Positions 1 to 64,000 of a stretch of DNA of 64,000 nt are shown here, one piece after another (within the stretch, counting starts at the first letter, position 1; each line of letters opens with the position of its first letter). This DNA comes from Chloroflexales bacterium ZM16-3. GTDB taxonomy: Bacteria; Chloroflexota; Chloroflexia; Chloroflexales; Chloroflexaceae. Under the pieces are notes generated by a model. It saw only the letters and a list, made by a program, of their open reading frames with translations, was not told the DNA's origin and searched no databases. The position numbers and the translations under genes are program-made. Location: contig RYFE02000011.1 of assembly GCA_004138175.2 (NCBI GenBank), forward strand, positions 1 to 64,000, written 5' to 3'.

Positions 1-9
1 CCCCAACCC

Positions 10-1788
10 CTATCTCACCGGCACAAATGCGACGGCGTCGATCCACACGCCTCGGCGGAGGTCTCCGGCGAGGGAGCCGCCGAGGACGAGGGCGCCGTCG
101 GGGGTGAAGTCGTAGGTGCCAAGGTCGGCCCACCAGTTGCGGGCGTCCTCGGAGTTCACGGCCACGCTGCTCTCGCCGCCGCTGTGGCGGATGACATAGC
201 GCAGCTCGCGTGACTCGTCGAGGCCGTTGAGGGCGTAGGGGATGTAGGCCAGCACGCGATAGCGCCCGGCGGCGGGCAGCTGCGGGTGCCAGAGGGCCAG
301 CAGCGGCGGGGCCAGGGCGGCGGCCCGCCAGGGCTGGGCCGCGCTGCCGGGGAAGCTGCTGGCCGCGTAACGCGATCCGCCACCGTAGCCCACATCGCTC
401 AGCTGCCAGTCGCCGCTGCTGCTGAAGCCGGGGCCGCCGTCGTCCACCACAACCACGCCGGGGGCGGGCGGGCCGCAGGGCGAGGGCATGTCGGCCCAGA
501 GCCAGACGCTCACCTGGCCCGCCGCGCTCTGCGCCCAGGGGTCGGGGGCGGCGCCGCACCAGCCATAGGGGTCTACGTCGCGGCCGAGATACTGGGCCTG
601 GAAGTGCAGGTGGGCACCGTTGGCGCAGCCGCTCTCCCCGGCGACGCCGACCTGGTCGCCGGCGGACACCTGCTGGCCAGCCTCCACGCTTATCCGCGCG
701 AGGTGCCAGTAGAGCGTGCGGTAGCCGTTGCCGTGGTCGATGATCACCGCGCGGGCCGGGGTGGCGCAGCCGTCGTCGGAGTTGCCTGCGAAGATCACGC
801 TGCCGGCGGCGGCGGCGAAGACCTTATCAGGCGGGCCCATGGCGTAGTCCCAGCCGGTGTGGCCGTCGTAGGCGAAGGACGCGTCAGTCTCCTGGCGGCC
901 CCAGTAGGTCTCCAGCGAGCCGTTCTGGCGCAGGAATGGTGCGTCGTGGTCGAAGAATGAAGTGATCGGCGCAAGGTCGGCCATGGGGCGGGTGAGGAAA
1001 GGCTGCGCCAGGGCGGGCCAGTCGGTCGGCGGGTCGCGCGGGTCGCCAAAGAGGCGGGCGTAGGTGTTGACCAGGCTGTCCAAGTACCAGCCGAGGCCGC
1101 CGGGGCCGGTGGTGGGTGCCAGGACGCGGGCGAGCACGTAGCGGCTAAAGGAGATGTCGGCGCTGACCTGCTGGCGGCTGCCGTCGGCGAAGACCAGGGG
1201 CGGCGGCGGGTCGGCCGGGTTTCTCAGCGTGTAGTCACGCACAGCGTAGCGCAGCTCGCGGGCGCCCCAGCGCAGCTGGCTATAGAGCCCGCGCCGACCG
1301 CCGTTATCGCCCTGGTAGCCCATGGCCCAGGCCAGGTTGGCGGAGCCGCCCGAGCTGACCGCGCCGGAGTGCAGCTCCATCAGGGCCAGCAGCAGCTGCG
1401 GGCTAATGCTGTAGAGGCTAGAGATGCCCACCAGCACGTCGGTGAAGCTCTGCGAGCGGTCGCCGACCTGAAAGCGCACGGGGGCCAGGGCGCTGCCGCG
1501 CTGCTCAAGCAGGGCCTGGATCTCGGATCCGGTGAACTGGTAGGCGTAGCTGATGCGGCGCGGGTCAAAGAGCGGGTCGCGCGGCTCAGGAATGGCAGTG
1601 GGCGGCGCGGCGGTGGGCGCGGCGGTGGGCGCAGCGGTGGGGCGGGCGGGCGTTGCCGAGGGCATAGGCGAAGGAATCGCCTCGGCTACGGGTGTGGGCA
1701 CCGGCGTGGGCGTGGGCTGTGGCGTGGCGCAGGCCGCCAGGGAGACGGCCAGGGCGAGCGACAGCAAGGTCGTGTGGAGCGGCTTCAT
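10..1788 (-). CDS. M23 family metallopeptidase lipoprotein
   Basis: A probable exported peptidoglycan endopeptidase of 592 residues. The N-terminus is a lipoprotein signal ending in LAAC (Cys20), followed by a Pro/Thr/Ala-rich linker to about residue 70. The region 80-290 is helical and unassigned. The M23 (LytM) domain covers about 300-410 and has the zinc-site motifs HxxxD (His310, Asp314) and HLH (His393, His395), so it looks catalytically intact. The C-terminal 140 residues resemble the golvesin C-terminal-like beta domain seen in secreted bacterial proteins. It lies 86 bp downstream of the PspC gene on the same strand, with a G-rich hairpin between them. Its substrate is inferred from the family. 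Confidence 0.9.
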   Translation of the reverse strand: MKPLHTTLLSLALAVSLAACATPQPTPTPVPTPVAEAIPSPMPSATPARPTAAPTAAPTAAPPTAIPEPRDPLFDPRRISYAYQFTGSEIQALLEQRGSALAPVRFQVGDRSQSFTDVLVGISSLYSISPQLLLALMELHSGAVSSGGSANLAWAMGYQGDNGGRRGLYSQLRWGARELRYAVRDYTLRNPADPPPPLVFADGSRQQVSADISFSRYVLARVLAPTTGPGGLGWYLDSLVNTYARLFGDPRDPPTDWPALAQPFLTRPMADLAPITSFFDHDAPFLRQNGSLETYWGRQETDASFAYDGHTGWDYAMGPPDKVFAAAAGSVIFAGNSDDGCATPARAVIIDHGNGYRTLYWHLARISVEAGQQVSAGDQVGVAGESGCANGAHLHFQAQYLGRDVDPYGWCGAAPDPWAQSAAGQVSVWLWADMPSPCGPPAPGVVVVDDGGPGFSSSGDWQLSDVGYGGGSRYAASSFPGSAAQPWRAAALAPPLLALWHPQLPAAGRYRVLAYIPYALNGLDESRELRYVIRHSGGESSVAVNSEDARNWWADLGTYDFTPDGALVLGGSLAGDLRRGVWIDAVAFVPVR

Positions 1789-1831
1789 AGCCGCCCTAGC
1801 ATACGTGAAGCCGCCAGTTTGGTCAAACGTA

Positions 1832-1862
1832 GGGGACAGGGGATAGCCTATCCCCTGTCCCC
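1832..1862. repeat. Inverted repeat between PspC gene and M23 lipoprotein gene
   Basis: Two 15-base arms (1832-1846 and 1848-1862) built on GGGGACAGGGG are perfect inverted copies with a one-base centre, and a further partial copy follows to 1870. It could act as a terminator for the upstream PspC gene, but there is no clear T run. Confidence 0.5.
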
Positions 1863-1874
1863 TGTCCCCTCACG

Positions 1875-2165
1875 CTACCGCGTGAAGGCGGCGCGCACGC
1901 GGGCCACCATCTGCTCGACGGCGGCCTGCATCTCGTTGACCGCCACCTGCACGTTGCCGCGCGCGTCCATTGCATTGTCCTCGTTGGGCACAAGCACCCA
2001 CAGGACAAGGTAGAGTATGGCCCCGAAACCATTCATCAGGCTCAGGAAGATGAAACCGATCCGGATGATCAGCGGGTCGATCCCGAAATAGGCCGCCAGG
2101 CCGCCAGCCACGCCGCCGAGCATGCGGTCGCTCTGGCTGCGGGTGATACGCTTGGTGCTGTCCAT
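1875..2165 (-). CDS. PspC domain protein
   Basis: A small membrane protein of 96 residues with a complete PspC domain: an N-terminal basic stretch, the glycine-rich motif GGVAGGLAAYFG (about 17-28) and a long hydrophobic segment at about 33-59. The C-terminal 35 residues are hydrophilic and may be amphipathic. PspC proteins sense or respond to envelope stress; no pspA or pspB lies nearby, so the role here is inferred only from the domain. The ATG at 2165 has an AGAGGA-type ribosome site just upstream. Confidence 0.88.
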   Translation of the reverse strand: MDSTKRITRSQSDRMLGGVAGGLAAYFGIDPLIIRIGFIFLSLMNGFGAILYLVLWVLVPNEDNAMDARGNVQVAVNEMQAAVEQMVARVRAAFTR

Positions 2166-2287
2166 GGTTTATTCCTCTCTTGCGCCCCAGCCGCCCCGTG
2201 GCCGCCAGGTTCTCGCGTCTGCCGGTATGACGGCGAGGACACATGGTTTGTTGCGCCACCCTGCGCGTCTTTCGCGATCCAAACGCC

Positions 2288-4246
2288 CTAACCCCCGACC
2301 TCGCGGGCCAGCAACGGCTCATCCTCAATCGGTATGCTCTCCAGAGCTAGGTTCAGCTCGGACGGCGGGTGGGGGATATCCATCAGGGCGCGGTATATCG
2401 GCTCAGAGGCATCGTAGATCCTGACGATGGCCATGCGCAGCTGGGCGACGGCCCAGCGCGGCGGCCAGAAGATCGCGCGCATGGTGTCCAGGGCCAAGTT
2501 GATCCAGACCTCCTTAGTCATCCCGTAGAAAGATGCCTTGCAGATCCCGCCGACCATCATCATGAAGAAGGCCAAGATGCTCACATTCACCAGGCGCGTG
2601 GCCAGGGCCACATCAGGCATGAAGAAGAGCCCGCGCACGATCAGCGCGGCGCCGAGGGTCACGTAGGCGAACTGCTGCCAGATCAGCTGGCCATAGAATC
2701 CGTTCTGGCGAGTCTTGCGCGTCACCTTATAGCTCGGCTTCTTGTCACGCGAGCGCACGGCGATGAAGAATGCCTTGGTATAGGTCGGCCAGTGGCCCAC
2801 CCAGTACTGCCACATGCGGAAGAGGAAGGTGACGTTCCCTCGGGCCAGGGCCACGTAGTAGAGCGTGCTCAGGATTACCCAGGGGAAGAGCGCCGATCCC
2901 TCGATCGGGATGAAGTTCTTCAGCAGCAGCGAGAGCACCGGCGTGGCCATCAGCAGCGGCATAAAGACCACTGAGCTGACGTAGAACATGCCCAGCTCGA
3001 CGTACTGCATGCGCTGGCGGGGGGTCAGGCCGGGTCGGCGCAGCGGGTTGTTGAAGAGGAAGAATCGCCAGGTGTCGGCGGCCCAGGTGCCGCGCTGCTT
3101 GAGCAGGCCGGGGATATCGTCCGGCGAGAGGCCGATCGTCAGCACCTCGTTGTGGTACTCCGAGCGGAAGCCCGCCGAGTGCAGAAAGTAGGAGGTGGTC
3201 ATATCCTCCACGATGTTCCAGGTGGAGAATCCACCGATCGAGCGTACGGCAGCGATGCGCCAGAGCACGCCGCTGCCGCAAGAGAAGGCCGCGCCGTGGC
3301 CGTTGCGCCCCGGCTGGAGCACGTCGTAGAAGATCCGGTCGCGGTTGCCGAAGGGGTCGCCGCGCGGCGTGAACGCCTCCTTGGGGGTCTGCACAAAGGC
3401 GATCTGCGGGTCGCTGAAGTAGCCGACGATCTTTTTGAGGAAGCCGGGGTGGATGAGCTCATCGGCATCCTGGGTGAGCACCAGGGTGCCCTGGGGGAAG
3501 TGCTCGGCCAGGTGTTTGAGGGCCGAGTTCATGTTGCCGGCCTTGGCGTCTTTCTTCGCGCCGGGGTTGTAGTTGATGCCGTAGCGCGCGGCCAGCTCGC
3601 GCACCTCCTGGCGGTGGCCGTCGTCTGAGATCACGATGTAGAGCCGCTCGGCCGGGTAGTCGAGCTGGGTCAGGCCATAGACCGTCTGCTCCAGGATGTC
3701 CACCGGCTCGCCGTAGGTGGGGATGATCGCGGCCACGTAGGGCAGCTCGGCGGGCAGCGGCGGCGGCGCAGTATTATGTCGAGGTAGGGTCTGGTTGATG
3801 TAGTTCAGGGTCATCACCGAGAGGGTGCCGGTAAAGCCGAGCAGGTGGACAATGCTGGCAGGCGAGGGGTGGGCGATCATCACCTGGGCGGCGTGGATGA
3901 GATAGGACTGGCCGACAAAGATCATGCCCAGCCCAATGATGCGCAGGGGCCAGAAGCCACGCAGCAGCTCGGGGAACCAGACGAAGCCCAGCAGCAGCCC
4001 GGCCACCACGGCCACCCCCGGCTGCGGCCAGAGGTAGGGCCAGCGCAGGGTGCTGAAGTTTACCTGGAGCAGCACGTTGAGCGCCAGCAGATTCAGCAGT
4101 AGAAGCACAATGCGGGCCGGGGTCAGCCGGAACGGCGCGAGTTGCCCGCGTCGCTGCACCCTGCTAAAAAGTCCCTCCGCTCGCCCCCCCGGACGTGATC
4201 GTCGCATACGGTCAAGGTCGTGACGAAATTGTTCGAGCGTGCTCAT
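2288..4246 (-). CDS. Cellulose-synthase-like family 2 glycosyltransferase
   Basis: A processive membrane glycosyltransferase of 652 residues. Four hydrophobic segments precede residue 155, the GT-A domain spans about 170-390, and four more membrane segments follow. Catalytic landmarks are SDDG (207-210), DAD (260-262), ED (347-348) and a Q(R)xxW-type motif at 384-388. That last motif reads QRGTW, with Thr where BcsA-type enzymes usually have Arg. No PilZ domain follows, so direct c-di-GMP control of the BcsA kind is not expected. It probably makes an exopolysaccharide; the sugar cannot be told. It lies 46 bp downstream of the GT39-like gene and is likely cotranscribed with it. Confidence 0.88.
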   Translation of the reverse strand: MSTLEQFRHDLDRMRRSRPGGRAEGLFSRVQRRGQLAPFRLTPARIVLLLLNLLALNVLLQVNFSTLRWPYLWPQPGVAVVAGLLLGFVWFPELLRGFWPLRIIGLGMIFVGQSYLIHAAQVMIAHPSPASIVHLLGFTGTLSVMTLNYINQTLPRHNTAPPPLPAELPYVAAIIPTYGEPVDILEQTVYGLTQLDYPAERLYIVISDDGHRQEVRELAARYGINYNPGAKKDAKAGNMNSALKHLAEHFPQGTLVLTQDADELIHPGFLKKIVGYFSDPQIAFVQTPKEAFTPRGDPFGNRDRIFYDVLQPGRNGHGAAFSCGSGVLWRIAAVRSIGGFSTWNIVEDMTTSYFLHSAGFRSEYHNEVLTIGLSPDDIPGLLKQRGTWAADTWRFFLFNNPLRRPGLTPRQRMQYVELGMFYVSSVVFMPLLMATPVLSLLLKNFIPIEGSALFPWVILSTLYYVALARGNVTFLFRMWQYWVGHWPTYTKAFFIAVRSRDKKPSYKVTRKTRQNGFYGQLIWQQFAYVTLGAALIVRGLFFMPDVALATRLVNVSILAFFMMMVGGICKASFYGMTKEVWINLALDTMRAIFWPPRWAVAQLRMAIVRIYDASEPIYRALMDIPHPPSELNLALESIPIEDEPLLAREVGG

Positions 4247-4292
4247 TCACCCCCCATATCTCACAGGCGTCCTGCCCTCCAGCAGGCCCCCG

Positions 4293-5828
4293 CTATGGCT
4301 TCTGGTAGATCCGGATCAATGCCTCGGTGCCGATCGAGGTCTGCTGCCGGTCGCTGTAGCGCAGGCGGTAGCCGGCCGCCAGCAGGTTCGGCTCCAGTGC
4401 GCGGTCTATCTCTGGCGTGTAGTAGTTGTCGAGGATGACCCAGGCGAAGTGGTGGTCGGCCACGGCCGCGCGCATGGCGTCGAGGCCCTGAAGGTCCTGA
4501 TAGCGCAGGTACCAGGTGTTCGACCACATATCGCGGTTGGCCGCGCCCATGTCGAGGTAATACTCGTAGACCTGGCTGCCGGCGGCGAGCACCGGCTGGC
4601 CGGGCTTCAGGTCGGCCTCGCGCAGGTAGCTCACCGCGCCGCCCACGTTGGGCCAGCTGCGCTGGAAGCCGTTGTTGCGGCCCATGGCGTAGTTCAGGCT
4701 GAGCGCGACAATGGCGACGGTGACGGTCATGCCGATCAGGCGCGCGGGCAGGCTCCAGCTGCCCTCGATGCCGCGCACCGCGCCGACGATCTGCGCGCAG
4801 AGGTAGCCGGCCAGCGGCGCGATGAAGATCAGCGTGTAGACGCTGTGCTTCCATGCCGAGTGGATGTTGGACAGGGCCAGGTGGTAGATCGGCGCGGCGA
4901 AGATGCTCACGGCCAGGCCGACGACCAGGACGGCCCAGAGGATGCGGCGCGGGGCCGGCTCGCGGCGGGCGCTGCCCAGGCCGCGCCAGATCAGCAGGCC
5001 CAGGCCGGCAATGGCCAGCAGGCTCGTCACCCCGATCTCGGCCCAGATATCGGCCCAGATCTGCGCCCGCACACCCGGATCAACCCCGGCCTCGCCGCTG
5101 AGCAGGGTAGCCAGGTCGCCGCTGTTGATCCAGACATAGGCACCGACCAGGGCCGTCGTCGGCAAGACGAAGCTAGTCAGGATAGGCCAGAGCGGTCGGT
5201 TCTGGCGCAGGTAGCAGATCGCGGCGACGAAGACGATCACCGGCAGGTAGAGCGCGCCAATATACTTGGTGAGGACGCCAAGGGCGGCGCAGGCGGCGGC
5301 GACGAGCAGGAATCCCTGCTCGCCCCGCTCGGCCTCGGCGGCGCGGATGACAAAGAAGAGCGACCCGGTGATGAGCAGCACCAGCGGCGCATCGTAGACC
5401 GCAAACTGGCCCATGTCGATGCTGATCGCGGTCATCCCGAAGATCAGCATGGCCCAGAAGGCCGACTCGCTATCGAAGAGCCGCACGGTTGCCCGGTATA
5501 CGATCACCGCCGCCGCTGTGCTGAGGACGGCGCTCAGCATCCGCAGGCCCGCCTCGCCGGCACCGTAGTTGAGCAGCGCCGCGATCAGCGGGTAGATGTA
5601 GGAGCCGTACATCCAGCCCAGCGAGCCATGACTGAAGGCACCCTGCATCCAGTTCCGACCGAGCGTCACGTAGATCGCCTCATCGACAAAGAGCGTGTTG
5701 TAGCTCAGGTTCGTCACGCGCACCCCGAAGATCAGGGCGATCATCCCTAGAAAGAGAACCTGGTCGGGGCGTAGACCTACCCGCACGCCGTGGTCTCCCT
5801 TTACTGCCGTCTCAAATGATTGAAGCAT
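4293..5828 (-). CDS. GT39-like membrane glycosyltransferase
   Basis: A polytopic membrane protein of 511 residues with the architecture of the PMT/ArnT (GT39) superfamily. A short cytosolic N-terminus leads to a first membrane helix, then an acidic first-loop motif FVDEAIY (Asp49-Glu50), typical of the catalytic site of these polyprenyl-phosphate-sugar-dependent transferases. About ten further hydrophobic segments and a soluble C-terminal domain follow. I chose the ATG at 5828, which has GAAGGA upstream, over a TTG 33 bases earlier. It probably transfers a sugar from a lipid carrier to an extracytoplasmic acceptor; donor and acceptor are unknown. First gene of a two-gene unit with the GT2 enzyme. 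Confidence 0.82.
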   Translation of the reverse strand: MLQSFETAVKGDHGVRVGLRPDQVLFLGMIALIFGVRVTNLSYNTLFVDEAIYVTLGRNWMQGAFSHGSLGWMYGSYIYPLIAALLNYGAGEAGLRMLSAVLSTAAAVIVYRATVRLFDSESAFWAMLIFGMTAISIDMGQFAVYDAPLVLLITGSLFFVIRAAEAERGEQGFLLVAAACAALGVLTKYIGALYLPVIVFVAAICYLRQNRPLWPILTSFVLPTTALVGAYVWINSGDLATLLSGEAGVDPGVRAQIWADIWAEIGVTSLLAIAGLGLLIWRGLGSARREPAPRRILWAVLVVGLAVSIFAAPIYHLALSNIHSAWKHSVYTLIFIAPLAGYLCAQIVGAVRGIEGSWSLPARLIGMTVTVAIVALSLNYAMGRNNGFQRSWPNVGGAVSYLREADLKPGQPVLAAGSQVYEYYLDMGAANRDMWSNTWYLRYQDLQGLDAMRAAVADHHFAWVILDNYYTPEIDRALEPNLLAAGYRLRYSDRQQTSIGTEALIRIYQKP

Positions 5829-6229
5829 CGACACGCATCCTTCGTCTTGTGGGTACACCAAAGGTGTGGTTATGCGCCACAGGTGCCACCGTTACTGGGA
5901 TCAGGCAACATTCGGTTGTCAGGCGATGATTGCGGCCCTTGGGCGGCAGGGACAACGATAGCCAACCTCCGTATCTGGGTACGGGGTCGGCTCATCTTGG
6001 GCTATGGGAGCAATCAGGTTGTACGTGGGGATGTGGCTGGGAAGAGCTGTTTAGCGGTGGGAGTAAGTAGCGTCGGAAGAGATTCCCGCAGGTTGAATTA
6101 TATGTCCCCTTTTACACAAACGAATAGTACTAGCGTAGAGTTACGCCCTTTGGTGCAGGATCTCTGGTTTCTAGATGACAAATTGTTCATCGAGAGGTAA
6201 GAAGCAGGGGAGGTGCGGAGCAATACGTC
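5829..6229. other. Non-coding stretch upstream of the glycosyltransferase pair
   Basis: No credible gene is visible. Base composition is lower in GC than the flanking genes. A plus-strand reading frame of 126 codons covers most of it but has no recognisable motif and no ribosome site. The promoter of the glycosyltransferase genes should lie here; I could not identify it with confidence. Confidence 0.4.
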
Positions 6230-6403
6230 AGCACCCAGTCCACCAGTTTGCCCCAATACGTGCCATCAACAGGGTGTCGTGAATACGCTGTCATGTGCCA
6301 TCATCACGCCAGATGCGAAAATAATGACAGACCGTCTTCCACGCCGGATAGTCTTTGGGGAGCATCCGCCATTGGATGCCACGCACGACGAGATATAAAG
6401 AGT
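6230..6403 (-). pseudogene. Remnant of an IS5-family transposase (N-terminal, DUF4096-like part)
   Basis: Read on the minus strand, one frame gives the characteristic start of IS5/ISL2-type transposases: RGIQWRMLPKDYPAW, then HYFRIWRDDGT, a TGA where Trp is expected, then QRIHDTLL in the same frame. The frame ends soon after, and the catalytic DDE part is absent. This is therefore a decayed fragment. The match is by recall of the family pattern; a translated search of the 170 bases would settle it. Confidence 0.7.
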
Positions 6404-6447
6404 GTGCCCAAATCTTTCTTGTGACCGCCATCACAACCCCTTTTCAG

Positions 6448-6577
6448 ACAGCTTCTGAGCATTGGGGCAGAGGTGTCCACGTTCAACACCGACGGCACGC
6501 TGCTGGCTATCTGCGGTGATGAGATCAAGCAGATCGGCGGGGAGGTCTCCGCACGTGTCTGCCCCGGCGCGCCGTAG
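6448..6577 (+). pseudogene. Possible 3' fragment of an unidentified gene
   Basis: A short open frame ending in TAG at about 6577 reads VSTFNTDGTLLAICGDEI and onward, which looks like natural protein rather than noise. It has no start codon or ribosome site, and the frame is closed upstream by a TGA. It may be the tail of a gene destroyed when the neighbouring IS-like sequence arrived. Low confidence. Confidence 0.25.
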
Positions 6578-6582
6578 CGCGC

Positions 6583-6724
6583 TATAGTAGGGCAAACGCC
6601 TACCCTGCCCGGCCCGTAAACGGGCGGGCTCCGGTCTGCGAAGCCCGCCTGCGCAGGCGGGCTTCGCAGACCGGAGCCCGCAGCTTCAGCCGCCGGGCGA
6701 CGCCGCACCGTTTTGCGGTATTGC
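6583..6724. repeat. Palindromic repeat element, copy 1 of 5
   Basis: The element is dominated by a 54-bp perfect palindrome (6626-6679). The right end reads TTTTGCGGTATTGCC, shared with the copies near 17.97 kb and 63.01 kb. The right part also holds a GCTTCAGCCGCCGGGCGACG block found in those copies. The left end carries a degenerate inverted version of the terminus (TAGTAGGGCAAACG). No coding capacity. Confidence 0.7.
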
Positions 6725-7036
6725 CCAGGACGTATTCGCGCTAGCTTTTTTCTGCGCGCCTAAATATATACGCATGCATGCCTAAGATCTGTTGATGCTT
6801 TGCACATCCAGATGACGTCACTAGCACAGCTTCTGCACACCTTGCGGGGAGTATAGCATGATGCTATCATGATAATGCCGAATATATATGAATACTCCCC
6901 TCTTCGCACCCTTCCGCATCACCCCGTACACAATCCTTACTTTCGGCACTTTTTTTCACTCTCGAAATTATTCCCACAGTATAGGCTGCTTAGTCTAAAC
7001 AGGTATACCATGCCCTGTGCGATCAAGCCTAAAGCT
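6725..7036. other. AT-richer intergenic region before actB
   Basis: No gene is visible. The stretch has a markedly lower GC content than the surroundings and contains short palindromes such as GCATGATGCTATCATG near 6857. It probably holds regulatory sequence for the respiratory operon, whose best promoter candidate lies at its downstream end. Confidence 0.35.
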
Positions 7037-7044
7037 GGTATAAT
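7037..7044 (+). promoter_or_regulatory. Extended -10 promoter candidate for the respiratory operon
   Basis: TGGTATAAT matches an extended -10 element exactly (the TG begins at 7037 and TATAAT is 7039-7044). It lies 83 bases before the actB start. No good -35 hexamer is present at normal spacing, which is usual for extended -10 promoters. Confidence 0.5.
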
Positions 7045-7126
7045 AGCCTCACAGTTCCTCGTGTCTGAATTCACAAAATAAGCGCCTGGACAACTTGCCT
7101 GGTCCGGTCGAGTCTGGCTACTGCTG

Positions 7127-10100
7127 ATGAGTGATATCACGCTTCACCCGAGTGCCACCGAGATCGACGCTGTACGTAATCGCCTCCAGCATGCCCGCGG
7201 TAAACAATTTTGGCGATCCCTCGATGATCTCGCCGACACGTCGGCGTTCCGCGAGTACCTTGAGCGCGAGTTCCCGCGCGGCGCAGCCGAGCTAAATGAC
7301 TCGGTTTCGCGGCGCACCTTCCTCAAGTTGATGGGTGCGTCTCTCGCCCTCGCTGGCCTGTCTGGCTGCACCACGGCGATGCGCCAGCCACAGGAGAAGG
7401 TCGCTCCCTTCACCCACCTGCCGCTCACCCAGACGCCCGGTATCCCGATCTACTACGCCACCGCCCTTGCGCTCGATGGCTTTGGCATGGGTGTGGCGGT
7501 GCGGAACTACGATGGGCGGCCAATTAAGATCGAGGGCAACCCGCAGCACCCGGCTAGCCTTGGGGCTACGGATATCTATGCCCAGGCCGATATCCTTGGC
7601 ATCTACGACCCCGATAGGCCGGAGACGGTGCTGCAGCAGGGGGTCATCAGCACCTGGGAGAGCTTTCTCGCCGCCCTTACGCTGGTGATGCAGACGCAGC
7701 GTAACCTTGGCGGGCAGGGGCTGCGCGTCCTCACGTCAACCGTCACCTCGCCTACGCTCGCCGCGCAGCTGGAGGAGATGCTTGTCACCTTCCCCAATGC
7801 GAAGTGGGTGCAGTATGACCCGGTCGGCCGCTCGAACACCTACGAGGGCACAAAGCTGGCCTTTGGCGAGTATCTTGAGCCGCGCTATTTGTTCGATAAG
7901 GCCGACCTCGTGGTCGCCCTGGACGCCGACTTCCTCACCGAGGGGCCCGGCCGCGTGCGCTACGCCCGCGATGCGATGGGCCGCCGCAGCGTCCGCATGG
8001 CCCAGTCGGAGATGAGCCGGGTCTATGCGATTGAGCCGGTGCTCTCCAACACGGGCATAATCGCCGACCACCGCCTGCCGGTGAAGGCCAGCCAGGTCGC
8101 AGTGGTCGCATTCGCGGTCGCCAGCGCCCTCGGCGTCCCTGGTATCGTCGCGCCCGTTGGCCTGCCCGAGGCCGCCGCCCCCTTCGTCACCGCTATCGCC
8201 GACGACCTGCGCGCCGCTGGCAGCAAGGCGCTGGTGCTGGCTGGCGAGAGCCAGCCGCCAGTCGTCCACGCCTTGGCGCACGTGCTGAACACGCTGCTCG
8301 GTGCCGTCGGCACCACGGTTGAGTACACCGACCCGGTGGCCGCCCGCCCCGGCGACCAGACCGCCGCCCTGCGCGGCCTGGTGGACGAGCTGAAGGCTGG
8401 CGCGGTGGATGCCCTGGTGGTGATCGACGCGAACCCGGCCTTCGCCGCCCCGGCCGACCTGGCCTTCGGCGAGGCGATGGCGATGGCTAAGTTTAAGGCG
8501 GTGCTCGGCCCCTACGCCGATGAGACCGCCGCCCTGGCCGACTGGTTTGTCCCGATGGCCCACGCCCTTGAGTCCTGGGGTGATGTGCGCGCCTTCGATG
8601 GCTCCACGACGATTATTCAGCCGCTTATCCTGCCGCTCTATGGCAGCCACACCCCGTATGAGCTGATGGCCAGCCTGCTCGGCCAGACGGTCGGCACCGA
8701 CTATGAGATTGTGTCGGCGGCATGGCAGCAGCGCAGCGGGCTGGCGGACGCTGAGTTTGCGACCTTCCTCAAGAGCAGCCTGAACAATGGTGTGGTTGAG
8801 AACAGCGCCCTGCCCGCCCGCAACGTCGGCCTGGCCGGCGGCCTGAGCTTGGCCGCGCCCGCTGTCGGCGAGGGCTACGAGGTAATCTTTCGCCCCTCGC
8901 CCACGATCCATGACGGGCGCTACGCCAATAACGGCTGGCTGATGGAGCTGCCCTCGCCGATCACGAAGCTGACCTGGGACAACGCGGCGCTGGTTGGGGT
9001 GAAGACGGCGATCAAGCTGTTCGGCCTCGACAGGGAAGGCAGCTTCAACACGGCCCTGCTCAGCTCGACCGATGATATTGAGCGCCAGCACACCCTGGAG
9101 AAGCTCACTAGCGCCAACGGCTCGATGATCGAGCTGATCGTCGCCGACCGCTCGCTGAAGCTGCCGATCTGGATCGTCCCCGGCCACGCCGAGGATACGA
9201 TCACCGTGCACCTTGGCTATGGCCGCAGCATCGGCGGGCGCGTCGCCGAGGGCGCTGGCTTTAATGCCTATAGCCTACGCCCCAGCGAGGCCCCCTGGTT
9301 CGCCTCCGCCAACGCCCGCCCCACCGATGGCAGCTACCTCCTAGTTAGCACACAGGACCATTGGACGATGGAGGGCCGCGATATTGTGCGCGTCGGCGAG
9401 ATCGCGAAGTTTAAGGAAGACCCTGGCTATCTCACCAAGGAAATCCTCCATGAAGAGTTTGGTGCCCCGACACATTCCTACGAGTCGATGATGCCCGGGG
9501 TGGACTACAGCAAGGGCAACCAGTGGGCGATGACGATCGACCTCAGCGCCTGCATCAGCTGCAACGCCTGCACCATCGCCTGCCAGGCCGAGAATAACAT
9601 CCCGGTGATCGGCAAGCACGAGGTGTCGATGGGCCGCGAGATGCACTGGATCCGCATCGACCGCTACTTCGCCGGTGCCGACTACGATAACCCCGAGACC
9701 TATGTGATGCCCATGACCTGCCAGCAGTGCGAGAACGCGCCCTGCGAGCTGGTCTGCCCGGTGGTCGCCACTGTCCACGACGCCGAGGGCATCAACAATA
9801 TGATCTACAACCGCTGCGTGGGCACCAAGTACTGCTCGAACAACTGCCCCTACAAGGTGCGCCGCTTCAACTTCCTCCAGTATGTCGATAACAACACCGC
9901 CAGCCTCAAGCTGATGCGCAACCCCGATGTGACGGTGCGCATCCGTGGTGTGATGGAGAAGTGTACCTACTGCATCCAGCGGATCAGCCAGGTACGGATC
10001 AAGGCCCAGGTTGAGAATAACCGCCCGATCGCCGACCGCGAGATTCTCACCGCCTGCGAGCAGGTCTGCCCGACCCAGGCGATCACCTTCGGCGACAAGA

Positions 10101-10243
10101 ATAACCCGCAGAGCAAGGTGGCCACGCTCAAGCAGGAGCCGCATAACTACACCGTGCTCGATGATCTGAACACGGTCCCGCGCACCAGCTACCTGGCCCG
10201 CATGCGGAACCTGAACTCGACGCTGGGCGGTGGCGAGGGGTAA
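7127..10243 (+). CDS. actB: Alternative complex III subunit ActB (fused molybdopterin-type and FeS protein)
   Basis: The large periplasmic redox subunit of the quinol:cytochrome c oxidoreductase ACIII, 1038 residues. A twin-arginine motif SRRTFLKL (Arg62-Arg63) sits in a long N-terminal leader, followed by a hydrophobic stretch ending LSGC81. The middle 600 residues resemble a molybdopterin oxidoreductase domain, which in ACIII carries no cofactor. The C-terminal 230 residues are a ferredoxin-like domain with four cysteine groups: CxxCxxCxxxC from Cys809, then groups from about Cys865, 897 and 945. These fit three 4Fe-4S and one 3Fe-4S cluster. First gene of the operon. Confidence 0.95.
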   Translation: MSDITLHPSATEIDAVRNRLQHARGKQFWRSLDDLADTSAFREYLEREFPRGAAELNDSVSRRTFLKLMGASLALAGLSGCTTAMRQPQEKVAPFTHLPLTQTPGIPIYYATALALDGFGMGVAVRNYDGRPIKIEGNPQHPASLGATDIYAQADILGIYDPDRPETVLQQGVISTWESFLAALTLVMQTQRNLGGQGLRVLTSTVTSPTLAAQLEEMLVTFPNAKWVQYDPVGRSNTYEGTKLAFGEYLEPRYLFDKADLVVALDADFLTEGPGRVRYARDAMGRRSVRMAQSEMSRVYAIEPVLSNTGIIADHRLPVKASQVAVVAFAVASALGVPGIVAPVGLPEAAAPFVTAIADDLRAAGSKALVLAGESQPPVVHALAHVLNTLLGAVGTTVEYTDPVAARPGDQTAALRGLVDELKAGAVDALVVIDANPAFAAPADLAFGEAMAMAKFKAVLGPYADETAALADWFVPMAHALESWGDVRAFDGSTTIIQPLILPLYGSHTPYELMASLLGQTVGTDYEIVSAAWQQRSGLADAEFATFLKSSLNNGVVENSALPARNVGLAGGLSLAAPAVGEGYEVIFRPSPTIHDGRYANNGWLMELPSPITKLTWDNAALVGVKTAIKLFGLDREGSFNTALLSSTDDIERQHTLEKLTSANGSMIELIVADRSLKLPIWIVPGHAEDTITVHLGYGRSIGGRVAEGAGFNAYSLRPSEAPWFASANARPTDGSYLLVSTQDHWTMEGRDIVRVGEIAKFKEDPGYLTKEILHEEFGAPTHSYESMMPGVDYSKGNQWAMTIDLSACISCNACTIACQAENNIPVIGKHEVSMGREMHWIRIDRYFAGADYDNPETYVMPMTCQQCENAPCELVCPVVATVHDAEGINNMIYNRCVGTKYCSNNCPYKVRRFNFLQYVDNNTASLKLMRNPDVTVRIRGVMEKCTYCIQRISQVRIKAQVENNRPIADREILTACEQVCPTQAITFGDKNNPQSKVATLKQEPHNYTVLDDLNTVPRTSYLARMRNLNSTLGGGEG

Positions 10244-10298
10244 TTTGTATAGGTTTGGCATGGCGTAGCTTTGCTGCGCCATGCCAAACCTATACAAA
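10244..10298. repeat. Long hairpin between actB and actE
   Basis: Arms of 22 bases (10244-10265 and 10277-10298) are exact inverted copies around a small loop. It starts on the base after the actB stop codon. There is no T run, so it may stabilise or punctuate the operon message rather than terminate it. Confidence 0.65.
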
Positions 10299-10327
10299 GG
10301 GTGATGAGACCTAGAAGCGAGTACATT

Positions 10328-10933
10328 ATGGCGAAAGCTGCCCCCAATCGGACGATCTCCCGCCTGGCCCGCCTGGCATGGCTGCCGCTCCTGCTGATCC
10401 TGTCGGCCTGTCATATTGACATGTACGACCAGGCGAAGTACAAGTCGAACCAGCCGAGCGACTTCTTCCAGGACGGACGCGCGATGCGGCCGCCGGTGCC
10501 GAACACGGTGTCGATGGGCACCTTCAACCCTAGCTCGGCCCTGCTCACTGGCAAGCTGGACGGCCAGCTGGTCACGGATCTGCCGGCCGAGATCACGCTC
10601 GACGCGAACCTGCTGGCCCGTGGGCGGACGGTCTTCAACGCCTACTGCGCGCCGTGCCACGGCCTGCTCGGCAATGGCCAGGGCGTGATCGCCTTCCGTG
10701 GCCCGCTGGTGGTGCCCTCGTACCACAACGACCGTCTGCGCACCATCCCGATCGGCTACTTCTTCGATGTGGCGACCAACGGGATCAACCGGATGTACGG
10801 CTACGGCGGCCGCATCTCCCCCGAGGATCGCTGGGCCGTGGTCGCATATATCCGCGCCCTGCAGCTCAGCCAGAATGCCGATGTCACCAGCCTGACCCCC
10901 GAGGATCAGGTGAAGGTTGAGGCGGGCGAGTAG
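10328..10933 (+). CDS. actE: Alternative complex III subunit ActE (monohaem cytochrome c lipoprotein)
   Basis: A 201-residue membrane-attached cytochrome c. The signal sequence ends in a lipobox LSAC, so the protein is probably lipidated. One haem site CAPCH lies at about residues 106-110, and a Met in NRMYGYGG is a plausible sixth ligand. In ACIII, ActE is a monohaem subunit on the periplasmic side. A start codon 57 bases earlier falls inside the hairpin arm and would give an atypical N-terminus, so I chose the ATG at 10328, preceded by a weak GAAGCGAG site. It lies between actB and actA. Confidence 0.88.
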   Translation: MAKAAPNRTISRLARLAWLPLLLILSACHIDMYDQAKYKSNQPSDFFQDGRAMRPPVPNTVSMGTFNPSSALLTGKLDGQLVTDLPAEITLDANLLARGRTVFNAYCAPCHGLLGNGQGVIAFRGPLVVPSYHNDRLRTIPIGYFFDVATNGINRMYGYGGRISPEDRWAVVAYIRALQLSQNADVTSLTPEDQVKVEAGE

Positions 10934-11059
10934 GAGTCCCTATAGCGGCGGGCAGAGAGATTGAGCCTGTTATGAGGAAGGCGCGAGCGTAGCGAGCCAC
11001 CAGATTCAGTGCCTCAGTGGCTCAAGCCTGCTGCTCAGTGCTATAGATAGAGAGCGCAC

Positions 11060-11722
11060 ATGCCTGCACAGATTTTTTCGCGCAACGCGAATGCGAACCT
11101 CAGAGTGGCCCTGATTGGGATCACGCTGCTGCTCTTCGGGATCGTCGCCGCGCTGATCGGGCTCTACCTCTCGCCCTGGTACACCGAACAGGGCGTGGCC
11201 AAGGCCCAGCCGGTGCCCTTCAGCCATGCACACCACGTCACCCAGCTGAAGATCGACTGTCGCTACTGCCATAACACCGTTGAGCGCGCCGCCACCGCCG
11301 GATTCCCCGCCACCGAGACCTGCATGTCCTGCCACTCGCAGATCTGGACGACGAGCCCGCTGCTCCAGACGGTGCGCGACAGCTACAAGAACGATACGAC
11401 GATCGTCTGGAATAGGATCTACGACCTGCCGGCCTTTGTCTACTTTAACCACTCAATCCATGTGGCCAAAGGCATCGGCTGCACCACCTGTCACGGGCAG
11501 ATAGGCGCGATGCCGCTCACCTACAAGGCCCAGCCGCTCTACATGGGCTGGTGCCTGGGCTGCCACCGCGACCCGGCGCAGAACATCCGCCCGCGCGACC
11601 AGGTCTTTAATGTGGACTACAAGGTCGACTCGCTGCCCCTGGCGGATCGCCAGCAGCTGGTGATCGACTATAAGATCCCGACTGATGGCAGGCTGACAAA
11701 TTGCTATACCTGCCATCGGTAG
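11060..11722 (+). CDS. actA: Alternative complex III subunit ActA (pentahaem cytochrome c)
   Basis: A 220-residue multihaem cytochrome with one N-terminal membrane anchor (about 18-38) and five CxxCH motifs: CRYCH (67), CMSCH (88), CTTCH (141), CLGCH (165) and CYTCH (215). Five haems is the usual number for ActA, which passes electrons from the complex toward the cytochrome c or oxidase partner. The final motif is five residues from the C-terminus, as expected for the family. The preceding 126-bp gap holds no gene. Confidence 0.93.
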   Translation: MPAQIFSRNANANLRVALIGITLLLFGIVAALIGLYLSPWYTEQGVAKAQPVPFSHAHHVTQLKIDCRYCHNTVERAATAGFPATETCMSCHSQIWTTSPLLQTVRDSYKNDTTIVWNRIYDLPAFVYFNHSIHVAKGIGCTTCHGQIGAMPLTYKAQPLYMGWCLGCHRDPAQNIRPRDQVFNVDYKVDSLPLADRQQLVIDYKIPTDGRLTNCYTCHR

Positions 11723-11733
11723 GGGTTGGGGGA

Positions 11734-11766
11734 CAGGGGTCGGGAGTCGGGAGTCGGGAGTCGGAG
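11734..11766. repeat. Tandem GGGAGTC heptamer array
   Basis: Direct copies of GGGAGTC (one GGGGTC variant) lie just after the actA stop. Same word as the arrays at 20.3, 29.5, 47.5, 59.0 and 61.0 kb. Confidence 0.75.
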
Positions 11767-11786
11767 GACAGGCCGAACGCAACGCA

Positions 11787-11911
11787 TCATACGCAATAGA
11801 GCAAAAGAGACGCTGTCACCCTGAGCGAAGCGAAGGGTCCCGGCCGGGATTCTTCGCTTCGCTCAGGGTGACAGGTAAACGCCACAGGGTTCCTTTTGCG
11901 GTACTGCCATC
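11787..11911. repeat. Palindromic repeat element, copy 2 of 5
   Basis: The central stem of 22 perfect base pairs (11814-11835 with 11852-11873) is built from TGTCACCCTGAGCGAAGCGAAG. The outer arms carry the CGCAATAGAGCAAAAG / CTTTTGCGGTACTGCC ends shared with the other copies. It sits inside the respiratory operon between actA and the actG-like gene. Confidence 0.72.
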
Positions 11912-11935
11912 ATAATCCTTCAGGAGTGACGATAG

Positions 11936-12355
11936 ATGAGCGCAACTTCTCATGACCACGGCCACGGCCACGGCGAGCCTGGTGCCGACCCGGAGAGCGT
12001 CGCGATCGGGCACGAGCTGAAGGACGCGAACATCAGCCCGCTGGTGCTCTCGGCGGTTGGGCTGGCGATCCTCCTCGCGGTGTCCTTCACCTTTATCGCT
12101 ATCCTGATGAATGTCTCTGGGATAAGCGTGCAGCAGACGGGCAATACCCTGCCGGACGACAGCATCACGCAGCTACAGGTGCCGCCCCAGCCGCGCCTAG
12201 AGCAGAACCCGCTCCTCGACTCTACCAAGATTGTCGATGACGCCACGAAGCAGATCGAGAGCTACGGCTGGGCGGACAAGCAGGCCGGCAAGGCGCATAT
12301 TCCGGTCGAGCGGGCGATGGAGTTGGTGCTGGAGCGCGGCGTAGGCGGGCAATAA
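11936..12355 (+). CDS. actG: Small membrane protein, ActG-like subunit of the ACIII/oxidase cluster
   Basis: A 139-residue protein with a His-rich N-terminus (HDHGHGHG), a single membrane helix at about 37-60 and a periplasmic tail. The tail contains GWADKQAGKAHIPVERAMEL, a pattern common in small proteins placed beside sco genes in ACIII/oxidase clusters. Position after actA and before sco matches the ActG slot of the second Chloroflexus cluster as I recall it. The function is not known; it may be structural or an assembly factor. Its stop is one base from the sco start, so the two are translationally coupled. Confidence 0.65.
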   Translation: MSATSHDHGHGHGEPGADPESVAIGHELKDANISPLVLSAVGLAILLAVSFTFIAILMNVSGISVQQTGNTLPDDSITQLQVPPQPRLEQNPLLDSTKIVDDATKQIESYGWADKQAGKAHIPVERAMELVLERGVGGQ

Positions 12356-12356
12356 T

Positions 12357-13190
12357 ATGAACCATCCACGCAGCCTTCTCTGGCCGGGACTGATCATGCT
12401 GCTCGCGCTCATGATCACCCCCGCCGCTGCCTTCGCGCAGAACGGCAAGCCTGACCCGCTGCACGATGTCTCGTTCGAGCAGCGCCTCGACGCGCAGGTG
12501 CCGCTCGACCTGACCTTCAAGGATGAGCAGGGCCAGGTGGTGCAGCTTGGCGACTACTTCGGCAAGCAGCCGGTGATTTTGCAGATGAGCTACTACGAGT
12601 GCCCGATGCTCTGCTCGCTCGTGCGCAAGGGCATGGTTGACGCGCTTGAGAGTGTCACCCTGAACGCTGGCGCGGACTTCCAGGTGGTGAATGTCAGCAT
12701 TGACCCGCTGGAGACCACGATGATGGCGGCCAATGTGAAGGCGGCAACCCTATCTAGCTATGGCCGCGACGGGGCCGCCGCCGGGATGCACTTTCTCACC
12801 GGCACCCAGGACTCGATCGACCGCCTGGCCGAGGCAGTTGGCTTCCACTATGTCTACGACGAGACGATCGACCAGTACGCCCACGCCGCCGGGCTGGTGA
12901 TGCTCACGCCCAAGGCCAAGGTATCGCGCTACTTCTTTGGGGTGACGTTTAACCCGAGCGACCTGCGGCTTGGCCTGGTTGAGTCCTCGGAGAATACGAT
13001 CGGCAGCCCGACCGACCAGCTGCTCCTGCTCTGCTACCACTACGACCCGCAGACGGGCACCTACACCGGCCTGGTGATGACGATCATCCGCGCCACTGGG
13101 GTTCTGACCGTGCTCGGGATCATCGGGATGATCGTGCTGCTCGCCCGCAAGCCAGGTGCCCCGCGCGGCCCGATGCCCCAGGCGGGGTAG
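12357..13190 (+). CDS. SCO1/SenC copper chaperone for cytochrome oxidase
   Basis: A 277-residue exported protein with a signal peptide (cleavage near AFAQ), a thioredoxin-like SCO domain and a second hydrophobic helix near 240-262. The copper-binding CPMLC motif (Cys82 and Cys86) and the downstream His in QYAHAAG are present, so it should bind copper. SCO proteins load or reduce the CuA site of oxidase subunit II, whose gene follows directly. Its start overlaps the end of the actG-like gene by spacing of one base. Confidence 0.92.
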   Translation: MNHPRSLLWPGLIMLLALMITPAAAFAQNGKPDPLHDVSFEQRLDAQVPLDLTFKDEQGQVVQLGDYFGKQPVILQMSYYECPMLCSLVRKGMVDALESVTLNAGADFQVVNVSIDPLETTMMAANVKAATLSSYGRDGAAAGMHFLTGTQDSIDRLAEAVGFHYVYDETIDQYAHAAGLVMLTPKAKVSRYFFGVTFNPSDLRLGLVESSENTIGSPTDQLLLLCYHYDPQTGTYTGLVMTIIRATGVLTVLGIIGMIVLLARKPGAPRGPMPQAG

Positions 13191-13193
13191 AAC

Positions 13194-13271
13194 CCGATTG
13201 CAGATTACAGATTGCAGTTTGAGGCTGCGCTGTATCAATAATCTGCAATCTGCAATCTGCAATCTGCAATC
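13194..13271. repeat. Tandem GATTGCA-type heptamer array with inverted copies
   Basis: Copies of ATTGCAG on one side and their complements (CAATCTG) on the other flank a short spacer, so the array can fold as a hairpin. It fills the gap between sco and coxB. Confidence 0.75.
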
Positions 13272-13287
13272 CTACTAGGAAGCGTAT

Positions 13288-14772
13288 ATGCAAGGATTTC
13301 CATTCTTCCCAGAACAGGCATCAACCTTCGCAGGCCAGATCGATCTGCTCTACTTCTTTCTGCTGGCGGTGAGCCTGCTCTTTGCAGGTGTGCTGCCGTT
13401 TGTCATCCTGTACCTGATCGTCCGCTACCACCGCAGCCAGAAGGTTGACCGCTCAAACCCGATGTCCTCGGATCTTCGATTGGAGCTGACCTGGACGATC
13501 ATCCCGCTGCTGCTGACGATGGTCGTCTTCTTCTGGGGCGCGTTTCTCTACATCCAGATGCGCACGCCGCCCAAAGATGTGATCGATGTCTATGTGATCG
13601 GCAAGCAGTGGATGTGGCACACCCAGCACGCGAACGGCAAGCGCGAGAATAACGAGCTGCACGTGCCGATCGGCCAGTCGGTGCGGCTGATCATGACCTC
13701 GCAGGATGTCATCCACAGCTTCTACATCCCGGCCTTCCGCGTGAAGCAGGATGTGCTGCCTGGTCGCTACACCACCCTGTGGTTCGAGGCCACCAAGGTC
13801 GGCGATTACCACCTGTTCTGCGCCGAGTACTGCGGCACCGATCACGCGGTGATGGGCGGCACGGTGACGGTGATGAGCCTGAAGGATTATCAGGCGTGGC
13901 TCACCACCCCTGGACAGGTGATCATGCCCGACGGCAGTGTCCAGGCCGGCCAGGTGCTCGTCAACACCAACAGCGTCTCGTCCGAGCCGCAGGTTGGATC
14001 GAGCCTGGGCGACCCGATGGCGCTGGCTGGCGAGCAGCTGTTCACCAGCCTCGGCTGTTCCGGCTGTCACATCATGGCTGGCGGCGGCCTCGGCCCGAGC
14101 CTGAAGAATGTCTTTGGATACGACCAGCAGTTCACCGATGGCAGCACAATGCTTGCCGATGAGAACTATGTCCGCGAGTCGATCCTGAACTCGGCGGCCA
14201 AGGTCGTTCAGGGCTACCAGCCGGTGATGCCGGCCTACCAGGGCCAGCTCAGCGACGACCAGGTGAACCAGCTGCTGGCCTATGTGAAGTCGCTCTCGAA
14301 CCGTGGCGGGACGGCCCCGGCGACGGTGCCGACAGTTGGGGCGGGGGCCACCAGCGCGGCGGCCACTGCCCCGGCAGGCACCAGCGCACCTGTGGCCACC
14401 AGCGCGCCCCTGGCCCTGCCCACAGCCACCCCTGCGTCAGGCGGCGCGTCAGGCGGCGGCCCCTTCAACGCCGACCTCGCCGCCAAAGGATCGCAGCTCT
14501 TCACCAACCTCGGCTGCATCGGCTGCCACCAGGACACCGGCGTCGGCCTTGGCCCGAGCCTCAAGGGCGTGTACAATAGCACCGTCACTCTCTCAGATGG
14601 CAGCACAATCACCGCCGACGAGGCATACATCCACGAGTCTATCGTGAACTCGACGGCCAAGGTGGTGAAGGACTACAACCCGATCATGCCCGTCTACGGC
14701 AGCCAGCTGAAAGACGCTGAGGTGCAGCAGCTCGTCGAGTACGTCAAGTCCCTAGGAAGCGCAGGGAACTAA
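13288..14772 (+). CDS. coxB: Cytochrome c oxidase subunit II with two C-terminal cytochrome c domains
   Basis: A 494-residue caa3-type subunit II. Two membrane helices (about 18-42 and 65-85) lead to a cupredoxin domain with CuA ligands in DVIHSF and CAEYCGTDHAVM (about 178-190). Two separate haem domains follow: CSGCH at 257 and CIGCH at 410, each with a Met in a (V/I)MP motif. They are joined by an Ala/Thr/Pro-rich linker at about 345-395. The two domains are clearly similar (QLFT.LGC.GCH, GLGPSLK, DGSTxxADExY, YVKSL), so they arose by tandem duplication. Typical caa3 oxidases have one such domain. Confidence 0.93.
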   Translation: MQGFPFFPEQASTFAGQIDLLYFFLLAVSLLFAGVLPFVILYLIVRYHRSQKVDRSNPMSSDLRLELTWTIIPLLLTMVVFFWGAFLYIQMRTPPKDVIDVYVIGKQWMWHTQHANGKRENNELHVPIGQSVRLIMTSQDVIHSFYIPAFRVKQDVLPGRYTTLWFEATKVGDYHLFCAEYCGTDHAVMGGTVTVMSLKDYQAWLTTPGQVIMPDGSVQAGQVLVNTNSVSSEPQVGSSLGDPMALAGEQLFTSLGCSGCHIMAGGGLGPSLKNVFGYDQQFTDGSTMLADENYVRESILNSAAKVVQGYQPVMPAYQGQLSDDQVNQLLAYVKSLSNRGGTAPATVPTVGAGATSAAATAPAGTSAPVATSAPLALPTATPASGGASGGGPFNADLAAKGSQLFTNLGCIGCHQDTGVGLGPSLKGVYNSTVTLSDGSTITADEAYIHESIVNSTAKVVKDYNPIMPVYGSQLKDAEVQQLVEYVKSLGSAGN

Positions 14773-14775
14773 CCA

Positions 14776-16431
<1,656 letters not shown>

Positions 16432-16515
16432 AAGGGGCGGAGCAACGAGATTGTAGGGGCGGCTCCGCCGCCCCCACACCCCCGCCAGCAGGCGATACAG
16501 AAGAGGAGAGAAGCC

Positions 16516-17277
16516 TTGGCGACGACATCCCACGGGCACGGGCAGACCCCGGGGCTCCAGCACCACTTCGACACCCCCGGCCAGCAGAGAGAGGCCGCGA
16601 CGCTGGGGATGTGGGCCTTCCTGACCACGGAGATCATGCTCTTCGGCGGGATCTTTATGGCCTACACGGTCTTCCGCTGGGCCTACCCGGAGATCTGGGC
16701 CACGGCGGCGACCCACCTGAACACGCCGCTGGCTGCGATCAATACGGTGGTGCTGCTGGTCAGCTCGCTCACCGTGGCCCTGGCCGTCCACGCCGCCCAG
16801 GAGGGCAATCGGCGGCAGGTCGTCACCCTGCTGCTGGTGACGATGGTGCTGGGCGCGAGCTTCCTGGGGATCAAGTTCACCGAGTACGGCGAGAAGTTCG
16901 CCCACTGCGCCGGGTACGCCAACCCGGTCGCCTGGATGACCGGCGGCGAGCGGCTGGCCGAGCCCGAGTGCCTGGTGCCGGGCACGGGCTTCCTCTTTCC
17001 GGCTGAGGCCAGCGCCAGCAGCGGCGAGGCGGCGGTGGCCGCCCAGCCCGGCATGAAGTCGCCCCACCAGCTCTTCTTCTTCCTCTACTTCTGCGCCACC
17101 GGGCTGCACGCCATCCACATGGTCATCGGCCTCGCCGTGGTCGGCACGATCGCATGGATGGCCAGCCGGGGCCGCTTCAGCCCCGAGTACTACACCCCCG
17201 TCGAGATCGGCGGGCTCTACTGGCACCTGATCGACATTATCTGGGTCTTCCTGTTTCCGCTCTTCTATCTGGTGTAG
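16516..17277 (+). CDS. coxC: Cytochrome c oxidase subunit III
   Basis: A 253-residue membrane subunit. Motifs typical of COX3 are LGMWAFLTTEIMLFGG near residue 32 and FFLYFCATGLHAIHM plus YWHLIDIIWVFLFPLFYLV in the C-terminal half. A soluble insertion at about 135-180 includes a Cys-containing loop. The start is a TTG at 16516, preceded by AAGAGGAGAGAAG; the only later candidate ATG would remove the first helix. It stabilises subunit I. The 84-bp gap from coxA holds a GGGGCGGC hairpin. Confidence 0.92.
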   Translation: MATTSHGHGQTPGLQHHFDTPGQQREAATLGMWAFLTTEIMLFGGIFMAYTVFRWAYPEIWATAATHLNTPLAAINTVVLLVSSLTVALAVHAAQEGNRRQVVTLLLVTMVLGASFLGIKFTEYGEKFAHCAGYANPVAWMTGGERLAEPECLVPGTGFLFPAEASASSGEAAVAAQPGMKSPHQLFFFLYFCATGLHAIHMVIGLAVVGTIAWMASRGRFSPEYYTPVEIGGLYWHLIDIIWVFLFPLFYLV

Positions 17278-17280
17278 CAT

Positions 17281-17706
17281 ATGGCAAACACATATAGCGC
17301 GGCCCACGAGGGCGGACACGAGCACGAGGGACACTACGGCCACATCCCGCTTCGCACCTACTGGATGGTCTTTGGCGCGCTGATGGGGCTGATGGCGCTG
17401 ACGGTCGGCGCGTACTACCTTGAGAAGCTGGTGCTCCCGCTGCCCGAGGTCGTCGCCGTCGGCATCGCGATGCTGATCGCGATCTGCAAGACGGCGCTGA
17501 TCATGGTCTTCTTTATGCACCTGAAGGTGAGCAGCAAGCTGGCCCGGGTCTTCGCCGCCAGCTCCTTTGTCTGGCTGATGATCATGTTCACGATCATTAT
17601 GGGCGACTACTTCGCCAAGGGCTGGCCGCCGCAGCAGGGGCCGCTCACCGCGCCAGCCTCCTATACCGCGCCCGCCGCACCCGCCGAGGGCTGGCTGGCT
17701 CTGTAA
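17281..17706 (+). CDS. coxD: Cytochrome c oxidase subunit IV (prokaryotic type)
   Basis: A 141-residue membrane protein with three hydrophobic segments, a His-rich N-terminus and an Ala/Pro-rich tail. The motif LIMVFFMHLKV (about 75-85) is characteristic of small COX4/CyoD-type subunits. It begins 3 bases after the coxC stop and ends the operon; a hairpin follows. Role in assembly or stability of the oxidase is inferred from the family. Confidence 0.88.
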   Translation: MANTYSAAHEGGHEHEGHYGHIPLRTYWMVFGALMGLMALTVGAYYLEKLVLPLPEVVAVGIAMLIAICKTALIMVFFMHLKVSSKLARVFAASSFVWLMIMFTIIMGDYFAKGWPPQQGPLTAPASYTAPAAPAEGWLAL

Positions 17707-17736
17707 GACAGGGGACAGGGGATAGGGGACGGGGTT

Positions 17737-17777
17737 ACACCAAGGGGTGCGACATTTACTGTCGCGCCCCTTGGTGT
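17737..17777 (+). terminator. Hairpin at the end of the respiratory operon
   Basis: Arms of 17 bases (17737-17753 and 17761-17777) pair with one G-U wobble. Only a short T stretch follows, so termination efficiency is uncertain. Confidence 0.55.
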
Positions 17778-17793
17778 TTGGAGCGAGCTGGGG

Positions 17794-17984
17794 CATGGCT
17801 ATTGCAACGCCCTGAGCGCCCCCGGCTGGCGACTAGAAGTCGCGTCAGCGGGGCGCGTTGCGCCGGGCGTCGGCCTGCGCCGACGCCGGAACCGACCGCG
17901 CAGGCGGGCGGCTGGCCGCAGGCCCCCGTGACGCGGCTTCAGCCGCCGGGCGACGCCGCACAGGGCGACTTTTGCGGTACTGCC
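17794..17984. repeat. Palindromic repeat element, copy 3 of 5
   Basis: The right end is TTTTGCGGTACTGCC (17970-17984) preceded by the GCTTCAGCCGCCGGGCGACGCCGC block, as in copies 1 and 5. The interior has GC-rich inverted repeats around GCGTCGGCCTGCGCCGACGC. Confidence 0.65.
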
Positions 17985-18044
17985 TGTGATGGTATACATA
18001 TACCTTACAATGCAGATACCCGCTTTGCGCAGCTCTCCTGATAG

Positions 18045-19616
18045 ATGTCGCCTATGGCTCACGGCAGCACACACGACGAGAAGATCGTCCTAGCCCAGCT
18101 TATCGCCCGGCTTAACGCTGACCTCTCGCCTGAGGCAGTCCTCCGGGTTGTCTGCGATGAGGCTGCGCTCGTTCTTGGCGTCACGGGCGTTGTTGCCGGG
18201 ATCTACGACGAGCAGCGGCGTGTGATCCGCTACACTGCTACCTATGGCGATGGTGGGCAGGCGTTGACCGACCTCATCCCACCCCCGGACGCCCCGGCGT
18301 CGCGCCAGCCCTCTGAGATGTGTGCAGAGCTTGGCCCGATTGGCATGGTTGGCCTCTGGCATGGTGATCTGCCGGTGGGTGCCCTGGCGATCAAGATCCC
18401 TGAGAATCATATCGGCCTCTCGGACTCCGAGGCAAATCTCCTGCGCGCCCTGGCCGATCTGGCTTCCCAAGCTATGGTTAATGCGATCCGGCTCGCCTCT
18501 GCACGCTCGCGCTTAGATGACCTTGAGGCGATCAATACGCTGAGCCGTGCCCTCGCCGAGACCCTCGACCTGGAGCGGATCTACGAGCTGCTGTATGATG
18601 TCGCCCTCAAGCTACTGCCCGAGGTGGCAGGTGCGATCTTCACATTGTTTGACGCTGAGCGACAGGAGATGATCTGTGCCTTCGCCATCCTCGACGGCGA
18701 GCGGCTTGACCCATCCGAGTTCCCACCGCTGCCGCTGGCCCCGCTGGGCGTGGGGTACCAAAGCAATGTGATCCACACCCGCCAGCCGGTGATCATCGGT
18801 GGCCTAGAGGAATCGAGCCAAGTTTCGACAGTATTTTACGTGGGCGATTCCGGCGCTATAACGGAATCGGTTCTCTTCGTGCCCATGCTCGCGCGCGAGC
18901 GGGTGGTGGGCGTGCTCCAGGTGCAGAGCTTCACCCCCGGCTGCTATGGCATGACCCACGCATCGATGCTCGGCCTGGCAGCGAACGTGGCCGCCGTGGC
19001 GATTGAGAACGCGCGCCTAGTGAATGATCTCCAGCGCTCGAATGACGAGCTGCTCCAGGCGTACGACAGCACGCTGGAGGGCTGGTCGCACGCGCTCGAC
19101 CTGCGCGACGAGGAGACGCAGGGGCACTCGCAGCGCGTCACCGATCTTGCGGTTCGGCTGGCGCGGGCCGCCGGCATGAGCGATGAGCAGGTGGGCTATG
19201 TGCGCTGGGGGGCGCTGCTCCACGATATCGGCAAGATGGGCGTCCCCGACGCGGTGCTGCTGAAGCCCGGCAAGCTGGACGATGAGGAGTGGCGGCTCAT
19301 GCGGCTGCACCCGGTCTACGCCTACAACCTGCTTGAGCCAATCACATTCCTGCGGCCGGCCCTCGACATCCCCCACTACCACCACGAGAAGTGGGACGGC
19401 ACCGGCTACCCGCGCGGCCTGCGCGGCGAGGAGATCCCGCTGGCGGCGCGGATGTTCGCCGTGATCGACATCTGGGATGCGCTGCGCTCGGATCGGCCCT
19501 ACCGCCCGGCGTGGGACGAGGAGCGGGTGCGCGCGCACATCCAGGGGCTGTCGGGCAGCCACCTCGATCCGGCGGTGGTAGATCTGTTCTTTCGGGTGAT
19601 CGACGAGGGATCGTAG
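18045..19616 (+). CDS. GAF and HD-GYP domain signalling protein
   Basis: A 523-residue soluble protein with two GAF-like sensor domains (about 15-155 and 165-325), a short helical linker and a C-terminal HD-GYP domain (about 340-520). The HD pair is in LLHDIGKMG (near 394), and the GYP segment reads HHEKWDGTGYP (near 446), so the metal site and GYP signature are intact. Such proteins usually hydrolyse cyclic di-GMP. The GAF ligand is unknown. A second ATG at 18054 is possible. The stop codon lies inside a palindrome shared with the convergent HAD gene. Confidence 0.9.
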   Translation: MSPMAHGSTHDEKIVLAQLIARLNADLSPEAVLRVVCDEAALVLGVTGVVAGIYDEQRRVIRYTATYGDGGQALTDLIPPPDAPASRQPSEMCAELGPIGMVGLWHGDLPVGALAIKIPENHIGLSDSEANLLRALADLASQAMVNAIRLASARSRLDDLEAINTLSRALAETLDLERIYELLYDVALKLLPEVAGAIFTLFDAERQEMICAFAILDGERLDPSEFPPLPLAPLGVGYQSNVIHTRQPVIIGGLEESSQVSTVFYVGDSGAITESVLFVPMLARERVVGVLQVQSFTPGCYGMTHASMLGLAANVAAVAIENARLVNDLQRSNDELLQAYDSTLEGWSHALDLRDEETQGHSQRVTDLAVRLARAAGMSDEQVGYVRWGALLHDIGKMGVPDAVLLKPGKLDDEEWRLMRLHPVYAYNLLEPITFLRPALDIPHYHHEKWDGTGYPRGLRGEEIPLAARMFAVIDIWDALRSDRPYRPAWDEERVRAHIQGLSGSHLDPAVVDLFFRVIDEGS

Positions 19617-19641
19617 GGGCGGCTCGCGAGCCGCCCCTACG
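19612..19641. terminator. Bidirectional hairpin between convergent genes (GTAGGGGCG family)
   Basis: A 30-bp perfect palindrome, CGTAGGGGCGGCTCG and its complement. The TAG in one arm is the stop of the HD-GYP gene and the TAG of the other arm is the stop of the HAD gene. No T run. Confidence 0.6.
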
Positions 19642-20374
19642 CCACGGCGGCGATGATCTCGGCGAGGGGCATGGCGTCGAGGCGGGGCATGATCAGGTTG
19701 GCCGGGGGCATGGCGATCTGGGCGGTCACTGCGCCAGGCACGGCCACCATCGGGCAGCCGGCGGCCGTGGCGGCCAGAATGCCGTTGGGCGAGTCCTCGA
19801 AGACCAGGCACTCAGATGGGGGCCTGCCGAGGCCCGCCGCCGCCGCCAGGAACAGGTCGGGCGCAGGCTTGGTGCGAGCCACATCCTCGGCGGTGCGCAC
19901 ACACACAAAGCGCCCGAGGATGCCGTGGCGACGCAGCCAGCCTTCAACCCAGCCCCGCCCGCTGCTGGAGGCCACGGCGCAGGGCAGCCCGGCCGCATCG
20001 GCCTGGTCGAGCAGCTCGGCCACGCCGGGGAGCAGCGGCTGGGCGGCGCTCAGCTCGTCCTTGATCTGGCGGCGGCGAGCCAGAATATCCGGGCCGAAAG
20101 CGCGCAGGTTCGCGCCCTGCGCCGGGTCGGCAGCCTCCACGAGGTCGATCAGGTGGGCCAGGGCGTCGAAGCCGTGGTTCGTGCCCAGCGCGCCCTGCCA
20201 GATATCTATCTCGATCACCTGGCCGTACTCGGCGTAGATCATCTGCCAGCTCTGGAGGGCCGGGCTCTCGGTGTCCACAATCAGGCCGTCGAAGTCGAGG
20301 ATGAGGGCGGTGATCGGGAGTCGGGAATCAGGGGTCGGGAGTCGGGGGGCGGGAGGCCGAGGCTCTGCGGGCAT
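19637..20374 (-). CDS. HAD-superfamily phosphatase (beta-phosphoglucomutase-like)
   Basis: A 245-residue HAD hydrolase with motif I LILDFDGLIVDTES, motif II in VASSSG, the lysine of motif III in RTKPAPDLF and motif IV VFEDSPNG. The cap domain is of the helical subclass I type, so small sugar phosphates or similar are likely substrates. The ATG at 20374 follows a strong GAGGAG site. The first 20 residues (Pro/Arg-rich, with PTPDSRLP) are encoded by a GGGAGTC-type heptamer array and are not part of the HAD fold. It lies 11 bp after the ABC ATPase gene and is probably cotranscribed. Confidence 0.88.
   Translation of the reverse strand: MPAEPRPPAPRLPTPDSRLPITALILDFDGLIVDTESPALQSWQMIYAEYGQVIEIDIWQGALGTNHGFDALAHLIDLVEAADPAQGANLRAFGPDILARRRQIKDELSAAQPLLPGVAELLDQADAAGLPCAVASSSGRGWVEGWLRRHGILGRFVCVRTAEDVARTKPAPDLFLAAAAGLGRPPSECLVFEDSPNGILAATAAGCPMVAVPGAVTAQIAMPPANLIMPRLDAMPLAEIIAAVA
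20315..20345. repeat. Heptamer array inside the 5' end of the HAD gene
   Basis: GGGAGTC/GGGGGTC-type copies on the plus strand; read on the minus strand they encode the Pro-rich N-terminal extension of the HAD phosphatase. Confidence 0.7.
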
Positions 20375-20385
20375 AAGGATACTCC

Positions 20386-21120
<735 letters not shown>

Positions 21121-21170
21121 AGCTCTCGGTATTGTATCGCATTCTGTGGGGCTTCGCGCTAACAAAAATC

Positions 21171-21198
21171 TTTGGGGGTGGCGAAGCCAACCCCCAAA
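21171..21198. repeat. Short hairpin in the ABC ATPase-moaB divergent region
   Basis: TTTGGGGGTGGC pairs with GCCAACCCCCAAA around a GAA loop, with one bulge. It lies between two divergently transcribed genes, so it is not an obvious terminator. Confidence 0.45.
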
Positions 21199-21323
21199 CT
21201 CGCCAGGCGGCGACGTTGCAACAGTACTGATCGTTCTACAACTGCTAGTGGACACGTTAACGTACTAGTGGTACCATAGGGAAACTCTGGATAAACCTGC
21301 GCCCATTTTCCTTGTGTGCCCCC

Positions 21324-21839
21324 ATGGGATATCACGAACATCAGCAGCGTGCCCGTGTCGAAAGCTCCGAGCCGATTCGCTGTGGTATCGTTACCATCAG
21401 CGATACGCGCACGTTCGAGACTGACACAAGCGGGGCCACGATCCGCGCTGCGCTCACACAAGCTGGCCATGATGTGGTAAGATATGAGGTAGTTCGCGAC
21501 GAGCCAACACAGATCGTTGAACTTGTTTGCTCCCTTACGTCTGAAGGCTGCAAACTCATCATTACCAATGGTGGCACCGGCATCGCTCGCCGCGATAACA
21601 CTATCGAGGCGATCGAACGCCTACTCGAAAAGCGCCTGCCGGGGTTCGGCGAGCTGTTTCGCATGCTCTCGTATGACGACATCGGGCCAGGCGCGATGCT
21701 GTCGCGGGCGACCGCAGGAACCTACAGCGGATCATTGATATTTTGTCTCCCTGGATCCACCGCCGCTGTCCGCCTCGCTCTGGAAAAGCTGATCATGCCC
21801 GAGCTGTCTCATCTTATATGGGAGACGGTGCGCCAGTGA
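21324..21839 (+). CDS. moaB: Molybdenum cofactor biosynthesis protein MoaB/Mog type
   Basis: A 171-residue single-domain MoCF/MogA-fold protein. Diagnostic motifs are GIVTISDTR near the N-terminus, TNGGTGIARRD (about residues 84-94) and PGFGELFRMLSYDDIGPG. These form the molybdopterin-binding site in enzymes that adenylylate molybdopterin. A TTG 12 bases earlier is possible, but the ATG at 21324 is preferred. No other moa genes are in the window. Confidence 0.87.
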   Translation: MGYHEHQQRARVESSEPIRCGIVTISDTRTFETDTSGATIRAALTQAGHDVVRYEVVRDEPTQIVELVCSLTSEGCKLIITNGGTGIARRDNTIEAIERLLEKRLPGFGELFRMLSYDDIGPGAMLSRATAGTYSGSLIFCLPGSTAAVRLALEKLIMPELSHLIWETVRQ

Positions 21840-21858
21840 TGCGATAGTTGCAGTTTTC

Positions 21859-21867
21859 TGGTATAGT
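21859..21867 (+). promoter_or_regulatory. Extended -10 promoter candidate for the V4R gene
   Basis: TGGTATAGT, a TGnTATAnT extended -10, lies 62 bases before the start of the V4R protein gene. A TTGCAG sits upstream but too close to serve as a standard -35. Confidence 0.4.
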
Positions 21868-21929
21868 GTGAGCGTCGCAGCGTCTACACTGCCGTTCTCC
21901 GCGTAGCTGTGTAAGGAGCCAGAGAGCCC

Positions 21930-22565
21930 ATGACGAGCGTAGAAGCATTCCGTGGCCTGCACTACCCTAATAAGATTGGCCGCCTAACCTTCCTGTCGCT
22001 CGAAGAGGTGATGGGGCAAAATGGTGTGAAGGCGCTGCTTCGACTGGCCGACCTGCCGCAGTATCTGGATGCGTATCCGCCAAACGATCTGAAACGTGAG
22101 TTTCCGTTCGAGGCGATCTCAGCAACGTCGGTCGCCCTTGGTACGATGTATGGCCCCCGTGGCGCTCGCGGCCTTGAGCTGCGCGCCGGTCGTGTCGCCT
22201 TCTCGCTCGGCCTCAAGGAGTTCGGCCCGCTCTTGGGCATGGCCGACCTGGCGCTGAAGCTGATGCCGATCACCATGAAGCTGAAGATCGCGCTCAATGC
22301 TACGGCGCAAACCTTCGACCGCTTCAGCGATCAGGCCAGCCACGTCGAGGAAGAGCGCGGCCAGTTCGTCTACCACATCACCCAGTGTTCGAACTGTATC
22401 GTCCGCCCCGAACCCGGCCCCGTCTTCTATGTCGCCCGCGGTATTATCGAAGAGGCTACCGCCTGGGTCTCTGGCGGACGGCGCTTCGCCGTCGAGCAGT
22501 GTAGCTGCATGGCCCAAGGCGCATCCTCGTGCAGCTTCACCATCGGCAAAGAGCCCCTTGAGTAA
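21930..22565 (+). CDS. V4R (4-vinyl reductase, BchJ-like) domain protein
   Basis: A 211-residue cytosolic protein. The C-terminal half (about 95-208) fits the V4R small-molecule-binding domain: a conserved GR(R)FAVEQCSCMAQGA segment near the end and several cysteines (CSNC near 151-154, then CSC and SC). V4R proteins include BchJ of bacteriochlorophyll synthesis as well as unrelated hydrocarbon-binding sensors, so a pigment role is possible but not shown. BchH is 35 kb away. Its N-terminal 90 residues resemble those of DUF2378-like sensor proteins only vaguely. The ATG follows AAGGAG. Confidence 0.7.
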   Translation: MTSVEAFRGLHYPNKIGRLTFLSLEEVMGQNGVKALLRLADLPQYLDAYPPNDLKREFPFEAISATSVALGTMYGPRGARGLELRAGRVAFSLGLKEFGPLLGMADLALKLMPITMKLKIALNATAQTFDRFSDQASHVEEERGQFVYHITQCSNCIVRPEPGPVFYVARGIIEEATAWVSGGRRFAVEQCSCMAQGASSCSFTIGKEPLE

Positions 22566-22650
22566 TTGCAGATTGTAGATTGCAGATTGCAGATTGCGTT
22601 CTAGTATCTGCAATCTGCAATCTACAATCTACAATCTGCAATCTGCAATC
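22564..22650. repeat. GATTGCA-type heptamer array with inverted copies
   Basis: Copies of ATTGCAG, then the complementary CTGCAAT, separated by a short AT-rich spacer. It begins just before the V4R stop codon and ends 3 bases before the yidD start, leaving yidD without a visible ribosome site. Confidence 0.75.
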
Positions 22651-22653
22651 GCT

Positions 22654-22863
22654 ATGCGCTGGCTCGCCCTCAAGCTCATTCGGTTCTACCAGGTCGCTAT
22701 CTCCCCGTGGACGCCACCGAGCTGCATCTACACCCCCACATGCTCGCAGTATGGCTTTGAGGCAATCAGTAAGTATGGCTTCCTGAAGGGCGGCTGGCTT
22801 GCGGTGAAGCGCATTCTCCGCTGTCACCCCTGGGCTGCAGGCGGCCACGACCCTGTGCCGTAG
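22654..22863 (+). CDS. yidD: Membrane protein insertion efficiency factor YidD
   Basis: A 69-residue protein with the complete YidD signature: [11 protein letters not shown] near the N-terminus, the Cys motif [11 protein letters not shown] (about 24-34), and [14 protein letters not shown]. It helps membrane protein insertion by the YidC pathway in other bacteria. In many genomes it sits in the rpmH-rnpA-yidC cluster; here it is isolated after the V4R gene. The ATG at 22654 follows directly on a heptamer array. Confidence 0.9.
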
Positions 22864-23056
22864 ATCTGCCCCCCTCCGCGCAACTTTCTCCCCCTGTCCA
22901 TCGTCATAGCCCCAGAAGATGGCATACACCCATCTCGGCCAATGGGCTAGTATTCAATCGGCCATCGGCTTGATGTGGTGGGGCGATATCCATGGCATAC
23001 TCCAGGTGTGCCCCATCTGACGACGACGGCGCATATGCGCCAGGAGAACGTAAACG

Positions 23057-23731
23057 GTGGCAGAACCATCCCGCGAATTGATTGCCCTCGCCCAGCAGGG
23101 TAACTCACAGGCGCTCACCCAGTTGCTACTTAGCCAGCAGCACTACGTCTATAGTATTGCGATGAGCGTGCTGAAGAACCCCGAGGACGCCGCTGACCTG
23201 ACCCAGGATTCATTCATCAGGCTGTTTCGTGCGCTGCCGCAGTATAACGGCGAGAGCCGCTTCACCACATGGCTCTATCGGCTGGTGGTGAACCTCTGTC
23301 GTGATGAGCTGCGCCGCCGCGGGCGCCAGGTTCAGATTGCCTCTCCGGCGGCTGAAGATGAGGAGATCGATCAGGTCTCCAACATCGCCGACGACGACCG
23401 CTGGACGGATCCGGCCCAGGCGCTCGACTCGCGCGAGATGCGTGAGCAGGTTCGTCACGCACTCAGCCAGCTTGAAGAGCACTACCGACTGGTGCTAACG
23501 CTCTACTACTTCGAGGATATGAAGTACACCGATATCGCGTCTATCCTTGATGTTCCGCTCAATACCGTGAAGAGCCACATTCGGCGGGGCAAAGAGCGGC
23601 TGGCAATTATTCTGGAGACTCAGGAGCAGCCCCCGGCTGCCCGTGTGGCGCAGATCCCACAGAGTCAGCCGCAGAGCCAGCAGCCTCGCATCGCGCCGCT
23701 TAACCTAATGTTCCGCTTGGCTGGGAGGTAA
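23057..23731 (+). CDS. ECF-type RNA polymerase sigma factor
   Basis: A 224-residue sigma-70 family regulator. Region 2 contains NPEDAADLTQDSFIRLFRAL (about 36-56) and TTWLYRLVVNLCRDELRR; region 4 contains the helix-turn-helix TDIASILDVPLNTVKSHI (about 155-173). A Gln/Pro-rich tail of 35 residues follows. The start is GTG at 23057 with AGGAGA upstream. Four bases separate it from the next gene, a membrane protein that may be its regulator. Confidence 0.92.
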   Translation: MAEPSRELIALAQQGNSQALTQLLLSQQHYVYSIAMSVLKNPEDAADLTQDSFIRLFRALPQYNGESRFTTWLYRLVVNLCRDELRRRGRQVQIASPAAEDEEIDQVSNIADDDRWTDPAQALDSREMREQVRHALSQLEEHYRLVLTLYYFEDMKYTDIASILDVPLNTVKSHIRRGKERLAIILETQEQPPAARVAQIPQSQPQSQQPRIAPLNLMFRLAGR

Positions 23732-23735
23732 GACA

Positions 23736-24206
23736 ATGAACACGACACCTGAGCTACCACCCCGCGAGCCAGAGAATACCCTGGATCAGATCTTGCGCCA
23801 GGAGTTGCGCTGGGAGGCACCCTCAGCCCTCACGGCCCAGCTGCTCGCCCTGGTGCCTGGCGCGCCTGTGACGAACCTGCTGCCACCAATGCGCCCGAAG
23901 TCCTGGTATAGTATGCTGGTACTGGTGCTAACGGCGGTGGCGATCGGGCTATCCCTCGCTGTCGCATGGCAGCTCTATAGCCTTATCGGTGCTGAGCTGG
24001 GCCTTGGGGCGATCCTCGTGCAGCTTCGCGATGCCCCGGCGGTTGGCCTACAGCGGCTCTACGAGGCACTGCCCGCATCGCGCCAGTTTGTCGCCCTGCT
24101 GGTCGCTGTCCGTGATCAGCTGCACTGGCTGCTTCTCGCCATTGTGTTGTGGCTGGCGCTCGACGGCTGGCAGCCTCGCCGCCGCCCCCAGCGCACAACC
24201 TCGTAA
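23736..24206 (+). CDS. Membrane protein cotranscribed with the sigma factor, possible anti-sigma factor
   Basis: A 156-residue protein with a hydrophilic N-terminus (about 1-52) and two hydrophobic segments (about 55-82 and 115-148). It has no zinc-type anti-sigma motif (HxxxCxxC), so the anti-sigma role is suggested only by the 4-bp spacing from an ECF sigma gene. I do not recognise the family. Transcription should end at the strong hairpin just downstream. Confidence 0.6.
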   Translation: MNTTPELPPREPENTLDQILRQELRWEAPSALTAQLLALVPGAPVTNLLPPMRPKSWYSMLVLVLTAVAIGLSLAVAWQLYSLIGAELGLGAILVQLRDAPAVGLQRLYEALPASRQFVALLVAVRDQLHWLLLAIVLWLALDGWQPRRRPQRTTS

Positions 24207-24214
24207 GATCATTC

Positions 24215-24263
24215 AGACACACAAAAAGCCCGACGCCTGAGGCGTCGGGCTTTTTGTGTGTCT
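24215..24263. terminator. Strong bidirectional intrinsic terminator
   Basis: Arms of 23 bases (24215-24237 and 24241-24263) pair perfectly around a TGA loop. The AAAAA and TTTTT runs give U tracts in both directions, serving the sigma operon on plus and the surface-protein gene on minus. Confidence 0.92.
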
Positions 24264-26337
24264 TTAGATCCGCTCGCGGGCGCGGTGTAGACGCCAGGTT
24301 CGCAGAAGCAGAGTCATTCCCATGAGCAGAACACCGCTAACGGGCACGCCCCCGCTTGTCTCTGGGAGCGGCACCTGCGCCTGCGTCGGAGCCGCCGCGC
24401 CTGCCACATCAGTCGGCGCAATGGTGGGTGTGAGGGTCGGCGTCGGATCTTGGGCCGACCCTAGGAGCCCTCCCGAGACGGTGGAGGTAGCGGTGGCCGT
24501 CGCTACTGGCGAGGGTGTCGCTGTAGCGGTGGCCGTTGTCGTCGGCTGCCCCTGGGCCGCCCCGACAACCAGCACACTGACGATGTTTGAGAAGATCGGT
24601 GAGCTGACACCCTCATACTGGAGCTGGCCCTGCGCTACCAGCAGGGTGCCCGCGTTCACGTCGCCCTTTATCTTCGAGGAGATCGTCACCTCTGCGCCCT
24701 CGCCTGGTGCAAGTTGATCAATGACGTAGCGCACCTCATTGCCTGCGACGGTCGGGTCTGCGCTGCGGTCGGCCTTGGCCCCCAAAACCTGCAGGTTATT
24801 CGGGAGCACGCTCAGCAGCGAGACATTGCGCAGATTATTGGCACCGTTCGAATCTGCCGCACGCGTGTTGCGGATCACCAGCGTAAAGTTTACCTCCTGG
24901 CCCGGGTAAGCGCTTCCCCAATCGCTCCCGATCCGGAAGAACAGCTCGCTTGATGCGACGCTTGTTGCGCTGGTGACACCTGTCGCGCTCGGCTGTGCTG
25001 TGGCAGCGCTCGTGCTGGTACGAAGCGACGCTGGCGGGCGCACAACGGCGGGCCGGACTACCACCGGCTGCGTCGTAGGCGGCTCGGTGGGCACCGCTGG
25101 CTCAGGGGTCGGCGGCGCCGGCGGCGGTGGCGGCGTCTCCGTAGGATTGGGCTTACTACTGGAACTGCCGCCGCCGCCGCCGCCACCGCCGCTCGGTGGT
25201 TTCGGTGTGTTTGTGGGTTGTGAGGGTGGGGTAGTGGGTTGCTGCGGCCCGATGGTATTGATCGCCGTAGGTGTGTTGATCACCGCCGTGCTGGTGTCCG
25301 CCGTGCCGACGGGGGTACTCGTCAGAACTACCGTCCCGACGACACGCACGCTTATGTTCCTAGAACTGCTGCCGCCGGCGCTCGCCACGTTCGAGATCAC
25401 CGTGTCGCTCGGCGTAGAGGTTCGCACGCGAACCTGGATCGTCACTGAGGCCGGGTTTACATCGCGCAGGGTCAGCGTACAGTCCACAGACTGGCCTGTC
25501 GAGCAACTCCCTGCGCTGGTGCTGACGCTCAGCACCTCTAGGTTTGCGTCGAGGCTGTCGCTCATCTGCACCTGCGTATTTGTTGCATTGGTGGTGACCA
25601 CCGAGATGCTGTAGCTGAAGCTCTGGCCGGGAGCTGCCTCAGACACCGATGCGATCTTAAAGACCTGTATTTGGCCGGGGACGGGCGTATTGGCTGGCAC
25701 GGCGGTTGTGGCACCAGGCGCGGGTGTGTTGGTACTGACTGGCACGGCGGTTGTGGCACCAGGCGCGGGTGTGTTGGTACTGGCTGGCACGGCGGTTGTG
25801 GCACCGGGCGCGGGTGTGTTGGTAGGCACGGCGGTCGTGGCACCGGGCACGGGTGTGTTGGTCACGGGCCACGCAGTTGCAGTTGACCTCTGATCGAGCG
25901 ATGGGCCGGTTGCGGTTGCTGTCTCTGGAGGTGGGGCGTCGGTAGGCACCGCAGTGGGCACGTCGGTGGGTGGGGCGTTTGTGGCTTGGAGATCGGGGAT
26001 CGAGATGTTCGTATTCGTAGGCCGGGACATCGGTGGGCGGGACATCGGTGGGCGGGACATCGGTGGGCGGGACATCGGTGGGCGGGACATCGGTGGGCGG
26101 GACATCGGTGGGCGCATCAGCGGCACTTGTCTCACCGGCGGCGGGCTCCACACTCGGCGTGCTCTCCTGGGCCGGGGCCAGGGGCGGCATAATCCAGCGA
26201 GTCGCCTCAGCGTAGAGCGGGAACGCGATCATCAGCACGCTAAGCGTGATCAGCGCTACTTCCCATCCCGTCCAGCGGGCAGGGGCGCGGCCACGGCCAT
26301 TTCGGGTTGGGGGGCGACCTTTGGCAGGCGGCTGCAT
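24264..26337 (-). CDS. Sortase-anchored DUF11-type surface protein, frameshifted
   Basis: Two overlapping minus-strand frames form one protein. From the ATG at 26337 (GAGGAG upstream) the first frame gives a signal or anchor helix and a PTDVP repeat. The rest continues in the next frame from about 26020 as a Thr/Asn/Pro linker (NTPAPGATTAVP repeats), a DUF11-like domain (ATNTQVQMSDSLD), a poly-Gly/Pro spacer, a second DUF11-like domain, and a C-terminal LPETSGG, hydrophobic helix and basic tail. The last motif is a sortase sorting signal. The frame change needs one skipped base near GTCCCGGCC; it may be a mutation, a sequencing error or recoding. The sortase gene lies just upstream. Confidence 0.75.
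25686..25866. repeat. Tandem repeats coding the Thr/Pro linker
   Basis: Units of 45-57 bases (GGCACGGCGGTTGTGGCACCAG core) encode NTPAPGATTAVP in the surface protein. Copies are nearly identical, suggesting recent expansion. Confidence 0.75.
26025..26118. repeat. Six-fold 15-bp tandem repeat at the frameshift
   Basis: GGGACATCGGTGGGC units on the plus strand. On the minus strand one frame reads PTDVP and the next reads PPMSR; both frames are open through the array, and the reading frame changes just beyond it. Confidence 0.8.
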
Positions 26338-26351
26338 AGCATCTCCTCGCT

Positions 26352-27242
26352 TCAGCTGCGCGGTCGGGCGCTGATGAGATCGGCGACCACAATCAGGCGC
26401 TGAGTATCCCAGTTTGTGCAGGTAATTAGGGTGAGCACAGGGGTTTGAGTCGGGTTCATCACCTCGATCTGGGTTGGCCATACGGCTTTGTTGGCGCGGA
26501 CGCGGTAGGTGTAGCTCCACCCGCCGGTCTCGATCATTACATCATCGCCAGGCCGCAGATCTCCCAGATCACGAAAGACCCCGCCGCGCAGGCCGGCGTG
26601 GCCAGAGAGGACTGTGTTGCCAGTGTTGCCTGGCAGGGTGGTGCCGTGGTGATAGCCCGCTGCATAGTCGGCCACCTGCCAGGCACCGTCAATGACGAAG
26701 ACCTCCTTCACTGGGGTGTCAACGCCGATCGTCGGCATGACCAGGCGCTGCGGGCGCGGGTCGGCTGTAGCGGGCATCGCCAGCACCTGCTGGGGGGACA
26801 TGAAGTCTGACTCGGCTGGCGGGCTATCCATATCGGGCGTGGTAAAGGGCAGGGCCGGCAGGTCAATCGACACGGCGGGAGGGGCTGTGTCGGGCAGGCG
26901 CAGGGTCGGCGTAGAGGATGCGGGTTCCATCGCCGCCTGTGCGGGCTGTGCGCTGCGTAGCTCGTGGAGCCAGTCGCGACCGTAGCCGTCGGCTAGCCAG
27001 TACAGGAAGATGGCGGCGGCCGAGATCACCAGGGTGCGCTCGGCGATATGTAGGGCGTGATCGAGCCATGTGCGCAGCAGATAGGGGCGCAGGGCCACAC
27101 GGCGCTGCTCTGCCGCCGAGTGGAGCCGGGCCGGGCGTAGCTGCTCGCGCCTTCGTGGCACGTCGCCGGCGAGGAGCGTATCGAGCAGGGCCAGATCCGT
27201 GTCGTCTGGCGACACCGCTGGCGTTGTCGGGCGATCTGCCAC
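26352..27242 (-). CDS. Sortase (class D/E-like)
   Basis: A 296-residue membrane transpeptidase. A soluble N-terminus of about 65 residues precedes one membrane helix (about 68-84), a Pro/Ala-rich stalk, and a sortase domain at about 165-295. Catalytic residues are visible: His215 in LSGHAG, Cys275 in TLITCTNW and Arg282 in DTQRLIVV. It should cleave the LPETS signal of the adjacent gene, which starts 14 bp downstream, and attach the protein to a cell-surface acceptor. The acceptor in this lineage is unknown. Long cytosolic N-termini like this one are known in actinobacterial class E enzymes. Confidence 0.88.
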   Translation of the reverse strand: MADRPTTPAVSPDDTDLALLDTLLAGDVPRRREQLRPARLHSAAEQRRVALRPYLLRTWLDHALHIAERTLVISAAAIFLYWLADGYGRDWLHELRSAQPAQAAMEPASSTPTLRLPDTAPPAVSIDLPALPFTTPDMDSPPAESDFMSPQQVLAMPATADPRPQRLVMPTIGVDTPVKEVFVIDGAWQVADYAAGYHHGTTLPGNTGNTVLSGHAGLRGGVFRDLGDLRPGDDVMIETGGWSYTYRVRANKAVWPTQIEVMNPTQTPVLTLITCTNWDTQRLIVVADLISARPRS

Positions 27243-27414
27243 TGCTGCTCCTCAGGGTTGATGGGACAGGAAAATATGATCGGCGTCCGGTTGTCGCCAA
27301 TCGCGATAAGTATACACGAGGCTACGCACAGATGCAATAGCCATATGCCTACACAATGGGCGATTCGCGCTCATTACAGCACGAGAGTGTAAAGCCAAGT
27401 GGAAAATCGAATGC

Positions 27415-28560
27415 CTAGCCTTCTAGCGCGGCGATGAGCCGATTAATGCCCTCGCGGAAGTCATCTGACCTCGTGATAGCGGAGATCATCAGGTGGGAGC
27501 CGGGCACTTCCCCGTAGTAGAAGCCTGGATGGGCGAGGACGCCGCTGTCCAGCAGGTGGAGGGCGAGCGCCTCCTCATATTCCCAGCCGTCTACAGAGGG
27601 GAAGAGGTAGTAGCCGCCATCGGGCGCGTTTGCGTGTAGGCGGGGGTGCCCCTCTAATGCGGCCAGGGCGTAGTCGAGGTTGAGCCGGACGCGGGCGGCC
27701 ATCGCATCAACAAAGGGCGTCCCCTCGGCAAAGATTCTTGGCAGCATATGCTGGGTTAGGCTATTGGCACCGAGAAAGGTGTCGTTGAGCAGCTCTAGAC
27801 GCCCACCGTAGCTGGTCGCCGCCTGGCTCAGCGCTACCCATCCCAGCTTCATATCGGGCAGGGCGAAGAGCTTTGAGATGCCGTTCAGCGTGAAGACCGG
27901 CAGCTCGGGGTGCAGGGTAGCGAGGGGCGGGGCCGCTGGCGCGGCATAGTGGAATGGAGCGAAGACCTCGTCGCAGATCACAGGCAGCCCGAGTTGGCGC
28001 AGAGCCGCCACCGGCGTGCCCACAACCGCACCGGTGGGGTTATGTGGCGAGATGATCAGCACACCGCGGGTGCGCCGGTTGGCTGCGGCCAGGAGCGACT
28101 CGCCATCAATGCGCCAGCCTTCGGGTTCGATCAGCTCATAGGGGCGCAGCTCGATGCCGCGCAGGGCCGCCAGGTACTCGAAGAGCGGGTAGGTGACTGC
28201 CGGGGCCAGCAGGTTATCGCCCGGGTCGGCGAGCAGGGCGAAGAGTAGCCCGTATGCCTCGCTGGTGCTGGCGGTAATGAAGATGTCATCTTCGGGCAGG
28301 GCGAGGGTCGGGGTGCGCCCGGCGTAGTAGGCGGCGATGGCGGCGCGGGCGGGCAGGCTACCGCGCGGGTCGGGCGCGTAGCGCCGGGTGTCCCAGTAGC
28401 CCTCGGCTGCGGCGCGCAGGATCGCTGGCGGGAAGAGCAACCCCTGCTGAGTCGGGTTGCTGCTCGTCAGGTCGATGTAGCCGTCTCCAGCAGCGCGAGC
28501 TTGGCGGGCGATCTCCAGCGGATTCGGGCTCAAGTCGAGTTCGGTGTAGCAGCCGGGCAT
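27415..28560 (-). CDS. Class I/II PLP-dependent aminotransferase
   Basis: A 381-residue fold-type I aminotransferase. The PLP lysine is Lys230 in NGISKLFALP; other landmarks are SPHNPTG (171-177) and CDEVF (196-200). The closest families by pattern are aspartate/alanine-type enzymes that act with 2-oxoglutarate or pyruvate, but the substrate cannot be fixed from sequence alone. The ATG is preceded by AGGGAA and by a TGATTGC heptamer array. Monocistronic by position. Confidence 0.85.
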   Translation of the reverse strand: MPGCYTELDLSPNPLEIARQARAAGDGYIDLTSSNPTQQGLLFPPAILRAAAEGYWDTRRYAPDPRGSLPARAAIAAYYAGRTPTLALPEDDIFITASTSEAYGLLFALLADPGDNLLAPAVTYPLFEYLAALRGIELRPYELIEPEGWRIDGESLLAAANRRTRGVLIISPHNPTGAVVGTPVAALRQLGLPVICDEVFAPFHYAAPAAPPLATLHPELPVFTLNGISKLFALPDMKLGWVALSQAATSYGGRLELLNDTFLGANSLTQHMLPRIFAEGTPFVDAMAARVRLNLDYALAALEGHPRLHANAPDGGYYLFPSVDGWEYEEALALHLLDSGVLAHPGFYYGEVPGSHLMISAITRSDDFREGINRLIAALEG

Positions 28561-28568
28561 GACTATTC

Positions 28569-28608
28569 CCTGATTGCTGATTGCTGATTGCTGATTGCTG
28601 ATTGCTAA
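28569..28608. repeat. TGATTGC heptamer array
   Basis: Five direct copies of CTGATTG immediately upstream of the aminotransferase start; a different word from the other arrays but the same 7-base period. Confidence 0.75.
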
Positions 28609-28647
28609 TTGGGGATATTATCTCATATGCTCACTGCCCAAGATGAC

Positions 28648-28775
28648 AAATTTGGCAGTAGAGCAGAAGTAACGCTGTCACCCTGAGCGAAGCGAAGGGT
28701 CCCGGTCGGGATTCTTCGCTTCGCTCAGAATGACAGGACGCTTCACAGCGTTACTTCTGCGGTATTGCCAAATTT
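28648..28775. repeat. Palindromic repeat element, copy 4 of 5, with terminal inverted repeats
   Basis: The outer ends are perfect inverted copies, AAATTTGGCA (28648-28657) and TGCCAAATTT (28766-28775). Pairing continues through GCAGAAGTAACGCTGT and the CTGAGCGAAGCGAAG core shared with copy 2. This is the best-preserved copy and looks like a non-autonomous MITE-type element. Confidence 0.75.
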
Positions 28776-28896
28776 GGTACCTATCGCCTACTTGAAACCG
28801 CAGGACGAAGATCCTACAATAGATAGTAGAATATGAGGTTGGTGGGGCTGGTCACTCATTGCACGTCGGATCGTACTCGGCAGCACGTGCCCGGCC

Positions 28897-28931
28897 TACA
28901 ATCTGCAATTTACAATCTGCAATCTGCAATC
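28897..28931. repeat. CAATCTG heptamer array
   Basis: Copies of AATCTGC just upstream of the GTG-started membrane protein gene; same word as the 13.2 and 22.6 kb arrays. Confidence 0.7.
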
Positions 28932-28947
28932 ACCCAGGGAGCCTGCC

Positions 28948-29511
28948 GTGCCAGACGTACTCAACCTTGTAGATCACGGTCTGCTCAATCACACCCCTCC
29001 ACGCCGGCTGCCCTTCTTCTTCCTGCCGAATCTGATCGGCGAATACCTGCTTGAGCGTCCGCCACGTTTCTACCTCGACCCGATCCTGATCAGCGGCATC
29101 ATCGCCTCGGTGATGATGATCTTCCTCCACGCCCCGGCGATCTTCTGGCTGATCCTGGGCACGATCCTGGCTCTGCGCGTGGTGGCCGTCTGCTGGCAGA
29201 TCTACCGCGATGTGCGCGAGGACTACCTGCTGATGCGGTATGGCATTGTTACGAGCGCCCATGTGATGGGTGTGCGCACCTGCCGGGACGCCGGCGGCGC
29301 GCTCTCGGGGGCCTATGTAGACTGTGTGATTCCGATCTCGCAGCGGCGCACGTCGGTGGGCAGCGTCTGGATGCCCGATGCCAGTGAGGCTATGCGGATC
29401 GGCCAGGTCGGGCGCCTGAGTGTGCTCTGCCTCACCCGCTCGCCCGGCGCGTGGCGTCTGCGCGAGGGCGATGGCCCTCACCTGCGCTATGAGCCGGCCG
29501 GCGGCGAGTGA
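28948..29511 (+). CDS. Uncharacterised membrane protein
   Basis: A 187-residue protein I do not recognise. It has a hydrophilic N-terminus of about 45 residues, two hydrophobic segments (about 46-63 and 65-88) and a C-terminal domain of about 95 residues that is probably beta-rich (YGIVTSAHVMG, GRLSVLCLTR). The layout resembles DUF3592-type proteins, without clear proof. The start is GTG at 28948 with GGGAG upstream. A strong terminator lies 60 bp downstream, so it is probably a single-gene unit. Confidence 0.6.
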   Translation: MPDVLNLVDHGLLNHTPPRRLPFFFLPNLIGEYLLERPPRFYLDPILISGIIASVMMIFLHAPAIFWLILGTILALRVVAVCWQIYRDVREDYLLMRYGIVTSAHVMGVRTCRDAGGALSGAYVDCVIPISQRRTSVGSVWMPDASEAMRIGQVGRLSVLCLTRSPGAWRLREGDGPHLRYEPAGGE

Positions 29512-29574
29512 GTCACGGAGTCGGGCGTCAGGAGTCTGGAGTCGGTGGTAGGGCCTTGAACGCCTTCTAAAAAC

Positions 29575-29613
29575 AGAGGAGAGCAGGCAGTTCGCTGCCT
29601 GCTCTCCTCTTTA
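29575..29613 (+). terminator. Intrinsic terminator
   Basis: A 16-bp perfect stem (29575-29590 with 29595-29610), TTCG tetraloop, then TTATAAA; an A run precedes the stem. Confidence 0.85.
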
Positions 29614-29719
29614 TAAAGGCCGAGGGAAGGCTTCAGGGTACTTTACGGTTTGGTGTCGCGCATGGCTTTTTGATGCGACGGGGCCGGCTCCTGACTCCCG
29701 ACCCCCGAACCCTATCTGA

Positions 29720-29728
29720 TGCTATAAT
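29720..29728 (+). promoter_or_regulatory. Extended -10 promoter candidate for ridA
   Basis: TGCTATAAT lies 41 bases before the ridA start, immediately downstream of GGGAGTC-complement repeats. No convincing -35. Confidence 0.5.
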
Positions 29729-29769
29729 GGCGCGGCCCCGACGCCATGCGCATAGATGAAGGAGGATAT

Positions 29770-30150
29770 ATGCAGCGCACTGTGATCAGCACCCAGGACG
29801 CGCCCGCCGCGATCGGCCCGTACTCGCAGGCCGTCCGCGCCGGCGACCTGATCTTCCTCTCTGGCCAGCTCCCGGTCGACCCGGCCAGCGGCCAGATGGT
29901 TGAGGGCGATATCGCCGCGATGACCCGCCAGATCTTCGCCAATATTTCCGCTGTGCTCGCCGCCGCTGGCAGCTCTCTGGAGAAGGTCGCCAAGGTGACG
30001 GTCTTCCTCGCCGACATGGGCGACTTCGCCGTGATGAACGCGGCCTATGCCGAGTTCTTCCCCGCCGAGCCGCCGGCCCGCTCGACGGTGCAGGTGGCCC
30101 GCCTGCCCAAGGATGCCCGTATCGAGATCGAGGTGATCGCCCTTGGGTGA
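29770..30150 (+). CDS. ridA: RidA family enamine/imine deaminase
   Basis: A 126-residue protein with the full RidA fold. AIGPYSQAV near residue 15, FLSGQLP (about 32-38), VFLADMGDF, and the Arg of PARSTVQVARLP that binds the carboxylate are present. It hydrolyses reactive 2-aminoacrylate and similar imines produced by PLP enzymes. I chose the ATG at 29770 because of the strong GAAGGAGG site before it. The following gene starts about 95 bp later on the same strand. Confidence 0.93.
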   Translation: MQRTVISTQDAPAAIGPYSQAVRAGDLIFLSGQLPVDPASGQMVEGDIAAMTRQIFANISAVLAAAGSSLEKVAKVTVFLADMGDFAVMNAAYAEFFPAEPPARSTVQVARLPKDARIEIEVIALG

Positions 30151-30182
30151 TTGCAGATTGTAGATTGCAGATTGCAGATTGC
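30149..30182. repeat. GATTGCA heptamer array
   Basis: Copies of ATTGCAG/ATTGTAG beginning at the ridA stop codon. Confidence 0.72.
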
Positions 30183-30245
30183 GCATCCTCGCCCCCTCCC
30201 CTCGCGGTACATGCTTTGATGTATCGAAGTGCGAGGGAGGCGCGG

Positions 30246-31079
30246 ATGGATGATCCGAAGGATGACAAGCGATCTGCGTGGTGGCAGGCGGCGCGCTGGC
30301 TGGCCCTGATGGTCGTGTGTCTGCTGGCGGTGGCATGGGCGCAGCGGCCCGATGGGCGGCTGCATGTCTACTTTCTCGACACGCCCGGCGATGCGCTGCT
30401 GGTGCAGACGCCGACGGGCCGCTTCACGCTGATCGATGGCGGGGGCGACCCGACGCTGATGGCGACGACTCTGGGGCGGCTGATGCCCTTCTGGCGGCGC
30501 GACCTGGCTGCGGTGGTGCTGACCCGCGCCGACGGCGCGCATATGCCGGGTGAGGTGGCCGCCCTGGCCCGCTACCGCCCCGATATTGTGCTTGGCCCGC
30601 CGGGGATGCCCTCGGGCGGCGTCGCAGGCGAGTGGCTCCGGCTGGTCGGGGCGCAGGGTGCGCCGCTTCGCGCCCTGCGTCCCGGCGGCAAGATCGACAT
30701 AGGCGGAGGGGCGGTCTTGTCTGTGCTCGGCGTGTCGTCGGGCGAGGAGGGCGGCGCGGTGCTGCTGATCGAGTACGGGGCGGCGCGTGTGCTTATCCAC
30801 GGCGGCGGGCCTGCTGGCGACGCGGCGGCAGAGCTGGCAGCGGGCAGGCCGCTGGCCGCGATTGCCTACCCCTGGCAGCGCAAGTTCGATACGCCTCTGC
30901 TGGCGGCCCTGCGCCCGCGCGCCGTCGTCTTTGCCAGCGCCTACGAGGCCGACGAGCCGGCCCTGATCAGCTACGCCGAGCGCCGCCTGATCAGCCCCGG
31001 CCTCTACCACGAGAAGAATGACGGCACGATCGAGCTGATCAGCGATGGGAGAAGGATCTGGTTTGCGACGCAGCGCTAG
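30246..31079 (+). CDS. ComEC/MBL-fold-like exported protein with a degenerate metal site
   Basis: A 277-residue protein with one N-terminal membrane segment (about 14-32) and a metallo-beta-lactamase-like fold similar to the C-terminal domain of ComEC: HVYFLDTPGDALLVQTP, FTLIDGGGD, then VVLTRADGAHMPGEV. In active members the last motif is HxHxDH; here it reads RADGAH, so metal binding and catalysis are doubtful. ATG at 30246 follows GGGAGG. The last seven codons and the stop lie in one arm of a 44-bp palindrome. Confidence 0.72.
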   Translation: MDDPKDDKRSAWWQAARWLALMVVCLLAVAWAQRPDGRLHVYFLDTPGDALLVQTPTGRFTLIDGGGDPTLMATTLGRLMPFWRRDLAAVVLTRADGAHMPGEVAALARYRPDIVLGPPGMPSGGVAGEWLRLVGAQGAPLRALRPGGKIDIGGGAVLSVLGVSSGEEGGAVLLIEYGAARVLIHGGGPAGDAAAELAAGRPLAAIAYPWQRKFDTPLLAALRPRAVVFASAYEADEPALISYAERRLISPGLYHEKNDGTIELISDGRRIWFATQR

Positions 31080-31099
31080 CGCTGCGTCGCAAACCAGAT
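31056..31099. terminator. 44-bp perfect palindrome over the 3' end of the MBL-like gene
   Basis: Two 22-base arms with no spacer; the left arm encodes the last residues IWFATQR and the TAG stop. No T run follows. Confidence 0.75.
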
Positions 31100-31156
31100 G
31101 AGCAAGACAGGTAGAGATTTCTGCGCATCTATATCATCATCGCTATCCTGGTCGGG

Positions 31157-32740
31157 GTGCTGATCGCCGCCGCCGTGGGCGCGCTGCTCTGGCGGCGCTT
31201 CTACCGAGATGATCCGGGGAACGCGGCGCGGCGGATCTTTAAGAACAGCGCCGTCACTTTTGGGCTGCGCCTGCTGGTGCGCGGCCTCGACACGGTCGTG
31301 CTGTTTGTGCTGGTGGGCTCGCTGGCCCCTGCCGAGGTGGGCACCTATAGCCTGGCCGCCCTGCTGGTGGCCCAGTACCTCGGCACCTTCAGCGAGTTTG
31401 GCCTGGGCGTGCTGCTCACCCGCGAGGTGGCCCGCGACCCCGACGCGGCGCCGAGGCTGTTTGGGGCTACCCTGAGCCTGCGCCTGCTGCTGGTGCTGGC
31501 CGGGGCGGTGCCGGTGGCCCTGCTGGTGATCGGCGGCTACGCCTTGCTCGGACGGCTTGGGCTGGGCGAGCCGCTCACCGCTGGGGGCCAGGCGGCGATC
31601 TGGGTGCTGCTGCTCACGCTCATCCCTAGCGCCTACTCGGGGGCGGTGACGGCGCTCTATAACGCCAGCGAGCGCATGGAGGTGCCCGCTCTGATCGAGG
31701 TGGTCACGGCGGCGATCAGCTTCCTGGCCCGGATCAGCGTACTGCTGCTGGGCTGGGGTGTCCTTGGCCTGGCCTGGTCGGCGGTGGGCGTGAGCAGCCT
31801 GACCGCCGTGGTCTTCTTTATGCTTCAGACGAAGGCATTCTTCCGGCCATCGCTATCGTGGGATCGGGCGATCATCGCCCCGCTGGTGCCGCTGGCCTTC
31901 CCGCTGATGCTGAACAATCTGCTCAGCGCGGTCTTCTTCCGCTTCGATATGTTTATCGTGCGCGGCTTCGGCGGCGCGCGGGCCGACGCGCTGGTGCAGC
32001 AGTACGCGCTGCCCTACCAGCTGCTCAACATCGCGCTGGTGCTGCCGCCCGCCGTCACCTTTGCGGTCTTCCCGCTGCTGGCCCGGCGGGCCGCCGGCGA
32101 GCGGGCAGCCATGGCCGACGCCCAGCGGCGCACACTCCAGCTGCTGCTGCTGGTGGCCTTCCCGCTGGCCATGGGCATGTGTGTGCTGTCGAGCGACCTG
32201 GTCTGGATCTTCGCCCGGCGCAACTTCGCCGAGTACTTGCCCTCGGTGACGGTGCTGGCCATCCTGGCATGGTTCCTGCCGCTCTCCTTCGCCAACGGGC
32301 TGCTCCAGTATGTCCTGATCGCGGTGAACCGGCAGGCGGCGATCACGCGGGCCTTCGTGATCGGGGCGGCTGTCAACCTGGCGCTGAACCTGGCGGCTAT
32401 CCCGGCGGCCAGCCTGCTGCTCGGCCGGCCCGAGTGGGGATTGTACGCCGCATCGGCGATCACCATCCTCTCCGAGCTGGTGCTGTACCTGGTCTTCCGG
32501 CCGCTGCTGGCGGGCGAGGGGCTGGCCCCCGGCGTGGCCCGGCTCTCGTGGCGGCCGCTGCTGGCATCCCTGGCCATGGGCGCGGCGATGCTGGCGCTGC
32601 GCTGGCCGCTCGGCGCGCCCATCGGCACCGCCGCAGCCATCCTTGTCGCGCCGCCCGTGTACGCCCTGGCGCTCTGGCTGCTGGGCGGGGTGGGGGCGGA
32701 GGAGCGGGCGCTGGCGAGGCGGATTATGGGGCGGGGGTAG
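31157..32740 (+). CDS. Polysaccharide flippase, MOP/MATE superfamily (Wzx-like)
   Basis: A membrane protein of about 527 residues with 12-14 hydrophobic helices in the pattern of oligosaccharide flippases: GLRLLVRGLDTVVLFVLVGS at the start, LGTFSEFGLGVLLTREVAR, and conserved Pro/Gly positions in later helices. It should move lipid-linked glycans across the membrane. The start is uncertain: GTG at 31157 is given, but the frame is open back to 31115 and those codons encode a hydrophobic stretch, so a CTG at 31121 is possible. The last seven codons lie in a palindrome arm. Confidence 0.85.
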   Translation: MLIAAAVGALLWRRFYRDDPGNAARRIFKNSAVTFGLRLLVRGLDTVVLFVLVGSLAPAEVGTYSLAALLVAQYLGTFSEFGLGVLLTREVARDPDAAPRLFGATLSLRLLLVLAGAVPVALLVIGGYALLGRLGLGEPLTAGGQAAIWVLLLTLIPSAYSGAVTALYNASERMEVPALIEVVTAAISFLARISVLLLGWGVLGLAWSAVGVSSLTAVVFFMLQTKAFFRPSLSWDRAIIAPLVPLAFPLMLNNLLSAVFFRFDMFIVRGFGGARADALVQQYALPYQLLNIALVLPPAVTFAVFPLLARRAAGERAAMADAQRRTLQLLLLVAFPLAMGMCVLSSDLVWIFARRNFAEYLPSVTVLAILAWFLPLSFANGLLQYVLIAVNRQAAITRAFVIGAAVNLALNLAAIPAASLLLGRPEWGLYAASAITILSELVLYLVFRPLLAGEGLAPGVARLSWRPLLASLAMGAAMLALRWPLGAPIGTAAAILVAPPVYALALWLLGGVGAEERALARRIMGRG

Positions 32741-32780
32741 GGGCGCATTGCGATGCGCCCCTACCCCCGCCCCATAATCC
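32721..32780. terminator. Long hairpin over the 3' end of the flippase gene (GTAGGGGCG family)
   Basis: Arms of 28 bases pair perfectly around TGCG. The left arm contains the last codons (RIMGRG) and the TAG stop of the flippase. Confidence 0.75.
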
Positions 32781-32812
32781 TGATATTCTTGTGCCCGGCA
32801 GGCACATGCCGC

Positions 32813-32888
32813 ACTGGTTCTGCTGTGGCGCGGCTACGCCGCGCCGCAGCAGAACCAGTTTTTTTGTGGGAGAGCGAAGCTCTCCCAC
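32813..32888 (+). terminator. Two consecutive intrinsic hairpins
   Basis: The first stem is 22 bp with one wobble (32813-32834 with 32838-32859), directly followed by seven T, a textbook terminator. A second stem, GTGGGAGAGC with its complement (32866-32888), follows. The remaining 200 bases to the next gene show no gene; CCTGATATTCT occurs twice there (32779 and 32928). Confidence 0.8.
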
Positions 32889-33107
32889 ACCCTCACGGTG
32901 CGCAGTGTTGTTGCTCGCAACAAAAATCCTGATATTCTCCTCACACTCCCTTCAGATCCTCACGAGCACCACACGATCCGCTCGTCATTCCCTATGGCGT
33001 CCCCGTGCGCTATAGTGGTGGCACGATAGATGCAACGCACAGCGAGAATGGGTTGGAAGTTGTCATCTCATGTTAGGCGGTACATCGCTCTAAACAAGGA
33101 GGAGCGT

Positions 33108-34991
33108 ATGATGCTCGGAACACTTCGGCGGCGCGGCGGCGCGGTTGTCGCCGCTGTGATGCTCGGCGCCCTGGCCCTGACGGCCCTTCCTGTTGGCGCG
33201 GCCCCCTTCGACGGGAACCGCAGCCACTTCGCGGATCCGGGGTTTGGCACGGTCTGGACGCGCACCGACAGCGAGAGCGTGCGCGGCGGTCGCAGCTGGT
33301 ACTGGGGGCCTGAACCCTGGTTTGACTACGCCGAGTTCTACCGCGAGGGCGAGAACAGCCTGCGCACCGTGCAGTACTTCGACAAGGCCCGCATGGAGCT
33401 CAATAACCCGGCCGACCGCTCCAGCAACGCGGGTGTCACCAACGGCCTGCTGGTGAAGGAGCTGGTGAGCGGGCGGGTGCAGCTTGCCAATAACCCCTAC
33501 GACTATGACCAGCGCGAGCCGGCCGATGTGCCGGTGGCGGGCAACCCGCGCAGCGCCAACGATAGCTCGCCCGGCTACGGGGCCTTCGCGGGCGTGGCCA
33601 CGATCGAGAACGGCTACCGCGACCTGCAGCGGCTCGGCGAGACGGTGTCCACCACCCTCGATCGTAGCGGCAACCTGGGGTTGAACCCTGCCCTGGCCCT
33701 GCCAGAGACGAAGATCGTCCAGTACAACAGCGTCACCGGCCATAACATCCCCCAGGTGCTCTGGGACTTTATGAACCTGCGGGGCAAGATCGACACCGGC
33801 CGGGTGGAGAGTGGCCCGGTGGTGGACTGGCTCTTCGCCATGGGCCTGCCGATCACCGACGCCTACTGGACGCGGGCGCAGGTGGGCGGCGAGACGAAGG
33901 ATGTGCTGGTGCAGCTCTTCGAGCGGCGCGTGCTGACCTATGTGCCGACGAACCCGGCGGGCTACAAGGTGGAGATGGGCAATGTGGGCCAGCACTACTT
34001 CCAGTGGCGCTACCCGCACCTGGGCACGCCATGGGCCGCGCCCGAGGCGAGCCTGCCCCTGGTCTATGCCTCGGACATCGATACCGGCGGCAAGTACTGG
34101 GAGCTGTACATGGCCACCTACAACGGCGGCGGCCACCGCATCAGCCAGAACGCCCAGGAGACCGTGGCCTTCTCGTGGCGGCGCAGCTGGGACCCCGGCC
34201 AGGTTCGGCTGCTGGTCGACTCGCGGCGCAGCAACGCGCAGTTCCGCCAGATCTACGAGTTCGACCCGCCCGCCTTCTATGACGGTGACTACGCATGGAA
34301 CGCCGGCGTGCGCCGGCTGAGCTATAGCGACGGCACGCAGCCGCCACCGAACGGCCCCTGGCCGGGCTACCTGCCCAATGGCACGGCGAACGACTACAAT
34401 GCCAGCTACTCGCCCGACGGCACCAAGATCGTCTTTGTGAGCGACCGGATGGGCGGAGGCGGGCAGGAGCTGTTCATTATGAACCCGAGCGCCAACAGCC
34501 CGACCCAGCTCACCGGCGAGGGCTGCGTAAACGAGACCCCGACATGGTCTCCTGACGGCCGGCGGATCTACTGGGCGAGCAACTGCGACGGCGACTTCGA
34601 TATCTACCGCGCCGACATCGCCTACAACAACGACACGACGTGGGGCGTGGACGCGCACCTGGTGAACACCGTCAACCTGACCAATAACCAGAGCGACGAC
34701 CGCTACGCACGGGTGTCGCCGGATGGCAAGACGATCGCCTTCTCCGGCAACCGCGAGGGCAACTGGAACGTCTACACGATCAACACGGAGAATGGCGGGG
34801 GCGAGCGCACGCTGACGATCAGCCTAGCCAATGACGATGCGCCGACCTGGTCACCAGACGGCGTGTGGCTGGCCTTCGCCAGCGACCGCGACGGCGACTA
34901 CGAGATCTACACGATGAGGTTTGATAGCAGCAACGTGGCCCAGATCACCAACAACGCGGCGCAGGACCGCTGGCCGCTCTGGGCGCAGTAG
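33108..34991 (+). CDS. Secreted protein with C-terminal WD40-like (PD40) beta-propeller repeats
   Basis: A 627-residue exported protein. A signal peptide ends near PVGAAP. Residues about 30-330 form a domain seen in many Chloroflexota secreted proteins (TGHNIPQVLWDFMN, VLTYVPTNPAGYKVEMGNVGQ) whose function I do not know. The C-terminus has TolB/PD40-type repeats: SPDGTKIVFVSDR, SPDGRRIYWASN, SPDGKTIAFSGN and SPDGVWLAFASD. These form propeller blades for binding. The ATG at 33108 has a strong AAGGAGGAG site. A bidirectional terminator follows. Confidence 0.82.
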   Translation: MMLGTLRRRGGAVVAAVMLGALALTALPVGAAPFDGNRSHFADPGFGTVWTRTDSESVRGGRSWYWGPEPWFDYAEFYREGENSLRTVQYFDKARMELNNPADRSSNAGVTNGLLVKELVSGRVQLANNPYDYDQREPADVPVAGNPRSANDSSPGYGAFAGVATIENGYRDLQRLGETVSTTLDRSGNLGLNPALALPETKIVQYNSVTGHNIPQVLWDFMNLRGKIDTGRVESGPVVDWLFAMGLPITDAYWTRAQVGGETKDVLVQLFERRVLTYVPTNPAGYKVEMGNVGQHYFQWRYPHLGTPWAAPEASLPLVYASDIDTGGKYWELYMATYNGGGHRISQNAQETVAFSWRRSWDPGQVRLLVDSRRSNAQFRQIYEFDPPAFYDGDYAWNAGVRRLSYSDGTQPPPNGPWPGYLPNGTANDYNASYSPDGTKIVFVSDRMGGGGQELFIMNPSANSPTQLTGEGCVNETPTWSPDGRRIYWASNCDGDFDIYRADIAYNNDTTWGVDAHLVNTVNLTNNQSDDRYARVSPDGKTIAFSGNREGNWNVYTINTENGGGERTLTISLANDDAPTWSPDGVWLAFASDRDGDYEIYTMRFDSSNVAQITNNAAQDRWPLWAQ

Positions 34992-34997
34992 AATTAC

Positions 34998-35038
34998 ACC
35001 CAAAAGGGGCCGGCGCAATGCGCCGGCCCCTTTTGGGT
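34998..35038. terminator. Bidirectional intrinsic terminator between convergent genes
   Basis: A 19-bp perfect stem with AAT loop; ACCCAAAA and TTTTGGGT flanks give short U tracts both ways. Serves the propeller gene and enolase. Confidence 0.8.
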
Positions 35039-35051
35039 TTGAAGGGGGAAG

Positions 35052-36350
<1,299 letters not shown>

Positions 36351-36383
36351 TTACATAGTCTTATCAGTGGGCGAATGCCAGTA

Positions 36384-36462
36384 TAGCATAGAACCCGCAT
36401 GCCCCTTGGGCATGCGGGTTCTATGCTAGGTGGGGTTTGGGGAGGGTAAAACCCTCCCCAAA
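36384..36462 (-). terminator. Two hairpins downstream of the universal stress protein gene
   Basis: Stem 36436-36447 with 36451-36462 (TTTGGGGAGGGT) and a 21-bp perfect stem 36384-36404 with 36408-36428. They lie between the stress protein stop and the enolase start, so they should end the former. Confidence 0.7.
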
Positions 36463-36468
36463 ATCGTC

Positions 36469-37383
36469 TCACCCGTCAGGGTGGCTGGGCCGCACCGCGA
36501 GCACCGGCAGCGTCCCGCCACGGATGATCTTATCGGCCACGCTACCGAGGATGGTGGTGGCTATGCCGCTGCGCCCACGGGTGGCCATGGCGATCATGTC
36601 GGCGCCGCGCTCCTCAGCGGCGGTAAGGATAGCGCGGGCGGGGCTGTCGGCGGCCACGACGACGCTGTGGGTTGGGTGCCCGCCTGCCAGCAGCTCGGCG
36701 GCCAGGCGGCTCAGGTAGAGATCGGCCGTGTCTCGCTGCTCGGTGACGCTGCTCTCGTGGGAGCGGTACTCGATCGGGCTGCCGAGGATGTTGGCGGGGT
36801 GGCCCTCGACCACCCGCAGCAGCGTCAGCTCGGTGCCGTCGTGGCCAGCCATCGCCACAGCGTGGGGCAGGATCTGCTCGGCCAGGGCCGATCCATCGAG
36901 CGGCACGAGGATGTGCCGGAAGGGAGTCGCCGCCACAGATATGGGCGTGGGGCGCAGCAGTAGCATGGGCACGTGCAGGCTGCGCAGCAGCGCCTCGGCC
37001 ACGCTGCCCAGCCAGAGCTGGGTGAACCCGCTGCGCCCGTGGGTAGTGAGCACCAGCAGGTCGGCGTCGATCTGCTGGGCGTAGCTGGATAGGCTGAAGG
37101 CGACCGGGCCATCAAGCCGGGCGATGGTCGGCTCGGGGATGATGGGAGTCACACCCGCCGCCGCTTGGCGCAGGTAGGACAGCTCGTGCTCGGCGGCGAG
37201 CGAGCGTAGCTGCTCGTCGATCACTGGCAGGCCCTCGATCGTGATCGGGGCAGTGGTGTAGGGCGAGTGGACGTGAACCAGGTGGAGCGTGGCTGGGCTG
37301 CCCTGAGCCAGGCGGGCCGCCACCGCAAGCGCCTGCTCGCTCACAGGCGAGCCATCGAGGGGGACGAGGATGGTATGGAACAT
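36469..37383 (-). CDS. Tandem-domain universal stress protein (UspA family)
   Basis: A 304-residue protein with two UspA domains (about 1-148 and 153-304). Each starts with the ILVPLDGS-type strand and ends with the nucleotide-binding glycine motif: THGRSGFTQLWLGSVAE and TRGRSGIATTILGSVAD. The second motifs are of the ATP-binding kind. Such tandem proteins are associated with stress survival. The ATG is preceded by AAGGAG. It is separated from enolase by two hairpins. Confidence 0.93.
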   Translation of the reverse strand: MFHTILVPLDGSPVSEQALAVAARLAQGSPATLHLVHVHSPYTTAPITIEGLPVIDEQLRSLAAEHELSYLRQAAAGVTPIIPEPTIARLDGPVAFSLSSYAQQIDADLLVLTTHGRSGFTQLWLGSVAEALLRSLHVPMLLLRPTPISVAATPFRHILVPLDGSALAEQILPHAVAMAGHDGTELTLLRVVEGHPANILGSPIEYRSHESSVTEQRDTADLYLSRLAAELLAGGHPTHSVVVAADSPARAILTAAEERGADMIAMATRGRSGIATTILGSVADKIIRGGTLPVLAVRPSHPDG

Positions 37384-37511
37384 GGCTCAACTCCTTCGTT
37401 GTGTCAGTTCCCAGAAAGACACATCTCTAGTATACCCCACCGCGCTGTCTGTGCTGGTATTTCCTTCTATCCATCTGGTGGTACATGTGCTACCCCACGC
37501 CTTTGTCTTGC

Positions 37512-37540
37512 TTGACGATTCCTAGAGCCTATGGTATGCT
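37512..37540 (+). promoter_or_regulatory. Promoter of the branched-chain amino acid operon
   Basis: TTGACG (37512-37517), 17-base spacer, TATGCT (37535-37540) with an extended TG (TGG before TATGCT). Transcription would start near 37547, 30 bases before the leader peptide. Confidence 0.65.
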
Positions 37541-37576
37541 CTCGAAGGTCGTCAATTGTAAAGGTTGCACATACCG

Positions 37577-37669
37577 ATGGCTTCCCTGTTTGTAAACATC
37601 CTCCTTATTAGTGGTCTGGTACTCCTCCTTATTGGGTGGAGCAAGAACCATTTGGGAGGGGAAGCGTAG
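37577..37669 (+). CDS. Branched-chain amino acid operon leader peptide
   Basis: A 30-codon frame beginning ATG GCT. The peptide starts MASLFVNILLISGLVLLLIG and ends GGEA; 13 of 30 residues are Leu, Ile or Val, with runs at codons 8-11 and 14-19. The run uses CTT and ATT codons, which are uncommon in this GC-rich DNA. Its stop (37667) lies 25 bases before a strong terminator, and ilvD follows. This is the layout of an ilv leader peptide in ribosome-mediated attenuation. A weak AAAGG site lies about 12 bases upstream. The alternative is a small membrane protein of the same composition. Confidence 0.7.
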   Translation: MASLFVNILLISGLVLLLIGWSKNHLGGEA

Positions 37670-37724
37670 CGACCCGGTACAGCAGCGAGACTGAACCTCC
37701 CACGGAAACGCGGGGGGTTTTTTT
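37653..37724 (+). promoter_or_regulatory. Attenuator: intrinsic terminator with competing antiterminator
   Basis: Terminator stem 37694-37704 with 37709-37719 (GAAA loop, one wobble, one mismatch), then seven T (37718-37724). TGGGAGG at 37653-37659, inside the last leader codons, can pair with CCTCCCA at 37696-37702, part of the terminator's left arm. A ribosome stalled at the Ile/Leu/Val codons leaves 37653-37659 free, giving antitermination; one that reaches the stop covers it, giving termination. Confidence 0.65.
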
Positions 37725-37947
37725 CATACGCCGCGAGCCCTGGCGCAGCGCCTCGCGCCTGGGCAAGCCACAGCGCGGTGGGCGGCGGCGCACATCCCCA
37801 CTGTGGGGCATTGTTCGGTCGGCAGCACTTCTCCCCCATCTATGGCGCTCCGGGAAGCTCATAGCAGTTTGTAGGCCGCCAGTGTGGCGGCGCGGACATC
37901 CGACAGGCTGTACCGCCTAGTTTCGCATTGCGTCAAAAGGGTTGGCT
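37725..37947 (+). other. ilv operon leader, part after the attenuator
   Basis: No gene is visible between the attenuator and ilvD. A small hairpin GCCGCCAGTGTGGCGGC lies near 37879. No T-box element was recognised. Confidence 0.4.
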
Positions 37948-39633
<1,686 letters not shown>

Positions 39634-39634
39634 C

Positions 39635-39685
39635 TATATTGCCTTGGTTGCGCACGGCTTTGCCGCGCGCAACCAAGGCAATATA
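39635..39685. repeat. Intergenic hairpin ilvD-ilvB
   Basis: A 19-bp perfect stem (39635-39653 with 39667-39685) containing TATATTGCCTTGGTTGCGC; no T run, so probably not a full terminator within the operon. Confidence 0.6.
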
Positions 39686-39722
39686 AACAATTAGGAAGCT
39701 ATTTACCGAGGAGAAGAGACGT

Positions 39723-41465
39723 ATGTCAGAGACACGTACCGGCGCACAGGTGATGTGCGAGGCCCTTATCCGTGAGGGTGTGGATGTGATGTTCGGCGTC
39801 CCCGGCGGGGCGATCATGCCCTTCTACCACGCGATGTGGGAGTACCGCGAGCAGCTGCGTCACGTGCTCTGCCGCCACGAGCAGGGCGCCGGCCACGCCG
39901 CCGAGGGCTATGCCCGCTCCACCGGCAGGATCGGCGTCTGCATCGGCACCTCTGGCCCCGGCGTGACGAATCTGGTTACGCCGATCGCCGACGCGATGAT
40001 GGACAGCACCCCGCTGCTGGCGATCTGCGGCCAGGTGTCCTCGACGGTGCTGGGCAAGGACGCCTTCCAGGAGACGGACATCACCGGAATCACCATGCCG
40101 ATCACTAAGCATAACTACCTGGTGAAGCGGGCCGAGGATCTGCCCTATGTCTTCAAGGAGGCGATCCACATCGCCACCACCGGCCGCCCCGGCCCGGTGC
40201 TGATCGACATCACCAAGGACGCGATGCAGAAGAGCACCGTGCCCGACTGGGATGTGAAGCTGAACCTGCCCGGCTACAAGCCGAACTACCACGGCAACCG
40301 CAAGCAGATCCGCGAGGCGCTGAAGCTGCTGGCCCACGCCAAGAAGCCGGTGATCATCTCCGGCAACGGCGTGGTCATGTCGGGCGCGAGCGATGAGCTG
40401 CGCATGTTCGCCGAAAAGCTGCGCATCCCGGTGATCACCACCCTCCACGGCATCGGCTCGCTGCCCGAGAGCCACCCGCTGAACATCGGCATGCCCGGCA
40501 TGCACGGCTGGGTTCACGGCAACAAGGCCATCCAGGAGTGCGATGTCCTCTTCAACATCGGCGGCCGCTTCGACGACCGGGTCACTGGCAAGGCCAGCAC
40601 CTTCGCGCCCAACGCCAAGGTGATCCACGTGGACATCGACCCCTCGGAGATCGGCAAGAACGTCAAGGTGGCGGTGCCGATCGTCGGCGACGCGCGCAAT
40701 GTGCTGCTGGCCCTGCTTGAGGAGATGCCCGCCCAGGAGGAGCTGTCTGAGCTGCACGGCAACGCCTCGGACTGGATGGAGCACATCCGCGACCTGCAGG
40801 ACAAGCACCAGGGCAAGCAGCAGTATAAGAACCGCTCCGCCAGCGCGGGCATGACCCTGCCGCCCCACGATGTCTTCGATGCGCTGAACGCCACCCTCGC
40901 CAAGAACGGCAACTACGTGCTGGTGACGGACGTGGGCCAGCATCAGATGTGGGCGGCGCAGCTGCTCGACTTCAACGCCGGCCCACGCACCCATATCACC
41001 TCGGGCGGCGCGGCCACCATGGGCTTCTCGGTGCCCGCCTCCCTCGGCGTGGCCGTGGCCCACCCCGAGAAGACAGTCTGGGTTGTCTGCGGCGACGGCG
41101 GCTTCCAGATGACCAACCAGGAAATGGCGACGATCATCCAGGAGGGCATCAAGAACATCAAGGTGATGATCATCAACAACGGCTACCTGGGCATGGTGCG
41201 CCAGTGGCAGGAGCTGTTCGAGGGCAAGCGCTACAGCGGCACGCCCCTGAGCGGCCCGAATTTTGCTAAGCTGGCTGAGGCGTACTACTGGAAGGGCATC
41301 ACCGTCGAGCGCAGCGCGGATGTGCAGGCCGCCATCGACGAGGCCATGGCCACCGATGGCCCGGTGCTGATCGACTTCCAGGTTGAGCGCGAGGTGAACG
41401 TGTTCCCGATGGTGCCCCAGAACAAGTCAATCGGCGAGATGATCGTCAACGAGTCCGAGGCGTAG
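39723..41465 (+). CDS. ilvB: Acetolactate synthase large subunit
   Basis: A 580-residue ThDP enzyme that joins pyruvate with pyruvate or 2-oxobutyrate, the first common step of valine and isoleucine synthesis. Visible are the catalytic Glu in CRHEQGAGHAAEGYARSTG near residue 47, TSGPGVTNLVTPIADA, an FAD-region RFDDRVTG, and the ThDP motif GDGGFQMTNQEMATIIQ with NNGYLGMVRQWQ. GAGGAGAAGAG precedes the ATG. The small regulatory subunit is encoded 54 bp downstream. Confidence 0.97.
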   Translation: MSETRTGAQVMCEALIREGVDVMFGVPGGAIMPFYHAMWEYREQLRHVLCRHEQGAGHAAEGYARSTGRIGVCIGTSGPGVTNLVTPIADAMMDSTPLLAICGQVSSTVLGKDAFQETDITGITMPITKHNYLVKRAEDLPYVFKEAIHIATTGRPGPVLIDITKDAMQKSTVPDWDVKLNLPGYKPNYHGNRKQIREALKLLAHAKKPVIISGNGVVMSGASDELRMFAEKLRIPVITTLHGIGSLPESHPLNIGMPGMHGWVHGNKAIQECDVLFNIGGRFDDRVTGKASTFAPNAKVIHVDIDPSEIGKNVKVAVPIVGDARNVLLALLEEMPAQEELSELHGNASDWMEHIRDLQDKHQGKQQYKNRSASAGMTLPPHDVFDALNATLAKNGNYVLVTDVGQHQMWAAQLLDFNAGPRTHITSGGAATMGFSVPASLGVAVAHPEKTVWVVCGDGGFQMTNQEMATIIQEGIKNIKVMIINNGYLGMVRQWQELFEGKRYSGTPLSGPNFAKLAEAYYWKGITVERSADVQAAIDEAMATDGPVLIDFQVEREVNVFPMVPQNKSIGEMIVNESEA

Positions 41466-41477
41466 CATCATTGACAT

Positions 41478-41505
41478 GTAGGGGCGCAGCGCGCTGCGCC
41501 CCTAC
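41478..41505. repeat. Palindrome ilvB-ilvN (GTAGGGGCG family)
   Basis: A 28-bp perfect palindrome, GTAGGGGCGCAGCG and its complement. Confidence 0.65.
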
Positions 41506-41519
41506 GGAGAAGAGAGCAT

Positions 41520-42062
41520 ATGCGTAAGCACACAATCGTCGCCCTGGTGCAGGATCGCCCCGGCGTGCTGACCCGCGTGGCTGGCCTGGTGCGCCGGCGG
41601 GGCTATAACATCGAGAGCCTGGCGGTGGGCCACAGCGAGCAGCCGGAGATCAGCCGGTTGACCATCGTCGTCGAGTCGGAGGATGTCGAGCAGGTCACCA
41701 AACAGCTCTACCGGCTGATCGAGGTGATCAAGGTGAGCGATGTCACCTTCGACCCGACGGTGGAGCGCGAGATGGCGGTGGTCAAGGTTCACGCGCCGCC
41801 CTCGACGCGCCACGAGATCATCTCGATGTGCGGCACCTTCGAGGCCAAGATCGTGGATGTGGGCGCCACCACCATGATCATCGAGATGACCGGCACGCCC
41901 TCGAAGGTGGAGAACTTCATCGAGATCGTGCGGCCCTACGGCGTCAAGGAGATGATGCGGACCGGGCGGATCGCTATGGTACGCGGCGCCCGCGGCCATA
42001 ACGCCGGCGAGTATGTCGAGCCGGCGAACAGCAATGGCGCAACCACGCCGAGCATGAACTAG
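41520..42062 (+). CDS. ilvN: Acetolactate synthase small (regulatory) subunit
   Basis: A 180-residue protein with an N-terminal ACT domain (HTIVALVQDRPGVLTRVAGL; RRRGYNIESLAVGHSE) and the C-terminal ALS-SS domain at about 83-160. It normally binds valine and gives feedback inhibition of the large subunit. GGAGAAGAGAG precedes the ATG. The last 15 residues (Asn/Thr-rich) are variable in the family. Confidence 0.96.
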   Translation: MRKHTIVALVQDRPGVLTRVAGLVRRRGYNIESLAVGHSEQPEISRLTIVVESEDVEQVTKQLYRLIEVIKVSDVTFDPTVEREMAVVKVHAPPSTRHEIISMCGTFEAKIVDVGATTMIIEMTGTPSKVENFIEIVRPYGVKEMMRTGRIAMVRGARGHNAGEYVEPANSNGATTPSMN

Positions 42063-42071
42063 TTATATCGT

Positions 42072-42100
42072 GTAGAGACGCCCCGGCGGGGCGTCTCTAC
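42072..42100. repeat. Palindrome ilvN-ilvC
   Basis: Inverted repeat GTAGAGACGCCCC with its complement, 29 bases. Confidence 0.65.
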
Positions 42101-42142
42101 TGCATGTGTGCTTCTTGTGTATCTTTGGAGGAATGAGACATC

Positions 42143-43165
42143 ATGGCGGAGCTTTTCTACGACAAGCAGGCGGACCTTGAGCGGCTGAAGGGTAAGCCGA
42201 TCGCGATCATCGGGTTCGGCAGCCAGGGCCACGCCCACGCCCGCAACCTGGCCGACAGCGGCCTGGATGTGCGGGTCGGCCTCTACGCCGGCTCGAAGAG
42301 CTGGGCGAAGGTGGAGGCCGCCGGCCTCAAGGCGATGACCGTGGCCGATGCGGCTAAAGAGGCCCAGATAGTGATGATCCTGGTGCCCGACACCATGCAG
42401 GCCGAGGTCTATCGCGAGCATATCGCCCAGCATATGACGCCCGGCAAGACGCTGATGTTCGCCCACGGATTCAACATCCGCTTCGGCCAGATCATCCCGC
42501 CCGAGGGCATCGATGTGAGCATGGTTGCGCCGAAGTCGCCCGGCCACCGCGTGCGCGAGGTCTACACCCAGGGCGGCGGCGTGCCGGCCCTGGTGGCCGT
42601 GCAGCAGGACGCCAGCGGCGGCGCGATGGCCGACGCGCTGGCCTACGCCAAGGGTATCGGCAGCACCCGCGCCGGTGTGCTGACAACGACCTTCGCCGAG
42701 GAGACCGAGACCGACCTGTTCGGCGAGCAGGTCGTGCTCTGCGGCGGCGTCTCGGCCCTGGTGAAGGCCGGGTTTGAGACCCTGGTGGACGCGGGCTACC
42801 AGCCCGAGGTGGCCTACTTCGAGTGTATGCACGAGCTGAAGCTGATCGTCGACCTGTTCTACCAGGGCGGCCTGAACTACATGCGCTACTCGGTGAGCGA
42901 CACCGCCGAGTGGGGCGACTACACCGCCGGCCCGAAGATCGTCACCGACGACACGCGCAAGGCCATGAAGCAGATTCTGACCGACATTCAGACCGGCGCC
43001 TTCGCCGAGGACTGGATCGAGGAGAACCACACCGGGCGGGCGCGCTTCAACGCCATGCGCAAGGCCGATGTGGACCACCCGATCGAGCAGATCGGCCTGC
43101 AGCTGCGGCGTATGATGCCGTTCGTCGGCCCGCGCGAGGTAAAGCCGGGCGAGGGCGGAGCCTAG
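42143..43165 (+). CDS. ilvC: Ketol-acid reductoisomerase
   Basis: A 340-residue class I enzyme converting acetolactate or acetohydroxybutyrate to dihydroxy acids. The Rossmann motif is [17 protein letters not shown] (about 25-41). The cofactor loop reads [14 protein letters not shown]; the Ser residues favour NADPH. The C-terminal knotted domain carries the metal and substrate residues in [12 protein letters not shown] and [21 protein letters not shown] precedes the ATG. Confidence 0.97.
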
Positions 43166-43166
43166 T

Positions 43167-43237
43167 GATTGCAGATTGTAGATTGCAGATTGCAGCCTCA
43201 TCTGCAATCTGCAATCTGCAATCTGCAATCTGCAATG
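43167..43237. repeat. GATTGCA heptamer array with inverted copies, ilvC-leuA
   Basis: ATTGCAG/ATTGTAG copies followed by complementary CTGCAAT copies; can fold as a hairpin. Same word as the arrays at 13.2, 22.6 and 30.2 kb. Confidence 0.75.
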
Positions 43238-43256
43238 ATGAAGGAGCGAAGCGACC

Positions 43257-44942
43257 ATGGACGTAGATCACGTACGCATTTTTGACACGACCCTGCGTGA
43301 CGGCGAGCAGGCCCCCGGCTGCACGATGACCCTGGACGAGAAGCTGGAGGTCGCCCGCCAGCTGTCCCGCATGAAGGTTGATATTATTGAGGCTGGGTTC
43401 CCCGCCGCCTCCCCCGGCGACTGGGCCGCCGTCAACACGATCGCCCGCGAGGTTGGTGCCCCCGATGGCCCGACGATTGCGGCGCTGGCCCGGGCCAATA
43501 AGGATGATATCGACAAGGCATGGTCGGCCATCCAGCCCGCCGCCAACCGGCGCATCCACACCTTTATGTCTACCTCGGACATTCATCTGGAGCACCAGTT
43601 CCGCAAGAGCCGTGGCGAGGCGCTGGAGCTGATCGGCGAGATGGTGACGTACGCCTGCTCACTCTGCGATGATGTGGAGTTCTCGCCGATGGACGCCACT
43701 CGCTCCGACCCCGACTTCCTCTTTCAGGCGCTCAAGATCGCCGTTGAGTGCGGCGCAACTACCCTGAACATCCCCGACACGGTGGGCTACTCGACGCCCC
43801 AGGAGTATGGCGAGCTGATCGCCGCCATCCGCGCGAATGTGCCCGGCGCCGATGGCGTGATCATCTCGACCCACTGCCACGATGACCTGGGCGTGGCGGT
43901 GGCCAACTCGCTGGCCGGTGTCTACGGCGGCGCGCGCCAGATCGAGTGTACGATCAACGGGATCGGCGAGCGCGCCGGCAACGCCTCTCTGGAGGAGGTG
44001 GTGATGGCGCTGCACACCCGCGAGGCGTTCTACGGCCTGAAGACGCAGATCGAGACCCGCGAGCTCGCCCGCAGCTCGCGCACGGTGAGCAGCTTCATCG
44101 GCGTGCCCGTGCCCCCGAACAAGGCGATCGTCGGCGCAAACGCCTTCGCCCACGAGTCCGGCATCCACCAGGACGGCGTGCTCAAGAACCGTATGACCTA
44201 CGAGATCATGAGCGCCGAGACGGTGGGCCTCGATGGGAACGCGCTGATCCTGGGCAAGCACTCGGGCCGCCACGCCTTCCGCAACCATGTCGAGGCTCTG
44301 GGCTACACCCTGGACGATGAGGACTTTCAGCACGTCTTCTTGCGCTTCAAGGATCTCTGCGACCGTAAGAAGAAGGTGGACGACCGCGATATTGAGGCGC
44401 TGATCGCTGGCGAGACCCAGCACGCCCCGCATATCTATACGCTGGAGCATGTGCAGTACAGCTCGGGAACGAACATGACCCCCAGCGCCACCGTGCGCCT
44501 GATCGGCCCCGATGGCGATGCCCGCACCGATAGCGCCCACGGCACCGGCCCGGTCGACGCGATCTATAAGGCGATCAACCGGCTGATCAACCGGCCCAAC
44601 GAGCTGATCGAGTTCTCGATCAACGCGATCACCGAGGGGCTGGACGCGGTGGCCGAGGTGACGGTGCGCATCCGCGAGCAGGGCATCTCCTCCAACGGCG
44701 GCAGCGACCCGACGACGATCAACCTGACCGGCAAGCGGGCCGCCCAGCAGATCTTCTCCGGCTACAGCGTCAACACCGACACGATTGTGGCCGCCGCCGA
44801 GGCGTATATGGGCGCGCTGAACAAGATGCTCGCCGTCCGCCAGGAGCGCATGAAGGCCGAGGCCGTGGCCTACGCCGCCGGCTACGCCGAGGACCCCGGC
44901 GCCCTCCCGGTGGATCTCTTCGATGGCGGAAGCGCTGGGTAA
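43257..44942 (+). CDS. leuA: 2-isopropylmalate synthase
   Basis: A 561-residue enzyme condensing acetyl-CoA with 2-oxoisovalerate, the first step specific to leucine. The TIM barrel has FDTTLRDGEQAPGCTM near residue 8, HCHDDLGVAVANSLAGV with the metal His pair near 205, and GNASLEEVVMAL. The C-terminal allosteric domain (about 425-535) contains the usual leucine-binding region, so feedback control is expected. AAGGAGCGAAGCGACC precedes the ATG. Distinguished from the downstream citramalate synthase by the classic LeuA pattern and regulatory domain. Confidence 0.95.
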   Translation: MDVDHVRIFDTTLRDGEQAPGCTMTLDEKLEVARQLSRMKVDIIEAGFPAASPGDWAAVNTIAREVGAPDGPTIAALARANKDDIDKAWSAIQPAANRRIHTFMSTSDIHLEHQFRKSRGEALELIGEMVTYACSLCDDVEFSPMDATRSDPDFLFQALKIAVECGATTLNIPDTVGYSTPQEYGELIAAIRANVPGADGVIISTHCHDDLGVAVANSLAGVYGGARQIECTINGIGERAGNASLEEVVMALHTREAFYGLKTQIETRELARSSRTVSSFIGVPVPPNKAIVGANAFAHESGIHQDGVLKNRMTYEIMSAETVGLDGNALILGKHSGRHAFRNHVEALGYTLDDEDFQHVFLRFKDLCDRKKKVDDRDIEALIAGETQHAPHIYTLEHVQYSSGTNMTPSATVRLIGPDGDARTDSAHGTGPVDAIYKAINRLINRPNELIEFSINAITEGLDAVAEVTVRIREQGISSNGGSDPTTINLTGKRAAQQIFSGYSVNTDTIVAAAEAYMGALNKMLAVRQERMKAEAVAYAAGYAEDPGALPVDLFDGGSAG

Positions 44943-45043
44943 TGTTGAATGTTGAATGTTGAATGTTGAATGCACGCATTCAACATTCAACATTCAGCAT
45001 TCAGCATTCAGCATTCAGCATTCAACATTCAACATTCAACATT
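44941..45043. repeat. TTGAATG heptamer array with inverted copies, leuA-pheA
   Basis: Four or more TTGAATG copies, a short ACGC centre, then about nine ATTCAAC/ATTCAGC copies. The two halves are complementary, so a long hairpin can form. It runs right up to the pheA ATG and leaves no ribosome site. Confidence 0.8.
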
Positions 45044-45868
45044 ATGCAGACTATCGCGTACCTTGGCCCGGCCGGCACCTTCAGCGAGGAGGCGGCGATC
45101 GCCTACGCGGCGGGCGAGGCCAGCTACCTGCCCCTGGCCAGCATCCCGGCGGTGGTGACGGCGATTGAGACCGGGGCTGCCGATGTGGGCGTGCTGCCGA
45201 TCGAGAACCTGCTTGAGGGCAGCGTCACCTTCACCCTCGACCTGCTTGTCCACGAGACGGCCCTCCAGATCGCGGGCGAGATCGTCATCCCCATCCGCCA
45301 GTACCTGGTGGTGGGCGAAGGGCTGCGGCTGCCCGATGTGAAGGTGCTCTACGCCCACCCACAGAGCCTCGGCCAGTGCCGCAGGTTCATCGAGCGCGTG
45401 CTGCCGGGGGTGGCCACCATCGCCTCGCTTTCCAACAGCGCGGCGCCCGCCGAGGCGTTGGCCGACACCCGCCCGGCCGCCGCGATCAGCACCATGCGCG
45501 CCGCCGAGCTGACGGGTGCGACTATCCTGGCCAGCGACATCGCTGACAGCACTGGCAATGTCACCCGCTTTATCGGCATGGCCCGCCAGGACGCGCCGCC
45601 CTCCGGCGATGACAAGACGAGCTTCTGCTTCGCCTTCACCGAGGATCGGGCTGGCACGCTGGTGGACGCGCTGGAGGAGCTGGCCGCCGAGCAGATCAAT
45701 ATGACCAAGCTTGAGTCGCGCCCCTCGCGGGCAGTACTCGGCAAGTATGTCTTTCTGGTAGATATTAACGGCCACCGCGAGGAGGCCCACGTTGCCCGCG
45801 CGCTGGACCGGATCGCCGCCAAGTCCGGCATGTTCAAGGTGTTCGGCAGCTACCCGCGCTGGAAATAG
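45044..45868 (+). CDS. pheA: Prephenate dehydratase
   Basis: A 274-residue monofunctional enzyme of phenylalanine synthesis. The catalytic domain starts TIAYLGPAGTFSEEAA and includes PIENLLEGSV and the conserved NVTRFIGMAR near residue 180. The C-terminal ACT domain has DRAGTLVDAL and LESRPSR, the phenylalanine-binding motifs. The ATG at 45044 starts the normal N-terminus; the frame runs upstream through the heptamer array as meaningless QHSTFNI-type residues. Its place inside an ilv/leu operon is uncommon. Confidence 0.93.
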   Translation: MQTIAYLGPAGTFSEEAAIAYAAGEASYLPLASIPAVVTAIETGAADVGVLPIENLLEGSVTFTLDLLVHETALQIAGEIVIPIRQYLVVGEGLRLPDVKVLYAHPQSLGQCRRFIERVLPGVATIASLSNSAAPAEALADTRPAAAISTMRAAELTGATILASDIADSTGNVTRFIGMARQDAPPSGDDKTSFCFAFTEDRAGTLVDALEELAAEQINMTKLESRPSRAVLGKYVFLVDINGHREEAHVARALDRIAAKSGMFKVFGSYPRWK

Positions 45869-45871
45869 GTT

Positions 45872-45918
45872 TATATTCTCACGATTGCGCGCCCGAGGCG
45901 CGCAATCGTGAGAATATA
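45872..45918. repeat. Intergenic hairpin pheA-cimA
   Basis: A 21-bp perfect stem (45872-45892 with 45898-45918) ending in TATATTCTCACG-type arms; no T run. Confidence 0.65.
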
Positions 45919-45937
45919 TAATCTTTGAGGGCTTACT

Positions 45938-47557
45938 GTGCAGATATTTCTCTACGATACCACTCTCCGCGACGGCACGCAGCGCGAGGGGCTCTCGCTC
46001 TCGGCCGAGGATAAGCTGAAGATCGCCTATCTGCTCGACGAGCTGGGCGTCCATTATATCGAGGGTGGCTGGCCCGGCTCGAACCCCAAGGACGCCGAGT
46101 TCTTTCAGCGCATCCGCGAGACGCCGCTGCGCCAGGCGAAGGTGGCCGCCTTTGGCAGCACCCGCCACGCTGGCGGCTCCTGCGAGGGCGACGCCAATAT
46201 CCGCGCCCTGGTGGACGCGCAGACGCCGGTTGTCACCCTGGTGGGTAAGAGCTCGGTGCTGCACGTCGAGCGGGTGCTTGAGACGACGCTGGAGGAGAAT
46301 CTGGCGATGATCGCCGACAGCGTGGCCTACTTTAAGGCCATGGGCAAGGAGGTGGTCTACGACGCCGAGCACTTCTTCGACGGCTATAAGCTCGACCCGG
46401 CGTATACGCTGCGCACGCTTGAGGCCGCCGCCGGGGCCGGCGCGGATGTGCTGGTGCTCTGCGACACCAACGGCGGCTCGCTGCCGAACGAGGTCTCGAA
46501 CATTGTGCGAGACGTGCGTACGCACGTCTCGCACAATGTTCAAATAGGCATCCACACCCACAACGACGGCGCGCTGGCCGTGGCCAACGCCATGGCGGCC
46601 GTGCAGGAGGGAGCCGCGCAGGTGCAGGGCACGATCAACGGCTACGGCGAGCGCTGCGGGAATATGGACCTTATCCCGCTGATCGCCAACCTCCAGCTGA
46701 AGCTCGGCCACCAGTGCGTGAGCGCCGAGCAGCTGGCTCGCCTGAGCGAACTGGCGCACGTTGTGGCCGCCGTGGCCAACCTCAACCCCGACGCCCACGC
46801 GCCCTATGTGGGCCGCAGCGCCTTCGCCCACAAGGGCGGTATCCACGTCGCGGCGATCGCGAAGGTGGAGCACAGCTACCAGCATATTGACCCGACCCTG
46901 GTGGGCAACCAGAAGCGGGTGGTGGTGAGCGAGCTGTCGGGCCGGGGCAATGTGAAGATGCGCGCCGATGAGCTGGGCCTGGATGTTCACGGCAACGAGC
47001 GGGCCGTGCTCCAGCAGATCAAGGAGCGCGAGAGCAAGGGCTTCCAGTTCGAGGCGGCTGAGGGCAGCTTCGAGATGCTGGTGCGCCGCAACGCCGAAGA
47101 CTACCAGCCGCCCTTTGAGCTGCTCGACTTCACGGTGACGGTCGAGAAGCGCGGCGACCGCGAGATCACCTCGCTGGCCACAGTCAAGGTGCGCGTCGGC
47201 GACGAGCTGATGCACACCGCCGCCGAGGGCGACGGGCCGGTGAACGCGCTGGACGCGGCCATCCGCAAGGCGCTGCTGCCGCACTACCCCGAGCTGGCCG
47301 AGGTGCGCCTGGTGGACTACAAGGTGCGGATCATCGACGAGCATCGCGGCACCGCCGCCACCCCGCGCGTGCTGATCGAGAGCGCGCGCGGCGACGAGCG
47401 CTGGAGCACGATCGGCGCATCGCCGAACATTATCGAGGCCAGCTACCAGGCGCTCTGGGATAGCCTGGAGCTGCCGCTGCTGCGGGCCAGGGAGTCGGGA
47501 GTCGGGAGTCGGGAGTCGGGAGTCGGGAGTCAGGAGTCGGTTGCCGCCCACGCCTAA
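45938..47557 (+). CDS. cimA: (R)-citramalate synthase
   Basis: A 539-residue DRE-TIM enzyme making citramalate from pyruvate and acetyl-CoA, the first step of threonine-independent isoleucine synthesis. LYDTTLRDGTQREGLSLS, the GGWPGSNPKD segment, LCDTNGGSLPNE and IGIHTHNDGALAVAN with the metal histidines fit citramalate synthase rather than LeuA. The C-terminal allosteric domain is about 395-515. The start is GTG at 45938 after GAGGG. A 44-bp perfect palindrome lies in the gene. The last 20 residues (RESGVGSRESGVGS and on) come from a heptamer array. Confidence 0.92.
   Translation: MQIFLYDTTLRDGTQREGLSLSAEDKLKIAYLLDELGVHYIEGGWPGSNPKDAEFFQRIRETPLRQAKVAAFGSTRHAGGSCEGDANIRALVDAQTPVVTLVGKSSVLHVERVLETTLEENLAMIADSVAYFKAMGKEVVYDAEHFFDGYKLDPAYTLRTLEAAAGAGADVLVLCDTNGGSLPNEVSNIVRDVRTHVSHNVQIGIHTHNDGALAVANAMAAVQEGAAQVQGTINGYGERCGNMDLIPLIANLQLKLGHQCVSAEQLARLSELAHVVAAVANLNPDAHAPYVGRSAFAHKGGIHVAAIAKVEHSYQHIDPTLVGNQKRVVVSELSGRGNVKMRADELGLDVHGNERAVLQQIKERESKGFQFEAAEGSFEMLVRRNAEDYQPPFELLDFTVTVEKRGDREITSLATVKVRVGDELMHTAAEGDGPVNALDAAIRKALLPHYPELAEVRLVDYKVRIIDEHRGTAATPRVLIESARGDERWSTIGASPNIIEASYQALWDSLELPLLRARESGVGSRESGVGSQESVAAHA
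46498..46541. repeat. 44-bp perfect palindrome inside cimA
   Basis: Two 22-base arms (left arm GAACATTGTGCGAGACGTGC then GT) are exact complements with no spacer. In frame it encodes NIVRDVRTHVSHNV. Codons in and beside it (CGA, CGT, AAT, GTT, CAA, ATA) are unusual for this GC-rich gene. Confidence 0.9.
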
Positions 47558-47575
47558 GGGAGTCGGGAGTCGGTT
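47490..47575. repeat. GGGAGTC heptamer array across the cimA 3' end
   Basis: About six copies of GGGAGTC/AGGAGTC, in frame with cimA, then one more block after the stop. GGTTGCCGCCCACG occurs twice (47539 and 47572), flanking the second block. Confidence 0.8.
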
Positions 47576-47622
47576 GCCGCCCACGTGTGAAGTGCGGGGC
47601 AGGAGAAACCTCACAGCGGTGT

Positions 47623-47690
47623 CCCCCCTCTCCCGCCGCAGCGGGAGAGGGGGCCAGGGGTGAGGGCCATCCACTCGCTCCAACGCCAAT
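47623..47690. repeat. Interspersed GGGAGAGGGGG element
   Basis: CCCTCTCCCGCCGCAGCGGGAGAGGGGG hairpin followed by GGGGTGAGGGCC and later CCAACGCC. A second copy, with the same order of blocks, lies at 62239-62302 and a partial one near 62335-62373. Confidence 0.65.
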
Positions 47691-47713
47691 CAATTTAGGA
47701 GCATGAGTTTCGT

Positions 47714-49135
47714 ATGTCAACCCCAAAGACCCTCTTCGAGAAGGTGTGGGACGCCCACCAGGTGCGCCCGGAGACGGCGGACACCCCGGCGGTGCTCTAC
47801 ATCGACCTGCACCTCATCCACGAGGTCACGTCGCCGCAGGCGTTCACCGAGATCCGTGAGCGCGGCCTGAAGGTGCGTCGGCCCGACCGCACCCTGGCCA
47901 CGATGGATCACAGTACGCCGACGACGCCGCGCAATGCCCAGGGGATCATCCCGGTGATCGACCCGCAGGCGATCAATCAGCTCGACCAGCTGCGCACCAA
48001 CTGCGCCGAGTTCGGTATCCCGCTCTTCGAGCTGGGCAGCGAGAACCAGGGCATCGTCCATGTGATCGGGCCGGAGCAGGGGGCGACCCAGCCCGGCATG
48101 ACGATCGTCTGCGGCGATAGCCACACCTCCACCCACGGGGCATTCGGCGCGCTGGCCTTCGGCATTGGCACCAGCGAGGTGGGCCATGTGCTGGCCACCC
48201 AGTGTCTGCTCCAGCGCAAGGCGAAGACCTGCGCGGTGCGGGTGGACGGTCGGCTCGGGCCGGGCGTGACCGCGAAGGATATTATCCTGGCGATCATCGC
48301 GAAGTACGGTGTGGGCGGCGGCACCGGCTATGTCTTCGAGTATATGGGCGAGGCGATCCGGGCGCTCTCGATGGACGAGCGCATGACGATCTGCAACATG
48401 AGCATTGAGGGCGGCGCGCGGGCCGGCATGGTCGCCCCCGATGAGACGACCTTTGAGTATGTGGCCGGGCGACACTTCGCCCCTAAGGGCGCCGACTTTG
48501 ATGCCGCCGTGGCCCGCTGGCGCACGCTGCCCAGCGACGAGGGCGCGACCTTCGACCACGAGATGCGCCTGGACGCCGATGAGCTGGTGCCGATGATTAC
48601 CTACGGCACCAACCCCGGCATGGGCATCCCGATCACCGGGACGGTGCCGACCCTGGACGAGATGGGCGACGCCAGCGCGCGCACGGCCCTCGACAAGGCG
48701 CTGGCCTACATGGCCCTGGAGCCCGGCAAGCCGCTGCTCGGCCACCCGATCGATATCGTCTTCATCGGCAGCTGCACCAATGGCCGGCTCAGCGACCTGC
48801 GCCAGGCGGCGGGGATGATCAAGGGCCGCAAGGTGGCCGAGGGCGTGCGCATGATGGTGGTGCCGGGCAGCCAGCAGGTGCGCCAGCAGGCCGAGGCTGA
48901 GGGCCTGGACGAGATCTTCAAGGCCGCCGGGGCCGAGTGGCGCGAGGCGGGCTGCTCGGCCTGCCTGGCGATGAACTCCGACGTGGTGCCGCCTGGGAAG
49001 TACGCGGTCTCCACCAGCAACCGCAACTTTGTGGGCCGACAGGGGCCGGGCTCGCGCAGCCTGCTGGCCAGCCCGCTGACCGCAGCGGCGGCGGCGGTCA
49101 CTGGTGTTGTCACCGATCCGCGAACAATGATGTAA
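47714..49135 (+). CDS. leuC: 3-isopropylmalate dehydratase large subunit
   Basis: A 473-residue aconitase-family subunit. The 4Fe-4S cysteines are in IGSCTNGR near residue 353 and in the C-terminal SACLAMN segment; [23 protein letters not shown] and [31 protein letters not shown] are typical of LeuC. With LeuD it isomerises 2-isopropylmalate; the same pair usually also processes citramalate. TTAGGAGC precedes the ATG. Confidence 0.97.
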
Positions 49136-49141
49136 TGCGCC

Positions 49142-49169
49142 GTAGGGGCGCGACGCGTCGCGCCCCTAC
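49142..49169. repeat. Palindrome leuC-leuD (GTAGGGGCG family)
   Basis: A 28-bp perfect palindrome, GTAGGGGCGCGACG and its complement. Confidence 0.65.
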
Positions 49170-49189
49170 TCGCCGTGATGAGGATACCA

Positions 49190-49804
49190 ATGGACCCAAT
49201 CACAACTATCACCGGCAAGGTGGTCGCTATCCCTACTGAGAATATCGACACGGATCAGATCATCCCGGCTAAATACCTCAAGGTGACGAACAAGGATGGC
49301 CTGGGCGATGGCCTGTTCGAGACCTGGCGCTACAACGCCGACGGCACGCCGAACTCGGACTTTGTGCTGAACAGGCCGGAGTCGGCGGGGGCGACGGTGC
49401 TGGTAGCCGGGAAGAACTTCGGCTCGGGCAGCTCGCGCGAGCACGCGCCCTGGGCGCTACAGGCATACGGCTTCCAGGCGCTGATCTCGCCCTCCTTCGC
49501 CGACATCTTCAAGAGCAACGCGCTCAAGATCGGCCTGCTGCCGATCATCGTGGACGAGGATACCTACTACCAGCTGGTGAGCCTCTGCGAGGAGGAGCCG
49601 CAGACGACGGTGACGGTTGATCTGGCCAGCCAGACGGTGACGCTGCCGGGTGGCCAGCGGGTGAGCTTCCCGATTGACGGCTTCAGCAAGCACTGCCTGC
49701 TCAACGGGGTAGACCAGCTCGGCTTTATTCAGCAGCAGGAGTCCGATATCGCCGCGTTTGAGGCGAGCAATCTGGTGGCGTTGAACACATCACTGAGGGG
49801 CTGA
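49190..49804 (+). CDS. leuD: 3-isopropylmalate dehydratase small subunit
   Basis: A 204-residue swivelling-domain subunit of LeuCD. NIDTDQIIPAKYLK near the N-terminus, GKNFGSGSSREHAPWAL (substrate loop) and IFKSNALKIGLLPI are diagnostic. I chose the ATG at 49190 because TGAGGA is well spaced before it; GTG 49175 and ATG 49178 are alternatives. The last residues (SLRG) and the stop come from a CTGAGGGG tandem repeat. No leuB follows; the operon ends at the terminator. Confidence 0.95.
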   Translation: MDPITTITGKVVAIPTENIDTDQIIPAKYLKVTNKDGLGDGLFETWRYNADGTPNSDFVLNRPESAGATVLVAGKNFGSGSSREHAPWALQAYGFQALISPSFADIFKSNALKIGLLPIIVDEDTYYQLVSLCEEEPQTTVTVDLASQTVTLPGGQRVSFPIDGFSKHCLLNGVDQLGFIQQQESDIAAFEASNLVALNTSLRG

Positions 49805-49831
49805 GGGGCTGAGGGGCTGAGGCACTGAGGG
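49793..49831. repeat. TGAGGGGC tandem repeat at the leuD 3' end
   Basis: Four near-identical CTGAGGGG/CTGAGGCA units of about 9 bases; the first contains the leuD stop. Confidence 0.7.
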
Positions 49832-49834
49832 GTA

Positions 49835-49874
49835 TAATGAAGACGCGGCGCGAAATCGCGCCGCGTCTTCATTA
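49835..49874 (+). terminator. Terminator of the ilv-leu operon
   Basis: A 19-bp perfect stem TAATGAAGACGCGGCGCGA with its complement, then TTAATA. A TATAAT (49833-49838) overlaps the left arm and could drive the next gene. Confidence 0.65.
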
Positions 49875-49897
49875 TTAATAGCAGAATTGGTATACGC

Positions 49898-50644
49898 ATG
49901 GAAGAAGAGATTATCGCGCCGCCGTCCGTGCCCGCCGAGGGGCCGGGCTTCGGCTGGCGCGATCTGGGCCTGGCCCTGCTGGTGTTTGTGGGCGGCAGCG
50001 CGGCGGTGATCATCCTGGCGCGGTTTATGGCGTCCGCGCTCGGCCTACAGCCCGGCGGCGGGATGCTCTCGCCGGTGGCCTATGTGGCCGGGGTGGGGCT
50101 CTACCTGGCCCTGCTGCTCGGCATGTATCTGTTCGGGGCGCGGCGGGCGGGCTGGGCCGCCCTGGGCCTACGCGGCACCAGCTGGATCAACTTCGCCCTG
50201 GTGCCGCTGCTCTTCGTGGTCGGGCTGAGCGCGCTGCTCTCGGTGAACCTGCTGATCATGCGGGTGGCCGGATCGTTCGAGAACCCGCAGGTCGAGGCGA
50301 TTAGCGGGGGGCGCGCGATGAGCCCAGGCGAGTTGGTGGCGGGCCTGCTGCTGATCGCGGTGCTGGTGCCCTTTGTCGAGGAGCTGTTCTTCCGGGGGAT
50401 GCTCTACCCGCTGCTGCGGCGGAGGCTCGCCGCGCCCCTGGCGGTTGTGCTTAACGCCGCGATCTTCTCGGCTGTCCACGCCATCCCCGTCCTCATGCCG
50501 GGCCTCTTCATCGTCGGCCTGATCCTGGCCTTCCTGCGCGAGCGCAGCGGCTCGGTCTGGCCAGGGATGCTCTATCACGCCATGCAGAACAGCCTGGCGA
50601 TGCTGGCGATCTACGCGGCGCTGAATATGGGGGCGGGGCAGTAG
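49898..50644 (+). CDS. CPBP family intramembrane metalloprotease
   Basis: A 248-residue membrane protein with about seven hydrophobic segments. The Abi/CPBP motifs are present: EELFFRG (about 161-167), FSAVH (about 190-194) and HAMQN (about 226-230), so the metal site is intact. Family members cleave prenylated or other membrane proteins, or act as bacteriocin-immunity proteins; the substrate here is unknown. It follows the ilv-leu terminator and ends at a palindrome shared with the convergent ATPase. Confidence 0.88.
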   Translation: MEEEIIAPPSVPAEGPGFGWRDLGLALLVFVGGSAAVIILARFMASALGLQPGGGMLSPVAYVAGVGLYLALLLGMYLFGARRAGWAALGLRGTSWINFALVPLLFVVGLSALLSVNLLIMRVAGSFENPQVEAISGGRAMSPGELVAGLLLIAVLVPFVEELFFRGMLYPLLRRRLAAPLAVVLNAAIFSAVHAIPVLMPGLFIVGLILAFLRERSGSVWPGMLYHAMQNSLAMLAIYAALNMGAGQ

Positions 50645-50646
50645 GG

Positions 50647-50678
50647 ACGGTAGGGGCGGCTCGCGAGCCACCCCTACC
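50647..50678. terminator. Hairpin between convergent genes (GTAGGGGCG family)
   Basis: Arms CGGTAGGGGCGGCTCG and complement with one mismatch. The TAG of the minus-strand arm is the stop of the ATPase gene. Confidence 0.55.
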
Positions 50679-53525
50679 GCAGTGCCTTTAGGTCGCGGCT
50701 GACGGTGGCGGGGCTGACGTGGAGTGCCTGGGCGAGGGCGGCCAGGGTGGGTTCCGCCTCCTGGTCGCGGGCCTGGGCGATCAGCTCCTGGAGGATGCGC
50801 TGGCGCGCCGTGCGGTCGCGGCAGCTCGCCGCGCCCTCCGGCAGCTCCCACAGGATCGCCACCTGCTCCCAGGCGTGCAGCGGGCGGCCGGTGGGGGCGG
50901 TCTTGTGGGGCAGGGTGATCAGGCCGCGCCCGGCCGTGTGGCGGCGGGCGGCCCAGAGCACGCGCCGACTGAAGGGCGCCGCCATAAGCTGGGCGGAGAG
51001 GTCTGGCGGGAGGTTGGCGGCCTGGGCCTGCAGGCGCTGCCAGGCGGCGTGAAGGAGGGCGGCGGCGCGCGGCGCATCGCCCAGGATCTCTGCCGCGAGG
51101 CCCATGAGGTAGCGCGGGTCGACAATCGTGCTGGCGCTCTGGGCGAGGGCCGCCTCGGCCTGACAGAGCGCGGCGCGGGCGCGCTCCAGCTGGCCCTGGC
51201 GGGCAGCGCCGAGGGCGCGCAGGGCGGCGATCAGCGCGGCGTAGAAGCTCACGCCCATCGTGTCGTAGAGCGCGCTGGCCTGGTCGAGGCCCGGCGCGAT
51301 CAGCGCGGGCCGGCCTTGCTCCAAGTCGATCAGCGCCTGCCAGAGGAAAATCTCGCCGGCGACCCGGCTGTCGTCGCCGGCTGCGTTGATCTGGCGGGTC
51401 GCCGCAAGCTGCGCCCGCCCCTCGGCGAACTGCTGGCGGGCGATCGCCAGCATCACCTGGCGGCAGCGCGTGAGGGCGGGGCTGCCGCCGCGCTCGCGCC
51501 AGAGCGTGTCGGCCCGGGCCAGCAGCGCCTCGGCGCGGGCGAAGGCACCGACTTGGATGCAGATCTCGGCCAGGTTCTCCAGGTCGGGCGGGTCGGCAGC
51601 GGCGTAGCGCTCGCTGCTGGCGATGGCGCGCTCGTAGCCGCTGATCGCGGCCGCCAGGTTGCCCACAGACTGCTCAAGCGCGGCGAGGTTGGCGCTTGCG
51701 ACCAGCCCGGCCATGATCAGGCCGTGCTGCTCGCAGAGCTGGCCGACCCGGCTATACTCGGCGCGGGCTGCGGCGAAGTCGCCCGCGAGGTGATGGTAGA
51801 TCGCCAGGTTGCCCAAGGCCGTGATCTCGGCCTCGGTATCGCCACACGCTGCGGCCAGCTCCTGCGCCCGCCGCAGATGGGCGGTGCCCTCGGCAAGCTC
51901 ATTGAGCACCTGGGCCGTCTTGCCGATCTGGAGGTGGAGCCGGATCACCTGGCGCGGATCGACCTCGGGGCCGATTGCGGACAGGAGCGCGCTGGCCTGC
52001 TCAAAGGCGGCCCGGTAGCTGCCCTGCTCGAACAGGTAGCTGATGCGCGTGATCTCCCAGCGTAGGCGCAGCGGGTGCCCGGCGGGGATGCGCGCCTCCA
52101 GCGTGGCCATGTCGGCGGCCGGCTGCTCTGCCGAAGCGGGCGGGTGCCACTGCCAGATCTGGAGCCGCTCGAAGAGCAGCTCGATCTGGCGGGCCTCGCG
52201 CCGTTCGGGCGTCAGCGCGCTGCGGGCCAGGGCCGTAAGCGCCTGGTTGATCGTGCGCAGCGCGGTGCGGTAGTCGGCACGCTGACGGGCCTCTGCACCG
52301 GCCTGGGCCAGCAGCGGCAGCGCGGCATCCCACTGCTCGGCGGCCAGGGCGTGTACGCCGCGCCTGAGGGCGCTGATCTCGGGCTGGCCGCCGACGGCCG
52401 CGAAGATCCGCGCGTGCCATTCTGCCGCGCCTGCGCGCCGATCAGCTCGCGCACGGCCTGGCCGATCAGCGCGTGAGCGCAGCTGTAGCCCGCCGCGCTC
52501 GCCTGGAGCAGGTGCCGCCGAGTCAATTTCTGGGCCTGCTCAATAACGGTGGTCGTTGGGTGGCCCGTGATCCCGGCCAACTGCTCCGGGGCGAGCGCCT
52601 CATCGTGGACGGCGGCGGTCGCGATGAGGGCCATGTCTGTCGCATCGAGGCGCTGCACGCGGGCGCTGATCGCCTGGATGGCGTCGGAGAGATGCTCAGC
52701 GTCGAGGGCCTGCGGCTCAAAGCCCCAGCTGCCATCGGCGCCGCGCTGGAGCGCGTCGCGATCAAGGAGCAGATCCAGCGTCTCGCGCAGGAACAGCGGG
52801 TGGCCGCCGGTGAAGCGAACGAGCTGCTCGACGGCGCTGGCGCTCCAGCGGCCCAGCGTCTGCTCCAGCAGATCCGCGCACTGGGCCTGGGTCAGCGGGT
52901 TGAGCACTAGGCGTCGCCCGGCCGCCAGCGTGTCGAGGCGCTGGAGCGCGCGCCAGCGCTCCGGCTCGTCGCGCACCGAGGAGCGGTAGCTGACCACCGC
53001 CAGCAGGGGGTGGCCGGTGGTCAGCGCGGCGATCTGCGGCAGCAGGGCCAGGTCGCTGTCTCTGGCGGCGTGCATATCGTCAAGGATCAGCAGCAGCGGC
53101 GCGTAGGCGGTGATGGCCTCGATCAGGCGCAGGATCGTCTCGCGGTAGCGCTCGGGCTCAGGGCCGCTGTCCTCGTAGGGCAGGCCCGCTCCGGGAGCGG
53201 GGAAGATAGCCGTCAGGCGCCGCCACCAGATATCTGGCATCTGCAAGCGGATCTGCTCGCGCTGGAGCGGGGTCAGCAGCGCGCCGAGCGCGCCCTCGAT
53301 GGCGCTGCCGATGTCGCTGGCGGCCGCGCTGGCGACCTGCCAGTCGCGCCAGCGCGCGCCCTCTGCCATGTGGGCAAGCAGGTGGCTCTTGCCGATGCCG
53401 GCCATGCCCTCAAGCAGGGCCAGCGTGGCCTGCGGCCCGGCCTGATCCATCCAGCCCAGGGCGCAGCGCCGCTCCTGCTCGCGCCCGACCAGCGGCAGCG
53501 TGATCGGCAGCAGGGCCTGGCGACA
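50674..53525 (-). pseudogene. Large ATPase transcriptional regulator (AAA/TPR/HTH), 5'-truncated and frameshifted
   Basis: A minus-strand coding sequence homologous to MalT/SARP-like signalling ATPases. It opens with LPLVGREQERR, then Walker A GMAGIGKSH and Walker B LLLILDDMH. Past about 52420 the frame changes: sequence after QARQN continues as WHARIFAAVGGQPE in another frame, meaning one base is missing or two are extra. A TPR-like helical region follows, and a C-terminal helix-turn-helix LAQALHVSPATVSRDLKAL. Upstream of about 53525 no start is possible in frame, and the sequence becomes a plus-strand gene. Both lesions suggest a dead gene, unless they are assembly errors. Confidence 0.75.
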
Positions 53526-55599
53526 GGCCGCAGACCGGCGCGATCGGGATCAGCGGCAGCGGGGTCTCGCTGAACAACAACCTGATCCGTGGCAACACGA
53601 TTGAGGCTTCGGTCTCCCCGGTCTTCTTCTTCCCCACCGTCACCGATAAATATGTCTACTTCAACCCGGCCAAGGTCACGGCGGTCAGCGGGCGCACGGT
53701 CAGCGGCACCTCGGGCGACCCCGGCCAGCCGCCCGGCGGCGCGCCCCCCGTGGTCAGCACCTGCCCCTCGTGCGTGATCGAGCTGTTCCTCGACGATACC
53801 ACTCGGTCGATGAGGCGCTGACCTCGCTTGGCACCGTGACGGCGAGCGCATCGGGCAGCTGGACGGCGACCAACATCCTGCCCGTGGGCGGCCTGGCGGC
53901 GGGCCAGTCGCTGCGCACGATGAGCACGACCGCCGCCTCGGGAACGATCATCGGCTTTAACGCCGGCACAACGACCCGGCTCTCGCGGGACATGTACAAC
54001 GCCAGCGGGGTGATCACCCGCCCGGCAACGCCGCCCGCCGCCGCGCCCGGCACGCCTCCCGCCTACGGTCGTCCGACAGCGCGCACGGTGCCGATCACCC
54101 CGACGCCAACCTACATCACCGTCAACAGCAGCAGCGACCCCGACACCAGCCAGTCGACGACCTGCGCCACGGCGCCGGGCGGGGTCTGCACGCTGCGCCG
54201 GGCGGTTGTTCAGGCCCGCGCGCTGCCCGCCGACCAGCGCCCGGCGCTGATCAGCTTCAACCTGCCGACCAGCGACCCCGGCTATAACGCGACCCTGAAG
54301 ACCTGGCTGATCACGCTAAGCTCGTTATCGAGCAACCAGCTGCGCAGCCTGGATGGCGGGCAGATCACGATCGACGGCAGCACCCAGCCGGGCGGACGGA
54401 CGAGCGGGCCGAAGATCTTCGTGCGGGGCAAGAACACCCAGTCGATCCTGGTGGTCAACGGCAACGCCAACATCATCAGCGGGCTAGGGCTCCAGGGCTT
54501 CGGCATCCAGGTGAACGAGGGCGGCAACTTCGTCGAGACTAACTGGCTCGGCCTGAGCGAGGACGGCCAGACGATCTACTACATCGACGGCAGCAGCGTC
54601 GCGGATAATAAGGCGACCATCCAGGACGCCGAGACCCCGCCGGCGAAGACCGGCGAGAACGTCTACCGCAACAATGTGGTGGTCGGCTCGACGGCGACCG
54701 CGCTGACCATCCGCAGCGACGACTCGTGGGTGGTGGGCAACCGGGTTGGCACACGCCCCGACGGCACGCTGCCAGTGGGGGCCGCCCAGATCTGTGGCTC
54801 GACCTGGGTCGCCGGCGGCGGGGTGAGCATCTACGGGCGGGGCACCCAGATCGGCGGGCCGAGCGATGCCGAGCGCAACTACATCGTCGGTACCGGCATC
54901 CCCAGCCCCAACGCCACCACCACCCAGCCGCTCGCGCTCCAGCTTGAGGGCGGCGACTACCTGGTGCTCAACAACTTCATCGGGCGCACAGTCGCCGGCA
55001 CCGACGTGGGCGTCTGCGGCGAGGGCATCCGGCTCTCGGCCGACTTCTCGCTGATCCAGGACAACGTGATCGTCGCCCCGGCCAACAGCGCCATGAACAT
55101 GCTGCCCGGCGTGATCGCGGGCAGCTCGAACAGCTTCCGTGGCAACCTGATCATCGGCAGCAGCTCGCCGATCGTCTTTGGCCCGACAATTGATGACACC
55201 TACGCCTTCTTCAACCCGGCCAAGATCACCAAGATCGACGGCACGGCGGTGAGCGGCACCTCGGGCGACCCCGGCATCCCGCCCGGCGGCGCGGCGCCGG
55301 TGGACAGCACCTGCCCCTTCTGCACCGTCGAGGTCTTCCTCGACGACGGGGACACGCAGGTTGAGACGCTCCAGTCGCTCGGCACCGCTCGCGCCAACGT
55401 ATCCGGCGCGTGGACATTCACCCTGCCGCGCGAGCTGGCGGCGGGCGAGGGCTTGCGCACCATCAGCACGACGAACAACTACGGGACGATCATGACCTAC
55501 GAGGCGGGGACGAGCACGCGCATCTCGGCGGCGCTCTACCAGCCGGGTTCCTTGCCCAGCTCGGATAACATGGTGTACCTGCCGATGATCCGGCGGTAG
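53525..55599 (+). pseudogene. Secreted parallel beta-helix (CSLREA-type) protein, 5'-truncated and frameshifted
   Basis: Coding starts without a start codon at about 53525 (GISGSGVSLNNNLIRGNT), runs to about 53800, shifts frame, and continues from SVDEALTSLG to the stop at 55599. The long part has a CTLRRAVVQA segment of CSLREA-type domains near 54190, a right-handed beta-helix of N-rich rungs, and a C-terminal module (FFNPAK, SGTSGDPG, EVFLDD) that duplicates the module at 53640-53950. So at least two beta-helix units were in tandem in the intact protein. Its 5' end meets the truncated ATPase head to head. Confidence 0.72.
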
Positions 55600-55607
55600 G
55601 GTTGAGA

Positions 55608-55661
55608 GGTTTGAATCATTGTAGGGGCGGCTCGCGAGCCGCCCCTACAATGATTCAAACC
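55608..55661. terminator. 54-bp perfect palindrome between convergent genes
   Basis: Two 27-base arms with no spacer, containing the GTAGGGGCGGCTCG core of the hairpin family. The right arm, read on minus, encodes the last residues GFESL and the stop of the deacetylase. Confidence 0.7.
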
Positions 55662-56691
55662 CCTGCAATAACCCCACCAGATTCCGCCCCAGGTCGTCCA
55701 CCGCGTAGCCGCCCTCCTGCACGAAGAGGGTGGGCATACCGAGCTGCGCGATCCTGCTGCCGATGGCGGGGTAGGCCGCCGCGCTCAGGGCGAAGTCGCC
55801 GAGCGGGTCGGCGGCGAAGGTGTCGAGCCCGGCGGAGATGACCAGGTAGCGCGGGCTATAGGCGGTGATCGCCTCCAGCGCCTGCTCCAGCGCGGCCAGG
55901 TAGCGCACGTCGCTCACCCCGGCCTCCAGCGGGATGTTCAGGTTATAGCCCTCGCCGGGGCCGGCCCCGCGCTCGTCGGCGAAGCCCAGGAAGTAGGGGT
56001 ACTCGCGGTTGGGGTCGGCGTGAATGGAGGCGAAGAAGACATCGCTGCGCTCGTAGAAGATGGTCTGGGTGCCGTTGCCGTGGTGGTAGTCGATGTCGAG
56101 CACGGCCACGCTGGCCGGGGCCATATCGGAGGTCTGCGCGGCGGCGGCCAGGTGATGGGCGGCGATGGCGGCGTTGTTCAGGTAGCAGTAGCCGCCGGCC
56201 AGGGCGGGCATGGCGTGGTGGCCGGGCGGGCGGCAGAGGGCGTAGGCCGCTCGCTCACCCCCCAGCAGCAGATCTGCCCCAGTCAGCGCGGCGTCGGCGG
56301 CGCAGCGGGCGGCCGCGTAAGTGCCTGCGCCGATTGGCGCGCTGAGATCGAAGCAGTAGCGCCCGGCCTCGGCGGTGGGCGCGCTGGAGCGACCGGCCAT
56401 CCCGCCCAGCGGCAGCGTGCAGGGCATCACCCCGTCCGGCGAGAGGCCCGCCGCCACCCAGCGCCCGTGGGCGCGCTCTAGATACTCGACATACTCCTCT
56501 TTATGCACGGCGAGCAGCGGGGCAAGGCCGAAGGCGCGCGGGGGGATGGGCGCGGGGAAGCCGGCGTCCGCCAGCGCCCCGGCGATGATCGCGGCGCGGC
56601 GCGGCACCTCGAAGTAGGGCACGCGCTCGCCATCGAGGATCTCGTAGGGCGGGTCGTGCTGCGTGTGCTGCGGGCTGTCGATGATCTGCAT
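55645..56691 (-). CDS. Histone-deacetylase-family amidohydrolase (acetylpolyamine deacetylase-like)
   Basis: A 348-residue zinc hydrolase of the arginase/deacetylase fold. Catalytic motifs are present: RPPGHHAMP (about 159-167), YCYLNNAAIA, VLDIDYHHGNGTQ with the zinc Asp and His (about 196-208), and SAGLDTFAADPLGDF. The loop lengths fit bacterial acetylpolyamine or acetoin-utilisation type enzymes more than eukaryotic HDACs. It should remove acetyl groups from polyamines or proteins. GAGGAG precedes the ATG. Downstream codons lie in a palindrome. Confidence 0.88.
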   Translation of the reverse strand: MQIIDSPQHTQHDPPYEILDGERVPYFEVPRRAAIIAGALADAGFPAPIPPRAFGLAPLLAVHKEEYVEYLERAHGRWVAAGLSPDGVMPCTLPLGGMAGRSSAPTAEAGRYCFDLSAPIGAGTYAAARCAADAALTGADLLLGGERAAYALCRPPGHHAMPALAGGYCYLNNAAIAAHHLAAAAQTSDMAPASVAVLDIDYHHGNGTQTIFYERSDVFFASIHADPNREYPYFLGFADERGAGPGEGYNLNIPLEAGVSDVRYLAALEQALEAITAYSPRYLVISAGLDTFAADPLGDFALSAAAYPAIGSRIAQLGMPTLFVQEGGYAVDDLGRNLVGLLQGFESL

Positions 56692-56720
56692 GGGGGGGCT
56701 CCTCTAGTTGCCTTCCAGAA

Positions 56721-56751
56721 TGTTGGTTGGCGGCAAAGCCGCCAACCAACA
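56721..56751. repeat. Hairpin upstream of bchH
   Basis: Arms of 14 bases (TGTTGGTTGGCGGC and complement) with AAA loop between the divergent deacetylase and bchH genes. A TATAAT (56791-56796) lies downstream and may be part of the bchH promoter, without a clear -35. Confidence 0.5.
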
Positions 56752-56902
56752 ACTAATATACTATCAACCCCTGGTTATCCAACGGCGACGTATAATAACG
56801 AAACCTTCACATATGTCATGCAGATCTCGCGCTACTATCGTGGGAGTAGTAAATACTCAGATTGGACTATTCGCCTCTGGATTAGTTTCATGGAGAAGCG
56901 AT

Positions 56903-59900
56903 ATGCGCTTTGTCTTCCTCACGACGCAGGATAACTACACCTTGGCCCTGCGCAACGCCGCCGCCGCAATCTCGCACGAGTACGGGTTCGACCTAACCGT
57001 CGGTGTCTACATGACCTCGGAGCTGAACGACCCGTCTATGCGCCAGCGGCTTGAGGACGACCTTGCGCGGGCCGACTTTATCTTCGGCGGGATGATCTTC
57101 GGCGAGGCGATTGTGCGGCCCCTGGTGGAGCAGCTGGCGCGGGTGAGCTGCCCGGTCTGCATCATCATCAGCAACCCGGCGCTCATCCGGCTCACCCACC
57201 TCGGCAAGTTCAACCTGGGCATGGTGAGCGATGGCAAGGATAAGGACAAAGAGAAGGAGAAGGGTGGCGTCAGCAGCATCCTCCAGTCGCTGAAGCCCAA
57301 GCACGGCCACGGCGAGGTCTCGCGCCAGATGAACCTGGTGAAGGGCCTGACGAAGATCCTCAAGTTCCTGCCGGGCCGCTTCCGCGACCTGCACACTTAC
57401 GTGTCGGCCCACCAGTTCTGGGTGCATAACACGCCGAAGAATATGGAGCGCATGCTCTGTATGCTGATCGAGCGCTATGTGCCGGGCTACAAGGGCAAGC
57501 TGCCGGTCGAGGACCCGGAGCTGTTCCCGGATGTGGCGATCTGGCACCCCGATGCGCCGAAGCCCTTCACCGATATGAAGAGCTACCAGAAGTGGCAGAA
57601 GAGCCGCCGCATCAAGCTTGATAAGGGCGTGGCCGGGCTGCTCTCGCTGCGGGTGATCGTCCTCGGCGATAATATCGCCCACCTGGGCGCGCTCATCCAC
57701 GCCCTGGAACGGCGCGGGGTTGAGGCTCGCCTGGTCTATACCGCTGGCCTGGATGGGCGACCGGCGATCAACACATTCTTCTCGCGGCCCGCCGATGGGC
57801 GTCACAGCGAGGACCGGCGTATCGAGCCGACGATCGACCTGCTGGCCACCACCTCGGGCTTCGCCCTGGTGGGCGGCATGGCCCAGAGCAAGCCCGACGA
57901 GGCCCGCGCCGCTATGGAGGCGCTGAACGTCCCCTTCCTCCAGGCGATCCCGCTGGTCTTCCAGAGCGTCGATAGCTGGCTGGGCGACGAGCGCGGCCTG
58001 AACCCGATGCACATCGCCATGAATGTGGCCCTGGCTGAGCTGGACAGCGCCACCGAGCCACTGGTCTACGGCGGCCCGTCGAGCGACTCGGGCGTGGCGG
58101 TGGCGGTGCCGGCCCAGGCGGATCGCTTCGCCGAGCGGGTGGCCCGCCGGATCGCGCTACGGCGCAAGGCCAACGCCGAGAAGAAGGTGGCGGTGGTGCT
58201 CTTCAACTACCCGCCGAACCTGGGGAATGTGGGCACCGCGGCCTACCTGGACGTATTCGAGAGCACCTACCGGCTGCTCTCCCAGATGCGCGACGCCGGC
58301 TATCGGGTTGACCTGCCGGCCAGCGCCGATGAGCTGCGCCACATGATCGTCGAGGGCAAGGGCGACCCGGCCAGCGCGCCGCTTGTCCACGGCACCGACG
58401 CCGCTGTGGGCGGCTTCCTCGCGCTGGAGGACTACCGGCGGCTCTTTCCCGACTATGTGGACATTGAGCCGTTCTGGGGCAAGGCCCCCGGCGAGCTGCT
58501 GAACGACGGCAAGCGCTTCCAGATCCTCGGCCGTCGGCTGGGCAATGTCTTCGTGGGCGTGCAGCCGACCTTCGGCTACGAGCGCGACCCGATGCGTATG
58601 CTGATGGCGAAGGACGCCGCGCCGCATCACGGCTTCGCCGCGTTCTACACCTGGATCGACCGGATCTTCGCCGCCGATGCGGTGGTGCATATGGGCACCC
58701 ACGGCGCGCTGGAGTTTATGCCCGGCAAGCAGGCCGGCCTCGGCCCGCAGTGCTGGCCGCCACGCCTGCTCGGCGGCCTGCCCAATATCTACTACTACTG
58801 CGTCAATAACCCCAGCGAGGGCACCATCGCCCGGCGGCGCGGCGAGGCTACCCTGGTGAGCTATCTGGTGCCGCCGGTGCAGCAGGCCGGGCTCTACAAG
58901 GGGCTGCGCGCGCTCAAGGACAGCATCGATATGTACCGCCAGCGCCCCGATGATGGCCTGCTGGAGGATATTCAGCTCCAGGCTGAGAAGCTGGGGCTCA
59001 GGACTCAGGAGTCGGGAGTCGGGAGTCGGGAGTCGGGAGTCGGGAGTCAGGAGTCGGGAGTCGGGAGTCAGGAGTCGGGAGTTGGGAGTTGGGAGTCAGG
59101 GGACGGCCCCGACTCCCGCCCCCTGACTCCTGACTCCCAGATCGCCGCCCTCAGCCACGAGCTGCTCCAGGTTGAGCAGCGGCTCATCCCGATCGGGCTG
59201 CATGTGCTTGGCCAGGTGCCCGCCACCGAAGAGCTGGTGGACATCCTCTCCCTGGTGGCGGCCTTCCAGCGGCCCGGCCCCGGCGAGCCCACCCTGCCCG
59301 AGCGGGTCGCCGCAGGCATGGGCCTCCGCTACGCAGATCTCTCCGCTGGCCTCAGCCACAACTCGCTGGCCCAGGATCGCTACCGCCAGGTGGATGCGAT
59401 CTGCAAGCAGGCGATTCGCCAGTTTATTGGGGATTGCAGCTTGCAGACAGACCAATCTGCAAGCTCCAACCTGCAATCTGCAATCGCCTCCGCCGACATC
59501 TACCTGTACGAGGCTGCGCGGGTCACGCCCGACTCGCTCCACGCGACCTGGCGGCAGCTGGGCGACCTGCTCGAACGGCTGGGGGTGGATAACGAAACCT
59601 CGGGGCTGATCAACGCCCTGTCCGGCGGCTATATCCCGCCCTCGCCCGGCAACGACGTGGTGCGCAACCCGGCCGTCGTGCCCACCGGGCGCAACATCCA
59701 CGGGCTCGACCCCTACCGCATCCCGTCGGCGGCGGCCCAGGTCAGCGGTGTGAAGGTGGTGGAGGACCTGCTGGCCCGGCTGACCCGCGAGCAGGGCGCG
59801 CTGCCGGAGACGGTGGCGCTCATCCTCTGGGGCACCGATAACATCAAGACCGAGGGCGAGGGTGTGGCGCAGGCGCTGGCCCTGCTAGGCGCCCGCGCGG

Positions 59901-60880
59901 TCACCGACGAGCTGGGCAAGGTGGCCGATGTGGCGCTCATCCCGCTGGCGGAGCTTGGCCGCCCGCGCGTCGATGTGGTGGCCACAGTGAGCGGCATCTT
60001 CCGCGACCTGATGGCCATGCAGGCCCAGCTGATCGACAAGGCCGTGCGTATGGCCGCCAACGCGGACGAGCCCGATGACCTGAACTTCGTGCGCAAGCAC
60101 GCCCTGGCCCAGGCCGCCGAGCTGGGCGTGAGCCTGGACGAGGCCGCCTGCCGGGTCTTCTCCAACGCGCCGGGCACCTACGGGGCCAACGTCAACAACA
60201 TGGTCGAGAGCGGCTCCTGGGAGGACGACGCCCAGATCGGCGACGTGTTCATGACCCGCAAGGGCTTCGCCATGGACAGCCGTGGCGAGTGGCAGGCCGC
60301 CCGACCCATCCTGGAGCAGGCCCTGGGCACGGTGCAGGCCACCTTCCAGAATGTGGACAGCGTCGAGGTGGGCATCAGCGACGTGGATCACTACTACGAG
60401 TATCTGGGCGGGGTGACGAAGAGCGTGGAGAAGCTGCGCGGCACCCGCCCGACGGTGATGCTGGCCGAGGTGGAGGCGTTCAGCGGGCCGGGCGGCGGGC
60501 GCGTGCGCTCGCTGGAGCAGGTGGTGCGCCTGGAGAGCCGGGCCAAGCTGCTTAACCCCAAGTGGTTCGAGGGCATGCTCGCCCACGGCTACGAGGGCGT
60601 CCGCGAGATCGAGGTGCGCGTCAGCAACACCTACGGCTGGAGCGCCACATCCAACGCGGTGGAGGGCTGGGTCTACCAGGGCGTCGCCGAGACCTACCTG
60701 CTCGACGAGGCCATGCGCGAGCGGCTGGCCAAGCTGAACCCGCACGCCGCCGCCGGGGTGGCCCGCCGCCTGCTGGAGGCGAACAGCCGTGGCTTCTGGG
60801 ACGCGGACGAGGGCACGCTGGAGCAGCTGCGCGAGATCTACGCGGACCTTGAGGACAGGCTGGAGGGGGTGGCTTCGTAA
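56903..60880 (+). CDS. bchH: Magnesium chelatase subunit H
   Basis: The porphyrin-binding subunit of Mg-chelatase, 1325 residues, first committed step of bacteriochlorophyll synthesis. Family motifs include MGTHGALEFMPGKQ and YYCVNNPSEGTIARRR (about 595-645), NVGTAAYLDVFEST, and the C-terminal PGTYGANVNN and ATSNAVEGW. The length fits BchH; CobN of cobalamin synthesis is the main alternative. The ATG at 56903 is preceded by GGAGAAG. Residues 700-746 are encoded by GGGAGTC heptamers and 843-862 by a GATTGCA-type array, both in frame and outside conserved blocks. Neither bchD nor bchI is in the window. Confidence 0.9.
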   Translation: MRFVFLTTQDNYTLALRNAAAAISHEYGFDLTVGVYMTSELNDPSMRQRLEDDLARADFIFGGMIFGEAIVRPLVEQLARVSCPVCIIISNPALIRLTHLGKFNLGMVSDGKDKDKEKEKGGVSSILQSLKPKHGHGEVSRQMNLVKGLTKILKFLPGRFRDLHTYVSAHQFWVHNTPKNMERMLCMLIERYVPGYKGKLPVEDPELFPDVAIWHPDAPKPFTDMKSYQKWQKSRRIKLDKGVAGLLSLRVIVLGDNIAHLGALIHALERRGVEARLVYTAGLDGRPAINTFFSRPADGRHSEDRRIEPTIDLLATTSGFALVGGMAQSKPDEARAAMEALNVPFLQAIPLVFQSVDSWLGDERGLNPMHIAMNVALAELDSATEPLVYGGPSSDSGVAVAVPAQADRFAERVARRIALRRKANAEKKVAVVLFNYPPNLGNVGTAAYLDVFESTYRLLSQMRDAGYRVDLPASADELRHMIVEGKGDPASAPLVHGTDAAVGGFLALEDYRRLFPDYVDIEPFWGKAPGELLNDGKRFQILGRRLGNVFVGVQPTFGYERDPMRMLMAKDAAPHHGFAAFYTWIDRIFAADAVVHMGTHGALEFMPGKQAGLGPQCWPPRLLGGLPNIYYYCVNNPSEGTIARRRGEATLVSYLVPPVQQAGLYKGLRALKDSIDMYRQRPDDGLLEDIQLQAEKLGLRTQESGVGSRESGVGSQESGVGSQESGVGSWESGDGPDSRPLTPDSQIAALSHELLQVEQRLIPIGLHVLGQVPATEELVDILSLVAAFQRPGPGEPTLPERVAAGMGLRYADLSAGLSHNSLAQDRYRQVDAICKQAIRQFIGDCSLQTDQSASSNLQSAIASADIYLYEAARVTPDSLHATWRQLGDLLERLGVDNETSGLINALSGGYIPPSPGNDVVRNPAVVPTGRNIHGLDPYRIPSAAAQVSGVKVVEDLLARLTREQGALPETVALILWGTDNIKTEGEGVAQALALLGARAVTDELGKVADVALIPLAELGRPRVDVVATVSGIFRDLMAMQAQLIDKAVRMAANADEPDDLNFVRKHALAQAAELGVSLDEAACRVFSNAPGTYGANVNNMVESGSWEDDAQIGDVFMTRKGFAMDSRGEWQAARPILEQALGTVQATFQNVDSVEVGISDVDHYYEYLGGVTKSVEKLRGTRPTVMLAEVEAFSGPGGGRVRSLEQVVRLESRAKLLNPKWFEGMLAHGYEGVREIEVRVSNTYGWSATSNAVEGWVYQGVAETYLLDEAMRERLAKLNPHAAAGVARRLLEANSRGFWDADEGTLEQLREIYADLEDRLEGVAS
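59003..59143. repeat. GGGAGTC heptamer array inside bchH
   Basis: About twelve direct copies of GGGAGTC/AGGAGTC, then a few inverted copies (ACTCCTG). Three heptamers make 21 bases, so it reads in frame as repeats of ESGVGS(R/Q/W). Confidence 0.9.
59431..59486. repeat. GATTGCA-type heptamer array inside bchH
   Basis: GATTGCAGCTTGCAG, short spacer, then CTGCAAG and CTGCAATCTGCAATC; inverted halves. Encodes GDCSLQTDQSASSNLQSAI in frame. Confidence 0.8.
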
Positions 60881-60884
60881 CCAG

Positions 60885-61078
60885 GAGTCGGGAGTCGGGG
60901 GGCAGGAGTCGGGGTCGCGTCACGATACGCCTTCCGAACGCCTTCCGACTCCCGACTCCTGACTCCAGCCCCCAATTCCTGACTCCAGCCCCCAATTCCT
61001 GACTCCAGCCCCCCAATTCCTGACTCCTGCGGCCCGACTCCTGACTCCCGACTCCTGACTCCTGACTCCTGACTCCCC
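60885..61078. repeat. GGGAGTC / GACTCCT heptamer array after bchH
   Basis: GGAGTCG copies at the start, then at least fifteen GACTCC(T/C) copies with an AGCCCCCAATTCCTG variant repeated three times. It fills the space to the next gene. Confidence 0.85.
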
Positions 61079-61080
61079 TA

Positions 61081-61089
61081 TGCTATACT
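61081..61089 (+). promoter_or_regulatory. Extended -10 promoter candidate for the GHMP kinase
   Basis: TGCTATACT directly follows the heptamer array, 40 bases before the start. CTGACT in the array lies 16 bases upstream and could serve as a -35. Confidence 0.4.
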
Positions 61090-61128
61090 GGCCTCGCTTT
61101 GAGCCAGAAACACATGCGAGGCTTGGGA

Positions 61129-62175
61129 ATGAAGATATACAAGGCCCGCGCGCCGATGCGGATCGGCTTCTTCGGCGGCGGCACGGACGTGAGCCCCTAC
61201 GCCGAGGAGCACGGCGGCAAGGTGCTCAACTGCACGATTAACCTCTTTGTACGCTGCATGATCACCCCAAGCAGCGACCCCGGCATCACCATCCGCTCCC
61301 TCGACCTTCAGGAGGTGAGCAAGCTGGTGAGCGGCCGCGAGTGGGACGGCAAGCTCAGCCTGCCCCAGGCCGTCCTCGACGCCATGCCCCTGCTCCAGTC
61401 GGTGCGCTCGGTCGAGAAGCCCGGCTTTAAGCTGACGATGTTCAGCGACGCGCCCCCCGGCAGCGGGCTTGGCTCATCCTCGGCCCTGGTGGTGAGCATG
61501 CTCAAGCTGCTCTACGCCATCGCCGGTCAGACCTACGACCCGCACCAGCTGGCCGAGCTGGCCTACCGGATCGAGCGGGTCGATCTGAACATCCCCGGCG
61601 GGCGGCAGGACCAGTACGCCGCTGTGTTTGGCGGCATGTGCCTCTACCACTTCGGCAAAGATCGGGTGATCGTCGAGCCGGTGATCACCGACCCGGCCGC
61701 CCTGATGGAGCTAGAGAGCTGCCTGATCATCGGCTATATCGGCGACCGCCAGCTGCTCACCCGCCACCTGATGAGCGACCAGGTGCAGCGCCTGGTGAAG
61801 GGCGACACGCTGCGGCTGCACGATGAGACGAAGGCATTTGTGGACGAGGCCACCCGCCTGCTGCGCGAGCTGCGCATCGCCGACTTTGGCCGCCTGCTCC
61901 ACGAGGCGTGGGAGGTGAAGAAGGCGTTCTCGCCGCACATCGCCCCGCCGATTGTCGATGAGGTCTACGCGCTGGCGCGCAGGCACGGGGCCTGGGGCGG
62001 CAAGATCACCGGCGCGGGCGGCGGCGGCTTTATGGTCTTCGCCTGCCCCTTCGACCGCCGCCTCGATCTGGAGCGCGCCCTGATCGAGGCTGGTGTGGTT
62101 GTGCGGCCCTTCTCCTTTGTCACGCACGGCGTGCAGTCGTGGAGCGTCGAGGAGCGGGACGAGAATAGCCGATAG
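61129..62175 (+). CDS. hddA: GHMP kinase, D-glycero-D-manno-heptose 7-phosphate kinase-like
   Basis: A 348-residue sugar kinase. PMRIGFFGGGTDV near the N-terminus, the ATP motif PPGSGLGSSSALVVSML (about 117-133) and KITGAGGGGFMVFAC near the C-terminus are as in HddA and related fucokinase-like enzymes. HddA phosphorylates heptose 7-phosphate on the way to GDP-heptose of S-layer or capsule glycans. Other sugar-7-phosphate or sugar substrates cannot be excluded, since no partner genes are adjacent. The ATG at 61129 follows GAGG. The stop lies in a GATAGCC repeat. Confidence 0.75.
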   Translation: MKIYKARAPMRIGFFGGGTDVSPYAEEHGGKVLNCTINLFVRCMITPSSDPGITIRSLDLQEVSKLVSGREWDGKLSLPQAVLDAMPLLQSVRSVEKPGFKLTMFSDAPPGSGLGSSSALVVSMLKLLYAIAGQTYDPHQLAELAYRIERVDLNIPGGRQDQYAAVFGGMCLYHFGKDRVIVEPVITDPAALMELESCLIIGYIGDRQLLTRHLMSDQVQRLVKGDTLRLHDETKAFVDEATRLLRELRIADFGRLLHEAWEVKKAFSPHIAPPIVDEVYALARRHGAWGGKITGAGGGGFMVFACPFDRRLDLERALIEAGVVVRPFSFVTHGVQSWSVEERDENSR

Positions 62176-62196
62176 CCGATAGCCGATAGCCGATAA
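62165..62196. repeat. GATAGCC heptamer array
   Basis: Four copies of CGATAGC; the first TAG is the stop codon of the kinase gene. Confidence 0.75.
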
Positions 62197-62238
62197 AGTG
62201 CATCATGTGGCGATTCACCGCATCAGCAAAGGATCGCC

Positions 62239-62373
62239 CCCCCTCGCCCGCCGCAGCGGGAGAGGGGGCTGGGGGGTGAGGGCCAAAAGCCGCCCCAACG
62301 CCATGAATCGCCTCGCCGCCCAAATCTTCTGTCCGCCCCTCTTCCTATTATGGGAGAGGGGCTGGGGGTGAGG
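62239..62373. repeat. Interspersed GGGAGAGGGGG element, second and third copies
   Basis: CCGCCGCAGCGGGAGAGGGGG with GGGGTGAGGGCC and CCAACGCC, matching 47623-47690. A further GGGAGAGGGGCTGGGGGTGAGGGCC follows. Confidence 0.6.
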
Positions 62374-62396
62374 GCCGTCCGGCGGCAATCAGTGCG

Positions 62397-62747
62397 CTAG
62401 GGCTCGCTGACGGTGAGCACGCCCTGCATAGCCTCGTGGCCGAGGAGCGAGCAGTAGAAGCGGTAGGTGCCCGCCTTCGGGGCGGGGAAGGCCATCACCG
62501 CATCGACGCCGTCGGTGGCGGAGATCTCCCGGTCGCCCGAGGGCAGCAGGATGATCAGGTTGTGGGCCAGCTTGCCCTTATTGCTGAGGGTCAGGAAGAC
62601 CTGATCGCCCACGTGGGCCTCGATCTTGTCGGGGCTGAAGCTCATCTCGGTGGCGACAACGGTGATGTGGGTCTCGCGCAGCGGCGCGCCGCAGCCGCTG
62701 AGGATAACAGCCAGGGCGAGCAGGATCATAGACAATATCCAGCGCAT
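62397..62747 (-). CDS. Cupredoxin-domain lipoprotein
   Basis: A 116-residue exported copper protein. The signal ends in ILSGCG, a lipobox, so it is probably lipidated. The single cupredoxin domain carries type 1 copper ligands: His in KLAHNL, then Cys, His and Met in FYCSLLGHEAM. It resembles plastocyanin/auracyanin-like proteins and may carry electrons at the membrane surface; the partner is unknown. The ATG at 62747 is preferred over the one at 62762 because GGAGAG precedes it. Confidence 0.82.
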   Translation of the reverse strand: MRWILSMILLALAVILSGCGAPLRETHITVVATEMSFSPDKIEAHVGDQVFLTLSNKGKLAHNLIILLPSGDREISATDGVDAVMAFPAPKAGTYRFYCSLLGHEAMQGVLTVSEP

Positions 62748-62838
62748 GCGCTCTCCATACATAGTGAGACAACAGAAACCTTTGAGAATTCAGGTACAAT
62801 GGATATAGCCCTAGCAATTTGTGATATGTGGCTCTAGT

Positions 62839-63019
62839 GCAGTAGCGCAAACGTCACCCTATCACCCTGCGCATGCCCGGCCCGTGAACGGGCGGGCTCT
62901 TGTTCGACGAAGGCCGCCTGCGCGGCCTGCCTGAGGCCGCGCAGGCGGCCTTCGCAGACCGTAGCCCGCGGCTTCAGCCGCCGGGCGACGCCGCGCCGGG
63001 CGAGTTTTGCGGTATTGCC
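62839..63019. repeat. Palindromic repeat element, copy 5 of 5
   Basis: Left end GCAGTAGCGCAAACG; right end TTTTGCGGTATTGCC (63005-63019) preceded by GCTTCAGCCGCCGGGCGACG. Internal 21-bp perfect stem 62908-62928 with 62934-62954. Confidence 0.7.
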
Positions 63020-63069
63020 TCTTAGTATACTCCACAAGCTGTCGCCGACTGATGATGTAGAGAGGTGAG

Positions 63070-64000
63070 ATGCTCGCTTCGATCGTGTTGATTACGCTGG
63101 CCGCCGCCCCGCTGGGGCTGCTGGCTAGGCGCGGGCCGCGGCCCCTGATCGGATGGGGGCTGGCCCTGCTGCCTGCCGCAACCTTCGCCCTGCTGCTCGC
63201 CCAGCTGCCTGCGCTGTCCGGCGAGCAGCGCCTGGTCGAGGCGATCCCCTGGGCTCCCGCGATGGGCGTGGAGCTGCGCTTCACGCTCGACGGGCTGAGC
63301 CTGCTCTTTGGCCTGGTGATCAGCGGCATCGGCACGCTGATCTTCGGCTACGCGGGCCACTATATGGCGAGCGACCCCGGCCTCGGCCGGTTTATGGTCT
63401 ATCTGATCCTGTTCATGGGCGCGATGCTCGGTGTGGTGCTGGCTGGTAATGTGCTGACGATGTTCCTCTTCTGGGAGCTGACCTCGGTCACGTCGTACCT
63501 GCTGATCGGCTACAAGCACGACTACTCGGACGCCCGGCGGGGCGCGCTACAGTCGCTGCTGATCACGGCGGGGGGCGGGCTGGCCCTGCTGGTGGGCCTG
63601 CTGCTGCTGGGCGAGGCGGCCCGGCGGGCGGGCGTGCCTGCGGGCGAGGCATATACCTTCGAGGCGATCATCGGCGCGGGCGAGGCGATCAAGGCCGGGC
63701 CGCTCTACCTCCCGGCGATGATCCTGGTCTTCCTGGGCGCCTTCACCAAGTCGGCGCAGTTCCCCTTCCACTTCTGGCTGCCGGGCGCGATGCAGGCGCC
63801 CACGCCGGCATCGGCCTTCTTGCATTCGGCAACCATGGTCAAGGCCGGGATCTACCTGCTGGCCCGGCTGGCCCCCGGCCTGGGCGGCACGCCGCTGTGG
63901 AGCGGGACGCTGGTGCTGGTGGGCGGCTTCACCTTCGCCTTCGGGGCGGTGGTGGCCACGCGCAAGCTCGACATCAAGGCGCTGCTGGCCTACACCACCC
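63070..64000 (+). CDS. MrpA/NuoL-like antiporter subunit, partial (runs off the window)
   Basis: The first 310 codons of a polytopic membrane protein. ATG at 63070 follows AGAGGTG. FTLDGLSLLFGLVISGIGT, FLFWELTSVTSYLLIGY and FTKSAQFPFHFWLPGAM...APTPASAFLHSATMVKAG are typical of the large A subunit of Mrp Na+/H+ antiporters and its relatives in complex I. The LTSVTSYLLIG and SLLITAGGGLALL segments favour MrpA over NuoL. Further mrp genes would be expected beyond 64000. The C-terminal part is missing only because the window ends. Confidence 0.88.
   Translation, partial: MLASIVLITLAAAPLGLLARRGPRPLIGWGLALLPAATFALLLAQLPALSGEQRLVEAIPWAPAMGVELRFTLDGLSLLFGLVISGIGTLIFGYAGHYMASDPGLGRFMVYLILFMGAMLGVVLAGNVLTMFLFWELTSVTSYLLIGYKHDYSDARRGALQSLLITAGGGLALLVGLLLLGEAARRAGVPAGEAYTFEAIIGAGEAIKAGPLYLPAMILVFLGAFTKSAQFPFHFWLPGAMQAPTPASAFLHSATMVKAGIYLLARLAPGLGGTPLWSGTLVLVGGFTFAFGAVVATRKLDIKALLAYTT

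Follow-up and report, generated by a model that had tools for sequence, protein, structure and literature searches.

Evidence for ribosome-mediated transcription attenuation of the ilv-leu operon in Chloroflexales

Organization of the ilv-leu leader

The window, i.e. the whole 64-kb stretch of Chloroflexales DNA analyzed here, contains a branched-chain amino acid operon with the gene order ilvD-ilvB-ilvN-ilvC-leuA-pheA-cimA-leuC-leuD, preceded by a leader region with several distinct features (Table 1). Within this operon pheA, encoding prephenate dehydratase, lies between leuA and cimA (45044-45868), and given this position phenylalanine synthesis may be under branched-chain control. Arrays of 7-bp tandem repeats are located in gaps of the operon and at gene ends (43167-43236, 44941-45043 and 47490-47540), the repeat units being GATTGCA, ATCTGCA, CATTCAA and GGGAGTC.

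Table 1. Features of the ilv-leu leader and operon, with coordinates in the window.
Feature	Position	Strand	Remarks
Promoter	37512-37540	+	TTGACG 37512-37517, 17 nt, TATGCT 37535-37540; TGG precedes the -10 hexamer
Leader ORF, 30 codons	37577-37669	+	ATG 37577, TAG 37667-37669; peptide MASLFVNILLISGLVLLLIGWSKNHLGGEA
Segment 1 (protector)	37580-37605	+	Leader codons; predicted to pair with segment 2 when ribosome-free (full fold, stall model)
Segment 2	37653-37665	+	Adjoins the leader stop codon; partner is segment 3 (antiterminator) or segment 1
Segment 3	37696-37702	+	CCTCCCA; common to antiterminator 2:3 and terminator 3:4
Intrinsic terminator 3:4	37694-37724	+	Seven T at 37718-37724
Second structured RNA element	37729-37810	+	After the terminator; covariance model match 37714-37810, 69.9 bits
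ilvD, first structural gene of the operon	37948-39633	+	TIGR00110, 771 bits
ilvB, ilvN, ilvC, leuA, pheA, cimA, leuC, leuD (remaining operon)	39723-49804	+	
Micro-ORF, between T-run and first gene			Absent from the window; loci L116, L119, L120, L126, L128, L129, L132, L135, L145, L007, L012-L019

A first-pass annotation had described a promoter, a 30-codon leader rich in Leu, Ile and Val, a terminator and a 7-bp alternative pairing upstream of ilvD, and all of these were found where it had placed them. The promoter-like pair of hexamers is weak by itself (9/12), and a score of at least 9/12 is reached in all 61 related leaders versus 8% of shuffles. Ile, Leu and Val make up 13 of the 30 leader residues, forming two runs at the regulatory codons 8-11 and 14-19. 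The window's leader has a weak Shine-Dalgarno site, which counts against attenuation.

The last leader codons hold the sequence TGGGAGG (37653-37659) of segment 2, which is perfectly complementary to segment 3. When the full leader was folded, GGGAG of segment 2 paired with the leader codons CTCCT (37601-37605) in the manner of a classical 1:2 protector, a pairing that also uses GGGAAGC and that the first-pass annotation had not named. In the same fold the terminator was present, corresponding to the classical 1:2 plus 3:4 state. The terminator, AACCTCCC-A-CG-GAAA-CG-C-GGGGGGTT followed by the T-run, begins 24 nt after the leader stop codon and, folded alone, has a free energy of -20.4 kcal/mol. 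It was not found by a consensus terminator scan, probably due to the inner mismatch.

Distribution of the leader and properties of its peptide

The occurrence of such leaders was analyzed with a detector requiring a short ORF in which nine or more of 12 residues are Ile, Leu or Val and, downstream of it, a stable hairpin and a T-run. On both strands of the window the detector returned a single match, the attenuator locus. Of 70 regions lying upstream of ilv genes in the order, 51 were matched, compared with none of 350 dinucleotide shuffles of these regions and none of the 70 reverse strands. The assembly is far beyond chance. Nine of the 19 detector-negative regions are those of a second ilvD type that is unlinked, and that of G045 likewise lies upstream of an unlinked ilvD, the leader of this genome standing before ilvB. 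One further region is a contig ending short upstream, and the remaining eight (seven Roseiflexaceae and L010) contain the leader with a poor T-run.

A covariance model combined with inspection showed that 58 of the 61 genomes of the order carry the attenuator ahead of their first ilv gene. Of the other three, G011 and G059 yielded a match to neither ilvD nor ilvB, and the G027 contig ends within a few hundred bases of ilvB on its upstream side. The covariance model by itself detected a single copy in each of 44 of the 61 genomes, in every case at ilv. Leader, promoter and terminator are conserved together before the first ilv gene; relatives devoid of the leader frame or the terminator, which the first-pass annotation had named as evidence against its proposal, were not observed. 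The leader stands before ilvD in the genus of the window and in Herpetosiphonaceae; where ilvD is located elsewhere in the genome, the leader precedes ilvB. The ilvD of about 47% identity found in other Chloroflexales is unlinked and carries no leader. The view that Roseiflexaceae lack the attenuator was rejected, as poor T-runs had hidden leaders that the covariance model and inspection reveal. The poor T-runs of the Roseiflexaceae terminators themselves count against attenuation.

Similar leaders with a terminator were also present in 10 of 40 regions before ilvD in other orders and classes of Chloroflexota. Outside the order, a scan of named genomes, which returned no Chloroflexales, yielded similar leaders before ilvD in 7 of 79 cases, from Gemmatimonadetes, Desulfobacterales and a few other groups. 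An Ile/Leu/Val-rich leader ORF with a terminator was observed before ilvD at L034 and L035 (Gemmatimonadetes), L104, L111 and L112 (Desulfobacterales) and L042 (Anaerolineae), L034 apparently having two successive terminator-like hairpins.

The codon usage of the leader is distinctive. Both Val codons are GTA, which accounts for 2% of Val codons nearby, and the leader codons CTT and ATT are likewise uncommon in neighbouring genes. In an alignment of 20 leaders, codons 15-18 (GTA CTC CTC CTT) are nearly invariant at all three positions. This choice and conservation of codons is in line with a role as regulatory codons or with a need to pair with segment 2, two explanations that are inseparable here; the role of regulatory-codon choice has been discussed previously (PMC1183508). 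The pN/pS ratio of the leader within the genus (0.19-0.81) is not very low, which counts against attenuation. It is below 1, and a hydrophobic peptide of 30 residues could span the membrane, so that the ORF might alternatively encode a functional small membrane protein, with the terminator merely ending or tuning its own transcript. We regard this as very improbable. In the leader cores, 84% of hydrophobic residues are Ile, Leu or Val, while Ala, Phe and Met are few, and codons 15-18 are conserved including their third positions while the C-terminal residues vary. Moreover, the end of the ORF falls at segment 2 in every family, and the leader lies immediately ahead of the first ilv gene and was found nowhere else. 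In the regions searched of the same genomes, no convincing trp or his leader peptides were found.

The terminator might also be controlled by a T-box sensing tRNA aminoacylation or by a metabolite riboswitch, the ORF being incidental. T-boxes do occur in 56 of the 61 genomes, including one upstream of trpE in Chloroflexus, and five matches were obtained in the window's own genome. The first-pass annotation had stated that T-boxes are not seen here, which holds for the ilv locus but not for these genomes elsewhere. The T-box model (RF00230) had no match in the window or in the scanned ilv leaders of relatives, and no Rfam family, including the amino-acid leaders and ilv motifs, was found in the window, a permissive threshold giving chance-level matches only in the leader region. 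The ORF is conserved and only about 25 nt separate its stop codon from the terminator, and we regard control by a T-box or riboswitch as very improbable. Under ribosome-mediated attenuation, two sensors of tRNA charging, the leader attenuator and the T-boxes, would coexist in one genome. This offers a direct way to ask why a given pathway keeps one particular sensing system.

Alternative pairings and the position of the ribosome

Attenuation by a translating ribosome requires that the helices 2:3 and 3:4 compete. The terminator is conserved and covarying, and the 2:3 helix is mutually exclusive with 3:4. Pairing between segment 2 and its own segment 3 gave a mean score of 21.5, compared with 16.2 (sd 0.57) when the segments were permuted across genomes (p = 5e-5). 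Examples of segment 2/segment 3 pairs are TGGGAGGGGCT/AGCCCCTCCCA, TGCGGAAGG/CCTTCCGCA, GCCTGGGAG/CTCCCAGGC and GTTTGAGGCGGC/GCCGCCTCAAAC. As segment 3 also has to pair with segment 4, three segments change together. This cross-pairing test was used because shuffling segment 2 locus by locus has little power for helices of only 6 bp (p about 0.3). Control by polarity, in which leader translation blocks Rho or allows reinitiation at ilvD while the hairpin plays a secondary part, could draw on the long untranslated stretch of some 280 nt between the leader stop and the ilvD start and on the weak T-runs of Roseiflexaceae, but it needs no Ile/Leu/Val-specific composition and leaves a conserved, covarying intrinsic terminator with a mutually exclusive 2:3 helix unaccounted for, and we therefore give it hardly any weight.

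To model attenuation at the locus, a ribosome was placed on the leader codon by codon, using transcripts that stopped short of segment 4. In the window, 2:3 formed with the A-site at codons 5-22 and was lost from codon 23 to the stop; with no ribosome, 1:2 formed instead. The folding with segment masking that had been suggested earlier thus makes the 2:3 helix dependent on ribosome position, and the computed range agrees with the earlier proposal that a ribosome at codons 8-19 exposes segment 2 and one near the stop covers it. The same pattern, 2:3 forming only while the ribosome is in the Ile/Leu/Val run, was computed for 26 of 30 loci. Several results count against attenuation: the model failed to give the pattern throughout the run in the other four loci, it predicts 2:3 even without a ribosome for Herpetosiphon and some further cases, and for the full transcript at equilibrium the terminator wins at every ribosome position. 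Owing to the latter, 2:3 must act by forming first.

Given these data, it is very likely that the operon extending from ilvD to leuD is controlled by a classical ribosome-mediated transcription attenuator at 37512-37724. RNA polymerase would start near 37547 and a ribosome would start translating the leader. With too little charged tRNA for Leu, Ile or Val, this ribosome would stall within codons 6-19 and cover segment 1, so that the part of segment 2 complementary to segment 3 would stay free. It would then pair with segment 3 before segment 4 exists; no terminator would form and the operon would be transcribed. With the ribosome at the leader stop, the terminator helix 3:4 would prevail. Without translation 1:2 would form, leading to termination too. 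We infer the transcription start, the actual stalling, the kinetic trapping of 2:3 and the response to all three amino acids. The logic of the Escherichia coli system, which the first-pass annotation had carried over to this ilv-leu operon, is supported by both the stall-model folding and the conservation.

In the ilvGMEDA and leuABCD attenuators of E. coli and Salmonella, an Ile/Leu/Val-rich leader peptide is combined with a protector/antiterminator/terminator logic. The Chloroflexales leader is like these in composition, logic and pathway. It differs in that no sequence relation was seen, the phylum is another, the operon starts with ilvD or ilvB, and segment 2 sits in the last leader codons adjoining the stop. 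Attenuation of this kind is already known, and the leader that would exert it here is conserved across a whole order of Chloroflexota. The mechanism in this lineage is apparently undescribed; no prior reports from Chloroflexota were found in the literature searched.

Another ilv-leu operon that begins with ilvD is that of Staphylococcus aureus, which likewise has an Ile/Leu-rich leader and a terminator. In S. aureus a peptide of 26 residues is followed by a terminator about 52 nt after the stop, and the leucine-rich attenuator peptide was tested by mutants and reporters (PMC5794164). The antiterminator proposed for S. aureus base-pairs with the poly-U tail without disrupting the terminator stem, whereas that of Chloroflexales takes the 5' arm of the terminator; in addition, S. 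aureus employs CodY as a further control (PMC5794164). Branched-chain-codon-rich ORFs before ilvB are also known from actinobacterial leaders (PMC1262725) and from the ilvB-II, ilvB-OMG and Leptospira ilvB uORF motifs (PMC10272879), ilvB-II sharing with the Chloroflexales leader the combination of terminator and antiterminator with a leader ORF (PMC11109978). The Chloroflexales leader belongs to a different lineage from these and has no Rfam match. At ilvB of Streptomyces coelicolor, which has similar-looking leader peptides, codon changes were without effect and classical attenuation is not obeyed (PMC1262725). Hence, resemblance alone does not prove attenuation.

A second RNA element downstream of the terminator

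The leader region extends beyond the terminator and includes a second conserved RNA element, which refines the earlier description and is the most original part of these findings. Its stem P1 (CGCCGC 37729-37734 with GCGGCG 37785-37790) encloses two hairpins, GCGCA..GCC..CGCGC and CYCACA..CG..GTGRG, in a three-way junction, and P1 is followed by a further hairpin (CCCCA 37796-37800 with TGGGG 37804-37808). In 24 sequences, 92.4% of the cells were paired and 15 of 21 pairs had changed on both sides, as counted in an alignment fitted to the model; MAFFT alignments show the same stems. None of 500 shuffles reached the observed level of pairing, and slid structures reached 24-47%. The single-sequence fold of the window's own copy differs from the consensus and is not unusually stable (z -0.65), so that the evidence for the element comes entirely from covariation. 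No Rfam match was obtained for it. The element is present in 18 of the 61 genomes, all from the family of the window (Chloroflexaceae), as one copy per genome and only at ilv. A genome-wide repeat was considered and rejected on account of this single copy.

In many Chloroflexaceae and in Herpetosiphonaceae a conserved micro-ORF of 31-42 codons begins 26-45 nt after the T-run. Its product has an amphipathic N-terminus, the motif LVPVPV and an Arg-rich end (PVPV-RRRR), and strong matches to its profile were found only at ilv. Where the second element is present, the micro-ORF stops shortly before it; the window itself contains no micro-ORF between terminator and element. It is conceivable, though we hold this tentatively, that regulation by the ilv leader proceeds in two stages in Chloroflexaceae, with the attenuator followed by the second RNA, in many relatives together with the micro-ORF, which would act on the same operon as a separate sensor or an arrest-peptide switch. 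Both the RNA element and the micro-ORF are concrete new targets. Three members of the window's genus are devoid of the second element, and in two of them, G001 and G005, a 7-bp array (GATTGTG) resembling those of the window's operon stands in its place.
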